From Trichocoleus sp. (GTDB lineage: Bacteria; Cyanobacteriota; Cyanobacteriia; Elainellales; Elainellaceae): a stretch of DNA of 39,581 nucleotides. Shown here one piece after another: positions 1-39,581 of the stretch (the stretch's first letter is position 1; the number at the start of each line of letters is the position of its first letter). The DNA lies in contig DATNQD010000070.1 of assembly GCA_036702865.1 (NCBI GenBank), forward strand, positions 1 through 39,581, in the 5' to 3' direction. A program made the translations under genes and the position numbers. The notes beneath the pieces are model-generated. The model had not been told where the DNA came from. It worked only from the letters and a program-made list of their open reading frames with translations, and did no database searches.

Positions 1-1
1 T

Positions 2-121
2 TGGATGGAGCGGTGTAAAATTCTGGTCAAGAACTTCGAGCGGACGCTTGCGAATGCCACGACCAAAATCAATCTTTGCTTCATCCGGCTAATGATTAAG
101 CGGCTTGCAGCCTCTCCCTAA
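2..121 (+). mobile_element. IS5-type transposase, C-terminal fragment
   Basis: An open frame enters from the left edge and ends at TAA (119-121), giving 39 residues with the pattern WMERCKILVKNFERTLANAT and then INLCFIRLMIKRLA. That is the usual C-terminal tail of IS5-family DDE transposases (family knowledge). The catalytic core lies outside the window, so activity cannot be judged. The element end must lie within a short distance after 121, but without the other end the terminal inverted repeat cannot be assigned. Confidence 0.7.
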
Positions 122-125
122 GATC

Positions 126-446
126 TCAAATGGGTTCTATACTGCGATCAAACCAGTGTTGGTTATCCATCAGTGTAATGAGTGCTGACTGAAAATCTGC
201 TAAAGATTTTCTGCTCCAATAGGTTTTGCTCCACTTGTACCAACCAAGACCAGGTCTATAAGCCCACGTTCTTTTGAGCAGCTTTTCAGCTTTTTGAGCA
301 ATGTCACAAAGGCTATCTTTTTCAGGTAATTTTTTAACCTTTTCAGTGTTGGCGGTTATGAATCTCTGTTTAGGAGCATCAGCCAACCTGTTCTTAACTC
401 TTTGTAACATTCTTACGACTGCAATACTAATTACTACAGGTGACAA
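126..446 (-). CDS. hypothetical protein, 106 aa
   Basis: The reading frame is rich in Lys, Arg and Trp, with a C-terminal segment (GWYKWSKTYWSRKSLADFQS) that looks like real protein, and it has no membrane segment. It starts at ATG (444-446) and stops only 5 bp from the end of the neighbouring IS5 transposase fragment, so it may be a host gene next to the insertion or a truncated gene. I do not recognise a family. A 64-residue plus-strand frame (301-495) overlaps it; the minus-strand frame has the more protein-like composition, but neither is certain. Confidence 0.4.
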   Translation of the reverse strand: MSPVVISIAVVRMLQRVKNRLADAPKQRFITANTEKVKKLPEKDSLCDIAQKAEKLLKRTWAYRPGLGWYKWSKTYWSRKSLADFQSALITLMDNQHWFDRSIEPI

Positions 447-603
447 TGTCTTATTGCATTGTTACTTAAACAAGCGTGAGTATACGGAAAGGTGACAATT
501 CACGTCACGCTATCCCCGTAATTTCCTATTATTTAAAGAAGGATTCTATTGGACTGGCTCCCTGTTTTTCTATGCCATACTTGGCTCAGAATTAATAATA
601 TTT

Positions 604-1761
604 ATGGCACTCTCTTCAGCAGGAAAAGTTATTAGCACTATCTTGCGTCATGACGACAAGACGACAACCTATAAGATTGCTTTGTTGAGAGCAATTAATG
701 ATGTAGTTTTGTCCTTCCCTGACTTACGTAACTTCAATCAGGATGTTGCGATCCCACTTAGAGTACTAGCAGAGTACTGGGTAGCATACTATTGGCCATT
801 TGCAGGACATAATCCAATTCCACAAGGTCCCTGCCAAATTACAGCTAAAGGTAATAAGAATGATATTGCTTTTCGCCCCCTGCTTACGCTTCTACGCCAG
901 CGAGGGCAGACCGAACTACAATTAAGCTCGCAACCATCAGAAGGCTTCTATTTAATTAACCTGATGAGGATTGATCGTAAACGGCAGGAGTTTTCAGAAG
1001 ATTTTCTGAAGCTGTATAAGCAGACTCTGAATAAGATAGCTGAAGCGATTGAAAACCCAATTCAATATGCAGGTCCTGGCAAGTGGTCAGTTTTTGATAA
1101 ACCAGCTAAATGTAGTGATTTAGAACGCCATGCTGTCTCTATTCCTGGAACCCAGCCTAGCGATCGATGCTTAGTGGTTAGCGCAGAGCTTTGGAATGGA
1201 TTTAGAGATCTGTCTCTTTGGATTGAAGCTCTCTGCATCCATGAGTGGTCTTTGTTTACTGAGAAGCTACAGCAGAGTGATATTAAAGTTGACCGGGGAG
1301 AAGTATACCGTTTACTGACGAACAGACCTGATAATCGCAGACCTTTGACTTGGGAGCGTAACCAGATAGACATGTTGTTGATGGAGGGCTATGAGTTTAT
1401 TTGTCCCTGGACTGAAAAGCGTATTTACAGCGGCGTGAAATATGCGGTAGATCACTTGGTTCCCATAGCAGTCTACCCTATCAATGAGTTATGGAATCTT
1501 GTACCGTCTGACCCCAAGTTCAACTCACATATCAAACGCGATCGTCTTCCATCTACTGAACGTTTGATTAAAGCGACACTACCTTTGGAGTTAGCGTATA
1601 GTCTCTATGACAAATCAGCAACTTTATCAAGAGCCTTGCATCAGGATGTAGCTATTCGCTTCTCAGTGATACAGCAGTCTAATTACTGGGGATCTCTAGC
1701 TGGAGCTGTTGTGGATTTGATAGAGCAGGTAGCTGAATCCCGAAACCTGCATCGTTTTTAA
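604..1761 (+). CDS. HNH endonuclease-domain protein, 385 aa
   Basis: The C-terminal part carries an HNH (beta-beta-alpha metal) nuclease signature. Residues 266-315 run from a CPWT segment through DHLVPI (Asp283-His284) and NELWNLVP (Asn298) to NSHIKRDRLP (Asn307, His309, Lys311). There is one Cys rather than a paired zinc knuckle. Residues 1-250 are unrecognised and mixed alpha/beta, with an aromatic-rich patch near 58-66 (YWVAYYWPF), possibly target recognition. HNH proteins of this layout are common in restriction-like and mobile-element settings, so a DNA-cutting accessory or defence role is likely but inferred. The start is ATG 604 after an AT-rich leader. It is the first of four plus-strand genes leading to an attC-like site. 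Confidence 0.75.
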   Translation: MALSSAGKVISTILRHDDKTTTYKIALLRAINDVVLSFPDLRNFNQDVAIPLRVLAEYWVAYYWPFAGHNPIPQGPCQITAKGNKNDIAFRPLLTLLRQRGQTELQLSSQPSEGFYLINLMRIDRKRQEFSEDFLKLYKQTLNKIAEAIENPIQYAGPGKWSVFDKPAKCSDLERHAVSIPGTQPSDRCLVVSAELWNGFRDLSLWIEALCIHEWSLFTEKLQQSDIKVDRGEVYRLLTNRPDNRRPLTWERNQIDMLLMEGYEFICPWTEKRIYSGVKYAVDHLVPIAVYPINELWNLVPSDPKFNSHIKRDRLPSTERLIKATLPLELAYSLYDKSATLSRALHQDVAIRFSVIQQSNYWGSLAGAVVDLIEQVAESRNLHRF

Positions 1762-1853
1762 ATAAAGTAATTCCTTTTCTCAAAGATTAGAAACTGCGTT
1801 GATAAGAGAGCAATTTACTAGGGCACTCTACTAGGAGAATTTAGGGCGCTGGC

Positions 1854-2084
1854 ATGACTTTTAGATGGAAACGAGTTGCGATCGCTGTTGGAATTTCTGC
1901 CACTATTTTGATGGGCTTTCCTCCTGCAATTAAGTATGGAATACAGACCATCCACCAACAGAGAGTGCAGCAAGCGGGTGGAATCTGGTGTGTTTTAGTT
2001 GGCTCAGAGGGTTCCAAAAAGATTATGTACGGAGCAAAGGACTGTAGCACTACTTCACAGAATGTCAGTGCCAACAAAAAATGA
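1854..2084 (+). CDS. small membrane-anchored or exported protein, 76 aa
   Basis: The N-terminus is MTFRWKRVAIAVGISATILM followed by GFPPAIK: a positive start and one hydrophobic segment, consistent with a signal anchor. The remainder is polar with two Cys residues (in IWCVL and AKDCSTT). A GCGATCGC octamer lies inside the coding sequence. An AGGAG-like box lies about 17 nt upstream, farther than usual, so the start is not firm. It lies between the HNH gene and the PD-(D/E)XK-like gene, and its stop codon abuts an imperfect hairpin (2082-2152). No family recognised. An opposite-strand frame (1841-2077) is probably its shadow. Confidence 0.5.
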   Translation: MTFRWKRVAIAVGISATILMGFPPAIKYGIQTIHQQRVQQAGGIWCVLVGSEGSKKIMYGAKDCSTTSQNVSANKK

Positions 2085-2152
2085 TAATTAGAGACGCTCC
2101 TACCTCTGATTCAAATAATCGTAAATTTACAGAGTACGAGCGTTCTAATCAA
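2082..2152 (+). other. imperfect inverted repeat after a stop codon (possible degenerate attC or terminator)
   Basis: The left arm (about 2082-2107, TGATAATTAGAGACGCTC then CTACCTCTG) pairs with the right arm (about 2130-2152, CAGAGTACGAGCGTTCTAATC) with two or three bulged bases. The loop is about 20 nt. The R''-like AAC end and a GTTRRRY box are missing, so it does not qualify as a normal attC site, and there is no clear T-tract to call it a terminator. Confidence 0.3.
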
Positions 2153-2232
2153 CTAAAAAATAAGAAGAAACGCGCCTATTTTCAAGTTGGAAGAAGAGGC
2201 ATGCTGAAGCAGATTTAGCATTTGCCTGTTCT

Positions 2233-3180
2233 ATGAGTCAGTATCCAATTGTTCTTATTCCTCCTGTACTTGAGCGAGCGCAAGCTGCTGAGCCTGTCAC
2301 TCCTGCTCTTTCGTATGAGCTACCAATCTTTTCTGCTCCTGAACCTAAGAAGATAGCTGTGCCCACGATTGCAGCAGAAGCAGGAGTTGTTACTGTAGCC
2401 AGTAGTTTAGTTGCTGCTAAGGGCGGAATCGTTCCAGGACTCCTACTATTTCTTGCTGCCTCTGGTGCGATCGCTACTCAAGTTTGGCGACAAGCCAAGC
2501 GTTACAAACAGGGTAAGCAAGATTATGAGCGGCAGCTTGCTGAGTACAAGCAGCAAGAGGAAGAGTGCCGCCAGCAGAGGAAAGAATACCTGGAGACAGT
2601 CAAACAGGCAAAGAGCCCAGAAGGTATCGCGAAGTTCCGTTATGAGTTAGTCTGTCAAGCGCTAGAGCAGGTTGCCCCTCATGATAGCAATGGCAAGGCA
2701 AGGCGTGGCTGGACAGAGAAAAAGTTTGGTGAGTGCCTGAGACAGTATTTTGATAACAAGATTCAGGAAGGGCTGCAGCTTAAAATCCCTGACTTTAACT
2801 ACCCCTACACCGTTGACTTTGGCTACGTTGATCCAGACCTCAACTTATACATTGATATTGAGATTGACGAGCCCTATGCCTACGGCAGCAAGGAACCTCT
2901 GCATTGTCTAGGAGCCTGGAAAGATAACAAGAGAAACCAGTTTTTCCTGGAGCGGGGCTGGATTGTCATTCGCTTCTGTGAGGAACAGATAGCACGTTAT
3001 CCTCAGGAGTGCTGTAAGGCAATAGCAGAAGAAATCGCAGATATTTTAAGTGACAAGTCAATACTAGAGCAGTTCAGTGAGGTTCCCTCAATAGAGCCCA
3101 TGCCTCAATGGACAAGGCAGGAAGCAGAGAAGATGGCGAAGGAAGGGTACAGGGATCAGTACCTAAAAGCAGCATCGTAA
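2233..3180 (+). CDS. membrane-anchored PD-(D/E)XK nuclease-like protein (DUF559/Vsr-like fold), 315 aa
   Basis: The order is: a Pro-rich N-terminus (1-45), a hydrophobic segment (about 50-83), a charged coiled coil rich in Gln, Glu and Lys (86-125), and a C-terminal nuclease-like domain (135-260). In that domain TVDFGYVD (Asp195), YIDIEIDEPY (Glu210, Asp212) and, after an Arg/Lys helix, GWIVIRFCEEQI match the layout of DUF559 / Vsr-like endonucleases. The family is known for DNA cleavage or repair; coupling to a membrane anchor is unusual. The start is ATG 2233. It is on the same strand as the HNH gene before it and the protease gene after it; joint function is inference only. Confidence 0.65.
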   Translation: MSQYPIVLIPPVLERAQAAEPVTPALSYELPIFSAPEPKKIAVPTIAAEAGVVTVASSLVAAKGGIVPGLLLFLAASGAIATQVWRQAKRYKQGKQDYERQLAEYKQQEEECRQQRKEYLETVKQAKSPEGIAKFRYELVCQALEQVAPHDSNGKARRGWTEKKFGECLRQYFDNKIQEGLQLKIPDFNYPYTVDFGYVDPDLNLYIDIEIDEPYAYGSKEPLHCLGAWKDNKRNQFFLERGWIVIRFCEEQIARYPQECCKAIAEEIADILSDKSILEQFSEVPSIEPMPQWTRQEAEKMAKEGYRDQYLKAAS

Positions 3181-3494
3181 GATTCTGAAGAGTCTTACAT
3201 TATCACGCTGTTAACCAGGCAACTTATAGATGCTTCCGTATACATCTGAAGATATGCGTAAAAATTCTGCCGATCCACCTCAGTCGTCATATTATACAGA
3301 AAGATTCCTCAGGTCTACTTGGTTTGGGATGATCTGAGGAAGTCATCTGGCTATCCACCTAATTTAGAGTGGATATGTATAAACTTTCCGTCTAAAAAGA
3401 AGTTCGACTGCTCAAAGTTGACTTGAGGCATTGCTCACAGCTGCTCGTCAGTGTTGAAGGTTAAGTTGCAAGATTTTCTTTAGAAATTGTTTGA
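3181..3494. other. 314-bp intergenic region with one small hairpin
   Basis: No gene, tRNA or attC-like site was found. A small inverted repeat lies at about 3307-3339 (CCTCAG ... GATCTGAGG) without a T-tract. The region probably carries the promoter of the protease gene, but I see no convincing -35/-10 pair. Confidence 0.3.
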
Positions 3495-5093
3495 TTGAGG
3501 GTGGAAGGCATTAAGGCATTACTTATGGGTAATCGGCAGTTTGAACCTAGTCGAGCTGTAGAGGTAATCTTTCCTCACTATGGATCTGCCTATCGCATTG
3601 GTGGAAGACTAGTACTTACTGCTGCACACCTCCTTTCAGAAGTTGGCTCTGTTTGCCACATTAGGTCAAAGCAGAGCCTTGGGAAAGTGGATGCTAAAGT
3701 TGTCTGGAAAGATCAACAATCAGAAATTGCTTTGGTTGAACTACCGGAAGAGATTGCCTTTGATGAAGCGATCGTTTTTGGTAAATTACCAGAAGCTAGA
3801 TCTGGAGAAGTACTGCCATTTCAGATGTATGGCTATCCGTTATGGGGGAGAACACAACGCGAGGGTGGTAGAACAGCAGCGGGAGGGCGACAAATTGAAG
3901 GAAAAATTTATCTAGCTGATACGTCACCAGATGGTTTGTTGGTTCTAGAAGCTCATCGAGTGCCTAAACAATACTTATCAGATAGTGATAATGTGTGGCT
4001 TGGCATTTCGGGTGCAGCCGTAGTTTGCGATGGTCTTGTTATAGCAGTACAAATACAAATTCCAAATCCAAGACATCTTGAGATTTTGGAAGCATCGCCT
4101 CTCTCGAAAGTTTATACCAATAGTAAATGGTGCGCCTTACTTAAACAACATGGTATTAACTCAGAACCTACTGCTTACTATCAAAGACATAATAATTTCA
4201 GCATTAATTCAATAGTGCGTAGTATTGAATTTCCGCCTGAATATAAAGAAGCAGGTACTTCAATACTGACCTACTTTAGTCATATTTTGAAGGTTTACTA
4301 TCCTGACACAAACATCAAAGTTAGCATTGAACAAGAAGGTTTAATGCTCCGAATGATCATCGATACCCCATCTGGGCAGAGAGAGAGAATAGAAAGAACT
4401 CTTGAGGAGTATGGAATGGTTGTTACTGGGAAACTGAGACCAGAAGCATTCCTTAACGACCCATTTGAAGTTATAGCTTTAAAGAACAAGCTGGAAATAG
4501 CAGATTTAGAATTAAGACAAACAAGGAAACTCTTGGAATTTACAAGAGATAACAGTCAGCAAAGAATTGAATCTCTTGAAGTACAAGTCAACAAGCTTCA
4601 CAGCATTATCGAAAAGGGTTTACAAAGTGGAGATCACGTTTTTGAGGTAATGAGGAAAATGTCTGAACAAGATAAATCAACATACAATCTCAGTCATGCG
4701 AAGTTCGGTGGAGGATTTGCCGCAGAAGGTGGACATCAAGAGGGTGGACAATTTAATGATTACTCGATTCAAGTTGGTGCAAACATAGATGAGATAGCTG
4801 AACTCATCCAATCTCTGAAGACAGCAATTCAAACATTTCCTGAAGAACAGCGGGTAGATATTGGTATTGAAATTGAAGATTTACAGACAGATTTATCTGA
4901 CGAACAAAGACGAAATCCTGAGCGGTTAGGTAAACGTGTCCGTTCGCTTTGGCTCATTACCTGTGCGATTGCAGTTGGCGTTGCAGGGGTTGCTGACTTC
5001 AGCAACAATCTTCTGGAATTATCTGAAAAACTGAATGTTCCTATTCCAATAGAACTTATTCAGCAAAACCCACACATCTTGCCTGGTAGCTGA
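3495..5093 (+). CDS. trypsin-like serine protease with coiled coil and C-terminal membrane segment, 532 aa
   Basis: Residues about 25-215 are a chymotrypsin-fold protease: GGRLVLTAAHLL supplies His45, and WLGISGAAVV supplies Ser171. At the usual Asp position the sequence reads SEIALVELP, so Glu77 replaces Asp; a nearby Asp73 could compensate. Residues 240-325 form a second alpha/beta domain I cannot name, 325-385 a coiled coil, then a Gly-rich linker, a charged helix and a hydrophobic segment (about 487-505). Proteases of this kind occur as effectors in cyanobacterial conflict and signalling systems (family knowledge; the role here is inferred). The start may be TTG 3495, GTG 3501 or ATG 3525. 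The stop lies 10 bp before an attC-like site, as in an integron cassette. Confidence 0.7.
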   Translation: MRVEGIKALLMGNRQFEPSRAVEVIFPHYGSAYRIGGRLVLTAAHLLSEVGSVCHIRSKQSLGKVDAKVVWKDQQSEIALVELPEEIAFDEAIVFGKLPEARSGEVLPFQMYGYPLWGRTQREGGRTAAGGRQIEGKIYLADTSPDGLLVLEAHRVPKQYLSDSDNVWLGISGAAVVCDGLVIAVQIQIPNPRHLEILEASPLSKVYTNSKWCALLKQHGINSEPTAYYQRHNNFSINSIVRSIEFPPEYKEAGTSILTYFSHILKVYYPDTNIKVSIEQEGLMLRMIIDTPSGQRERIERTLEEYGMVVTGKLRPEAFLNDPFEVIALKNKLEIADLELRQTRKLLEFTRDNSQQRIESLEVQVNKLHSIIEKGLQSGDHVFEVMRKMSEQDKSTYNLSHAKFGGGFAAEGGHQEGGQFNDYSIQVGANIDEIAELIQSLKTAIQTFPEEQRVDIGIEIEDLQTDLSDEQRRNPERLGKRVRSLWLITCAIAVGVAGVADFSNNLLELSEKLNVPIPIELIQQNPHILPGS

Positions 5094-5103
5094 GATAGTT
5101 ACA

Positions 5104-5189
5104 GCCTAACAATCCGGCTGGAGCAGACTGTTGGGAGACCTCGTTGTGTTGCAAAGGTTGCTTGCAGCCGCTCAGCCAGAACGTTATAC
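5104..5189 (+). repeat. integron attC-like site 1
   Basis: R''-like GCCTAAC (5104-5110) fits RYYYAAC, and R'-like GTTATAC (5183-5189) fits GTTRRRY. The inner arms CCGGCTGGAGC and GCTCAGCC pair except for one extra G in the left arm, the asymmetry expected of L''/L' with an extrahelical base. The site starts 10 bp after the protease stop codon. This is the most canonical of the four sites. Confidence 0.75.
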
Positions 5190-5243
5190 TGCTCAGTTTT
5201 GAGTGGGGACATAGTTGCAGATTATATAGTTAAACCCCAAAAG

Positions 5244-6125
5244 CTACATTCCTAGAGCTCTCAATCTTTCGTGTCGATTAAAAATCTCGTTGGTAATCTT
5301 AATAGCCGTTTGATTGTGGCTTGCTAAACACAACGCATACAACACTGAGTTTGTTGAGTTACGCATAAGTACAGGTCTGCTAGCGTGTGGAAAGAGGGAT
5401 CGTAACTGTTCAGTATATAAACTTGCCAGCCATTCAGCTTGAATTGTGTCACGGCTCATTGTAGGTTCTGTCGGATTTCCAAATATGTCTAGCTGAACTG
5501 CTGGAGGTTCCCGATAAATCTGAGTAATCCAATTTGTACTACCCATAACCTTACTCAATTGCGCCATCACTTCTGGATCTGGGTTCTGCTCTCTAGGGAG
5601 AAGACGAGTAACACCCATGACCGAGAAGTTAACAAAAATATCGCATGTTCTAGTGTTTGCTAGTTCTCTCACCGTTTCCCAATCCACCTGCAAACCATAG
5701 GGATCTAGGAAAACAAATGCTCGCTGCTTTGATGAGTAGGGAAGTTGTGGAGCTATCTCATTACACAAAACATCATTGCAGTTCCCTTGCCGTACATCAA
5801 TTACACGACCTGGAAAATCCTCGTGCAGTCTCTGCACACGCTCTACTCGTCGAGGAGAAACGTCTACAAACCAGTAAGCATCAAACTGAGGTTCTGTTTG
5901 TAGGGCACGCAAAGGAGAGCCATCAATGTAGCGTTGCTCATCCTCTTTTGCTCTGGGTCTAACGGAACCTGCAAAAGCATCAATGTAATAGTATGCTCTG
6001 AGCCAGCTTTTCTTCTGTTCATTCATAATTACAGAATAGGCTTTGAGATACTTCGCTAGTAAATCTAACTTTTCCTCAGACCACCGCCCAATAATATCTT
6101 CACCTTCACTACCAAGCCGACTCAT
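5244..6125 (-). CDS. tcmP: three-Cys-motif partner protein TcmP, 293 aa
   Basis: This matches the TcmP family, which is almost always next to a three-Cys-motif (DUF5131 / Gp37Gp68) protein. Visible features are W15SEEKLDLLAKYL near the N-terminus, YIDAFAGS at 47-53 (methyltransferase-like motif I), GSPLRAL at 69-75, a VDVSP strand near 87-91, and FLDPYGLQVDW at 139-149 (DPYG, like the DPPY motif of amino-methyltransferases). The C-terminal third is helical. Methyltransferase-like folding is a reading of these motifs; the biochemical activity is not established as far as I know. It starts at ATG (6123-6125), 14 bp after the stop of the upstream DUF5131 gene, so the two form an operon. It runs opposite to the attC-like sites on either side. 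Confidence 0.85.
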   Translation of the reverse strand: MSRLGSEGEDIIGRWSEEKLDLLAKYLKAYSVIMNEQKKSWLRAYYYIDAFAGSVRPRAKEDEQRYIDGSPLRALQTEPQFDAYWFVDVSPRRVERVQRLHEDFPGRVIDVRQGNCNDVLCNEIAPQLPYSSKQRAFVFLDPYGLQVDWETVRELANTRTCDIFVNFSVMGVTRLLPREQNPDPEVMAQLSKVMGSTNWITQIYREPPAVQLDIFGNPTEPTMSRDTIQAEWLASLYTEQLRSLFPHASRPVLMRNSTNSVLYALCLASHNQTAIKITNEIFNRHERLRALGM

Positions 6126-6139
6126 TGGTTAGCCTCTCT

Positions 6140-6931
6140 TTATTTGGCAGAGATTAAATATCTCTGTTCTAACCCATCGCGCTTCTGATTCCTAGAAACT
6201 TTTTGTTTTTGCCACTTATTGATATGGGCATGCCAAACAGATGGCATCTCATCCCAAACATGGTCATCTATTACTCTGCCACCAGCTTTTGAATGGTGTC
6301 CACCCCATTGCTTGAAAAAGAAGGCAACATCAGCCTCGCGTGTTTGGCGTAAAATATCCCTTACCCATTCCGGTTCTACAGGACGATGCTGATATCCAGA
6401 TTCACCGCCAACAATTACCCAATCAATTCCCTCTAGATTTAGGTCAAGTGACCCTAAAAGGGGTTCGCAAGAAAGAAAGCGCACTTTTGATGGTACTTTT
6501 CTCAAAGAATCAATTCTGTAAGTGTACTGCTGGCTCTCTACAGACACACCAACCCAAATATTTTCAGACCATTCAAGTTTAGGTGCTAATTCTGCTAGGT
6601 TCTGATCACGTTTAGTCAGGATTTGATATATGTGCCAAGGAGTGTCCCGCATTACCGCGAAAATCTCTTGCAAATAGGCAAAAGGAATATCTTTATGAAA
6701 AAGATCGCTCATGGAGTTTACAAAGATACGACTAGGCGTTCGCCACTTCTTTGGCTGTTCTAATCGTTCCGGGTGAAGTGTCAGCTTAAAACCTTGAGGA
6801 AAATTTCTAGGGAATCTTTCTGTTAGTGCTTCAGCATAGCAATAACGACAACCAGGACTCACCTTGTTACAGCCAGTGGTGGGGTTCCAAGTCTTGTCAG
6901 TCCATTCAATACCAGTGTTGCTGCTTGACAT
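6140..6931 (-). CDS. DUF5131 (phage Gp37/Gp68-like) three-Cys-motif protein, 263 aa
   Basis: The N-terminus IEWTDKTWNPTTGCNKVSPG continues into CRYCYAE, placing Cys21, Cys28 and Cys31 in a C-x6-C-x2-C motif. This is the hallmark of the family and resembles a radical-SAM iron-sulfur cluster motif with longer spacing. Further family landmarks are IFVNSMSDLFH, the strand IYQILTKR, WVGVSVE, RFLSCEPLLG, and WVIVGGESG near residue 175; together they suggest a TIM-barrel radical-SAM-like enzyme. It is the first gene of the pair with tcmP. A role in nucleic acid modification is plausible but inferred. AT-rich DNA upstream (6945-7010) should hold the promoter, which a reversed cassette would need. Confidence 0.85.
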   Translation of the reverse strand: MSSSNTGIEWTDKTWNPTTGCNKVSPGCRYCYAEALTERFPRNFPQGFKLTLHPERLEQPKKWRTPSRIFVNSMSDLFHKDIPFAYLQEIFAVMRDTPWHIYQILTKRDQNLAELAPKLEWSENIWVGVSVESQQYTYRIDSLRKVPSKVRFLSCEPLLGSLDLNLEGIDWVIVGGESGYQHRPVEPEWVRDILRQTREADVAFFFKQWGGHHSKAGGRVIDDHVWDEMPSVWHAHINKWQKQKVSRNQKRDGLEQRYLISAK

Positions 6932-7058
6932 TTCGCTAGTATATACCTTTAAGGACTGGTGTATAAATACTATCTATTTTAGTACAAAAGATCTACAAAC
7001 TTCTCAATTGGGTACGATTTGTGTCAAGTTTTGTAATTAAACATAGCGACGCAGCATA

Positions 7059-7143
7059 ACATAACGTCACGGCAGCGGACGCTTGAAGGTTGTTTGTGCT
7101 TAGTTCCAAGTTATCCACCGGTCGCTGCGTTTTGTCGTTAGAC
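7059..7143 (+). repeat. integron attC-like site 2
   Basis: R''-like ACATAAC (7059-7065) and R'-like GTTAGAC (7137-7143) both fit the consensus boxes. The left arm CACGGCAGCGG pairs with the right arm CCGGTCGCTGCG with an extra G on the left side. With site 1 it brackets the DUF5131/tcmP operon, defining a cassette of about 1.95 kb. Confidence 0.7.
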
Positions 7144-7383
7144 TGCTGAGTCATCTGTAGGAAGGATGTGTCAATGTTATCTGCAAGAATTCAAGCTGAA
7201 ATTATTTTGAAGCTATTGTAGAGCGGCAATACAAGTACTTCGCATAGTGCAATTCCTAACGTTCATTAGGTGACAGAAGAAACCTAGTCTACGTTAATTG
7301 ATAAGTAGGTTACAAAGGATATTTGCAATGAAACTTGCTGCTAGAGTATTGCTTGATTTGTTCTTTAGTTATTGCATCCTGGT

Positions 7384-7518
7384 TTGTCCTGGGTGAACAA
7401 TGAAGTAACGCACAAAGATCTAGTGAGAGTTTTACAATGGCTCACTTCCTGGAAGCGTGTAGATGTAGCTGGTGCTCCTAGTCAAAGTAATGGAGCAGCA
7501 TTAACTGTAGAAGTGTAA
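7384..7518 (+). CDS. possible small or degraded cassette gene, 44 aa
   Basis: A frame from TTG 7384 (or GTG 7393) reads LSWVNNEVTHKDLVRVLQWL and then TSWKRVDVAGAPSQSNGAAL to a TAA at 7516-7518. The composition looks like real protein. A different frame just upstream, starting at ATG 7329 (MKLAARVLLDLFF...), runs into a stop at about the same place, so the gene may be a frameshifted remnant. It is the only coding candidate in the 517-bp cassette between attC-like sites 2 and 3. Confidence 0.25.
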   Translation: MSWVNNEVTHKDLVRVLQWLTSWKRVDVAGAPSQSNGAALTVEV

Positions 7519-7570
7519 ATTTTCTGGAACAAATCCTGATAACAGTTTTACGAATTAGTAAAAGAGAGCA

Positions 7571-7660
7571 CTCTAACAATTTGCTTGCACACCGACCGTA
7601 TCAAGTTTATCGATTGAGTTCGAGAAGATTACCAGCGGCGGGTGAAGCGGAACGTTAGCT
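7571..7660 (+). repeat. integron attC-like site 3
   Basis: The left end CTCTAACAATT (R''-like at 7571-7577) and the right end AACGTTAGCT (GTTAGCT, 7654-7660) bracket arms TTTGCTTGCACACCG and CGGCGGGTGAAGCGG. These pair except for an extra G in the left arm (GCTTGCAC against GCTTCAC). Confidence 0.7.
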
Positions 7661-7750
7661 GGCTTCACCCTTTGATGGGGATTGCACTTATTAAGTCACT
7701 AATGGGTGCAAATACCGCGTAGTCAATCCTTAGTTCCAATACTCAGAGTT

Positions 7751-8353
7751 ATGATGAAAGCCTTTCACTCTTTTGCTCGAAAATTCTCTAAAATTTCTGC
7801 AATAGGTTTAGCAGCAGCTACAACCACTGCTATTTGTCTAACCATCTTGCCCAATGCTCAAGCACAAATTTCTGCGGGTCGGTATGAAGCCCAGCCGAAT
7901 GGTCAAATTTTCTTCTACCCTGCAAATGGAAGTAATCCTGTAGTAACTTACAACGGCAGACAACGTGCTCTAGCTATTGTTCAGTATGGTAATGCACTCT
8001 ACACAGCTTTTGATGGAGGTGGGATCTACCTTAGCCCAGATGGTCAAAATCTTGGTGGTGGCGGTAGAACTACACGAGTTTACCCAGGTTCGCAGACTGT
8101 CAAGGCTTTGCTAGTTTGCCAAAATGCTATCTTTACTGCGTTTAGTGGAGGGTATATTTACCGTAGCCCAGATGGTCAAAACCTTGGTGGCGGTGGCAAC
8201 ACTGAGCGCGTGTACAGTGGGTCTCAACTTGTAAATCGAATGCAATGCAGCAACAGAGGTAGTGTTATCACATCTTTTAACGGTGGTGGGGTATATGAAA
8301 GCCCAGACGGAAGGAACCTTGGAGGAGGAGGACAGACATTTCGATTGAATTGA
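7751..8353 (+). CDS. secreted repeat protein, about 200 aa
   Basis: The frame is open from 7706, but the likely start is ATG 7751 (or 7754), directly before a classical signal peptide: MMKAFHSFARKFSKISAIGL, a hydrophobic stretch, then LPNAQAQ with cleavage after AQA. The mature part has three tandem units of about 45 residues, each containing GG(G)IYxSPDGQNLGGGG(R/N)T followed by RVYxGSQ, with the last unit cut short. The regular aromatic and Gly spacing suggests a small beta-propeller or beta-solenoid, but I do not recognise the family. It is the cargo of the cassette between attC-like sites 3 and 4 and is read in the same direction as those sites. Confidence 0.7.
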   Translation: MMKAFHSFARKFSKISAIGLAAATTTAICLTILPNAQAQISAGRYEAQPNGQIFFYPANGSNPVVTYNGRQRALAIVQYGNALYTAFDGGGIYLSPDGQNLGGGGRTTRVYPGSQTVKALLVCQNAIFTAFSGGYIYRSPDGQNLGGGGNTERVYSGSQLVNRMQCSNRGSVITSFNGGGVYESPDGRNLGGGGQTFRLN

Positions 8354-8403
8354 TTAAAGTAAAGGTTATGTTGTCAGTATCCTGATCATAAGGCTCATCT
8401 GCC

Positions 8404-8490
8404 AGCTAACAATTCTGGTGCAGCGGATTGACCGAAGCCGCCTTGTGTTGTTGCAAAGTCTCTGGCAACCGCTGGCCAGAACCGCTAGAC
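8404..8490 (+). repeat. integron attC-like site 4
   Basis: The left end AGCTAACAATTCTGG (R''-like AGCTAAC at 8404-8410) is close to the start of well-known cassette attC sites. The right end CCAGAACCGCTAGAC has a decayed R' box (GCTAGAC instead of GTTAGAC). The arms TTCTGGTGCAGCGG and CCGCTGGCCAGAA pair with an extra base on the left. The site overlaps the stop codon of the minus-strand gene ending at 8485. Confidence 0.65.
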
Positions 8491-9051
8491 TAATGCGTGA
8501 TGATCAAGAATCTGACCAACCTGGTTAGCGAGCTGGAACGCTCCAGCAGCTAGGAGTGGTACAGAAATAAAACTTAGGATAGGAACCAGAGCAGGAATGA
8601 AAGCAGGAATCGCTGCAAAGGCTCCACCACTCACAGCACCTATTACAGCACCTTCAATAGCATTTAGGAAAACTGCTACGATCGCCTGATCCAAGCTCTT
8701 TTCATCACGCTCAACCGCTAAAAAGTGTTCTAGGGCTGAAATCAATATAGCCGCAACAGCACCAGTAATTGCACCCGTTGCAGCACCATTACCAATCTCA
8801 GCCATTGCAGCCTTGAATTGATAGTTACTGCTTGTTTGATTAGGATTTCTGGCTCCTTTGCTAACTTCAGGAGTAGAAACGTTAGATTCTCTGACTCTAG
8901 GGTTTGTTGGTTTGCGAGTCTGTCCCTTTGGGGTTCTAACCTCTTGTTTTCCGTAAGCTCCACTTTGAGCAGCGCTATCTGCTGGACGAGAACTTAGGAG
9001 TCTTGTAAGAATAAGTTGCTCAAAGGAAAGCCTATAACGGTTACCTAGCAA
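8485..9051 (-). CDS. glycine-zipper membrane protein fragment, C-terminal part of a broken gene
   Basis: This 188-residue frame begins at a weak TTG. Its first 60 residues are polar. Residues about 80-180 are small-residue-rich hydrophobic helices (GNGAATGAITGAVAAILISA; GAVIGAVSGGAFAAIPAFIP), typical of membrane or glycine-zipper domains. The preceding frame (9073-9453) ends in a domain that normally precedes such a tail, and a +1 frame between them reads sensible residues (TKATCKNNLSNFPAKTVAR). The two frames are therefore probably one gene disrupted by at least one frameshift and some loss. In related proteins known to me the hydrophobic part follows a soluble domain; the function is unknown. 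The stop overlaps attC-like site 4. Confidence 0.5.
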   Translation of the reverse strand: MLGNRYRLSFEQLILTRLLSSRPADSAAQSGAYGKQEVRTPKGQTRKPTNPRVRESNVSTPEVSKGARNPNQTSSNYQFKAAMAEIGNGAATGAITGAVAAILISALEHFLAVERDEKSLDQAIVAVFLNAIEGAVIGAVSGGAFAAIPAFIPALVPILSFISVPLLAAGAFQLANQVGQILDHHALV

Positions 9052-9072
9052 CAGTCTTTGCAGGAAAATTGC

Positions 9073-9453
9073 TCAAGTTATTTTTACAAGTTGCCTTAGT
9101 TTTAACTGTTGCTCCTGAACCACCTTCCCAGAGGCTCTAGACTGGATTTGAATATCAGGTGAATTCTTACCGTTAACACCTGGAACCCCAACCTTATACT
9201 TACCACCCAAGCTAATCTGCTGATCTATTGCGTCAAGGTACTCAAAAGCAAACCCCTCTCTAGAATGGATAGGAGATTTTGCTGTCTGAGCCATTTTCAC
9301 TTTAAGCTGCGAACTAATATCTCGAACATTTTTTGATACGAACCGAGCATCTCCATTGAGTTGAGAGCTAAAACTAGCAGAGAATTGAGAACTAACAGCT
9401 TGTTCGTTTGGTTCCATTTCAGTATCTGTGGTTAAGCCTGTGGCTGTTGACAC
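9073..9453 (-). CDS. N-terminal fragment of the same broken gene, 126 aa
   Basis: After a polar start, residues 60-120 read EGFAFEYLDAIDQQISLGGK, then VGVPGVNGKNSPDIQIQSRA and GKVVQEQQLKL. The pattern of a helix, then N-x-K-N-SPDI and a strand ending in VQ(V/E)QxKL, is shared with a family of soluble domains found ahead of glycine-zipper membrane tails in mobile-element proteins. It resembles a nuclease-like core, but I cannot assign catalysis. The frame ends prematurely; shifting frame at about 9100 continues the protein for about 20 residues before another stop. I read it as a pseudogene together with 8485-9051. It starts at ATG (9451-9453). Confidence 0.5.
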   Translation of the reverse strand: MSTATGLTTDTEMEPNEQAVSSQFSASFSSQLNGDARFVSKNVRDISSQLKVKMAQTAKSPIHSREGFAFEYLDAIDQQISLGGKYKVGVPGVNGKNSPDIQIQSRASGKVVQEQQLKLRQLVKIT

Positions 9454-9508
9454 ATTATAAACACCACCCCTACTGATTTTGATAAGCTTTACATAAACTA
9501 AATCTATG

Positions 9509-10852
9509 CTAGGTAGTTCCTACAAGTAGTTTACTTATTGTTCTGTCTTCCAACCATCGTCCTAGCTTGATGCAGTCATCTTCTTGCAATAAGGAGTTTT
9601 CTCCTCGATTACGATACTCACCCCGTATCAAATCCTCAAACATGGCCAATGGCATTAGCACAGTGTCTACTTCCATTTCATCTTCAATAAAGTAAACTCG
9701 CTCCACTCGGTAGCTATAACCTATCCACCGAATTGTTGTGAGTCGTTTGTTGACTAAATTCCTCAAGTTATCAACACATCTGGGATCAAGATCTACGTGT
9801 ATTGTGCCACGTGCTATCTTCCAGACTAGATGGTGTCGTACAAATAATTTACAAGTATTGACATCTTTGCAGACTTCAACCTCAACTCCTTCAATATCTA
9901 AAAAAGTGCGATCCATTGCGCGCATATTGCTTGAGCTTGAAGGCTGCTCATCAGGAGAAGAATTTATGGTGGGTGAATCACTCATATCTAAGTTAGCAAT
10001 TGGGGTGGTAGAAGCGCTGGCTGGTAAGACCTCTTGTGTTGTGGCTTGAGGTTCCCTTGGTGGAGGTGTCCAGATGAGAGGAATTGGATCAGATTCAAGT
10101 GCAGCAATACCTGGATAGCACTCTTCAATGTAGGAATACTGTTCCATAAGTGCAGAGAGCTGATAAGGCTGCAGTGCCATTAACTCAACCCCTGCCAATG
10201 TTTGAACTGTTGCTTCTTCCGCAAGCCCTTTTGAGTCTTCACCTATTACTGCCCAGGGAGCCAGTTCAATCGCCATCCCATTACAGCGAGTACGCCACCA
10301 TGATCCATATTTCCGTCGAACAAACTCTGCCCACTGCAAGCCAGAAGGTTTTTTGTTGCTTGCTTTAAAGCTGCGACGGAAGTTGCTGACAATTCTGCTG
10401 GAGAAAGCAGTGAAGTAACGAATACTGACTGTAGGCAACTGATGCCTGTCAGACGCAGGCGCTATCCCAAAGACAATACAGTAAGGAGCAATTTTAATGA
10501 GCGTCTGCTGAAGTACTGTTTCAGACGGAATGATCTTCTTTGCTGGAACTTGAGTGCCGTTGAGCAATGGTCTGTACAGAGTAATGTAGTGGCTCTCCAT
10601 TGCGTCAACCTGGCTCACCTGCTTAGTGCAATCCAACCATGCAATTCGCACTGGCGATCGCTTGTGTGCCCTTGTTAGTTGCTCAAGGCGATGATGGTCT
10701 TTCCATCGCGTCTGTAAGTTGCTGGCTTTACCTACATACAGCACACGATCTTTATGGTCTAAGGCAAAGTAAATTGCAGGACAGCTTGGTAATTGACTAC
10801 GTTGAGGCAGAGGTAGTGATGGAAGACCTGATAGTAGCAATTCTGGAAACAT
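9509..10852 (-). CDS. GIY-YIG nuclease-domain protein, 447 aa
   Basis: Residues 23-100 form a GIY-YIG domain: PAIYFAL (Tyr28), VLYVGKASNLQTRW (Tyr39, Gly41, Arg49), MESHYI (Glu86) and LLNGT (Asn98), so the usual catalytic Arg, Glu and Asn are present. A middle domain (about 100-260) contains the segment RRKYGSWWRTRCNGMAIELA, a Ser/Pro/Thr-rich linker follows (260-320), and a C-terminal domain (325-447) is rich in charged and aromatic residues. The middle and C-terminal domains are unassigned and may bind DNA or a partner. The gene is not obviously in an operon: 55 bp downstream of its stop is the start of the broken gene, on the same strand. A mobile-element or defence nuclease is the likely class, by inference. 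Confidence 0.7.
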   Translation of the reverse strand: MFPELLLSGLPSLPLPQRSQLPSCPAIYFALDHKDRVLYVGKASNLQTRWKDHHRLEQLTRAHKRSPVRIAWLDCTKQVSQVDAMESHYITLYRPLLNGTQVPAKKIIPSETVLQQTLIKIAPYCIVFGIAPASDRHQLPTVSIRYFTAFSSRIVSNFRRSFKASNKKPSGLQWAEFVRRKYGSWWRTRCNGMAIELAPWAVIGEDSKGLAEEATVQTLAGVELMALQPYQLSALMEQYSYIEECYPGIAALESDPIPLIWTPPPREPQATTQEVLPASASTTPIANLDMSDSPTINSSPDEQPSSSSNMRAMDRTFLDIEGVEVEVCKDVNTCKLFVRHHLVWKIARGTIHVDLDPRCVDNLRNLVNKRLTTIRWIGYSYRVERVYFIEDEMEVDTVLMPLAMFEDLIRGEYRNRGENSLLQEDDCIKLGRWLEDRTISKLLVGTT

Positions 10853-10944
10853 CGTTGATTGTAGTCATCTCCTAATCACTTGCCTCTCACTAACTACCCC
10901 ACAATTTAAGAAAAGTCAGTGGTAGATTAACGGACAATATTTGA

Positions 10945-11406
10945 TCAAATACCGTATGGCTCAATCTCACTGTTCATTGTTCGCCCCAACATCTCATACA
11001 AACTGATTGTTTCAATACCTTCTGTTCTACAGCGGGTTCCTTCATGTAATGATCCAAATAGCTCATTTGACATTGCTCCTCCCATTGAGGCAAGCGACCA
11101 ACTTACACAAGCTTCCATACTAGTTAGAGATTGACCACCAGAGAGTACGTTGCGAATATCCTCGCTGTTAGGTAGGCAGGAAATATAAAGACCATTTGTT
11201 GGTCGTGCCCCTCTGTTTACAGCTTCTTGCATACACTGATCAAAGCTATTCACAACCTGCTCACGATAAACATCAGTTGAAACCCACTCATGATCTCTTT
11301 GAGCAGTGGCAACAGAAGCATTTCCAATCAATATTGAGGCAGTTAAAGCACAAGCAGTAATAGGTTTCATCTGCATAAACTCCAACAAAAAGTTGATATT
11401 TTTCAT
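10945..11406 (-). CDS. secreted hypothetical protein, up to 153 aa
   Basis: A signal peptide is visible (MKPITACALTASILIGNASV then ATAQ, cleavage after ATA). The mature part has four Cys residues (DQC, SCL, EAC, TRC) that could form disulfides. The frame may start at ATG 11406, whose codon overlaps the stop of the upstream nuclease gene (TAATG), which favours translational coupling. ATG 11376 or 11370 would instead place the start at the signal peptide. No family recognised. Downstream, an imperfect inverted repeat (about 10900-10935, TAACTACCCCAC / GTGGTAGATTA) may end transcription. Confidence 0.65.
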   Translation of the reverse strand: MKNINFLLEFMQMKPITACALTASILIGNASVATAQRDHEWVSTDVYREQVVNSFDQCMQEAVNRGARPTNGLYISCLPNSEDIRNVLSGGQSLTSMEACVSWSLASMGGAMSNELFGSLHEGTRCRTEGIETISLYEMLGRTMNSEIEPYGI

Positions 11407-12101
11407 TAAGGCAACCCTTCACATACTTTTCCATCCCCATCTCGATCAAGCCTGAAGGGATCACCAGAAAATGAATTAAAGACACGTTGAGCCTCTGCCT
11501 GTGTCTGAAAATCACTACAATCACAGTCTGAATTCACACAAGTAGGCAAACTTGAGCTTGTTTGTGCGGGAGGGGATGAAGGTGCTGTAGACTGGCTACC
11601 TCCATGTCTCCAGTCCCAAGGCATAACAGGATTTGCCTGTGACCAAAAGCCTCGTCGCGCTGAACGTGCTTGTTGCTCAGCAGATAACAATTGATTACGG
11701 GAAGTAGGACAACCGCTGAGGTAATCCCGATACACCACAGATTGCCCCTCTTGAACCATCTGGAGATTAACTGATTGCCTGTTCCTAAAAACAACAGCAA
11801 CAGTACGCCCATAGCGATCTTGGTCTACTTTCACAAGCTGCACTGCTTGATTTGGAGGTAGTAGCTGTCTCAGCCGCGCTGCTGATTGTTGCCCTCCAGG
11901 TTGGTTTGATTCAGGGGCATCAATACAAGCCAGCCTTACAGTAATGGTCTGTCCGTTCTCGCGGACTCTCAATGTATCCCCATCTCCAGTAGAAATGACT
12001 CTTGCGTTAGTAGTCTCTGCAACTACCTGGAAGGGCAAGGCTAAGCCTAGCAGTAACAGTGCAAATAGGGACGCAAAGCGTCTAATCCTGGGGTTATTCA
12101 T
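11406..12101 (-). CDS. secreted thermonuclease (SNase domain plus Excalibur domain), 231 aa
   Basis: The signal peptide (1-28, ending FQVVA) is followed by an SNase domain. GDGDTLRV (Asp40, Asp42) and RLACIDAPE (Arg56, Asp61, Glu64) correspond to the Ca-binding and catalytic segment around Arg35-Glu43 of staphylococcal nuclease, and DRYGR (Arg99) matches the second catalytic Arg. After a Ser/Pro linker, the C-terminus CDCSDFQTQAEAQRVF and LDRDGDGKVCEGLP is an Excalibur calcium-binding motif. The product is expected to be an exported, Ca-dependent DNase/RNase used for nutrient scavenging or defence. It is the first gene of a two-gene unit with the Cys-containing secreted protein. Confidence 0.9.
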   Translation of the reverse strand: MNNPRIRRFASLFALLLLGLALPFQVVAETTNARVISTGDGDTLRVRENGQTITVRLACIDAPESNQPGGQQSAARLRQLLPPNQAVQLVKVDQDRYGRTVAVVFRNRQSVNLQMVQEGQSVVYRDYLSGCPTSRNQLLSAEQQARSARRGFWSQANPVMPWDWRHGGSQSTAPSSPPAQTSSSLPTCVNSDCDCSDFQTQAEAQRVFNSFSGDPFRLDRDGDGKVCEGLP

Positions 12102-12324
12102 ACAGACTTTCCCTTATTGATGTAGTTAAGGGCATGTAGATACTGCTGGCTAGTATTCCCGTAATTGAGAGAGCGCCTCCAAACTTCTAATGCAAGATCA
12201 TTAAAAAATCAGGAAAGGAGCTTACTCTGTTAGCCCTTACCTTGCTTGTGGAATACTAAGCCCATCCATTTGTTCAAACCAGGGATTGATTTCGTGGATC
12301 AATCCCTTTCTGCACTTGCTCTAT

Positions 12325-12603
12325 CTAGTAGAGTCTAATCGCAGGGTTTCTCCGCAGAGGGATTTCGCCACAGGGCTGCGTGGGCTTGTTCCGCTGCTGC
12401 TTTGCCTGAATCGCTGCCAGCAGTGTCCCAAAATCTAAATCATGAGTAAAGACAATGTAGCCATTAGCTCTAGCCCAGCTCGTGATGGCGCGATCGCTTG
12501 CTTTAGGATCACCAACGCTTGCTCAATGAACCGCTTCAAACTCAGCCCCTATCAGCAAGGGAACCCAGTCTGGTGAGGGGTTCATGTCAATGATAATTTT
12601 CAC
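12325..12603 (-). pseudogene. DUF5615 PIN-like toxin, broken
   Basis: From GTG 12603 the frame reads VKIIIDMNPSPDWVPLLIGA, then EFEAVH followed by a TGA where family members usually have Trp. Past the stop it continues in the same frame with ASVGDPKASDRAITSWARAN and GYIVFTHDLDFGTLLAAIQA, which is typical DUF5615 (PIN-like, VapC-related RNase) sequence including the acidic residues DMN and HDLDFG. After LLAAIQAK the family sequence is lost, so the 3' end is damaged too. It pairs with the DUF433 antitoxin gene 35 bp upstream. A one-base TGG to TGA change plus a 3' lesion means the toxin is probably inactive. Confidence 0.75.
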
Positions 12604-12638
12604 GCTGACTTAAATGGGACTTCCTTTTCCTCAAGCCG

Positions 12639-12830
12639 TCATGCGGCATAAGCCAGAGCTTCATAAATGTCTGCCAGTTCCAGGTAGGGATAGGCTGACA
12701 GAATTGCTTCTGGGATATGACCAGATGCCAGCAAGCCCAGAATTGTAATCACTGTCACTCGTAGCCCCCTGATGCAAGGCTTCCCTCCCATAACCTCAGG
12801 ATCTAGTGTAATTCGCGTGAGCTGTTTCAT
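12639..12830 (-). CDS. DUF433 antitoxin-like protein, 63 aa
   Basis: The sequence ITLDPEVMGGKPCIRGLRVT and the end LELADIYEALAYAA are the typical DUF433 pattern, a small winged-helix-like protein usually encoded just before a DUF5615 toxin. Residues 10-29 contain the conserved GGKPCIRG(L/T)R. It starts at ATG 12830, and its stop lies 35 bp before the broken toxin. With its partner disabled, the gene may be an orphan antitoxin that could still act as a regulator (inference). Confidence 0.85.
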   Translation of the reverse strand: MKQLTRITLDPEVMGGKPCIRGLRVTVITILGLLASGHIPEAILSAYPYLELADIYEALAYAA

Positions 12831-12950
12831 TTACTGCATACCCTAAATCTGCATATCGCGGTACGGTACGACGTAATGAAATTACTGTTTGGAAAACCAA
12901 ACAATATAACAAATGCGTTAAAGCTGCGATCGTTCCGTACCTTAATCCTT

Positions 12951-13178
12951 TTATGCAGAATCCTGCTCTTTTAGAGGAAGCCCCAACATTTTTCTGGCTT
13001 CTTCAAGGTAAACAGCAGGAGCAACCGCGAAATATTCTTGCATATTTGGATCGTCTCCAACCAGTCCTTTAGCAACTTCGTACACTAATCGCTCTTGCTG
13101 CTCTTTGTTTAGATCTGCTTCAGGCTTCTGGCTACCAAATCCTTGAGGCTTTTTTCGTTTAGGTTTCTTATCTTGCAT
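12951..13178 (-). CDS. small soluble hypothetical protein, 75 aa
   Basis: The N-terminus is very basic (MQDKKPKRKKPQGFGSQKPE) and is followed by an amphipathic helical region (LVYEVAKGLVGDDPNMQEYF) ending in the acidic KEQDSA. There is no membrane segment. Upstream on the minus strand, AGGAGCAAGAGAA provides a plausible ribosome binding site 8-10 nt before ATG 13178. Family not recognised; the layout suggests a small regulator or adaptor, without further support. Confidence 0.55.
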   Translation of the reverse strand: MQDKKPKRKKPQGFGSQKPEADLNKEQQERLVYEVAKGLVGDDPNMQEYFAVAPAVYLEEARKMLGLPLKEQDSA

Positions 13179-13253
13179 TTCTCTTGCTCCTAATAAACAT
13201 TAAGCTGCGATCGCCTCATCCCTTCAATCTCAATTGCCCTGCATAGCGTAGAG

Positions 13254-13273
13254 TACGTTTTCACCTTAAAACG
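13254..13273. repeat. short perfect inverted repeat
   Basis: ACGTTTT and AAAACGT flank a 6-base loop. It lies between the small genes at 12951-13178 and 13414-13611, upstream of the former. It could be an operator or a stem-loop; there is no adjacent T-tract. Confidence 0.3.
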
Positions 13274-13340
13274 TGTTAGCTAGATTCACCTTATGATGTT
13301 GCAGTTTCAATTATGGGAAGTACGCTACTTTAAGTAGCAA

Positions 13341-13363
13341 AGAGCCCACCCTAAGGCAGGCTC
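13341..13363 (-). terminator. probable terminator for the 65-aa gene
   Basis: On the minus strand the arms GAGCCTGCC and GGTGGGCTC flank TTAG and are followed by a short T-containing run (TTTGCTAC). This fits a weak intrinsic terminator about 50 bp after the stop of the gene at 13414-13611. Confidence 0.4.
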
Positions 13364-13413
13364 CTCTCAACAACAGATTAAGTCTCTAACTTCACAGGAG
13401 ATTGGCTACAACC

Positions 13414-13611
13414 TTAAGGATTAGTGTTCATATCGTAGAGCGTCTCTAGTGTGAGTCGTTTGTTGACATGAAAAATAATTGTCTCCACACAGTTTTTCCT
13501 GTCAAAAGAATCAGACGAAACTGCCCTCACGTCCAACATTAGGATGAGATACTGTAGCTGTTCAAGTGTAAAATCTACCTGTTGTTGTTTAACTTTACCT
13601 TTCTGATTCAA
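13414..13611 (-). CDS. small soluble hypothetical protein, 65 aa
   Basis: The basic, Gln-rich start MNQKGKVKQQQ is followed by TLEQLQYLILMLDVRAVSSD and IIFHVNKRLTLETL, which look like two helices and a strand with a hydrophobic core, so a small folded soluble protein is likely. It starts at ATG 13611 with AGGAG about 8 nt upstream on the minus strand, which supports the start. No family recognised and no obvious partner. Confidence 0.5.
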   Translation of the reverse strand: MNQKGKVKQQQVDFTLEQLQYLILMLDVRAVSSDSFDRKNCVETIIFHVNKRLTLETLYDMNTNP

Positions 13612-13938
13612 GGTTAAGGCTCCTCATAATTGACTTACTGAATCAATGAAATTTTCAAGAAAGTAATTACTACTTCCTTGAAGGTATCAATTAACAGAAA
13701 ACATCAATTAACCCGCCTAAAAAGCTAAACGATTAGCTTCTGGACTCTCAAGATCAATAAAGTATTTGCATTGTACAGAGCTTGAACTCATGGAATCTTC
13801 TGCAATGCTGCGGTAGTGGAATTAGTCGATCGTAGTAAATTTAAGCATTTTCACTGTAAGTATAAATAATGCCTGGTATTAGAGTTGAGACAACTGGGCT
13901 GAGGAAAGTAAATTTCTCCTTTGAAGTAAATGAGTATT

Positions 13939-13975
13939 GGGGAGACTTGGACAGTCCAGGAGCTCCCCTTTTTTT
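13939..13975 (+). terminator. strong intrinsic terminator or attenuator
   Basis: The outer arms GGGGAG / CTCCCC and inner arms CTTGGAC / GTCCAGG make a stem of about 13 bp followed directly by seven T. The T-run merges with an AGGAG ribosome binding site (13976-13980), so this is either the end of an upstream transcript or an attenuator in the leader of the small membrane gene that starts at 13985. Confidence 0.65.
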
Positions 13976-13984
13976 AGGAGAAAT

Positions 13985-14310
13985 ATGGATTCTACTTCTA
14001 TTCAAAATAAGTCCCAGCAACAGGATGAACAGACAGCTAAATGCAAGTCTGGGTACATTGGCTATTTTGGACAATCGTACCTTTTGGGCCCTTCATTAGT
14101 GCTGCAACAATAAAGAGTTGGAAGCCTTTCTTAGTAGCGATGTCCATGGCATTTGGAATAGGATTTACCCTAGGTTTCATTGCTCAAAATGATCAAGATA
14201 TTAAGGAAGCTGGACAAATAGCAGCAATCCCTGCTGCCTTGGTAGGAGGGGCAATGACTCAAAATTCTATTAGTGAGGCTAGAAAACGTACAGGTATCTA
14301 CCCTAGCTGA
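13985..14310 (+). pseudogene. small membrane protein gene with a single-base frameshift
   Basis: A perfect AGGAG (13976-13980) precedes ATG 13985, whose frame gives a polar N-terminus (MDSTSIQNKSQQQDEQTAKC) and then GYIGYF before running to an early stop at 14111. The neighbouring frame from about 14041 reads WTIVPFGPFISAATIKSWKP, then a hydrophobic segment and a basic tail to 14310. Adding one T in the run at 14065-14068 joins them as ...GYIGYF-WTIVPFGPF..., a sensible protein of about 108 residues with a polar N-terminus and two membrane segments. The lesion may be a real mutation or a sequencing error. Family not recognised. Confidence 0.55.
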
Positions 14311-14344
14311 ACCATGCTAAAAAACATTTACAGAGACAATATGT

Positions 14345-14722
14345 ATGAGAATTAAAAGTGCTTTGATTGCAACTCTAATCCTGAGCTGCACTTCTCTTCC
14401 AGCTCATGCAAGCGGGGAAGTTTATTGGGGAACCTGTAGCTTTCTTGATCATGGCAACAATAACGGTGGAAGTATATCCAATATGCCCTGCTATGTTCAT
14501 GCCGGAGGAGACATTCATGGCAGTTTCTTCTTTGTCCGATGGCAGGACGGCGTAAGGACTTGTATTGCCAACTACAATAATCGGAATCGAGCATATGTTG
14601 ACAGAAATACTGGAACAAGTTACACCAGGATTTCTAATTTTGATTTCAGATCTGTTGATGGTGATGTAGTTTCTGCCAAGAATTTGAGAAGAGCAAACGA
14701 GTTCAATCCATTCTGCAATTAG
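14345..14722 (+). CDS. secreted small protein, 125 aa
   Basis: The signal peptide MRIKSALIATLILSCTSLPA is followed by HASGEVYWGTCSF, with cleavage likely after AHA. The mature part is polar and rich in Asn, Gly and aromatics (DHGNNNGGSISNMPCYVHAG; FFFVRWQDGVRTC), with four Cys after the signal that could form two disulfides. Strand-like periodicity suggests a small beta-fold. It starts at ATG 14345; an ATG at 14341 is in a frame that stops at once. It is the first of three small exported proteins in a row; no family is recognised. Confidence 0.65.
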   Translation: MRIKSALIATLILSCTSLPAHASGEVYWGTCSFLDHGNNNGGSISNMPCYVHAGGDIHGSFFFVRWQDGVRTCIANYNNRNRAYVDRNTGTSYTRISNFDFRSVDGDVVSAKNLRRANEFNPFCN

Positions 14723-14947
14723 TTCCAACACTTGATTAGGAACAACTGGGAACGTCAATGTCATTTCCTCCCTACGCAATTAGTATAGGAGTTCCCCCTA
14801 ATACTCTCAGGTCAGCAATATTAGCTAATACTTCTAGCGATCGCAAATAGAGAAACATAGGCTTCATAGCGTTGCTCAAGTAATTATTTATTGTAAAAAG
14901 CAAAAAATTAATCGAAGTACAAATTCTAGGTAGTATTGCTAAAGCTT

Positions 14948-15424
14948 ATGTTGAAAAAATTGATCTTTTCATTAGCTGCTTTAAGCGTTGTTCTACTTTC
15001 AATCACAGCTCCATCATCCGTTAATGCTCAAAGTGATCCAGCGCAGCAATGTGACGCTGCAATTGACAGGGCAACCAACGTTCTAGTTGGAAGCCGTCAC
15101 TTATGGATTACAGATATGAAAGCTAGGAATGCCGAAGGAATATATGTAAACTATCCCTACGAGCAGCCAATGATCCTTCAAATAGCCATAGCAGGAAACG
15201 CTGCTCCTGCAGTAATGGCTTCACCTCAGTTGCTGACTACAGTCGCTCGGACTATTACGACAGATTGTTCAAGAGTTGGTCTAGTTAGCTATGCTCTTGC
15301 TAACACTGATTGGGTAGTGGATCTTGGAATGATTGGCAATCGGCTTCAGTGGTTTGAATGTGTAGAGGCTGATCGTCGCAGGGGTAGTAACCCTCTACTA
15401 TGGGGACAAACTTTATGTTTTTAG
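14948..15424 (+). CDS. secreted small protein, about 158 aa
   Basis: The frame is open from TTG 14936, but ATG 14948 directly precedes the signal peptide MLKKLIFSLAALSVVLLSIT, with cleavage likely after VNA in SSVNAQS. The mature part has three or four Cys (QQCDAAID, DCSRVG, FECVEAD, LCF) and an alpha-helical look. The helix APAVMASPQLLTTVARTITT and the end of the protein resemble small exported cyanobacterial proteins of unknown role. It lies between two other exported proteins on the same strand, each with its own leader of about 70-210 bp. Confidence 0.65.
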   Translation: MLKKLIFSLAALSVVLLSITAPSSVNAQSDPAQQCDAAIDRATNVLVGSRHLWITDMKARNAEGIYVNYPYEQPMILQIAIAGNAAPAVMASPQLLTTVARTITTDCSRVGLVSYALANTDWVVDLGMIGNRLQWFECVEADRRRGSNPLLWGQTLCF

Positions 15425-15492
15425 TAGAGTTAGATCAGCCAGTAAAAACAGAGAAGTAAAAATCTATTGAGCTAAGTATTTGAGGTTGCTAA

Positions 15493-15912
15493 ATGAAAAT
15501 AGTGTTCGGTACAATTGCTCTTTTTCTTGCTGCTACTTCCTCAGCTTTGGCAATGGATGCCTCTGAATTAGCTACCTTTGCTAGCAGATATCGTTCCAGT
15601 TCCAATGCTCCTGTGGTTTTTCAAAGATATGATGCAGGCTGTAGAGCAAACATTCCAGTTGCTCTTGTTCAAACTAGAAATTTGGGAAATGGTAGAGTTG
15701 CTGGTATTACAAGCGAATACGCTTGTTGGGGAGCAACTTTCACATACTTTGAGATGACTCGTGGCAATTTAAACTCTATTAGGGCATTCGCAGCAGTTAA
15801 TGCAGGACGCTCCACAGGCTATTCAAATTGGGGGCCTGCTAATCCTATGGAAAGAATGTCTGCTAGTGAGATGCAGGCGATCGCAGAAGCAATTAATGCA
15901 ACAGGTTACTAA
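15493..15912 (+). CDS. secreted small protein, 139 aa
   Basis: The signal peptide MKIVFGTIALFLAATSSALA is cleaved before MDASELATFA. The mature domain (about 119 residues) has two Cys (GCRAN, ACWGAT) and the aromatic-rich segments FTYFEMTRG and YSNWGPAN. It starts at ATG 15493, preceded by GAGGTTGCTAA, a moderate ribosome binding site. Family not recognised; it is similar in size and architecture to the exported proteins just upstream. Downstream lies the 800-bp gene-free region. Confidence 0.65.
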   Translation: MKIVFGTIALFLAATSSALAMDASELATFASRYRSSSNAPVVFQRYDAGCRANIPVALVQTRNLGNGRVAGITSEYACWGATFTYFEMTRGNLNSIRAFAAVNAGRSTGYSNWGPANPMERMSASEMQAIAEAINATGY

Positions 15913-15945
15913 AGCATTAAGACGCGGAAGTGTGTAGTTTATCCT

Positions 15946-15976
15946 GACGGGTTCTCAATTTGAGAACCTGACTTAA
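15946..15976. repeat. palindromic repeat, copy 1
   Basis: The core GGTTCTCAATTTGAGAACC (15950-15968) is a perfect 19-bp odd palindrome. The sequence from GACGG before it to CTGACTT after it recurs at 16285 with two or three changes, so more than the palindrome is conserved. It could be an operator for a dimeric regulator or a recombination site. Confidence 0.6.
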
Positions 15977-16284
15977 CTTCATCTAGAATGCCCTGTAAGC
16001 GCTGTTTCATGTAACTACTAACATAGGCTCATCTCTTAATCGCAATTAAGTCAGCTGCAATAATTTTAGCAATACAGTTAAATGAAGCTGTGAGTTACCT
16101 TCCTAAACAATTTTGAGTACTGTTATTGCCAACAATAAGGGAAGGACATAGTGAAAGTAGCGTTGGGAAAAGGGGCATGAGTTAAAAGTGAATTAGGAGA
16201 CAAGGTGAGAGTTGAGCCAAGCAATATCCCTGATAGCAACACTCATTGTCACAAGATCCTAATTAGTCATGTCCCCAAGAAGAG

Positions 16285-16314
16285 GACGGGTTCTCAATTT
16301 GAGAACTCGACTTG
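16285..16314. repeat. palindromic repeat, copy 2
   Basis: The core TTCTCAATTTGAGAA is preceded by GACGGG, as in copy 1, and followed by CTCGACTT where copy 1 has CCTGACTT. The copies are direct repeats about 339 bp apart. No further copy was seen in the window. Confidence 0.6.
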
Positions 16315-16479
16315 ATGTCTGGGAAAGAGAAAATGTTGTCCTTCCTGCCCAACCCATTTAAAGTAACCTCTCTATCTGGTAGCAACGGTGGAATGAGGGT
16401 TCCAGGACTTAAACTCTATCTTTTTTTCGCCTGTGTTACTTGATATATATAGTTCCTAGCGATTTCTATAAATAACCTA

Positions 16480-16581
16480 TTCTCTTCTTCTCTCCTTGCT
16501 TGCTTTCTTCCTCTCTCTCTCCCTTCCTTGCCTCCCTTTGCTCTCCTTTTTTTTTCTCCCTTTGCTTTCCTTTGCTTGCGG
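16480..16581 (+). repeat. polypyrimidine tract without adenine, 102 nt
   Basis: The plus strand from 16480 to 16581 holds no A and only about ten G, mostly in TTGC or TTTGC steps. There are runs of CT repeats (16511-16520) and a run of nine T. Such a strand-biased segment could form a triplex or unusual DNA structure, or a long U/C-rich leader. The role is unknown. Confidence 0.7.
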
Positions 16582-16654
16582 ATCAACTAAGCTTGTTAAC
16601 TATTATTTCGTATAAGTAAATCTTATTTTATTTTGCTTATTCATAGGCAAAAGA

Positions 16655-16705
16655 GGCGCTTCCGCACCCCTCAGTCAACATATTTAGTTGGAGGGGCGGA
16701 GCCCC
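16655..16705 (-). terminator. large hairpin, terminator of the polymerase-like gene
   Basis: Arms GGCGCTTCCGCACCCCTC and GAGGGGCGGAGCCCC (written on the plus strand) form a long GC-rich stem with an inner AAC/GTT pairing. On the minus strand it is followed by CTCTTTTG. It lies about 20 bp beyond the stop codon of the minus-strand gene ending at 16727, so it fits an intrinsic terminator. Confidence 0.55.
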
Positions 16706-16726
16706 TTTCTTGCTGTTTTCTTCCTA

Positions 16727-18232
16727 TTAGACAAAGCTCTTTATTTCCAGGTTGGCGTACTTCAGCCCACTCGCATTACGAGCGTATTCAACAGCTTCTT
16801 CTGGAATCTCGCCAATGGTCACTAAACCATCGTGCTGATTGTTAATGACCTCAAAGCCGTATTCGGCACTAACGATCGCCAGGTGGTGAATGAAAGCAGC
16901 CTCAGTACCTTGCAGCCAAAACGCAGCCAACTTCATGCCCAATTTAGCTTTGTTAACCCAGTTGCCTTTACTATCCTTCCACTCAGAGAGGTTAAACTTA
17001 GCGCCACAGCCATTGGTTAAGTACTGGGTTCCTTTTGCATAGGAGCTAACGCCCATTTTCTTGGGGTGGACTTCAATCAACCAGCTATGCCATTTCGCTA
17101 ATTCTGTCTGTAGGGCAGAAGTAACTTCATCAAACTTGGTGCTGAACTCTAGCATCTTTTCAACATCGCCATCAGCTTCCTTAAGAAGATACTCAACAAT
17201 CTTGTGACGAATCGCTTCCTTTACTTCTTTATCAGTTGTAGCATTACGTAGATCTTCCAATTCCGCCTTGCGAAGAGAGTTGCCACCCATAATCAGGGCC
17301 ACAAAGCACTTCTTCCAGCAGTCTTTGCTAATACCAATGGTATCGGCGTAGACTTTCTTATCCTGATTCAGATACTCAACCAACCATTGAGTGTTGAGAC
17401 CCGCTTCTTCAAACCATTGAATCAGCCCCCACACCTGGCTCGACTTGAGATCGTAATTGAATAGCCTAAGAATACCGCTAAATGCTCTATATTTCATTTC
17501 TCTGGTGCAATTTTGCATCCCAACACCTTTTTCAGTGATTCTGCCTGTTGACTGCATTCTATAAGCAGGCTCATATTCAGCAAGACCACCCTCTAGTTTT
17601 TTAAGGTTGCTTTTCTTAACCGTGATGATCGCCGCTCTATTAATTCTAAAGATCTTAGCATCTCTCTCTGTAGCGGAACCCAAGATTATATCGGCTTCTA
17701 GATCGCTAAGGTATGATTCAGCTTCCTGAAGGTTAATGACGCAACGTTTAACACTTTTCATAGAATTGCTAACTAATTCAGGAATGGCAACGCCATTAAC
17801 AGTCTTCAATTCGTGACGAGCGTACTTCGCCATCTTGCGATTATTCACCAGATTAATCGCTTCAAACCCTTCTTCATCTACAGCATTGGATTCTACATCC
17901 AAAAACTTATCAACCCTGGCATCAACTACTTTGAATTCACGACACAATCCAGCGACCTTGGAATAGTTTTTGCCTTCTCCAAGATCTTTAACTTCAATCA
18001 ATCCTCTCTCAACTAATACTTCCCAAAGCACTTTGCACTTTGAACCCCAAGTTTTTTGCATCAATTTAGCAGGAACGGGGCAGTACTCTCCTTGCTCAGG
18101 TCTGTGGTTGATAGAGTAGTGAAGTACGTGAACAAAGAAATGACGGGTCTCTTCATTTAAAGACCTTAACCATTCATCAACTAGGTCAGCTGCTGTTTTT
18201 GCAACTCTGTAGGAAGAGATGATGTATTGCAT
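16727..18232 (-). CDS. putative phage/plasmid replication protein with family A polymerase-like palm motifs, 501 aa
   Basis: Three segments in the right order resemble family A polymerases: RMQSTGRITEKGVGMQN (226-241, like TGRxxS..PNLQN), NYDLKSSQVWGL (259-270, motif A with Asp261), and QGTEAAF...NNQHDGLV (441-471, like QGTAAD and motif C, with His467-Asp468). Between them WKKCFVALIMGG (306-317) sits where motif B (K-x7-YG) lies. There is no exonuclease domain; residues 1-120 look like a helical/winged-helix DNA-binding part. The motif reading is mine; overall similarity to known polymerases is too weak to be sure. It starts at ATG 18230-18232. A ribbon-helix-helix gene lies upstream on the same strand and a hairpin follows. 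A diverged polymerase or primase-polymerase acting in prophage replication is the leading idea. Confidence 0.55.
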   Translation of the reverse strand: MQYIISSYRVAKTAADLVDEWLRSLNEETRHFFVHVLHYSINHRPEQGEYCPVPAKLMQKTWGSKCKVLWEVLVERGLIEVKDLGEGKNYSKVAGLCREFKVVDARVDKFLDVESNAVDEEGFEAINLVNNRKMAKYARHELKTVNGVAIPELVSNSMKSVKRCVINLQEAESYLSDLEADIILGSATERDAKIFRINRAAIITVKKSNLKKLEGGLAEYEPAYRMQSTGRITEKGVGMQNCTREMKYRAFSGILRLFNYDLKSSQVWGLIQWFEEAGLNTQWLVEYLNQDKKVYADTIGISKDCWKKCFVALIMGGNSLRKAELEDLRNATTDKEVKEAIRHKIVEYLLKEADGDVEKMLEFSTKFDEVTSALQTELAKWHSWLIEVHPKKMGVSSYAKGTQYLTNGCGAKFNLSEWKDSKGNWVNKAKLGMKLAAFWLQGTEAAFIHHLAIVSAEYGFEVINNQHDGLVTIGEIPEEAVEYARNASGLKYANLEIKSFV

Positions 18233-18373
18233 ATTTTGTTTTTAAACTAAGTTTTAGTAGTGATAAAAATTGAAATTCAGGAAAAGAGGAAAGAGGTCTC
18301 ACAACTCTTTCCGCAGGCTTGGTGAGCCCTATGTTGTTGATTAAAACAAAGAAGTAATGACGTGCAGTGAGCG

Positions 18374-18535
18374 TTATTCTTGATCCTGTCCTTGTCGCTC
18401 CAAGTACTCTCTTACTGCTCTTCTCAGTAAATCAGCAGTAGTTAAACCTTCCTTCTTTGCCAACCCTGCAAGCGTTTCTAAATGCTCTGCTGGAACTCGC
18501 AGATTCGTATGCTTGAAGTTTCTTTCTGATGACAT
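18374..18535 (-). CDS. ribbon-helix-helix (CopG-like) regulator, 53 aa
   Basis: Read from ATG 18535: MSSERNFKHTNLRVPAEHLE, then TLAGLAKKEGLTTADLLRRA and VREYLERQGQDQE. A short beta strand (TNLRVP) followed by two helices with the turn KEGLTTADLLRRAV is the classic RHH fold, binding DNA as a dimer through the strand. It lies 141 bp upstream of the polymerase-like gene on the same strand and diverges from the HTH gene at 18687, so it is well placed to control the region between the two operons (18536-18686). That control is inference. Confidence 0.7.
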   Translation of the reverse strand: MSSERNFKHTNLRVPAEHLETLAGLAKKEGLTTADLLRRAVREYLERQGQDQE

Positions 18536-18686
18536 ATTCTGTTGTGCAATTGCTGTTGAGAACTTATTGTGTTCTCTTTTTAAATATTAACAATTAATTC
18601 AGTCGAACAACAACATTAAATTAATTGCCCACTAACAATTCCTATACATTCCCTTTAATAGAAATCATCAACGCAGAAGGGGAAAT

Positions 18687-19100
18687 GTGAAAACTAATAC
18701 GGACAAAGACTTTATCTACAAGAGAGCGTGGCAGCTATTTTGCTCAGGTACTTCAATCCGCCAGCTTGCCAAATACTTTGGCATCCCAAGAGCCACCCTG
18801 CAGTACAGATTCCAGAAGCTTTATGGTAAGGACTACTGCCAGTATCAAAACCTTAATGGTGTAGTTCAAATCATTGATGAATATCTCAAGCGCAGGGATC
18901 TTACTCCAGTTCAGAAGCAGCAAATCTTGGAATGGAAAGAGCGGCGACTCTCTGAGATTCTAGAAGTGGACTTCTCCAACAGAGAAACAAGGCTGCTCAC
19001 TGAGCGGCAGATGAACACGCTTACCAGACAAGAGTGCCACCACCCTAAAGATGACTGGAGAAATAGAATCTCTGAGCTTCACTTCAAAAAGACAATATAA
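18687..19100 (+). CDS. HTH protein, first gene of the prophage late operon, 137 aa
   Basis: The start is GTG 18687, supported by GAAGGGG about 6 nt upstream. Residues 12-45 form a Psq/resolvase-like helix-turn-helix: AWQLFCSGTSIRQLAKYFGI and PRATLQYRFQKLYG. The rest is helical and charged, with a DLTPVQKQQILEWKERRLSE segment. It stands first in the plus-strand phage block, before the terminase genes, so it may be an activator of late genes or a terminase-associated DNA-binding protein. A candidate -10 (TATACAT, near 18643) lies in the AT-rich region upstream, but no firm -35 was seen. Confidence 0.65.
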   Translation: MKTNTDKDFIYKRAWQLFCSGTSIRQLAKYFGIPRATLQYRFQKLYGKDYCQYQNLNGVVQIIDEYLKRRDLTPVQKQQILEWKERRLSEILEVDFSNRETRLLTERQMNTLTRQECHHPKDDWRNRISELHFKKTI

Positions 19101-19121
19101 ATCCTTACGCTTAATTTAACT

Positions 19122-19544
19122 ATGAATACTGCTATCAAACCTCAAACTGCTTATCTCACTCTTATTTCAAATCCTAATCCAATTAAAAGTTACATTGACA
19201 TCAGAGATCTTTTAGAATGCGTTCAGCTATTGTATGCAGCAAAATTGGATGATGTCCCAGAGAACTTAGCAGAGACACTTTATCTTCCTATTCAGGAATG
19301 GTATGAAAACTCTCTCAGGGGACAACTTGATGCCCCTTCATTAAAAAAGGCTCTTTACTCGCTTCAAGAAGTCTACTCCGCTTCAGTTGAATACCACTTC
19401 ACTCAAGATCCCCACCTGGAATCAACGCTCAAACATTACTTCTTGCAAGACGATCGCTTCTCTGGCTCCTTTGAAGATTGGTTGGCGCACCTCTTCACTA
19501 TTTCATTAGAGAGATTATCAAGAGCAGTTCACCAACTCATCTAA
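19122..19544 (+). CDS. phage hypothetical protein, 140 aa
   Basis: A soluble, mainly helical protein (DIRDLLECVQLLYAAKLDDV; LKKALYSLQEVYSASVEYHF) that starts at ATG 19122, 21 bp after the HTH gene, so the two are probably co-transcribed. The C-terminus FEDWLAHLFTISLERLSRAV looks like an amphipathic helix. No domain is recognised. Its place just before the terminase small subunit suggests a packaging or regulatory role, which is only inference from position. Confidence 0.6.
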   Translation: MNTAIKPQTAYLTLISNPNPIKSYIDIRDLLECVQLLYAAKLDDVPENLAETLYLPIQEWYENSLRGQLDAPSLKKALYSLQEVYSASVEYHFTQDPHLESTLKHYFLQDDRFSGSFEDWLAHLFTISLERLSRAVHQLI

Positions 19545-19575
19545 GGTTAGCCAATCAATCATTGACAGATATTTC

Positions 19576-19670
19576 CATCCTCAGATATCCACTGGGGATT
19601 TTTTATTGTTCAAGCTTGCAGTCTCAGCCTGAGGGGTAGAGATCAATCGCTACGGTACTGGCTGAGGCTG
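19576..19670 (+). other. weak terminator-like element and inverted repeat ahead of the terminase genes
   Basis: ATCC-ACTGG-GGAT followed by six T (about 19587-19606) resembles a weak terminator. A second inverted repeat, CTCAGCC (19623-19629) and GGCTGAG (19660-19666), lies between it and the terminase small subunit. Sites for packaging initiation are often near this gene, but nothing here identifies a cos or pac site. Confidence 0.3.
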
Positions 19671-19687
19671 CTTACCTATTTATTCCT

Positions 19688-20146
19688 ATGGTTAAAAGAC
19701 GCAAATACAGCCCTGAGCGGGTGGAGGTCATGTGTGATGTCCTGACTCAGACAGGCTCAGATAAGTTAGCTTATGAAGCCGCTGGCATCTCCGCAGACTG
19801 CTTTTATCGCTGGCTATCTGAGATACCTGAATTCCATGAGCAAATCCAGGCTGCAAGAGAAGAATTCTTCAACAAAGGGAAGCAGGTTGTCTTCGATCGC
19901 ATCACAACAGCAGAAGCCTACATTGATAGAGTCATCCAAGGTAAAGAGTTCCAGGTAAAGCGGTTCACTGAGACCACTACCCTCGCTAACGGGCAACAAG
20001 TCCTTAAAGAGCGCATAGAAGAAGTACAGCTAAAGCCCAACTACTGGATGCTAGAGCGGGTGTTGGGTAAGACAGCTGATTCCAGCACTCCAGACTATGC
20101 GATCGAGATCAACCTAGCTGAACCTGAGGTCAATGAGGATGAGTAA
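19688..20146 (+). CDS. terminase small subunit-like protein, 152 aa
   Basis: The N-terminal helix-turn-helix PERVEVMCDVLTQTGSDKLA followed by AYEAAGISADCFYRWLSEIP is the DNA-recognition part seen in small terminase subunits and related phage proteins. A helical middle (HEQIQAAREEFFNKGKQVVF) may mediate oligomerisation. The C-terminus is acidic (EPEVNEDE), as often seen where it contacts the large subunit. Its stop overlaps the next gene by 14 nt, and that gene encodes the large terminase subunit. Recognition is by position plus HTH; sequence similarity alone would be weak. Confidence 0.75.
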   Translation: MVKRRKYSPERVEVMCDVLTQTGSDKLAYEAAGISADCFYRWLSEIPEFHEQIQAAREEFFNKGKQVVFDRITTAEAYIDRVIQGKEFQVKRFTETTTLANGQQVLKERIEEVQLKPNYWMLERVLGKTADSSTPDYAIEINLAEPEVNEDE

Positions 20147-21404
20147 ACTCGCTCTCAACCTCCACCGCAGTCAAGCCCAGGTCTTTCAAGATGCAGCCCA
20201 ATTCAAACTACTGGTTGCTTCAAGACGTTGGGGCAAGAGTCGCCTTCTCTTGACCAGCATTATTCACGCCGCACTCTCCTTTAACCAGGCTATTGATCCT
20301 GCCAGTCCCCCTGTCATCTTGCTAGCAGCCCCTACGCTCAAGCAAGTTAAAGCAGTTCACTGGAAGCCACTGCTGAATTTACTGGAGGGTAAACCTTTCA
20401 TTAAATCCATCAATAAGTCTGACTACCGCATTGACTTCAAGGGCAATAAACCATCTATTCTGCTGCGGGGCACAAATGACGGCGATGGGGATGGACTGCG
20501 AGGGCTGAAGCTTTACTTTGCTGGCTTAGATGAGATCCAAGACATTAAGGAGATTGCTTGGGAAGAAGCGATTTTCCCTGCACTTGCAGATACTCCAGGT
20601 TCCAGAGCCCTGCTAATTGGCACTCCCAAAGGATTGAATCACTGGCTCTACAGCAACCTCTATCAAAAAGCGATCGCTACTGCTGGTTGGGGCTACCACC
20701 ATTACACCGCACTAGATAATCCCTTCCTGCCCCGCTCCTTTATTAATAGAGCCAGGAGGGATCTGCCAGAGCGGGTGTTTAAGCAAGAGTTCCTGGCAGA
20801 GTTCACCACATTTGAAGGGCAGCTTTTAGACTGCTTGGAAGACCATCATCTGCTGGATATCCTGCCTGCTGAATTTGACTCTGTACTTATTGGCGTGGAT
20901 CATGGCGACCAAAATCCCTGTTTGACTGTCATTGGACTAAAGCAAGGCGTTTACTACATCCTGGACTGCTGGACAAACCCACATCCTGGTCAACCTGTCA
21001 CACCAGACCAAGTAGTGGAACAAGCAGCTCAGCTTTGTCAGAAGTACAACGTTCACCGCTGCTACTTACCAGATGACAGACCCGCAGCAGCCCTGACATT
21101 TAGAAGACATGGCGATCGCCACAACATTGGTGGACTGAAGCGATCCGTGACTGTCACCAGAAATAAGCCAGGGGTGATGGAAGGCGTGGGCATTCTAAAT
21201 TCCCTTTTCCACCAGGATAGGCTCTACATCAACAAGCGCCTACAGCCTTTAATCAACGACTTCAAAAGCTATCACAGAGCCACAGACTCAGAAGGTAATT
21301 TTCTGGATAAACCTGCTGAAGGTCAGGCAGACCACACGGTTGATGCCACCCGCTACGCTCTCTCCACTCTGGAGTTCCGCCACAACATTCTCGCAGCTGC
21401 TTAA
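20133..21404 (+). CDS. terL: terminase large subunit, 423 aa
   Basis: The ATPase domain has a Walker A-like ASRRWGKSR (29-37) and a Walker B-like KLYFAGLDEI (126-135, with Asp133-Glu134), followed by a coupling-type LLIGTPKG segment (161-168). The nuclease domain starts with VLIGVDHGDQNPCL (Asp256), continues through a Tyr/Asp-rich strand, and ends with GQADHTVDATRYALSTLEF, matching the metal-binding layout of RNase H-like terminase nucleases. The protein drives DNA packaging into the prohead and cuts concatemers. It starts at ATG 20133 (or 20139) inside the end of the small subunit gene, giving translational coupling, and is followed 18 bp later by the portal gene. Confidence 0.9.
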   Translation: MRMSKLALNLHRSQAQVFQDAAQFKLLVASRRWGKSRLLLTSIIHAALSFNQAIDPASPPVILLAAPTLKQVKAVHWKPLLNLLEGKPFIKSINKSDYRIDFKGNKPSILLRGTNDGDGDGLRGLKLYFAGLDEIQDIKEIAWEEAIFPALADTPGSRALLIGTPKGLNHWLYSNLYQKAIATAGWGYHHYTALDNPFLPRSFINRARRDLPERVFKQEFLAEFTTFEGQLLDCLEDHHLLDILPAEFDSVLIGVDHGDQNPCLTVIGLKQGVYYILDCWTNPHPGQPVTPDQVVEQAAQLCQKYNVHRCYLPDDRPAAALTFRRHGDRHNIGGLKRSVTVTRNKPGVMEGVGILNSLFHQDRLYINKRLQPLINDFKSYHRATDSEGNFLDKPAEGQADHTVDATRYALSTLEFRHNILAAA

Positions 21405-21421
21405 TCTAAAAATTAGAAATT

Positions 21422-22933
21422 ATGCAATATCCCAGCTCACTGACTCTGGCACAGCTAGAGTCTACTCACCCTGAATATCAAGACCTTGCCCCAGCGCTCC
21501 AGGAAATCAGTCTGTTGACCGCAGGTGGATACAGGCTCAAAAATCAAATTCAGCAGTTTCTCCCTCAACGTCCTGGAGAAGAGTCATCCCTTTATGAGTC
21601 GCGCCTGCAGAAGTACACCTACAACAACATCCTTTCTTCTGCAATCAATAGTCAGGTCAGCAAGCTATCTAACGGGGCACTCAACGTCAGCGGTCTGGAT
21701 AGTGAACCTGACTTCTGGACAAAATGGCGGGAGAAGACAGACCTGGCAGGCAAACGAGCAGAGAAGGAATTGATCGCTGAAATCTTTAGAGAAATCCTCA
21801 AGTTCAAGAAGGTTTACCTGCACATTGATAAGCCTGAGGCTCCTGTTAAACCCAAGAACAAAGCACAGGAGAAGCTATTGGGTCTCCGCCCTTATCTGGT
21901 CTTCTACAATGCGTCCCAGGTTATCAATTGGTCAGAAGATGGGGCAGGCAAACCTCAGTGGATTAAAGTCAGACAACTTAGCCAGGACACCAGCAACCCC
22001 TTTGCTCAACCCCTCACTCGCTGCACCTGGACTTACATAGACCAAGAGACGATCGCTAGATACGCTGCTTACGTCAAGCTGGACAAAGCAGGGAAAGTCG
22101 CTGCGATCGTAGATGTTCAGGGAGAAGAGATTGCAGGAGGAGAAGAAGTAAAGGTTCCACTTGCTACACCCCCAATTTCACATAACCTGGGTCAGATTCC
22201 AGTCATTAAAGTAGAGCTGCCCTCAGACCTCTGGGTTTGTGACCAAGCAGCAAGTAAAGCGCTGCAACACCTGCGAACAGACTGCCATAAGTATGACCTG
22301 GAGACATTCCTCTATGTGCAACGGCAATGGAAGCCCCAGCTTACCCCTGACCAGGATCTCCACAATAGCTATACAGACAGCGCAGATGAACCGCTGCCCA
22401 CAGGCTTACAGTATGTTCTCCAAAATGGCGACTTTGATTGGAAAGAAGCAGAGGGTAAAATCCTACCCCAACTTGCCGCTTCACTGCAGCAGATAGAAGA
22501 CCAAGTGCGATCGCTCATCAGTCAGGGTGGACTCAGCGGCTCTAGTAAAGGCGCAGTAGAACAAAGCGGTCTGAGCAAAGCCTTTGACTTTCAGGAGCAG
22601 AATGAAATTCTCAAGTCTTACGGCGTAATCTTGACCCAGGCATATCAGCAGGTGCTACAGCTGGTTGCCCAATCACAGGGACTACCACATGAGTCAATTT
22701 CCTGCTCAGGGTTGGACTCCTTTGATTTGGACAACCTGGATTCTATGTTGGAGCAGGTCAGTAAGTTAGCAGCAACAGACCTGAGTTCTCTAAAAGAGAA
22801 GTTGCCACCTACCCTGTTTAAGTTGCTTTATCAAAAGCTTTGCTCGCTTCTGGTAGGTAATTTAAGTGCTGAACAACAAGATGCGATCGAGCAGGAGATT
22901 GTATCTTTTGCAACTGACCAAACCTATGTTTAA
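21422..22933 (+). CDS. portal protein, 503 aa
   Basis: It follows directly after the large terminase gene and has the expected size. The segments EESSLYESRLQKYTYNNILS, LVFYNASQVINW near residue 160, the strand-rich centre (IPVIKVELPSDLWVCDQAAS) and a C-terminal helical part (LAASLQQIEDQVRSLISQGG, then AFDFQEQNEILKSYG) match DUF4055/SPP1-gp6-like portals. The central channel helices and the Gln-rich C-terminus fit a dodecameric portal that acts as the DNA entry point and neck. It starts at ATG 21422. The next phage structural gene lies about 4.4 kb downstream, after an accessory cluster. Confidence 0.85.
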   Translation: MQYPSSLTLAQLESTHPEYQDLAPALQEISLLTAGGYRLKNQIQQFLPQRPGEESSLYESRLQKYTYNNILSSAINSQVSKLSNGALNVSGLDSEPDFWTKWREKTDLAGKRAEKELIAEIFREILKFKKVYLHIDKPEAPVKPKNKAQEKLLGLRPYLVFYNASQVINWSEDGAGKPQWIKVRQLSQDTSNPFAQPLTRCTWTYIDQETIARYAAYVKLDKAGKVAAIVDVQGEEIAGGEEVKVPLATPPISHNLGQIPVIKVELPSDLWVCDQAASKALQHLRTDCHKYDLETFLYVQRQWKPQLTPDQDLHNSYTDSADEPLPTGLQYVLQNGDFDWKEAEGKILPQLAASLQQIEDQVRSLISQGGLSGSSKGAVEQSGLSKAFDFQEQNEILKSYGVILTQAYQQVLQLVAQSQGLPHESISCSGLDSFDLDNLDSMLEQVSKLAATDLSSLKEKLPPTLFKLLYQKLCSLLVGNLSAEQQDAIEQEIVSFATDQTYV

Positions 22934-23139
22934 TTCCTTTGTATCCGTGAAATAAACCTGCGATAAAGGCTATTGCCGCTAGCTACTTCATGTTGCAAAA
23001 TTGAAAGGATATGGGTGCTGAGCTAGTTTTTATACTTAAGGTGTTCCACCATGACGGATACTTCTCAGCGCAACACAACTTTATAATGCGGCTTCCAGTG
23101 TTAACGTGCATTACGCTCTCCTCAATGGTTAAGGGATAG
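22934..23139. other. 206-bp spacer after portal, left edge of the accessory cluster
   Basis: No gene and no clear terminator or attC-like site was seen. A small minus-strand frame here (22983-23177) overlaps the next gene and is likely a shadow. The long spacer contrasts with the tight spacing of the head genes, which suggests an insertion point. Confidence 0.3.
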
Positions 23140-23646
23140 ATGAATACTGAAATAAATCCCAAAATTGCAGCTGGCATAGCCCTTACTTCAAGTCAATCAA
23201 TTATTAATACTGCAGCCTCAACCATTGGAATTGCTAAGACTGGTGCAGCGATTGGCACTTTGCATGGAGCTGCTCATACTAGTGCCACTGCAGCTTGGGT
23301 TGGGCTAGGCAGTATGAAGGCTGGGTTGTTCATCATGCATGCCCTGCCTGTCGTTGGCGCTTTGCTTATCCTAGACGGCATCAGTGGTCGTGATCATGGC
23401 TCACCAATCATAGATTGGTATGAGGAAGCCTGGAGAGATTACGAAGTCCAGTGTGAACTGGAGGAATTAAAGCAGCAGGTCGAACTTGATCCTGATCATC
23501 AAGTCAGAGCAAAGACACGCGCTGCTAGTCTCGCTCAGCTAGATAACCAGTTTCGATCGCTGGAGGTTGAGCATGAGCTTTATCAGCTAAAGAAGGAGAT
23601 GAAGTTGCTTCCTGAGCATTCAAGCTCACAGCAGCAACAATTTTAG
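23140..23646 (+). CDS. accessory membrane protein with Gly/Ala-rich region, 168 aa
   Basis: Residues 10-75 are small-residue-rich and hydrophobic (IAAGIALTSSQSIINTAAST; GLGSMKAGLFIMHALPVVGA), likely two membrane helices. Residues 83-168 are highly charged and helical with a Gln-rich end (SSSQQQQF). No family is recognised. It is the first of five plus-strand genes between portal and the next head-region gene. A membrane-anchored coiled coil in such a setting could be a scaffold or effector (inference). Confidence 0.6.
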   Translation: MNTEINPKIAAGIALTSSQSIINTAASTIGIAKTGAAIGTLHGAAHTSATAAWVGLGSMKAGLFIMHALPVVGALLILDGISGRDHGSPIIDWYEEAWRDYEVQCELEELKQQVELDPDHQVRAKTRAASLAQLDNQFRSLEVEHELYQLKKEMKLLPEHSSSQQQQF

Positions 23647-23679
23647 GCAAGTGGGTAACTCAATTTTCTGCTGATTCAA

Positions 23680-24453
23680 ATGACAAATATCTCACGCTAT
23701 TTTCAAATTCTTGAGGTTGAGCAAGGTGTTTCTCAGGAAGAAATTAAGCAAGCCTACAGGGACTTGGCTAAGGTGTGGCATCCTGATCGCTTCTCCGACG
23801 ACCCAAGATTACAGAAAAAAGCAGAGGGGAAACTAAAGCAGATTAATGCTGCTTACGAGTTCCTTAAATCCTATCAGCCTCAAAGCACCCAAGCCAAAAC
23901 TCAATCTACTCATGAACAACCTGCTCAACAAGGCAGGAGCAGGGCTACGACTGAGCGACCCGTTGAAATCACAGTAGACTGCGAAAGACTCAAGAATCTA
24001 CTGAACCTGGGAAAGTGGAAGGAGGCAGATGTTGAGACTACATCACTCTTACTGGGAATAGCACATAGACAACGAGAAGGTTGGTTACGCCCAGAAGATG
24101 TTAAATTTTTGCCTTACCAAGATCTAATTCTTATCGATCACCTGTGGCTTGAGAAAAGTAACGGCCGCTTTGGATTTAGTGCTCAAAAGCAGATTTGGCA
24201 TAAACTCAGTTGCAAATCATCCATGAGCATCAGTACTCAAACAATCAGTGAGAAGAGATTTGGTCAGGCTGTCCAATGGCATACTGCCAGTTCTTGGCTG
24301 CTCAAGTGGGATAATTTCAGCCACAGTACTCAACTTCCTCAAGGTAGCTTGCCACGCGACTACATTTTTGCAATGAGCGGTTGGTGGAACTACTCTAAGG
24401 GAGCAACAGGTTATCTCATTTGGAACTTTGATAACCTCTTTCTCAAACTTTAG
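23680..24453 (+). CDS. DnaJ-domain / GUN4-domain fusion protein, 257 aa
   Basis: Residues 3-66 are a J domain with a proper HPD motif at 34-36 (KVWHPDRF), so Hsp70 recruitment is expected. After a Gln/Thr-rich linker (67-95), residues 102-257 are a GUN4-like domain: RLKNLLNLGKWKEADVETTS, EGWLRPEDV, LILIDHLWLEKSNGRFGFSA, then FGQAVQW and LPQGSLPRDYIF. GUN4 domains bind bilin or porphyrin precursors, are best known from chlorophyll synthesis, and also occur in cyanobacterial signalling fusions. Linking one to a J domain inside a phage operon is unusual. It starts at ATG 23680, 33 bp after the upstream gene. Its role may be sensing or regulation of a partner ATPase, inferred only. Confidence 0.85.
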   Translation: MTNISRYFQILEVEQGVSQEEIKQAYRDLAKVWHPDRFSDDPRLQKKAEGKLKQINAAYEFLKSYQPQSTQAKTQSTHEQPAQQGRSRATTERPVEITVDCERLKNLLNLGKWKEADVETTSLLLGIAHRQREGWLRPEDVKFLPYQDLILIDHLWLEKSNGRFGFSAQKQIWHKLSCKSSMSISTQTISEKRFGQAVQWHTASSWLLKWDNFSHSTQLPQGSLPRDYIFAMSGWWNYSKGATGYLIWNFDNLFLKL

Positions 24454-24794
24454 GGATTGCACCAACGTTTTAATAGGGAGATGAAGGTAGCCAGACTGAC
24501 GTGACCTCTTCATAGCATTCTTTTTAATCAATCATAAATGTTCCAAGAATAAAAAAGACAGACATAGATAGATCTAGGTAGGCATAAATTACAGCCAGAT
24601 TTCTCAACTCAGTATGTTCACCTATCAACTCGATAGTGTAACTTGCCATCGTAATGCTTCTTGTTCAGTATGCGAAATGATGTTAATAAATGAAGTATCA
24701 TTCATGAATTTTCAGTGATGTAAAAATACTTTAATAGCGATATTAGAGACGCTTGGGCTAGAAACAGTGGAGTAATTCTTGAATCCTGTATTCT
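24454..24794. other. 341-bp spacer with one candidate terminator
   Basis: No gene was found. Arms ATGAAGGT and ACCTCTTCAT (24481-24512), followed some bases later by a T-run, form a weak terminator-like hairpin. The rest is AT-rich and likely carries a promoter for the EcsC gene. Confidence 0.35.
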
Positions 24795-25442
24795 ATGGCT
24801 TCAGCTAGGGCAAATGACGATAACAGCAATCTTGTTAAGGCAACTCTTGAGTGGATTGCTGATGCAGGAATTAACGGCTTAGGAGTTTTACCATCCGCAG
24901 AGCAAGTTGCAGCAGATCATTTAAGTAAAGCCTCTAGTGTTGAAGCCGCGATTGACTCAGTTATTGGATGGAGAACCACGTATGCTGTTGGTACAGGCTT
25001 TGTTACAGGACTAGGTGGTATTGCAGCTATGCCTATTACTATTCCAGCAGGTTTGGCTGCATCCTATGCACTCGGAGCAAATACTGCAGCGGCAGTAGCT
25101 TACCTACGTGGATATGACATTCAATCTGAACAAGTGAGAACAATGGTTCTGCTATGTCTAATTGGTGAAGCAGGCGAGGAGATTCTTAAAACTGCAGGCA
25201 TCACGATCGGCACTAAGTTATTTCAAAACCTGATTAAGCAGATACCTGGTAAGGTTTTGATTGAGATCAATAAGCAAATAGGGTTTCGACTCATTACTAA
25301 GGCTGGAGAGAAGGGTGTAGTCAACCTTATGAAAATGGTTCCTCTAGTGGGAGGAGTTGTTGGGGGTACATTTGATGGGATGTTTGTAAATAGTTGTGGA
25401 AAAACTGCAAAAACAATTTTTGCCTTAGTAAAAGACAGATAG
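24795..25442 (+). CDS. EcsC-family protein, 215 aa
   Basis: The sequence from residue 55 on follows the EcsC family: WRTTYAVGTGFVTGLGGIAA, then MPITIPAGLAASYALGANTA, AYLRGYDIQSEQVRTMVLLC, and a C-terminal NKQIGFRLITKAGEKGVVNL followed by KMVPLVGGVVGGTFDG. The family consists of membrane-associated proteins with small-residue-rich segments and unknown biochemical function, sometimes near GTPases. It starts at ATG 24795. Its place next to a GTPase gene with a DUF697-like end suggests a joint membrane function, since both carry a similar PLVGGVVGG or GVGSVLGGAI motif. This is inference. Confidence 0.75.
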   Translation: MASARANDDNSNLVKATLEWIADAGINGLGVLPSAEQVAADHLSKASSVEAAIDSVIGWRTTYAVGTGFVTGLGGIAAMPITIPAGLAASYALGANTAAAVAYLRGYDIQSEQVRTMVLLCLIGEAGEEILKTAGITIGTKLFQNLIKQIPGKVLIEINKQIGFRLITKAGEKGVVNLMKMVPLVGGVVGGTFDGMFVNSCGKTAKTIFALVKDR

Positions 25443-25665
25443 CAAAAGCGCTTGTATTTTGTCTGGGCTATCTCCAAGAACATTGAAGGGTATATGTACT
25501 TATCTACTAGCTTGGTGCGTTAGGTAGAAGTTACTTGTCCGTTAGAGCGAGAGTGATGGACGTATTGAGTGCTTCTCATTTTTGGTAGAACAGTACTTGG
25601 AATCTTGTCTATCACTACTAATTTTTTGAATATAACTGAAGGAGAATAGTAACTCCTGCTGTCCC
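25443..25665. other. 223-bp spacer
   Basis: No gene was identified. Two GTTAG-type strings occur (near 25520 and 25540), but without a partner arm they do not form an attC-like site. Confidence 0.3.
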
Positions 25666-26100
25666 TTGGGGAATACTACCAAGCGTGAGCATTCATCCAC
25701 AGTAAAGGCAGCAGCAATGGCACTTATAGAACGACGAAAATGGATTATCCTGCCTGCATTGCTTGTAGTAGGAATTGGTCTTTTAGAAATTAACTTTCCT
25801 CAGGCAATGAATGGTTTTGACGATCCTTACACGGGTCATGGAGCAGCTGGCTTTATGATGCTGCTTTTTGAATTGTTCCTCATGTTGACATGGGGCAAAG
25901 TTGGAGGAGCCATTGCAGTCTTGGCGGGAGTGCTGGTAATCGCACTTTGTTTCCTTCCAGTTACTAAACAGGCCAAGGAACAACCTATTGAAAAATCAGT
26001 AGGAGATGACAAGAGCCCTAATGCTACAAAACTATTCTCACTTGCGTTCCGTGCTGGCAAAACTCGCATTCAACAACAAGCGCGTAACAAACAATCCTAA
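25666..26100 (+). CDS. small membrane protein, up to 144 aa
   Basis: Two strong membrane segments are visible: KWIILPALLVVGIGLL (about 26-41) and GKVGGAIAVLAGVLVIALCF (about 77-96), with a hydrophobic patch between them (GFMMLLFELFLML). A basic soluble tail follows (FSLAFRAGKTRIQQQARNKQ). The frame opens at TTG 25666 without a well-placed ribosome binding site; ATG 25717 (MALIERRKW) is the more likely start. The gene ends 14 bp before the GTPase gene, so the two are almost certainly co-transcribed, and it may anchor or partner the GTPase. Confidence 0.6.
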   Translation: MGNTTKREHSSTVKAAAMALIERRKWIILPALLVVGIGLLEINFPQAMNGFDDPYTGHGAAGFMMLLFELFLMLTWGKVGGAIAVLAGVLVIALCFLPVTKQAKEQPIEKSVGDDKSPNATKLFSLAFRAGKTRIQQQARNKQS

Positions 26101-26114
26101 AGCAAGAATTACCC

Positions 26115-27212
26115 ATGACAGAAGATTTTAACTTTGAAGCTTCAGTAAAAGATGCTCTTCGTGAAGCATTCAAAGAACGTGGCAATGTCAACATCCTAAT
26201 TGCTGGAGCTACTGGTGTTGGGAAAAGCACCCTGATCAATGCAATATTTCAGGGCAAGATGGCTGATACTGGTCAGGGTCGTCCAGTCACTCCCAACACG
26301 CGAGAGATTAAGAAGGATGGTATTCCACTTTCTATTTTTGATACTCGTGGCCTTGAAATGGCTGATTTCGCTGCCACAATGAATGAATTACGAACCCTGG
26401 TAACTGACCGCGCTAGAGACATTGACCCTAAAAAGCACATCCATGTTGCCTGGATTTGTATCCTTGAGGATTCACGCCGAGTACAGCCAGCAGAAGAGGA
26501 ATTGGTTAGAATGCTGGCAGACCATATGCCTGTTGTTGCTGTCATTACTAAAATACGATCGCAAAAGTCTGACAAAGGATTTCGTGCTGAAGTTCAAAAG
26601 CTACTGCCACTAGCGAAAAATGTAGTTCGTGTTCGAGCACTTCCTGAAGAAGATGATGATGGCAATATTAAACCTGCAATTGGGCTGAAGGAACTTGTGG
26701 ATTTAACAATGCAGCTAGTACCTGAAGGTCAAAAAAGGGCTTTCGTTGCTGCTCAAAAAATAGATATTGAATTAAAAAAAACACAATCCCACACCATAGT
26801 AGCTACAGCAGCAGCTAGTGCAGCAGGAATTGCAGCAGTGCCAATTCCCTTCTCTGATGCGGTAGCTATCGTACCTATTCAAGTTGGCATGCTTGCTGGG
26901 ATCTCTGCAACTTTTGGCTTGTCAATTGATGAGAGCTTTCTTAGTACAGTGATAGGTAGTATTGTCGTTGGGGCAGGTGGCACATTTGCAGGACGAGCCA
27001 TTGTATCAGGGCTGCTGAAGTTTATTCCTGGAGTTGGCTCAGTGCTTGGGGGCGCGATCGCAGCAACTACAGCAGCAGCACTTACAACTGCCTTTGGTGA
27101 GGCGTACATTGCTGCATTAGACATGTTATTCGTTAAGAACGAAGGTGAACCTCCTACACCCAATGAAGTTGCAGAAGCTTTCAAGAGGAAGTATCAAAGT
27201 TTGTCACTGTAG
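26115..27212 (+). CDS. P-loop GTPase with DUF697-like C-terminal domain, 365 aa
   Basis: G motifs are clear: G1 GATGVGKST (31-39), a G2-region Thr in PVTPNT (57-62), G3 DTRG (76-79) and G4 TKIR (145-148, in place of the usual NKxD). This is the Era/MnmE-like or YfjP-type GTPase layout. Residues about 225-345 are rich in Gly, Ala and Ile with hydrophobic segments (AAASAAGIAAVPIPFSDAVA; LKFIPGVGSVLGGAIAATTA), as in DUF697, a membrane-linked domain. The start ATG 26115 lies 14 bp after the membrane gene. A membrane GTPase next to an EcsC-family protein and a J-domain/GUN4 protein suggests an accessory system within the prophage; the function is unknown. Confidence 0.85.
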   Translation: MTEDFNFEASVKDALREAFKERGNVNILIAGATGVGKSTLINAIFQGKMADTGQGRPVTPNTREIKKDGIPLSIFDTRGLEMADFAATMNELRTLVTDRARDIDPKKHIHVAWICILEDSRRVQPAEEELVRMLADHMPVVAVITKIRSQKSDKGFRAEVQKLLPLAKNVVRVRALPEEDDDGNIKPAIGLKELVDLTMQLVPEGQKRAFVAAQKIDIELKKTQSHTIVATAAASAAGIAAVPIPFSDAVAIVPIQVGMLAGISATFGLSIDESFLSTVIGSIVVGAGGTFAGRAIVSGLLKFIPGVGSVLGGAIAATTAAALTTAFGEAYIAALDMLFVKNEGEPPTPNEVAEAFKRKYQSLSL

Positions 27213-27231
27213 CTTGTGGCCCTACCTTGCT

Positions 27232-27283
27232 GTTAAGCCGCTTCAATGCTCCTATTGGCAAGGAAGCGAAAAGACAACTTAAC
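27232..27283 (+). other. hairpin at the right edge of the GTPase cluster
   Basis: GTTAAG...CGCTTC and GAAGCG...CTTAAC make a two-step stem around a loop of about 20 nt. There is no T-tract, so it may be a structural or regulatory element and not an intrinsic terminator. Confidence 0.35.
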
Positions 27284-27379
27284 ATAACTATGTGAACACT
27301 ACTCAAACCCTTGATGAAGTAGCTTTAAAGAGAAGTCTGCTCTCGCATCTAGCAGATATGATGGGGCTGTGGAGAAGGA

Positions 27380-27820
27380 GTGATCCATACAACGCTCCAG
27401 CCAAGTCAGATGTCTGAGACCCTGAACAAGCCCAAAGCCAGTAAAGAAGTCTTAGTTAACCAGGCTGTCGAGCAGTTTGGTGGGAAGAAGTCTTACTATC
27501 AGAAGCTGAGTAAAGACCAGCTTGAGGCAGCTCTTAACGCAGATCCTTTAGTGCAGCAGTGCATTGTCAGTCTAATTGAACAGGTAAGCCTGTCAGCCAA
27601 GACAAATCAGAGCGTTAATGGTCGGCGTTTAGCAGCAGAGAACAAAGCTGGCAAATTTGAAGGTCACTACAAAGAGGAACTGCAACGCCGCACTTACATT
27701 GAGGAGCAGTATTACAGAGTTCTGGGCAAGCTCAAGCAGTTGCTAGAAGTTGAAGAGAGTGAGCTGATAAAAGCTTCACGCCTCGCTCTGCGAGTTGTTA
27801 AGCAGATGGTCACCAAGTAA
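27380..27820 (+). CDS. phage hypothetical protein, up to 146 aa
   Basis: A soluble, charged, helical protein (SYYQKLSKDQLEAALNADPL; LQRRTYIEEQYYRVLGKLKQ). It starts at GTG 27380, with GGAG 5 nt upstream, or at ATG 27410 (MSETLNKPKA). It resumes the phage-style gene string after the GTPase cluster and is followed by another small gene and an HNH gene. No domain recognised. The composition, with many Gln, Lys and Glu and no membrane part, is like other small phage proteins in this block. Confidence 0.6.
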   Translation: MIHTTLQPSQMSETLNKPKASKEVLVNQAVEQFGGKKSYYQKLSKDQLEAALNADPLVQQCIVSLIEQVSLSAKTNQSVNGRRLAAENKAGKFEGHYKEELQRRTYIEEQYYRVLGKLKQLLEVEESELIKASRLALRVVKQMVTK

Positions 27821-27864
27821 CTGGCTTTTATTTTTATTCCTGTGGAAGTACCACATAACCTCAG

Positions 27865-28287
27865 ATGTCTACCGCTACATTAATGGTCACTCGCAAGCAG
27901 ATCAAAGAGTACGGGGCAACAGATTACTTAGCCCGTGCCCTGACAAAGCTGCTTTCACCAGCAGGGAAACAGGGGAACTCTCTTCTATTTCAATTATCTG
28001 ATGTCATCAAATCCATTGACGCTTATGTTCAGCGTCACGTTCGCCAAGCAACTAAAACGCTACTGCAAACGATTCGCGCTGAGCTGGTCAAGATTGACTT
28101 GGCGATCGCTGGTGATGATCCTCTGGAGCAACTTGCTGTGGAAATCCTAGAGGAAGACAGTAAGTTTAAGCAGGCAATATCAGAATCCAAGCAACGTGAG
28201 CGTGAGTTCTACCAAACTCATGGAGATTGGATCAAGCAAAATTTGGTTACGCATAACAACATCGTTGCCTTCAGCTTGCAATCATGA
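27865..28287 (+). CDS. phage hypothetical protein, 140 aa
   Basis: A helical soluble protein (KEYGATDYLARALTKLLSPA; RHVRQATKTLLQTIRAELVK; acidic C-terminal half). It starts at ATG 27865. The stop overlaps the start of the HNH gene (ATGA at 28284-28287), indicating translational coupling with it. No domain was recognised. The pairing suggests a partner or regulator of the HNH nuclease or a DNA-packaging accessory factor, but that rests on position alone. Confidence 0.6.
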   Translation: MSTATLMVTRKQIKEYGATDYLARALTKLLSPAGKQGNSLLFQLSDVIKSIDAYVQRHVRQATKTLLQTIRAELVKIDLAIAGDDPLEQLAVEILEEDSKFKQAISESKQREREFYQTHGDWIKQNLVTHNNIVAFSLQS

Positions 28288-28691
28288 GTGACCTCAATGA
28301 CATAGCGCGTGAGATTTTGCTGGAGCATGATACTTTTAGCAAAGCTTGCAAAGACTCTCATCTTGCTGCCAAAGATACTGTTTGGGCACTCTACACAAGC
28401 TGGAGAGACAGTGAGCAAGGAAAGCAGTGGAAGGCAGACTTTTTGAAGGAATGCGGACACAAGTGCCCAGAGTGTGACAAGTGGCTCAATGAGTTTAACA
28501 GCACGATCGATCACAAGCTGTCACGCAGAAAGTACCCTTGGTTAGGCTGGAAAACCTCCAATTTTTGGGTACTGTGTATGACCTGTAATAAGGCAAAAGG
28601 GCACAAGGACTGGTCAAAGTACGTGGAGACTGTTCGCCTCAAGAGAGGGGAAGCAGCTTACAAGCGGGTTGTGAAGTATTCACCTTGCTGA
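28284..28691 (+). CDS. HNH endonuclease, 135 aa
   Basis: A compact HNH protein: CPEC (61-64) and CMTC (98-101) form a zinc knuckle, IDHKLSRRKYPWLGWKTSNF supplies Asp76-His77 and Asn93, and CNKAKGHKDW supplies Lys103 and His107, the usual last HNH ligand. The domain makes up the C-terminal two-thirds. HNH nucleases are common next to phage packaging genes and can assist terminase (family knowledge); here the gene lies 5.4 kb from the portal because accessory genes intervene. It starts at ATG 28284, overlapping the upstream stop by 4 nt. Confidence 0.85.
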   Translation: MSDLNDIAREILLEHDTFSKACKDSHLAAKDTVWALYTSWRDSEQGKQWKADFLKECGHKCPECDKWLNEFNSTIDHKLSRRKYPWLGWKTSNFWVLCMTCNKAKGHKDWSKYVETVRLKRGEAAYKRVVKYSPC

Positions 28692-28706
28692 TATGCAGAA
28701 GCATAT

Positions 28707-29279
28707 ATGAGTGAAAATGCAAAGAATGAACTTCTAGAGTTACTCGATGATCTTGGGTGTAGTAAGGATTGTGTTGCTTTCCAACCCACACTAATTTCCT
28801 CTGGTTTTCACCATTCAACCGTCACTGTGCAATTTCCTGATGGACGTACAATACAGGGAACAGGTAGAGGTCAGCGTAGTCCTAATGCTGACATTGCAGC
28901 GGCACAATCTGTTCTTGATCAATTACATGCCAATCACCGAGATCTTTTGATTGACTGGGATAAGATAAAAGTTGAGGCGCAGGCAGGTGATGCACTCATT
29001 AAGTTGAGCGTATATCTTTCATCTGATCTAAAAAATGCAGACGATCGCTCCAAACGATTACAAAAACTAGAGTCTGACTCTCACCTTGCAACAGTTTTTG
29101 ATCAATGGAAAGTTCAGGGAGATTCTGACTTAGTAATGTGGGGAACTGAGTTAGGTGAAAAGCGAAAAGCGACATTAGTTGAAGCAATACTGTGGCGGCG
29201 CTTTAGAACGCAAATTATTACTACCGATGTCTCTGTAAAACTGCAGTCCCTGTTGAAACTACTTTCTGAAGAAGCATGA
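28707..29279 (+). CDS. dsRNA-binding / RNase III-like protein with reversed domain order, 190 aa
   Basis: Residues 4-74 read as a double-stranded RNA-binding domain: AKNELLELLDDLG (helix), PTLISSGFHHSTVTVQF (strands), GTGRGQRSPNADIAAAQSVL (loop and C-terminal helix). The rest looks like an RNase III-type helical core: GDALIKLSVYLSSDLK (94-109), like GDaxlxlxvxxxL, and GEKRKATLVEAILWRRF (150-166), like the last signature helix. The key RNase III signature ERLEFLGDS is not intact (GDALIKL), so catalysis may be lost. The order dsRBD then RNase III-like is the reverse of the usual one. It starts at ATG 28707, 15 bp after the HNH gene. A dsRNA-sensing accessory role is speculation. Confidence 0.55.
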   Translation: MSENAKNELLELLDDLGCSKDCVAFQPTLISSGFHHSTVTVQFPDGRTIQGTGRGQRSPNADIAAAQSVLDQLHANHRDLLIDWDKIKVEAQAGDALIKLSVYLSSDLKNADDRSKRLQKLESDSHLATVFDQWKVQGDSDLVMWGTELGEKRKATLVEAILWRRFRTQIITTDVSVKLQSLLKLLSEEA

Positions 29280-29357
29280 CCGCCTTAACTCTTGAAGCTA
29301 AATTGAAGTACTCCTTGTATTTAAAGTTGGAAGACTGCTCATTCTACTAATGAATTT

Positions 29358-30005
29358 ATGAGCAAGAAATACTGGCACGTTATTTATGTTGACAGAGATC
29401 CAAGCGACCCTTACAAGGGGTGGGGATGGGTAGAGGTCACAACAGAGGATAGTAAAAGATTCAGCATTCCTACTGGATATCCAGACACATACCGAGAATT
29501 CTGTAAATCTCTATCTGAGCGACTCAAGCTTCCCAATAGTGGAAATCTTCCATCTAGAGGTAAAGCTGGTGCGAAGAAATTCACACTTAATATTGGTGGA
29601 GAGCGGATTACGATAAGAGCACAAAAATCGCTAACGATTCAAGCAGTGTCTGCATGGATCAAGACCTGGGCAAGCCTAGATGCTAAACTCATTACTCCTG
29701 GCAGCAGAGTACATTCCCTTGATGGCGACAAGCTAGCTCATGAGGCTCATTTTGTTTACTTCATTCTTAATGAAGATAGCAACGCGGTCAAAATAGGACG
29801 AGCTAAAGACATGCACAAGAGAATGAAAGCGCTTCAAACTTCTAGCCCAGCTAAGCTGAAACTTCTCAAATCAGTGCAAGTTGAAGGCAGAAAAGAAGCC
29901 GAGCAACTAGAACAATCATTGCATAAACAGTTTAGCGAAATTAGGTTAGCTGGAGAATGGTTCAAGGCTGAAGCAAATCTCCTAAATTACGTCAACCAAT
30001 TGTGA
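29358..30005 (+). CDS. T5orf172/MUG113-type GIY-YIG domain protein, 215 aa
   Basis: The C-terminal domain (about 130-205) fits the T5orf172 / MUG113 family: VYFILNEDSNAVKIGRAKDM (133-152), Arg155 in HKRMKAL, then EAEQLEQSLHKQF (180-192, with the conserved Glu-Leu-His pattern) and GEWFKAEANLL (199-209). The N-terminal part (1-110) contains a segment rich in Arg, Lys and Trp and an unidentified beta-rich domain. These GIY-YIG relatives occur in phages and mobile elements. The start is ATG 29358. It sits between the dsRBD protein and a multi-pass membrane protein, each separated by gaps of 80-170 bp. Confidence 0.8.
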   Translation: MSKKYWHVIYVDRDPSDPYKGWGWVEVTTEDSKRFSIPTGYPDTYREFCKSLSERLKLPNSGNLPSRGKAGAKKFTLNIGGERITIRAQKSLTIQAVSAWIKTWASLDAKLITPGSRVHSLDGDKLAHEAHFVYFILNEDSNAVKIGRAKDMHKRMKALQTSSPAKLKLLKSVQVEGRKEAEQLEQSLHKQFSEIRLAGEWFKAEANLLNYVNQL

Positions 30006-30179
30006 CGATAGTAGTAATTTAGCTGATGAAATAAATTGAGGAGGATTTTGAGGAACTGCAGAAGTCTGTGCTGAAAGAGGACACGCCTTCCCTATGAATA
30101 AATGCTACTCATCACAGATCTAGGATAAAGCCCCAGCGTAGTATTGTATGGAGCCTTGTAACTTAGGAGGCAACAGTAC

Positions 30180-31115
30180 GTGAGCAGCCTATCCAAGACA
30201 CCACAAACACTTGGAATAGTTCTCTTAGGAACTCTTGGTTTGCTAGCAGGTATCATCTTGCTTAACTTTGATGCTCGTGACAATCCATGTAGTAAAAGCT
30301 TTGTTGAAACTCCTCAGTTTTCTGTCTGGTCTTGCCTTGTTAGCTTTGAAACTGCGCTTTGGAGCATCTTTAGTGTTTCTCTATGGCAACGTTTACAGCA
30401 GTTTAGATCTCATTTAGAGAAGAATTGGCTTGAAATCTTACTCATCACTTTCTTGATCACATTCCTTTCACTTTTCGCACTTGCTAGTACGTTTGCAGAT
30501 AAATTGAACGTACCTCTTTACGGGTTTTGGTGGAAAACTCATCTTCTCACTGCCACTGGATTCATACTTGCTCTCATGGCAGGATCTGGAATATGGCTTG
30601 CCCAAATCGCTTTAAAGACCTCAGTTTTTAGAGAAGGCTTCTCTGATAATCAGAAAATTAGGGGCTTTCTAGATCTACGAGATACATTACAAAACTTTCT
30701 GTTTACTGCGGGAACAATTATTGGAGCCGCAACGTTAGCAACAGGGGCTTTACGACAAGCCACTCTAACTTGGTACTCCACAGCAGTAGTTCCAGCTAAC
30801 TGTAAAGAAACAGGAGTCCCAGACTTTCCTCCTGAAATGGTTTTATTGTATGGCGCTTACCTATCAGCAATTCTTGCACTTACCTACCTACCCACCCACG
30901 GAACATTAGCGGCAGTGGGACAGAGGCTTTGTGATGAACTATTGCCCATGCCTAACTTTCAAGACGCTGAGTGGGGAGCCTGGGTTACTAAGCGTAAATC
31001 CCTTGAGGAAATGTTGAAATTAAATCTTACTGTGAAGCAAAGTTTTGAAACAGGTGTAGCAATTTTTGCACCCTTAGTAGCTAGTTCAATTTCATTGCTT
31101 CTAGGAAAAACGTAA
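30180..31115 (+). CDS. multi-pass membrane protein, 311 aa
   Basis: The start is GTG 30180, with TTAGGAGG about 9 nt upstream, an excellent ribosome binding site. Four or five membrane segments are visible: LGIVLLGTLGLLAGIILL (11-28), WLEILLITFLITFLSLFALA (83-102), LLTATGFILALMAGSGIWLA (121-140), FLFTAGTIIGAATLATGA (173-190), and a C-terminal pair near 225 and 290-309. Two Cys occur near the N-terminus (NPCSK, SCLVS). No family recognised. It is the last gene of the second accessory cluster and is followed by a strong terminator, so it may be a membrane effector; that is unproven. Confidence 0.65.
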   Translation: MSSLSKTPQTLGIVLLGTLGLLAGIILLNFDARDNPCSKSFVETPQFSVWSCLVSFETALWSIFSVSLWQRLQQFRSHLEKNWLEILLITFLITFLSLFALASTFADKLNVPLYGFWWKTHLLTATGFILALMAGSGIWLAQIALKTSVFREGFSDNQKIRGFLDLRDTLQNFLFTAGTIIGAATLATGALRQATLTWYSTAVVPANCKETGVPDFPPEMVLLYGAYLSAILALTYLPTHGTLAAVGQRLCDELLPMPNFQDAEWGAWVTKRKSLEEMLKLNLTVKQSFETGVAIFAPLVASSISLLLGKT

Positions 31116-31253
31116 CAAGGTATCCTAGTAGACTTATTTCGTTGAACTGAATACGTTTCTTAGCGCTTGGAGCAATGCTGATCACTATCCTGCTCTAGAT
31201 TAGCCACCCCATCACTACTGAGAAACAGCCAACTGAGAGGCTTCAAACCAGAC

Positions 31254-31278
31254 AGACCCTAACCGCAGGGTCTTTTTT
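31254..31278 (+). terminator. strong intrinsic terminator
   Basis: AGACCCT, a 6-base loop (AACCGC), AGGGTCT, then TTTTTA. It ends transcription from the accessory cluster and lies about 30 bp ahead of the scaffold-like gene's start, so the head genes must have their own promoter or rely on anti-termination. Confidence 0.85.
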
Positions 31279-31309
31279 ATTGCGCGGATACCTACAAAGG
31301 ATTTTTTAT

Positions 31310-31888
31310 ATGGATGAACAGAACATTCAGACTCTATTTGAGCAGTTGAAAACAGACATTCTTGCAGAAGTCGATCGCAAGAATCAGGGTGTTGCTTCCT
31401 CTTTAAGCAAAGAGTTTAAGAAGTCCATCTCCGACCTTCAGAAGCCAGCAGAGCCTGCACCAGAAACAGAAGAAGTGAAGCAGGAAAAGCTGTCAATGAA
31501 GGCGCTTCAGCAAGAGATTCAACAACTGCGACAAGAGTTAGGAGACAAAGACAAGAAAGCCTTTCTTGCAGATAAGAATGCTGCTGTCTCTAAAGCGATC
31601 GCATCTGCGAAAGCACTCAACCCCCTCGCTTTACAAAAGCTGTTTACTCTCCAGGTGGGTGAGTTCCTGAAACGGGAAGGGGAGCAGTGGTTCGTGGAGT
31701 CTGGAGATAACGTCAAAAGCCTGGATCAAGTTTTGGCTGACTACCTGGCAAGTGAAGAAGGGCAACTCTTTGTCCCACCCTCTGGAGTCAATGGCTCAAG
31801 CTCCCAAGAAACAAAAGCTACTCCAGCACCAGCCAATCACAAACCTACATCAGTTGAAGCAGTCAACGCTGCATTCGCCAACTTCTAA
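31310..31888 (+). CDS. scaffolding protein-like, 192 aa
   Basis: A highly charged, coiled-coil-rich protein (EQNIQTLFEQLKTDILAEVD; ALQQEIQQLRQELGDKDKKA) with a Gly/Ser/Thr-rich tail (ASEEGQLFVPPSGVNGSSSQ) and a short aliphatic C-terminus (VEAVNAAFANF). It lies immediately before the major capsid gene (26 bp), the usual place of a prohead scaffold. ATG 31310, preceded by AAAGG, is the likely start; a TTG at 31280 would add ten residues next to a terminator and is less likely. The scaffold role is inferred from composition and position. Confidence 0.7.
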   Translation: MDEQNIQTLFEQLKTDILAEVDRKNQGVASSLSKEFKKSISDLQKPAEPAPETEEVKQEKLSMKALQQEIQQLRQELGDKDKKAFLADKNAAVSKAIASAKALNPLALQKLFTLQVGEFLKREGEQWFVESGDNVKSLDQVLADYLASEEGQLFVPPSGVNGSSSQETKATPAPANHKPTSVEAVNAAFANF

Positions 31889-31914
31889 TAATTCAAAAAT
31901 ATTTTTAATAAATT

Positions 31915-32874
31915 ATGGTTTCAGTCAACTCAATGACTCCTGTAGATGCAATTAGTCTTGTCATTCAAGAGCAAATTGCTGAACTACGGATCACAGATTA
32001 TCCAATTCTTAATTTAATTCGCAAGGACAGCGCTTATCAGTCTGCTATCAAGTGGGATGTCAACGTTTCCACTGATGCAACGCAAGGGTCTGCTGTGAAT
32101 GCAGATGCACCTGCTGCAAGCTCTGATACGGTACGGGGTGCTAACTTACCTATTGGTATCTATGCCTTCCGCGAAACCTTTGACCTGCTCAAGACGGATA
32201 TTCGCCAAGCGCGTACAGCAGCCCCCAGTGCCCTGAAGAATCTCATTGCTGCTCAAACCCGCTCCAAGATTCTCAAGATCATGAAGGGTCATAACCTGGC
32301 TCTGTATGTGGGTGCTGGTGAACAGGTAAGGGGTGGTATCTATGGTCTAGATACGATCGCTTCAAGCACTGCGACCTACGCAGGTATCAACCCTGCAACT
32401 GCGGGTAATGAAGCCTGGATTGGTCATGCTGAAGATACGGTTGGCGCATTGACAGCAGACAAGATGGATAGTGCAGCTGAAGCAATGTATACGCTTGGCA
32501 GCAACTTTACCCACATTGTCACCACGCCTACGATCGTTACCAAGTACAAGAAGCTATTCCGCGACAACCACATGACCGCTGGCAATGTTGCTGGTACGGC
32601 TGACATTGGTTTCACTGGCGTTACTTATGAAGGTCGTCCTGTAATTCAAGACCGTGACTGTCCTGAAGGGGCTATGTATTTTGTAGATGAGCCTCAACTG
32701 AGTCTTCACACTTATGCAGTGGATGGGGTTCAAACCATGCGCGGCTTGAACGTTGTGATCGCAGAATTGCCTTCTAACAGTTCTCTAGCAGTGCGCTTTG
32801 AAGTTGCTGTCATCTCTCAGCTCCAAGCGTTCGATAGACGTGCTGTTGCGAAACTGGGCGACATCACAGGCTAA
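31915..32874 (+). CDS. major capsid protein, 319 aa
   Basis: It fits phage coat proteins of the SU10/DUF5309-like group in size, position and sequence. The N-terminal helix region (TPVDAISLVIQEQIAELRIT) is followed by an Ala/Ser-rich loop (VNADAPAASSDTVRGANLPI), an E-loop-like strand (IYAFRETFDLLKTDIRQART), a core with conserved-looking helices (GNEAWIGHAEDTVGALTADK) and a C-terminal segment ending AVISQLQAFDRRAVAKLGDI. It builds the HK97-type icosahedral shell. It starts at ATG 31915, after the scaffold-like gene and before the connector genes, with a 51-bp gap on the right. Confidence 0.85.
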   Translation: MVSVNSMTPVDAISLVIQEQIAELRITDYPILNLIRKDSAYQSAIKWDVNVSTDATQGSAVNADAPAASSDTVRGANLPIGIYAFRETFDLLKTDIRQARTAAPSALKNLIAAQTRSKILKIMKGHNLALYVGAGEQVRGGIYGLDTIASSTATYAGINPATAGNEAWIGHAEDTVGALTADKMDSAAEAMYTLGSNFTHIVTTPTIVTKYKKLFRDNHMTAGNVAGTADIGFTGVTYEGRPVIQDRDCPEGAMYFVDEPQLSLHTYAVDGVQTMRGLNVVIAELPSNSSLAVRFEVAVISQLQAFDRRAVAKLGDITG

Positions 32875-32925
32875 TTCATTAACCAAGTTTGCGGCTGGAT
32901 ATCCACTCCAGCCTTCTGTTTTTAT

Positions 32926-33276
32926 ATGCCTTATTTCACTGCTACTCAGGTAGAGCAGATTACAACCATCCTTGGCTACGCTTCTGCTCCTCACCTGATT
33001 GCCCCACAGCTTGCTAATTCCTATCTTTCAGCTGCAGTAGAAAGAGTAGCCCAAATCCTAATTGACCTGGCAGAGATTGACGCTCAGTTGAAAGCCCTTC
33101 GACCAGACAGCATGGCGGAATCCGTTGCAGGAATGCAGCTTAATTTCCCCAAGCACAGGGCATTACTCAAGTCAGATGCAAGCGATCTACTCAAGGAACT
33201 GGCGCAGGTTTTGGGTATCCCGCTCCTGTCTAAGAAATATGCTGGCTCCGCTAGAGCTACAGTCTCTTACTGGTAA
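32926..33276 (+). CDS. head-tail connector / head completion protein, 116 aa
   Basis: A small helical protein (LANSYLSAAVERVAQILIDL; ASDLLKELAQVLGIPLLSKK), first in a string of four small genes after the capsid gene, the usual place of neck or adaptor proteins that attach tail to portal. It starts at ATG 32926. The sequence has no distinctive motif, so assignment rests on gene order; an alternative is another structural accessory protein. Confidence 0.6.
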   Translation: MPYFTATQVEQITTILGYASAPHLIAPQLANSYLSAAVERVAQILIDLAEIDAQLKALRPDSMAESVAGMQLNFPKHRALLKSDASDLLKELAQVLGIPLLSKKYAGSARATVSYW

Positions 33277-33281
33277 AGCCA

Positions 33282-33731
33282 ATGGCAGCAGATTCTCTAC
33301 TTAGTAGAATGGCAGCACTCAATGCTCGCCTGACTCCAATTGCTACAAGACTTGGCATTCCCAGATGGACGCTGACATTTCAAACATCTGGCAACACGAT
33401 CGTCACTGATGCAGACACAGGTATTGAGTATGCTCAGCCCCAGGCTGTCATTATCAAAGCCCATCTCATTCAGGCTCCTGACCAGAGCCGATCGCTACAG
33501 GACATAGAGAACCCACTCATTAATCCAACCAGTATCAAGGTGATGGGTTGGTGCATGGAACCTTATCTCTTACCTATCACCGTTCGCCCTATGTCTGTTG
33601 CTCAAGTGGTCGCAGACAGTTCAGATGACCCAATTGCAGGTCAGTTTTTGCTGCTACCAGAAATCTCCTCTACGAAGACTATTCACCGCCATCACTTGTA
33701 CGGCTATCTCCAACTCAATCCAGGCGCATGA
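33282..33731 (+). CDS. head-tail joining protein, 149 aa
   Basis: A beta-strand-rich protein (WTLTFQTSGNTIVTDADTGI; QAVIIKAHLIQAPDQSRSLQ; a core ending in HHLYGYLQLNPGA), consistent with a neck or stopper protein. The gene begins 6 bp after the previous one and its stop overlaps the next start (ATGA at 33728-33731), so translational coupling is likely. Assignment follows the order capsid, adaptor, stopper, neck, tube; no definite homolog is recognised. Confidence 0.6.
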   Translation: MAADSLLSRMAALNARLTPIATRLGIPRWTLTFQTSGNTIVTDADTGIEYAQPQAVIIKAHLIQAPDQSRSLQDIENPLINPTSIKVMGWCMEPYLLPITVRPMSVAQVVADSSDDPIAGQFLLLPEISSTKTIHRHHLYGYLQLNPGA

Positions 33732-34066
33732 AGTATCAACTCAAACTCAACCTGAACAATATCAAGGTTGACCAGAGCGCGATCTTCACCTGGGATAGTC
33801 CTGCAGCTGCAGCCCATGAGGGTATCACGCTGAATGATGGTCAACAGCTTCCTGGTTACCAGTGGATAGACGTTACCCATCAGCAGGTGAATCTTCCTGA
33901 GGTGATGGGTGAGCAGATTTCTACTTCCAAGACTTTGCAGGAAGCCTTCAACAAAACAGCAAGGCATCTTGCCCAGCAATATCAGGAAGCACTCCAGCAA
34001 GCTCCTGCTGATTTGCCTTGGGATTATGGGGCGATCGCAGCCAGTCAGCAGCTTTTAATCGAATAG
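33728..34066 (+). CDS. phage neck or connector-region protein, 112 aa
   Basis: A soluble protein (NLNNIKVDQSAIFTWDSPAA; EALQQAPADLPWDYGAIAAS). It starts within the stop of the preceding gene by ATGA overlap. It is followed 2 bp later by another small gene, and both belong to the compact joining module between capsid and tail tube. No motif is recognised; function by position only. The C-terminal TAG (34064-34066) comes just before ATG 34069. Confidence 0.55.
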   Translation: MKYQLKLNLNNIKVDQSAIFTWDSPAAAAHEGITLNDGQQLPGYQWIDVTHQQVNLPEVMGEQISTSKTLQEAFNKTARHLAQQYQEALQQAPADLPWDYGAIAASQQLLIE

Positions 34067-34068
34067 CA

Positions 34069-34443
34069 ATGGAATTCAAAGATTTAATCGCGGAGCTAAG
34101 AACAATCCTGGCTCCGCATCTTGGTGTGTTTAAGCCAAGCAACTTGCCTGCAATTGCTGTTGAACCAGGGCCCCCTACTGACCCTCAGATTGAAGGGCTG
34201 CTTTGTGTTGTTCAACGGGTTCCTGTCAATGATTCAGAGCCAACAACAGGTGGCTTTTATCACCCTGATGAATTGGTCATCAAGTTAATCACCTATCCGC
34301 CTGCTGTCTCTCTAGACAAAGCACTCAGGCTGATTCAGTCCAATTTTGTCACTCGTAAATGCATCTACCTGCCACCTACTTCTCAAAGCAGGGAGCAGGC
34401 TCGCATCCACATTTTTAATCCAATTTTTACATCAAAAGAATAA
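34069..34443 (+). CDS. tail completion-like protein, 124 aa
   Basis: A mixed alpha/beta protein (MEFKDLIAELRTILAPHLGV; LPAIAVEPGPPTDPQIEGLL; PDELVIKLITYPPAVSLDKA), typical of tail terminator proteins that lie between connectors and the tail tube gene. The start is ATG 34069, 2 nt after the previous stop; a longer frame from 34018 would overlap the upstream gene by 49 nt and is unlikely. It is followed 10 bp later by the tail tube gene. Confidence 0.6.
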   Translation: MEFKDLIAELRTILAPHLGVFKPSNLPAIAVEPGPPTDPQIEGLLCVVQRVPVNDSEPTTGGFYHPDELVIKLITYPPAVSLDKALRLIQSNFVTRKCIYLPPTSQSREQARIHIFNPIFTSKE

Positions 34444-34453
34444 TTAAAATTCT

Positions 34454-34783
34454 ATGGCTCAATCTGCCCAAGTTGTTCGTAACCAAAATTGCGTTATTAG
34501 AGCTGCGTTACTGCCTGTAGATCAACGCATCACTCCTACAACTGTTACAACAAGCGCCTCTGCTGCTGCCGCCGCTACTGCTATTACTGTAGCGGCCCTA
34601 ACCGTGGCAATTCCTTCTGGTACACAGTTGCGCTTTAACAATGGTGCAACTGCTACGCTGAGCGCTGCTGCTGCTGTTGGTGCTACCTCACTGGCAGTTA
34701 CTGCTCTAGCTGCTGCTATTCCCTCTGGGAGTACCACTACTTACCCCTCAATGTTCTCTGTTATTGGTGGCAACAATATCAGC
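34454..34783 (+). pseudogene. tail tube protein, 5' part (110 codons), split by IS21-type element
   Basis: The frame starts at ATG 34454 and reads AQSAQVVRNQNCVIRAALLP, then two similar Ala-rich units (AITVAALTVAIPSGTQLRFN; SLAVTALAAAIPSGSTTTY) like the repeated insert domain found in siphovirus tube proteins, then SVIGGNNIS. The codon after ATCAGC is replaced by IS sequence with a stop after two codons. Joining base 34783 to base 37535 restores one frame of 220 residues. The IS insertion thus inactivates the tail tube, which is essential for a siphovirus tail. Confidence 0.75.
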
Positions 34784-34973
34784 TATTAAATGTCAAGCTC
34801 ATAGCGGTGTCGCGACAATCAAGTTGGCAGTCTAGCAAATTAGGCAAGTAGAGTTACCAGAGTTAAGATCAACACTGACAGAACTTGGCTGGATAAGGTT
34901 GAGTGATTCGATAACTGAAAAGAGCAAGCTGAAGCCGCACAGCAAGTGGAACGTCAGTGTGACAACCAGAATT

Positions 34974-35061
34974 GAAATGTCAAACTTAAAACGAAATGAC
35001 AATCAGGATCGAAATGTCAAACCTAAAACGAAATGACAATGAGAGATCGAAATGACAACTA
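34974..35061. repeat. tandem terminal motifs of the IS21 element
   Basis: CGAAATGTCAAAC, TAAAACGAAATGACAAT, again CGAAATGTCAAAC and TAAAACGAAATGACAAT, and a final CGAAATGACAA occur within 88 bp. They share GAAATGNCAA with the left end TAAATGTCAAG, as expected of multiple terminal repeats bound by IS21-type transposase. Confidence 0.65.
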
Positions 35062-35091
35062 GAGATTGCGACCGTTTGCAGGAAGGGTGTC

Positions 35092-35901
35092 TCAAGTGGG
35101 GGAAGTAGATCGCGCTTGTGCAGACTGCTTGCGGAAGCTCTCGGCTTGAATATCGATAATGAGGGCATGATGCACCAGTCTATCGACGGCAGCAACGGTC
35201 ATCATCGAGTCAGCAAAGATCGTATCCCACTGACTGAAGGGTTGGTTGGCGGTAATGAGCAAACTTTTACGCTCATAGCGATGGGCAATGAGTTCAAACA
35301 ATACGGAGGTTTCCGCCTCCGACTTTTTGACATAGCCCAAGTCGTCCAGAACAATCAAGTCAAAGCGGTCGAGCTTTTTAAGGGCAGCTTGCAGTTGCAA
35401 ATGCAGCTTTGCCTGCTGAAGCTGTTGCACCAGGGCAATTGCTGGAAAGAATTTGACCCGTTTGCCAAACTCCACCATAGATCGCGCGATGGCGGCGGCG
35501 ATATGAGTTTTGCCAACGCCGGAAGCCCCAAAGATGAGGCAGTTGTCTGAGCGTGCCAACCAGGACGGGTCTTCTGCCAGTTGCCGAATGGGGGCAGGAT
35601 TGAGCTTGGGCACATGAGACCAGTCAAAGTTGGAGAGGGTTTTGGCGTTGGGGAGTTGGGCTTCTGAGAGGGCGCGTTTGAGCCAAGTTTGCCAGCGATG
35701 GTGCACCTCCGATTCGCAGAGTTGCAGCAAGAACTGGGCGTAAGACCACCCCTCCTGCATCGCTTGTTGTTCGAGTGATTCCCAGTGGTGCAGCATATGG
35801 GAGAGGTGCAACCGCTTGAGGTGCAGGCTGAGGCTCTGGTAGGGGCTGACGGGGGGATGATTCGTCTTGGTTGGAGGAGTGGGTGGGCAGGAGTTGGTCA
35901 T
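35092..35901 (-). CDS. istB: IstB, IS21 helper ATPase, 269 aa
   Basis: An AAA+ ATPase with Walker A GASGVGKT (125-132), Walker B LIVLDDLGY (182-190), and the IstB-type end ERKSLLITANQPFSQWDTIF. The N-terminal part (1-120) is the usual DnaC-like lead-in. It selects and remodels target DNA for the transposase (family knowledge). The start MTNSCPPTPP (35901) lies deep inside istA in a different frame, an overlap of 278 nt, which is unusually long; a later start (for example near residue 27-36, LKRLHLSHML) is possible. Confidence 0.9.
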   Translation of the reverse strand: MTNSCPPTPPTKTNHPPVSPYQSLSLHLKRLHLSHMLHHWESLEQQAMQEGWSYAQFLLQLCESEVHHRWQTWLKRALSEAQLPNAKTLSNFDWSHVPKLNPAPIRQLAEDPSWLARSDNCLIFGASGVGKTHIAAAIARSMVEFGKRVKFFPAIALVQQLQQAKLHLQLQAALKKLDRFDLIVLDDLGYVKKSEAETSVLFELIAHRYERKSLLITANQPFSQWDTIFADSMMTVAAVDRLVHHALIIDIQAESFRKQSAQARSTSPT

Positions 35902-37393
35902 AGGTGGATAAGTCGTGTTGGGTCACTTGCAAGGTGGGTACGGGGGTTGGACTGAGCAGTTGAAAGTGTTGCTGTAAGCGCATCAATGTCAGAGTCTGTG
36001 CGGACAGTTGCGCTTCAAGATAGTTTGCCACCCTGGCTTCTTTGTCCTGAGTCGCGGCGATGTAAAGGGCTTCGACCATCAGCAGTGCCGCACTGTCGGG
36101 GTCAAACTGTGCCTTCAGTTGCGCCCATAGCGCTCGGTAGTGCTCATTGGGCAACAGTTCTTGCTGCCAGGTGCAGTAGAGGAACGCTCGTGGTTTTCGC
36201 CGCAGTCCCTCAATCACATGGCGGTAGTTGATGCAACGGGCACGCCGTTTGGTTGGGTCAATTGAGCGCACTCGTGGCAGTTCTACCACCACCTGATGGT
36301 TCCAGTAGCCCACGATGCGGTCGTGATACAGGTGCAACTCCAAGGTGCGCCCGATTAAGCGCGAGGGAACGCTGTACAAGATAGAGCGCACCTCAATCGT
36401 GCTACGTGAACTGACCTTGGCACTGACCACTTCGTAGTCCGCAACTCGGTATTTGGGCAGCACTTGCAGAAACGGTTTCTCTTGCTCAAACTTGATTTGG
36501 CACTGCACGTTCAAGCCATCAATCGCTGAGTTAATCACCGACTGGTACTCACCGACACTGGCAAAGTCAAAGCTACCCCGCAGGAACAACGCTTGCTCGA
36601 TGCGGTTCTTCAGGTGTCCGTGGGGTGACTCGATACTGCCGTTCTCGTGAGCAATGCCCCGGTTGTTGCGAGTCGGCTGCATCCGGTAATGCTGGCACAA
36701 CTGGTCATAGAGTTGAGTGACGGCTTGCCCTTTACCGCCACTGTTGCGATACGCCGCACTCAAGCTATCGGTGCGATGTTGTTTGGGTACGCCTCCACAG
36801 GCACTCAAGGCATTCTGCAATCCCTCGGACAAGGCAACAAAGCTTTCCCCACCTTGAATAATCTGAGCATATTGCCACCCACTGTAGCCCAAGCGGTAGT
36901 GGTAGATTAAGTGCTCAAACGGCTTGCCATTGATGGTGATCTCAATCCCTTTGAGTTCGGTGAAGTCTGAAAACCCCATTCCTCCCGGCTCATGACGCAA
37001 CTCAAACATCACCTCTGGCGAGGCTCCATGCAGCACACGCCAATCTGCCACTCGTCGTTGTAACGTTCGCAACACGTTCGCGTATTTACCTGGGTATTTC
37101 TGTTGCAGATACTCAAAGAGGGTCATGGGTTTGAGTCGCGGTTGCTGTTGCAACATCGGTTCCAACTCGTCCTCCCAAATGCCCTTGAGCGGGTCGGGCT
37201 TCGTCCTCTCTCGTTTCTGCCCCCGCTTGGGTTGATGCTCGCCTGCTTCAATGCGTTGTGCTGTTCGTTCTGAAAACTCAGCAACATAAGCGGCATCAGC
37301 CTGCGTTAAGCCGATTTCTCGTCCGTTCATGTACACTCGTAGTTGATAATTTTTAATTATTTTTCCAGGCACTATTGGCTTCTCCTTTTCCAC
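35624..37393 (-). CDS. istA: IstA, IS21 DDE transposase, 589 aa
   Basis: The N-terminal HTH part (LTQADAAYVAEFSERTAQRI) is followed by a DDE catalytic core: SDFTEL with Asp143, QHRTDSLSAAY with Asp209, and AHENGSIESPHGHLKNRI with Glu255. A beta-barrel-like domain (RSTIEVRSILYSVPSRLIGR) comes next. The C-terminal tail (about 500-589) is Pro/Gln-rich and unlike family norms, because it continues over the first 278 nt of istB in another frame; IstA is usually about 500 residues. The start is GTG 37391-37393, with AUG at residue 22 (MNGREIG) as an alternative. Confidence 0.85.
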   Translation of the reverse strand: MEKEKPIVPGKIIKNYQLRVYMNGREIGLTQADAAYVAEFSERTAQRIEAGEHQPKRGQKRERTKPDPLKGIWEDELEPMLQQQPRLKPMTLFEYLQQKYPGKYANVLRTLQRRVADWRVLHGASPEVMFELRHEPGGMGFSDFTELKGIEITINGKPFEHLIYHYRLGYSGWQYAQIIQGGESFVALSEGLQNALSACGGVPKQHRTDSLSAAYRNSGGKGQAVTQLYDQLCQHYRMQPTRNNRGIAHENGSIESPHGHLKNRIEQALFLRGSFDFASVGEYQSVINSAIDGLNVQCQIKFEQEKPFLQVLPKYRVADYEVVSAKVSSRSTIEVRSILYSVPSRLIGRTLELHLYHDRIVGYWNHQVVVELPRVRSIDPTKRRARCINYRHVIEGLRRKPRAFLYCTWQQELLPNEHYRALWAQLKAQFDPDSAALLMVEALYIAATQDKEARVANYLEAQLSAQTLTLMRLQQHFQLLSPTPVPTLQVTQHDLSTYDQLLPTHSSNQDESSPRQPLPEPQPAPQAVAPLPYAAPLGITRTTSDAGGVVLRPVLAATLRIGGAPSLANLAQTRPLRSPTPQRQNPLQL

Positions 37394-37534
37394 AGGATTT
37401 GCCCAATAGTGTCTTTCTATTTGGAGTTACGGTTTGCGCTCTAGATTGCACTTAGCGATCTCAACTATGCAAGATGACAACCCGCCAAGGGCATCGCCGT
37501 CACCCGTCATCTGCATTGTCGTTTAATAATCAGC

Positions 37535-37867
37535 GTTTCCTATAATTCGCAGACCGTTGACACCTCCAGCTATGGGGATGGTTTAGCAACAGATGCGGCT
37601 GAGGTCTCTGCCAGCTTCTCTGCTAATATCTCTGGCATCGTTCTTAAAGATGACACCGCTCTTAACAACGTCATCATCCCTGCTGGTGGTAATGGTACTG
37701 ATGGATCTAAAGAAGTTGCCTATGAGATTACGCTAGGTGACGGTCGTAAATTTGCTGGAGCAGGTCTAGTACTCAACCTTCAGCTAGATTCTCCAATGCG
37801 AGATGTCTTGAAGTTCAGCTTTAACCTGCAAGGTGTAGGCGCAACAACCTACACTCCTGGCCCGTAA
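37535..37867 (+). pseudogene. tail tube protein, 3' part (110 residues)
   Basis: The frame continues from the IS junction as VSYNSQTVDTSSYGDGLATD, then AAEVSASFSANISGIVLKDD, strand-rich sequence, and ends VGATTYTPGP at TAA 37865-37867. It corresponds to the second half of the tube protein that starts at 34454. Without the first half it has no start codon and cannot be made into a functional tube. Confidence 0.75.
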
Positions 37868-37889
37868 TCTATTAATCCATGTTTTATTT

Positions 37890-37918
37890 CCCCAGGTTTT
37901 TATAGCCTGGGGGTTTTC
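37890..37918 (+). terminator. intrinsic terminator after the tail tube gene
   Basis: CCCCAGG, a 9-base loop, CCTGGGG, then a GTTTTC tail. The stop of the tail tube lies 23 bp before it and the next gene starts 8 bp after it, so it may be a partial terminator that lowers expression of the downstream chaperone genes relative to the tube. Confidence 0.75.
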
Positions 37919-37925
37919 TTTGTAT

Positions 37926-38162
37926 ATGCGCTACAAAATCTTGTCTGATCCAGATGAGCGCGTTGTCTGCATCAATAACAAGCTCACTGACAAAACTCTC
38001 CATGTTGGGCTGGTGTATCTGGAAGCAGGGTTACCAGAAGCAATCGCTCTGCAAGACCCCATCACGCAGCAAACCATCTGCACAGTGCAAATCCCTTCAG
38101 CCTTCCAGAAGATCCGCACTGTTGCTGCTGAAGTAGAAATCATTCTTGACATTAATGTATGA
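37926..38162 (+). CDS. small phage tail-region protein, 78 aa
   Basis: A beta-rich small protein (MRYKILSDPDERVVCINNKL; ALQDPITQQTICTVQIPSAF) ending EVEIILDINV. It starts at ATG 37926; a TTG at 37920 is less likely. The stop overlaps the start of the next gene (ATGA at 38159-38162), so the two are coupled. The position after tail tube and before the tail assembly chaperone suggests a small tail accessory protein; no family recognised. Confidence 0.6.
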   Translation: MRYKILSDPDERVVCINNKLTDKTLHVGLVYLEAGLPEAIALQDPITQQTICTVQIPSAFQKIRTVAAEVEIILDINV

Positions 38163-38782
38163 ATAATAGATTTAGAAAATCAGAGATTGCTAATGTAGCA
38201 GGCTTTGAATTGAAGAAATATGGATCTCTCCAAGCGCGTGAACGCCAATACCTGCTGAATGTTCGCAGGAAATTATTCGATCGCACCACTGCGCTGCTAG
38301 ACCTTGCTAGAAAGATAGCTACTGAACTCAGCATCTCTGAGCAGGAAGCTTGGGAAGTCTTACAAACAGGTGCAGCCACAGCTGACCCTGAGACAAAGAG
38401 CAAACTGCTCCCCTACTTGACGGAACTGACAGAAAAGCTTAACCCTCAATATGCCGCACTCCAATATCCCAGGGAAGCAGTAGTACTCCTATTTATGTCT
38501 CGCCTGGATACTCTTAAGGAAATTGCAGCTGACCTGGAAGAATCCTTTGATATCAGCCTGGATAAGAAAAGCGTAGAGAAGTTTGACAGAATTCCAACCA
38601 GCGAGCGCCTGCAAGCTAAAGAAAGAGAAATATTGAGCAGACAAATCGTTGAACAACTTCCAGAAGACATCTTTGATGCGCTATTAGAGTTCGTTGCTGG
38701 AGAAGAGCGGCAATGGAAAGATGCTGAATCAGAAGTAGCAGAGGAGGTAAACCCCAATGACCCTTTGCCCTTCGCAGCCTGA
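38159..38782 (+). CDS. tail assembly chaperone, short form (gpG-like), 207 aa
   Basis: A soluble, charged, helical protein (NRFRKSEIANVAGFELKKYG; QAEREILSRQIVEQLPEDIF-like segments), located between tail tube and tape measure as expected for the gpG-like chaperone. Near its end, the in-frame codons GAC CCT TTG contain the slippery heptamer C-CCT-TTG (38761-38767). A -1 slip there enters a frame open to 39195, producing a gpGT-like long form. Without slippage translation stops at 38780-38782. It starts at ATG 38159, overlapping the previous stop. Confidence 0.75.
   Translation: MNNRFRKSEIANVAGFELKKYGSLQARERQYLLNVRRKLFDRTTALLDLARKIATELSISEQEAWEVLQTGAATADPETKSKLLPYLTELTEKLNPQYAALQYPREAVVLLFMSRLDTLKEIAADLEESFDISLDKKSVEKFDRIPTSERLQAKEREILSRQIVEQLPEDIFDALLEFVAGEERQWKDAESEVAEEVNPNDPLPFAA
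38761..38767 (+). promoter_or_regulatory. slippery heptamer for -1 ribosomal frameshift
   Basis: CCCTTTG fits X-XXY-YYZ in the reading frame of the upstream gene (gaC CCT TTG). It lies 15 nt before the zero-frame stop and 3 nt after a TGA in the -1 frame, exactly where a slip would join the two chaperone parts. Confidence 0.7.
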
Positions 38783-39195
38783 TCCAGGAGCGGCTTGAGT
38801 CTCTTGAAAAAGAGCTCGATTTCCTAGAACAGGCTTACTTCATTATCAATAATTCTCCCTTTGCTGCTGACCCTATCTTTCACAGTGCCAACTTTGATTG
38901 CCTTCCAGTTCACTTCATCCTGAAAACAGTGGAAGCGCTTACAGAAACACATAAGCGAGATGCAAACGCCCACTCTATCACCGCAGCACATTTAGCAGTG
39001 GCGGTCTACCAGCTCGGAGGGGCAAAAGATGAATTTACTGCTGATCGTTTCCTGCCTTATCCAACTCAACAAGAGACAGGAATATCAAACCAAACAGCAA
39101 GGGTATTTGTTGAGCTTTTGGATGCAGGACTATTACCCGCAAAAGTAGTCAGCGCAAGTTCAAAATACATTACAGAAATAGCGAGATTTCAATGA
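38767..39195 (+). CDS. -1 frameshift extension of the tail assembly chaperone (gpT-like), 142 residues
   Basis: The -1 frame after CCCTTTG reads ALRSLIQERLESLEKELDFL, then EQAYFIINNSPFAADPIFHS, and continues without stop to TGA 39193-39195. It has no ATG or TTG start: the first possible start is GTG 38929, deep inside, and a TGA at 38758-38760 blocks the frame upstream. Programmed -1 frameshifting in the tail chaperone pair is a well-known feature of long-tailed phages, so the long product would have about 345 residues (203 + 142). The stop overlaps the tape measure start (ATGA at 39192-39195). Confidence 0.7.
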   Translation, partial: ALRSLIQERLESLEKELDFLEQAYFIINNSPFAADPIFHSANFDCLPVHFILKTVEALTETHKRDANAHSITAAHLAVAVYQLGGAKDEFTADRFLPYPTQQETGISNQTARVFVELLDAGLLPAKVVSASSKYITEIARFQ

Positions 39196-39452
39196 CAGAA
39201 GAAATTAACGCTGGCTCTCTGAAAATAACCTTAGAAGCAGACGATACATTACTGCTCCAGCAAGTTCAGCAGACTGCTAAGAAGGTTGCCCAAGAGGTCA
39301 GCCAGTCCCTAGCCAGATCCTTCACTCAAGCAAATCAGTCTCAGCAGCAAGCCCTTTCTACTGCAAGACAGCTGACAGAGGAGGAGCGTAAGGGATTACA
39401 GATCTCTCAAGAAGCAGCTAAAGCAGTAGAGCGTCAGCTGGTAAGTAGCTAG
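39192..39452 (+). pseudogene. tape measure protein, N-terminal fragment (about 84 aa), interrupted
   Basis: It starts with ATG 39192, overlapping the chaperone stop, and reads TEEINAGSLKITLEADDTLL, then a helical Gln/Ser-rich segment (KKVAQEVSQSLARSFTQANQ; QISQEAAKAVERQLVSS), the usual beginning of tape measure proteins, which normally run to hundreds of residues. The frame ends at a TAG (39450-39452) that comes from an inserted IS630-like element. The rest of the gene is beyond the window or lost. Confidence 0.7.
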
Positions 39453-39581
39453 GTGAAATTAAACGTAAGACGCTCCAATGTCCACCCACCTTGTTGACTA
39501 CGATTCTCCATGCCTTCAATGATGGCGTTCGCTAAGTCATACTCATTATCAAAGATCCTTCCAGCGATTTCATGTGTCTTG
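39449..39581 (-). mobile_element. IS630-family transposase, C-terminal fragment
   Basis: On the minus strand the frame from the window edge reads KTHEIAGRIFDNEYDLANAI, then IEGMENRSQQGGWTLERLTF and NFT* with TAG at 39449-39451. DLANAIIEGMENRS and WTLERLxF are typical of the end of IS630/Tc1-mariner-type transposases (family knowledge). TA dinucleotides at 39442 and 39446, near the insertion point, fit the TA target of this family. The remainder of the element is outside the window. Confidence 0.65.

Follow-up and report, generated by a model that had tools for sequence, protein, structure and literature searches.

Gene content of the locus

The window, i.e. the whole 39,581-nucleotide stretch of the Trichocoleus sp. 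contig analysed in this study, contains a phage gene block whose leftmost member is the gene of interest. Its open reading frame (18232..16727, - strand, ATG start, TAA stop), with the extent first reported, encodes a protein of 501 aa, which we annotate, from the reading frame, the predicted structure and its fold matches, as a TV-Pol-like family A-type polymerase with an N-terminal winged-helix-like domain. Just upstream lies a gene for a 53-aa ribbon-helix-helix (RHH, CopG-type) protein (18374..18535, - strand; Pfam RHH_1, 6.2e-8). The block continues on the opposite strand with genes for a helix-turn-helix (HTH) protein (18687..19100, + strand; Pfam HTH_psq, 7.7e-7), a small terminase-like protein (19688..20146, + strand; Sf6_terminase, 8.6e-6, just under the cut-off of that profile), the large terminase (20133..21404, + strand; phrog_2, 7.3e-40, and Terminase_6C, 1.9e-8), a scaffold protein and the major head protein (31915..32874, + strand; phrog_9953, 6.4e-11).

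The HTH gene opens a divergent block that is syntenic between genomes: this gene, a 140-aa gene, the large terminase gene and the following 500-aa gene are common to loci L013, L014, L032 and L034, each of which has the polymerase gene nearby and an integrase assigned by BLAST cluster (Pfam-tested in L013 and L014). Over the whole set, an integrase is linked to the polymerase gene in 6 of 29 loci by the same clustering (Pfam-tested in L013, L014 and L017) and is also present in L016, while serine recombinases are encoded in L012, L016 and L021. The window proteins scanned, which represent part of its open reading frames, include no recognised integrase.

Several other elements were recorded in this region. 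Between the terminase and head genes, positions 23680-24453 encode a fusion of DnaJ and GUN4 domains (GUN4 8.5e-29, DnaJ 1.9e-15), which may be a host-like insert or cargo of the phage block. A GTPase with DUF697 (26115-27212; MMR_HSR1, 9.6e-10) is encoded within the same block, and an IS21-type pair, composed of IstB and a Mu-transposase-like protein (35092-37393), adjoins a 37-bp tandem repeat of 2.6 copies (34960-35058).

Small RHH-looking proteins are encoded upstream of the polymerase gene in several loci. Seven of them were tested with Pfam: RHH_1 was recognised in three (from the window, L032 and L037), and the other four gave no match at E<=0.01. Nor was an OB fold detected by Pfam in these seven short upstream proteins (upstream open reading frames were listed for 20 loci), such partners being of a kind that escapes sequence search. 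A search for iterons or an origin near the gene in several loci and in a Calothrix plasmid (see below) yielded short repeats of 2-4 copies and no iteron-like array.

A 29-nt sequence containing a 17-bp palindrome GTTCTCAATTTGAGAAC is present twice in the window (15946-15974 and 16285-16313), the two copies being 93% alike, and the pattern GGTTCTCAANTTGAGAAC has no further occurrence in the 5.9-Mb assembly. The RHH gene has a half-site (18556-18563) about 20 nt upstream; the half-site 8-mer is found six times in the window against 2.1 expected, a number reached in 1 of 100 shuffles. The palindrome copies and the half-site are perhaps operators of the RHH protein.

Predicted structure of the protein

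The full-length AlphaFold2 model, built with the 23 rows of alignment A4, has a pLDDT of 90.3 and a pTM of 0.86. It comprises an N-terminal domain (residues 1-133; 17834..18232, - strand) and a polymerase domain (residues 134-501; 16730..17833, - strand), in which the model and VIA-align delimit a thumb-like part, a palm and fingers. The thumb is formed by two antiparallel helices (168-183 and 189-206) and is accompanied by the strands of a beta-hairpin (217-226) and by the conserved R231; D261 lies on a palm strand (257-262) and D468 on a hairpin (461-473).

A Foldseek search of the PDB returned 191 matches at E<=1e-3, and the best 50 of these 191 are all family A DNA polymerases by title; the leaders among the matches listed are Pol theta, the apicoplast polymerase of Plasmodium and mycobacterial Pol1, and Taq ranks slightly lower. 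In VIA-align, most rows of which cover residues 134-501 or nearly so, Pol theta (Z 15.9, 301 residues, 3.5 A) is accompanied by yeast mitochondrial RNA polymerase (Z 15.7, 309 residues, 4.5 A), T7 DNA polymerase (Z 15.3, 302 residues, 3.9 A) and Klenow (Z 15.1, 299 residues, 4.0 A). These Z values are tied, and the fold therefore cannot tell a DNA from an RNA polymerase. The first four BFVD matches include uncharacterised proteins of Dickeya JA29, Dickeya JA11 and Erwinia Yoloswag, followed by phage PolAs, and the best 50 include virophage replication proteins (Zamilon, Qinghai Lake); the Dickeya JA11 protein is kin of the window protein by sequence as well. As modelled, residues 134-501 are a right-hand family A fold with palm, fingers, thumb and an invariant active site.

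Sequence searches with the protein were far less informative. Pfam gave nothing above cut-off, neither PF00476 nor any nuclease or exonuclease domain, the sole row being DUF6031 (E 0.081); PHROGs gave a weak match to PHROG 30690 of unknown function (3e-5), and a search of PDB sequences gave nothing below E 1. Against a set of 20 cyanobacterial PolA proteins, hhalign gave an E value of 0.13, which is not significant, and a score of 20.1 (11 decoys scored 14.2-18.4). Of the two computational checks proposed in an earlier note on this DNA, structure prediction bore out its suggestion of a family A fold, with Klenow, T7 DNA polymerase and mitochondrial RNA polymerase among the matches; the profile search gave no significant match to PolA, and the profile of the family finds gene MAP_030 of cyanophage Ma-LMM01 (see below).

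Residues 1-154, modelled alone (9 rows), gave a pLDDT of 80 and the order H-E-H-H-E-E (H27-42, E51-53, H55-62, H70-75, E79-81, E97-102), which is that of a winged helix. Foldseek found no match under 1e-3 for this domain (best E 0.027, the list being mostly MarR-type regulators by title). The best VIA rows, weak ones, are ORC2 domains (Z 6.3, 95 residues, 3.7 A), and lower rows contain archaeal Orc/Cdc6 and the plasmid initiators RepA of pPS10 (Z 5.0), Pi (4.6) and RepE (4.4); the same list also holds Fur, ArsR, TFIIE, TFIIH, RNA polymerase III and plant immune receptors. Such Z values are too low to prove kinship, so the winged-helix reading relies mainly on topology. In the model, the N-terminal domain has winged-helix topology and is a probable DNA-binding domain.

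Conservation of the active site

Alignment A3 contains 31 rows that are 20-50% identical to the window protein, 29 of which have letters at the scored positions; near-duplicate pairs such as L018/L030, L035/L036, L039/L040 and L001/L002 are counted separately. Neither A3 nor its 29-row counts include L026, L029, MAP_030, the L011 gene or duplicate copies (of the window gene, in L004 and L010).

The conserved motifs all lie on the - strand. The template-side motif, TGR...NLQN-like, reads T229-G-R-I and M239-Q-N (G230-R231 to Q240, 17513..17545; R231 27/29, Q240 29/29). Motif A is N259-Y260-D261-L-K-S-S-Q266 (17435..17458; N259, D261 and Q266 each 29/29), and the fingers motif B is K307-x8-G316-G317 (K307 to G316, 17285..17314; K307 29/29, G316 25/29). 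The QGTAAD-like segment Q441-G-T-E444-A-A-F (Q441 to E444, 16901..16912) is conserved in 28 rows for Q441 and in all 29 for G442 and E444, and motif C, Q466-H-D468-G-L-V, has an invariant H467-D468-G469 (HDG, where PolA has HDE; 16826..16834; 29/29 each). N407 is likewise invariant. Conservation at this level of identity indicates that the motifs are not due to chance. The earlier note had read them in this order at these places of the 501-aa frame and had described the protein as short and lacking an exonuclease, and on both points it was correct. An Arg at position -4 from the fingers Lys (RxxxK) is present in none of the 29 rows, which have V (14), K (9), E (2), L (2) or I (2) instead.

We take D261, K307 and Q441 to be the equivalents of Asp705, Lys758 and Gln849 of Klenow, and H467-D468 those of His881-Asp882, with G469 replacing Glu883. 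By ungapped count from D261, Q266 would presumably correspond to Glu710, the sugar gate. In the hhalign comparison with PolA, TGR, QN, K-x8-G, QG and HD are in register, whereas motif A is off: S265-Q266 is paired with the Ser-Gln of PolA DYSQIE, which moves D261 off the PolA Asp. As the two registers differ, the sugar-gate reading of Q266 is unsure.

Outside A3, the L026 protein keeps every scored active-site residue. In MAP_030, D261, K307, Q441, E444 and HDG are retained, but residue 266 is His and residue 442 is Arg. The interrupted L011 gene has D261, Q266 and K307, with QG-x-E and HDG in its other frame, and L029 is a fragment with X at D468.

Relationship to TV-Pol and distribution of the family

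TV-Pols, defined by Iyer, Abhiman and Aravind in 2008, possess a minimal family A core without a nuclease, occur in mobile elements and viruses, and are predicted to prime and to polymerise; their members include one of cyanophage Ma-LMM01, in which a TV-Pol element is integrated, and their neighbours include IS605-type transposons (PMC2579912). The A4 profile finds one gene in Ma-LMM01, MAP_030 (E 1.7e-26; a second stretch has E 8), and the A3 profile covers the N-terminal domain and the polymerase domain of MAP_030 to about residue 385, and again at HDG. PF00476 detects in this phage only a PolA at 157-159 kb, in three pieces. MAP_030 adjoins OrfB_IS605 and Y1_Tnp genes, a location beside an IS605 transposon that fits the Ma-LMM01 TV-Pol of PMC2579912; from this adjacency and the profile match we infer that MAP_030 is that TV-Pol. 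The family belongs with, or next to, TV-Pol, and, as the RxxxK Arg is missing, the window protein is called a TV-Pol-like variant and not a plain member. The statement of the earlier note that the protein is otherwise unlike known ones does not hold in view of MAP_030, and of its proposal of a new branch of DNA or RNA polymerases or primase-polymerases, the family A fold stands and the novelty of the branch does not, TV-Pol kin having been described since 2008.

By tblastn, relatives annotated as hypothetical proteins were identified in five records with E values between 6e-9 and 1e-5, from two Vibrio phages (GR7B, GR11A) and two Dickeya phages (JA11, JA33). Homologues are also encoded by two cyanobacterial plasmids, the 33-kb one of Synechocystis sp. 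B12 and the 13.7-kb plasmid6 of Calothrix sp. NIES-4105. The gene is rare in cyanobacterial genomes (6/386; by profile 5/388, the two samples sharing genomes). An alignment-guided scan produced 12 viral loci and, in bacterial genome contigs, 12 loci including SAR324, Desulfosarcina, Salinivenus and a deltaproteobacterium, some of these 12 being genomes or a plasmid already found; scanning genome and viral contigs with a single sequence gave no confirmed relative. In the tree, no starred clade comprising up to half of the rows includes the window protein, and Dickeya JA11 and MAP_030 have long branches and unsure positions. The earlier note suggested a use by cyanobacterial prophages; the protein is indeed encoded there, but homologues in Desulfosarcina, SAR324, Vibrio and Dickeya jumbo phages and plasmids mean that the family is not confined to them.

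Some individual copies deserve mention. The gene of the Synechocystis B12 plasmid (L011, 7475-9095) is interrupted, its C-terminal part with HDG being in another frame. The homologue of Salinivenus lutea (L026, 7234-10272) is a 1013-aa protein extended at its N-terminus by about 340 residues, and Pfam recognises no domain above cut-off. A copy in a 190.9-kb viral contig (L031, 8980-10476) contains one in-frame TGA; a changed genetic code is not clearly supported by counts of frames of at least 150 aa in the stretch analysed (11 frames with 2858 aa under table 11, 12 with 3221 aa for TGA=W and 12 with 3138 aa for TAG=Q). The Calothrix plasmid (L012), which has a gene for a large serine recombinase, also encodes a HerA/FtsK-like ATPase (6971-8170; DUF87, 1.9e-4, under the cut-off of that profile), and might be a tailless virus genome.

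Other replication genes were sought in 17 gene-bearing records, some of which (those from IMG/VR) may be fragments. PolA was found in six (Vibrio phage GR11A, Dickeya phage JA11, Ma-LMM01 and IMG/VR contigs of 45, 114 and 191 kb), DnaB_C also in six (that of Ma-LMM01 below cut-off) and D5_N in one, the helicase being about 12 kb from the polymerase gene. In nine records (L030, L032, L033, L034, the L037 group of three, one of which is a 9-kb fragment, and both plasmids) none of the three families was detected; of these, only L032 and L034 were seen to share the terminase block of the window, the rest being viral or plasmid records. No known Rep was recognised by Pfam among 15 proteins scanned of the Calothrix plasmid, whose record lists 25 genes.

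Discussion

The best explanation of these data, to which we assign a probability of roughly 0.58, is that the protein is a family A primase-polymerase of TV-Pol type that carries a DNA-binding head of its own and acts as the replication protein of a temperate cyanophage. The winged helix would recognise the origin of the element, the polymerase domain would start chains there without a separate primase and then extend them, and the helicase, clamp and replicase of the host would subsequently take over. CopG limits the expression of RepB; by analogy, the upstream RHH protein probably limits that of the polymerase. In large phages with a regular PolA, an accessory role is suggested by the presence of that enzyme, and the same protein may serve there as a special-purpose priming or initiation enzyme.

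By analogy with characterised enzymes, primase-polymerase is the most likely function, and priming is supported because CCPol, together with MP, primes DNA (PMC7581432). The replication-initiator domains among the weak N-terminal matches also speak for this explanation, as do the family A fold with its invariant active site, the profile match to MAP_030 beside an IS605 transposon, the integrases and serine recombinases at several loci, and the nine records in which no PolA, DnaB_C or D5_N was detected. Against it are the tied Z values of DNA and RNA polymerases, the weakness of the winged-helix matches, with unrelated regulators and receptors in the same list, the non-significant profile comparison with PolA, the search for iterons or an origin that found none, the substitutions of Q266 and G442 in MAP_030, the regular PolA of six of the 17 records, the missing RxxxK Arg of TV-Pols, and the need of CCPol for an OB-fold partner, none having been recognised here among the few neighbours scanned.

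A more specific proposal, which we regard as clearly less likely than not, is a one-protein replicon starter, in which a winged-helix origin binder is joined to a self-priming family A polymerase that possibly has Gln in the position of the sugar gate and may thus begin with ribonucleotides, the third carboxylate being supplied by the invariant Glu of QG-x-E and no longer by motif C (HDG). The unsure register of Q266 lowers the odds of this proposal. We know of no other family A enzyme that serves as a Rep protein of both phages and plasmids without a partner SSB or helicase.

It is rather unlikely that the protein is a primer-dependent DNA polymerase, which extends host-made primers without priming and is merely placed on phage DNA by its winged helix. 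The DNA polymerases heading the Foldseek matches are compatible with this, as is the behaviour of CCPol, which alone only extends primers and requires its OB-fold partner for priming (PMC7581432 and PMC10061031). What speaks against it is indirect: more than half of the records (9/17) have no recognised PolA, DnaB or D5 helicase, and a host-primed enzyme would presumably add little to those of the host.

Still less probable is an RNA polymerase of the T7/mitochondrial style, making RNA primers or transcribing genes of the phage from a promoter to which the winged helix binds. The yeast mitochondrial enzyme matches the model as well as DNA polymerases do, one mitochondrial entry aligns over residues 12-496 (Z 14.2, 405 residues, 5.4 A), Gln may occupy the sugar gate (in an unsure register), and the same idea has been raised for divPolA2 (PMC11348598). 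However, the motifs TGR..QN and QGxEAA resemble, by eye, those of DNA polymerases, and CCPol-MP, the relative that has been characterised, works far better with dNTPs than with NTPs (PMC7581432). The least probable alternative, a repair or bypass polymerase with an accessory role in phages and plasmids and not their replication protein, draws on the PolA-bearing phages and contigs listed above and is opposed by the nine records in which no other gene of the PolA, DnaB or D5 families was recognised.

The kind of enzyme is known (TV-Pol), while the architecture, the residue set and the setting are new as far as our literature searches reach. The novelty lies, within that scope, in the N-terminal domain of winged-helix topology, in HDG for HDE, and in the place of the gene in syntenic temperate cyanophages and two cyanobacterial plasmids; no description of such an enzyme in cyanobacterial temperate phages or plasmids was found in the open-access literature, searched mostly at the level of titles and abstracts. 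Several cyanobacterial plasmids lack a known replication protein (PMC10899382). If our explanation is true, a compact origin-recognising, DNA-making gene becomes a Rep candidate for such plasmids and for small temperate cyanophages, could be the basis of a new vector replicon, and would be an A-family primase of tailed-phage origin. The combination of HDG with the invariant Glu of QG-x-E is, moreover, a natural test of which carboxylates family A polymerisation needs.

Comparison with known systems

The window family resembles TV-Pol in its thumb hairpin, the Arg of the beta-hairpin, the two palm Asp and the fingers Lys, in a length of 400-600 aa without a nuclease, in its occurrence in mobile elements and viruses, and in the integrase, resolvase and KilA-C-type antirepressor genes that lie nearby in some loci. 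It differs in the residue at RxxxK, in a winged-helix-like N-terminus as opposed to the all-helical domain predicted for some TV-Pols, and in that no adjacent D5 helicase was found. The species list of PMC2579912 includes Ma-LMM01 and no cyanobacterium.

Like the CCPol-MP and PolA-SSB primases of SCCmec and other Bacillota islands, the protein is an A-family polymerase of a mobile element (PMC10061031). In vitro, CCPol together with MP starts DNA strands de novo, for which both of its Asp residues are required (PMC7581432), and the window family keeps two invariant Asp; PMC7581432 also states that, to the knowledge of its authors in 2020, no TV-Pol other than CCPol had been biochemically characterised. 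CCPol-MP differs in its dependence on the OB-fold partner, in sitting with a helicase, and in a polymerase that looks Pol I-derived, with exonuclease remnants (PMC7581432 and PMC10061031).

The divPolA1 and divPolA2 proteins of Caudoviricetes are likewise divergent family A proteins of phages that lack a working exonuclease, and divPolA2 has an N-terminal domain unlike others (PMC11348598). The A4 profile, which can miss distant kin, gave nothing at E<=10 in one divPolA1 phage (MW353176) and one divPolA2 phage (MG592441), and PF00476 matches both genomes. Finally, CyRepA and CyRepX invite comparison as replication proteins of cyanobacterial plasmids; they were rejected as the family of the protein described here, being helicase-like (DEXDc/HELICc; PMC10899382), whereas this protein matches no helicase family and has the fold of a family A polymerase.
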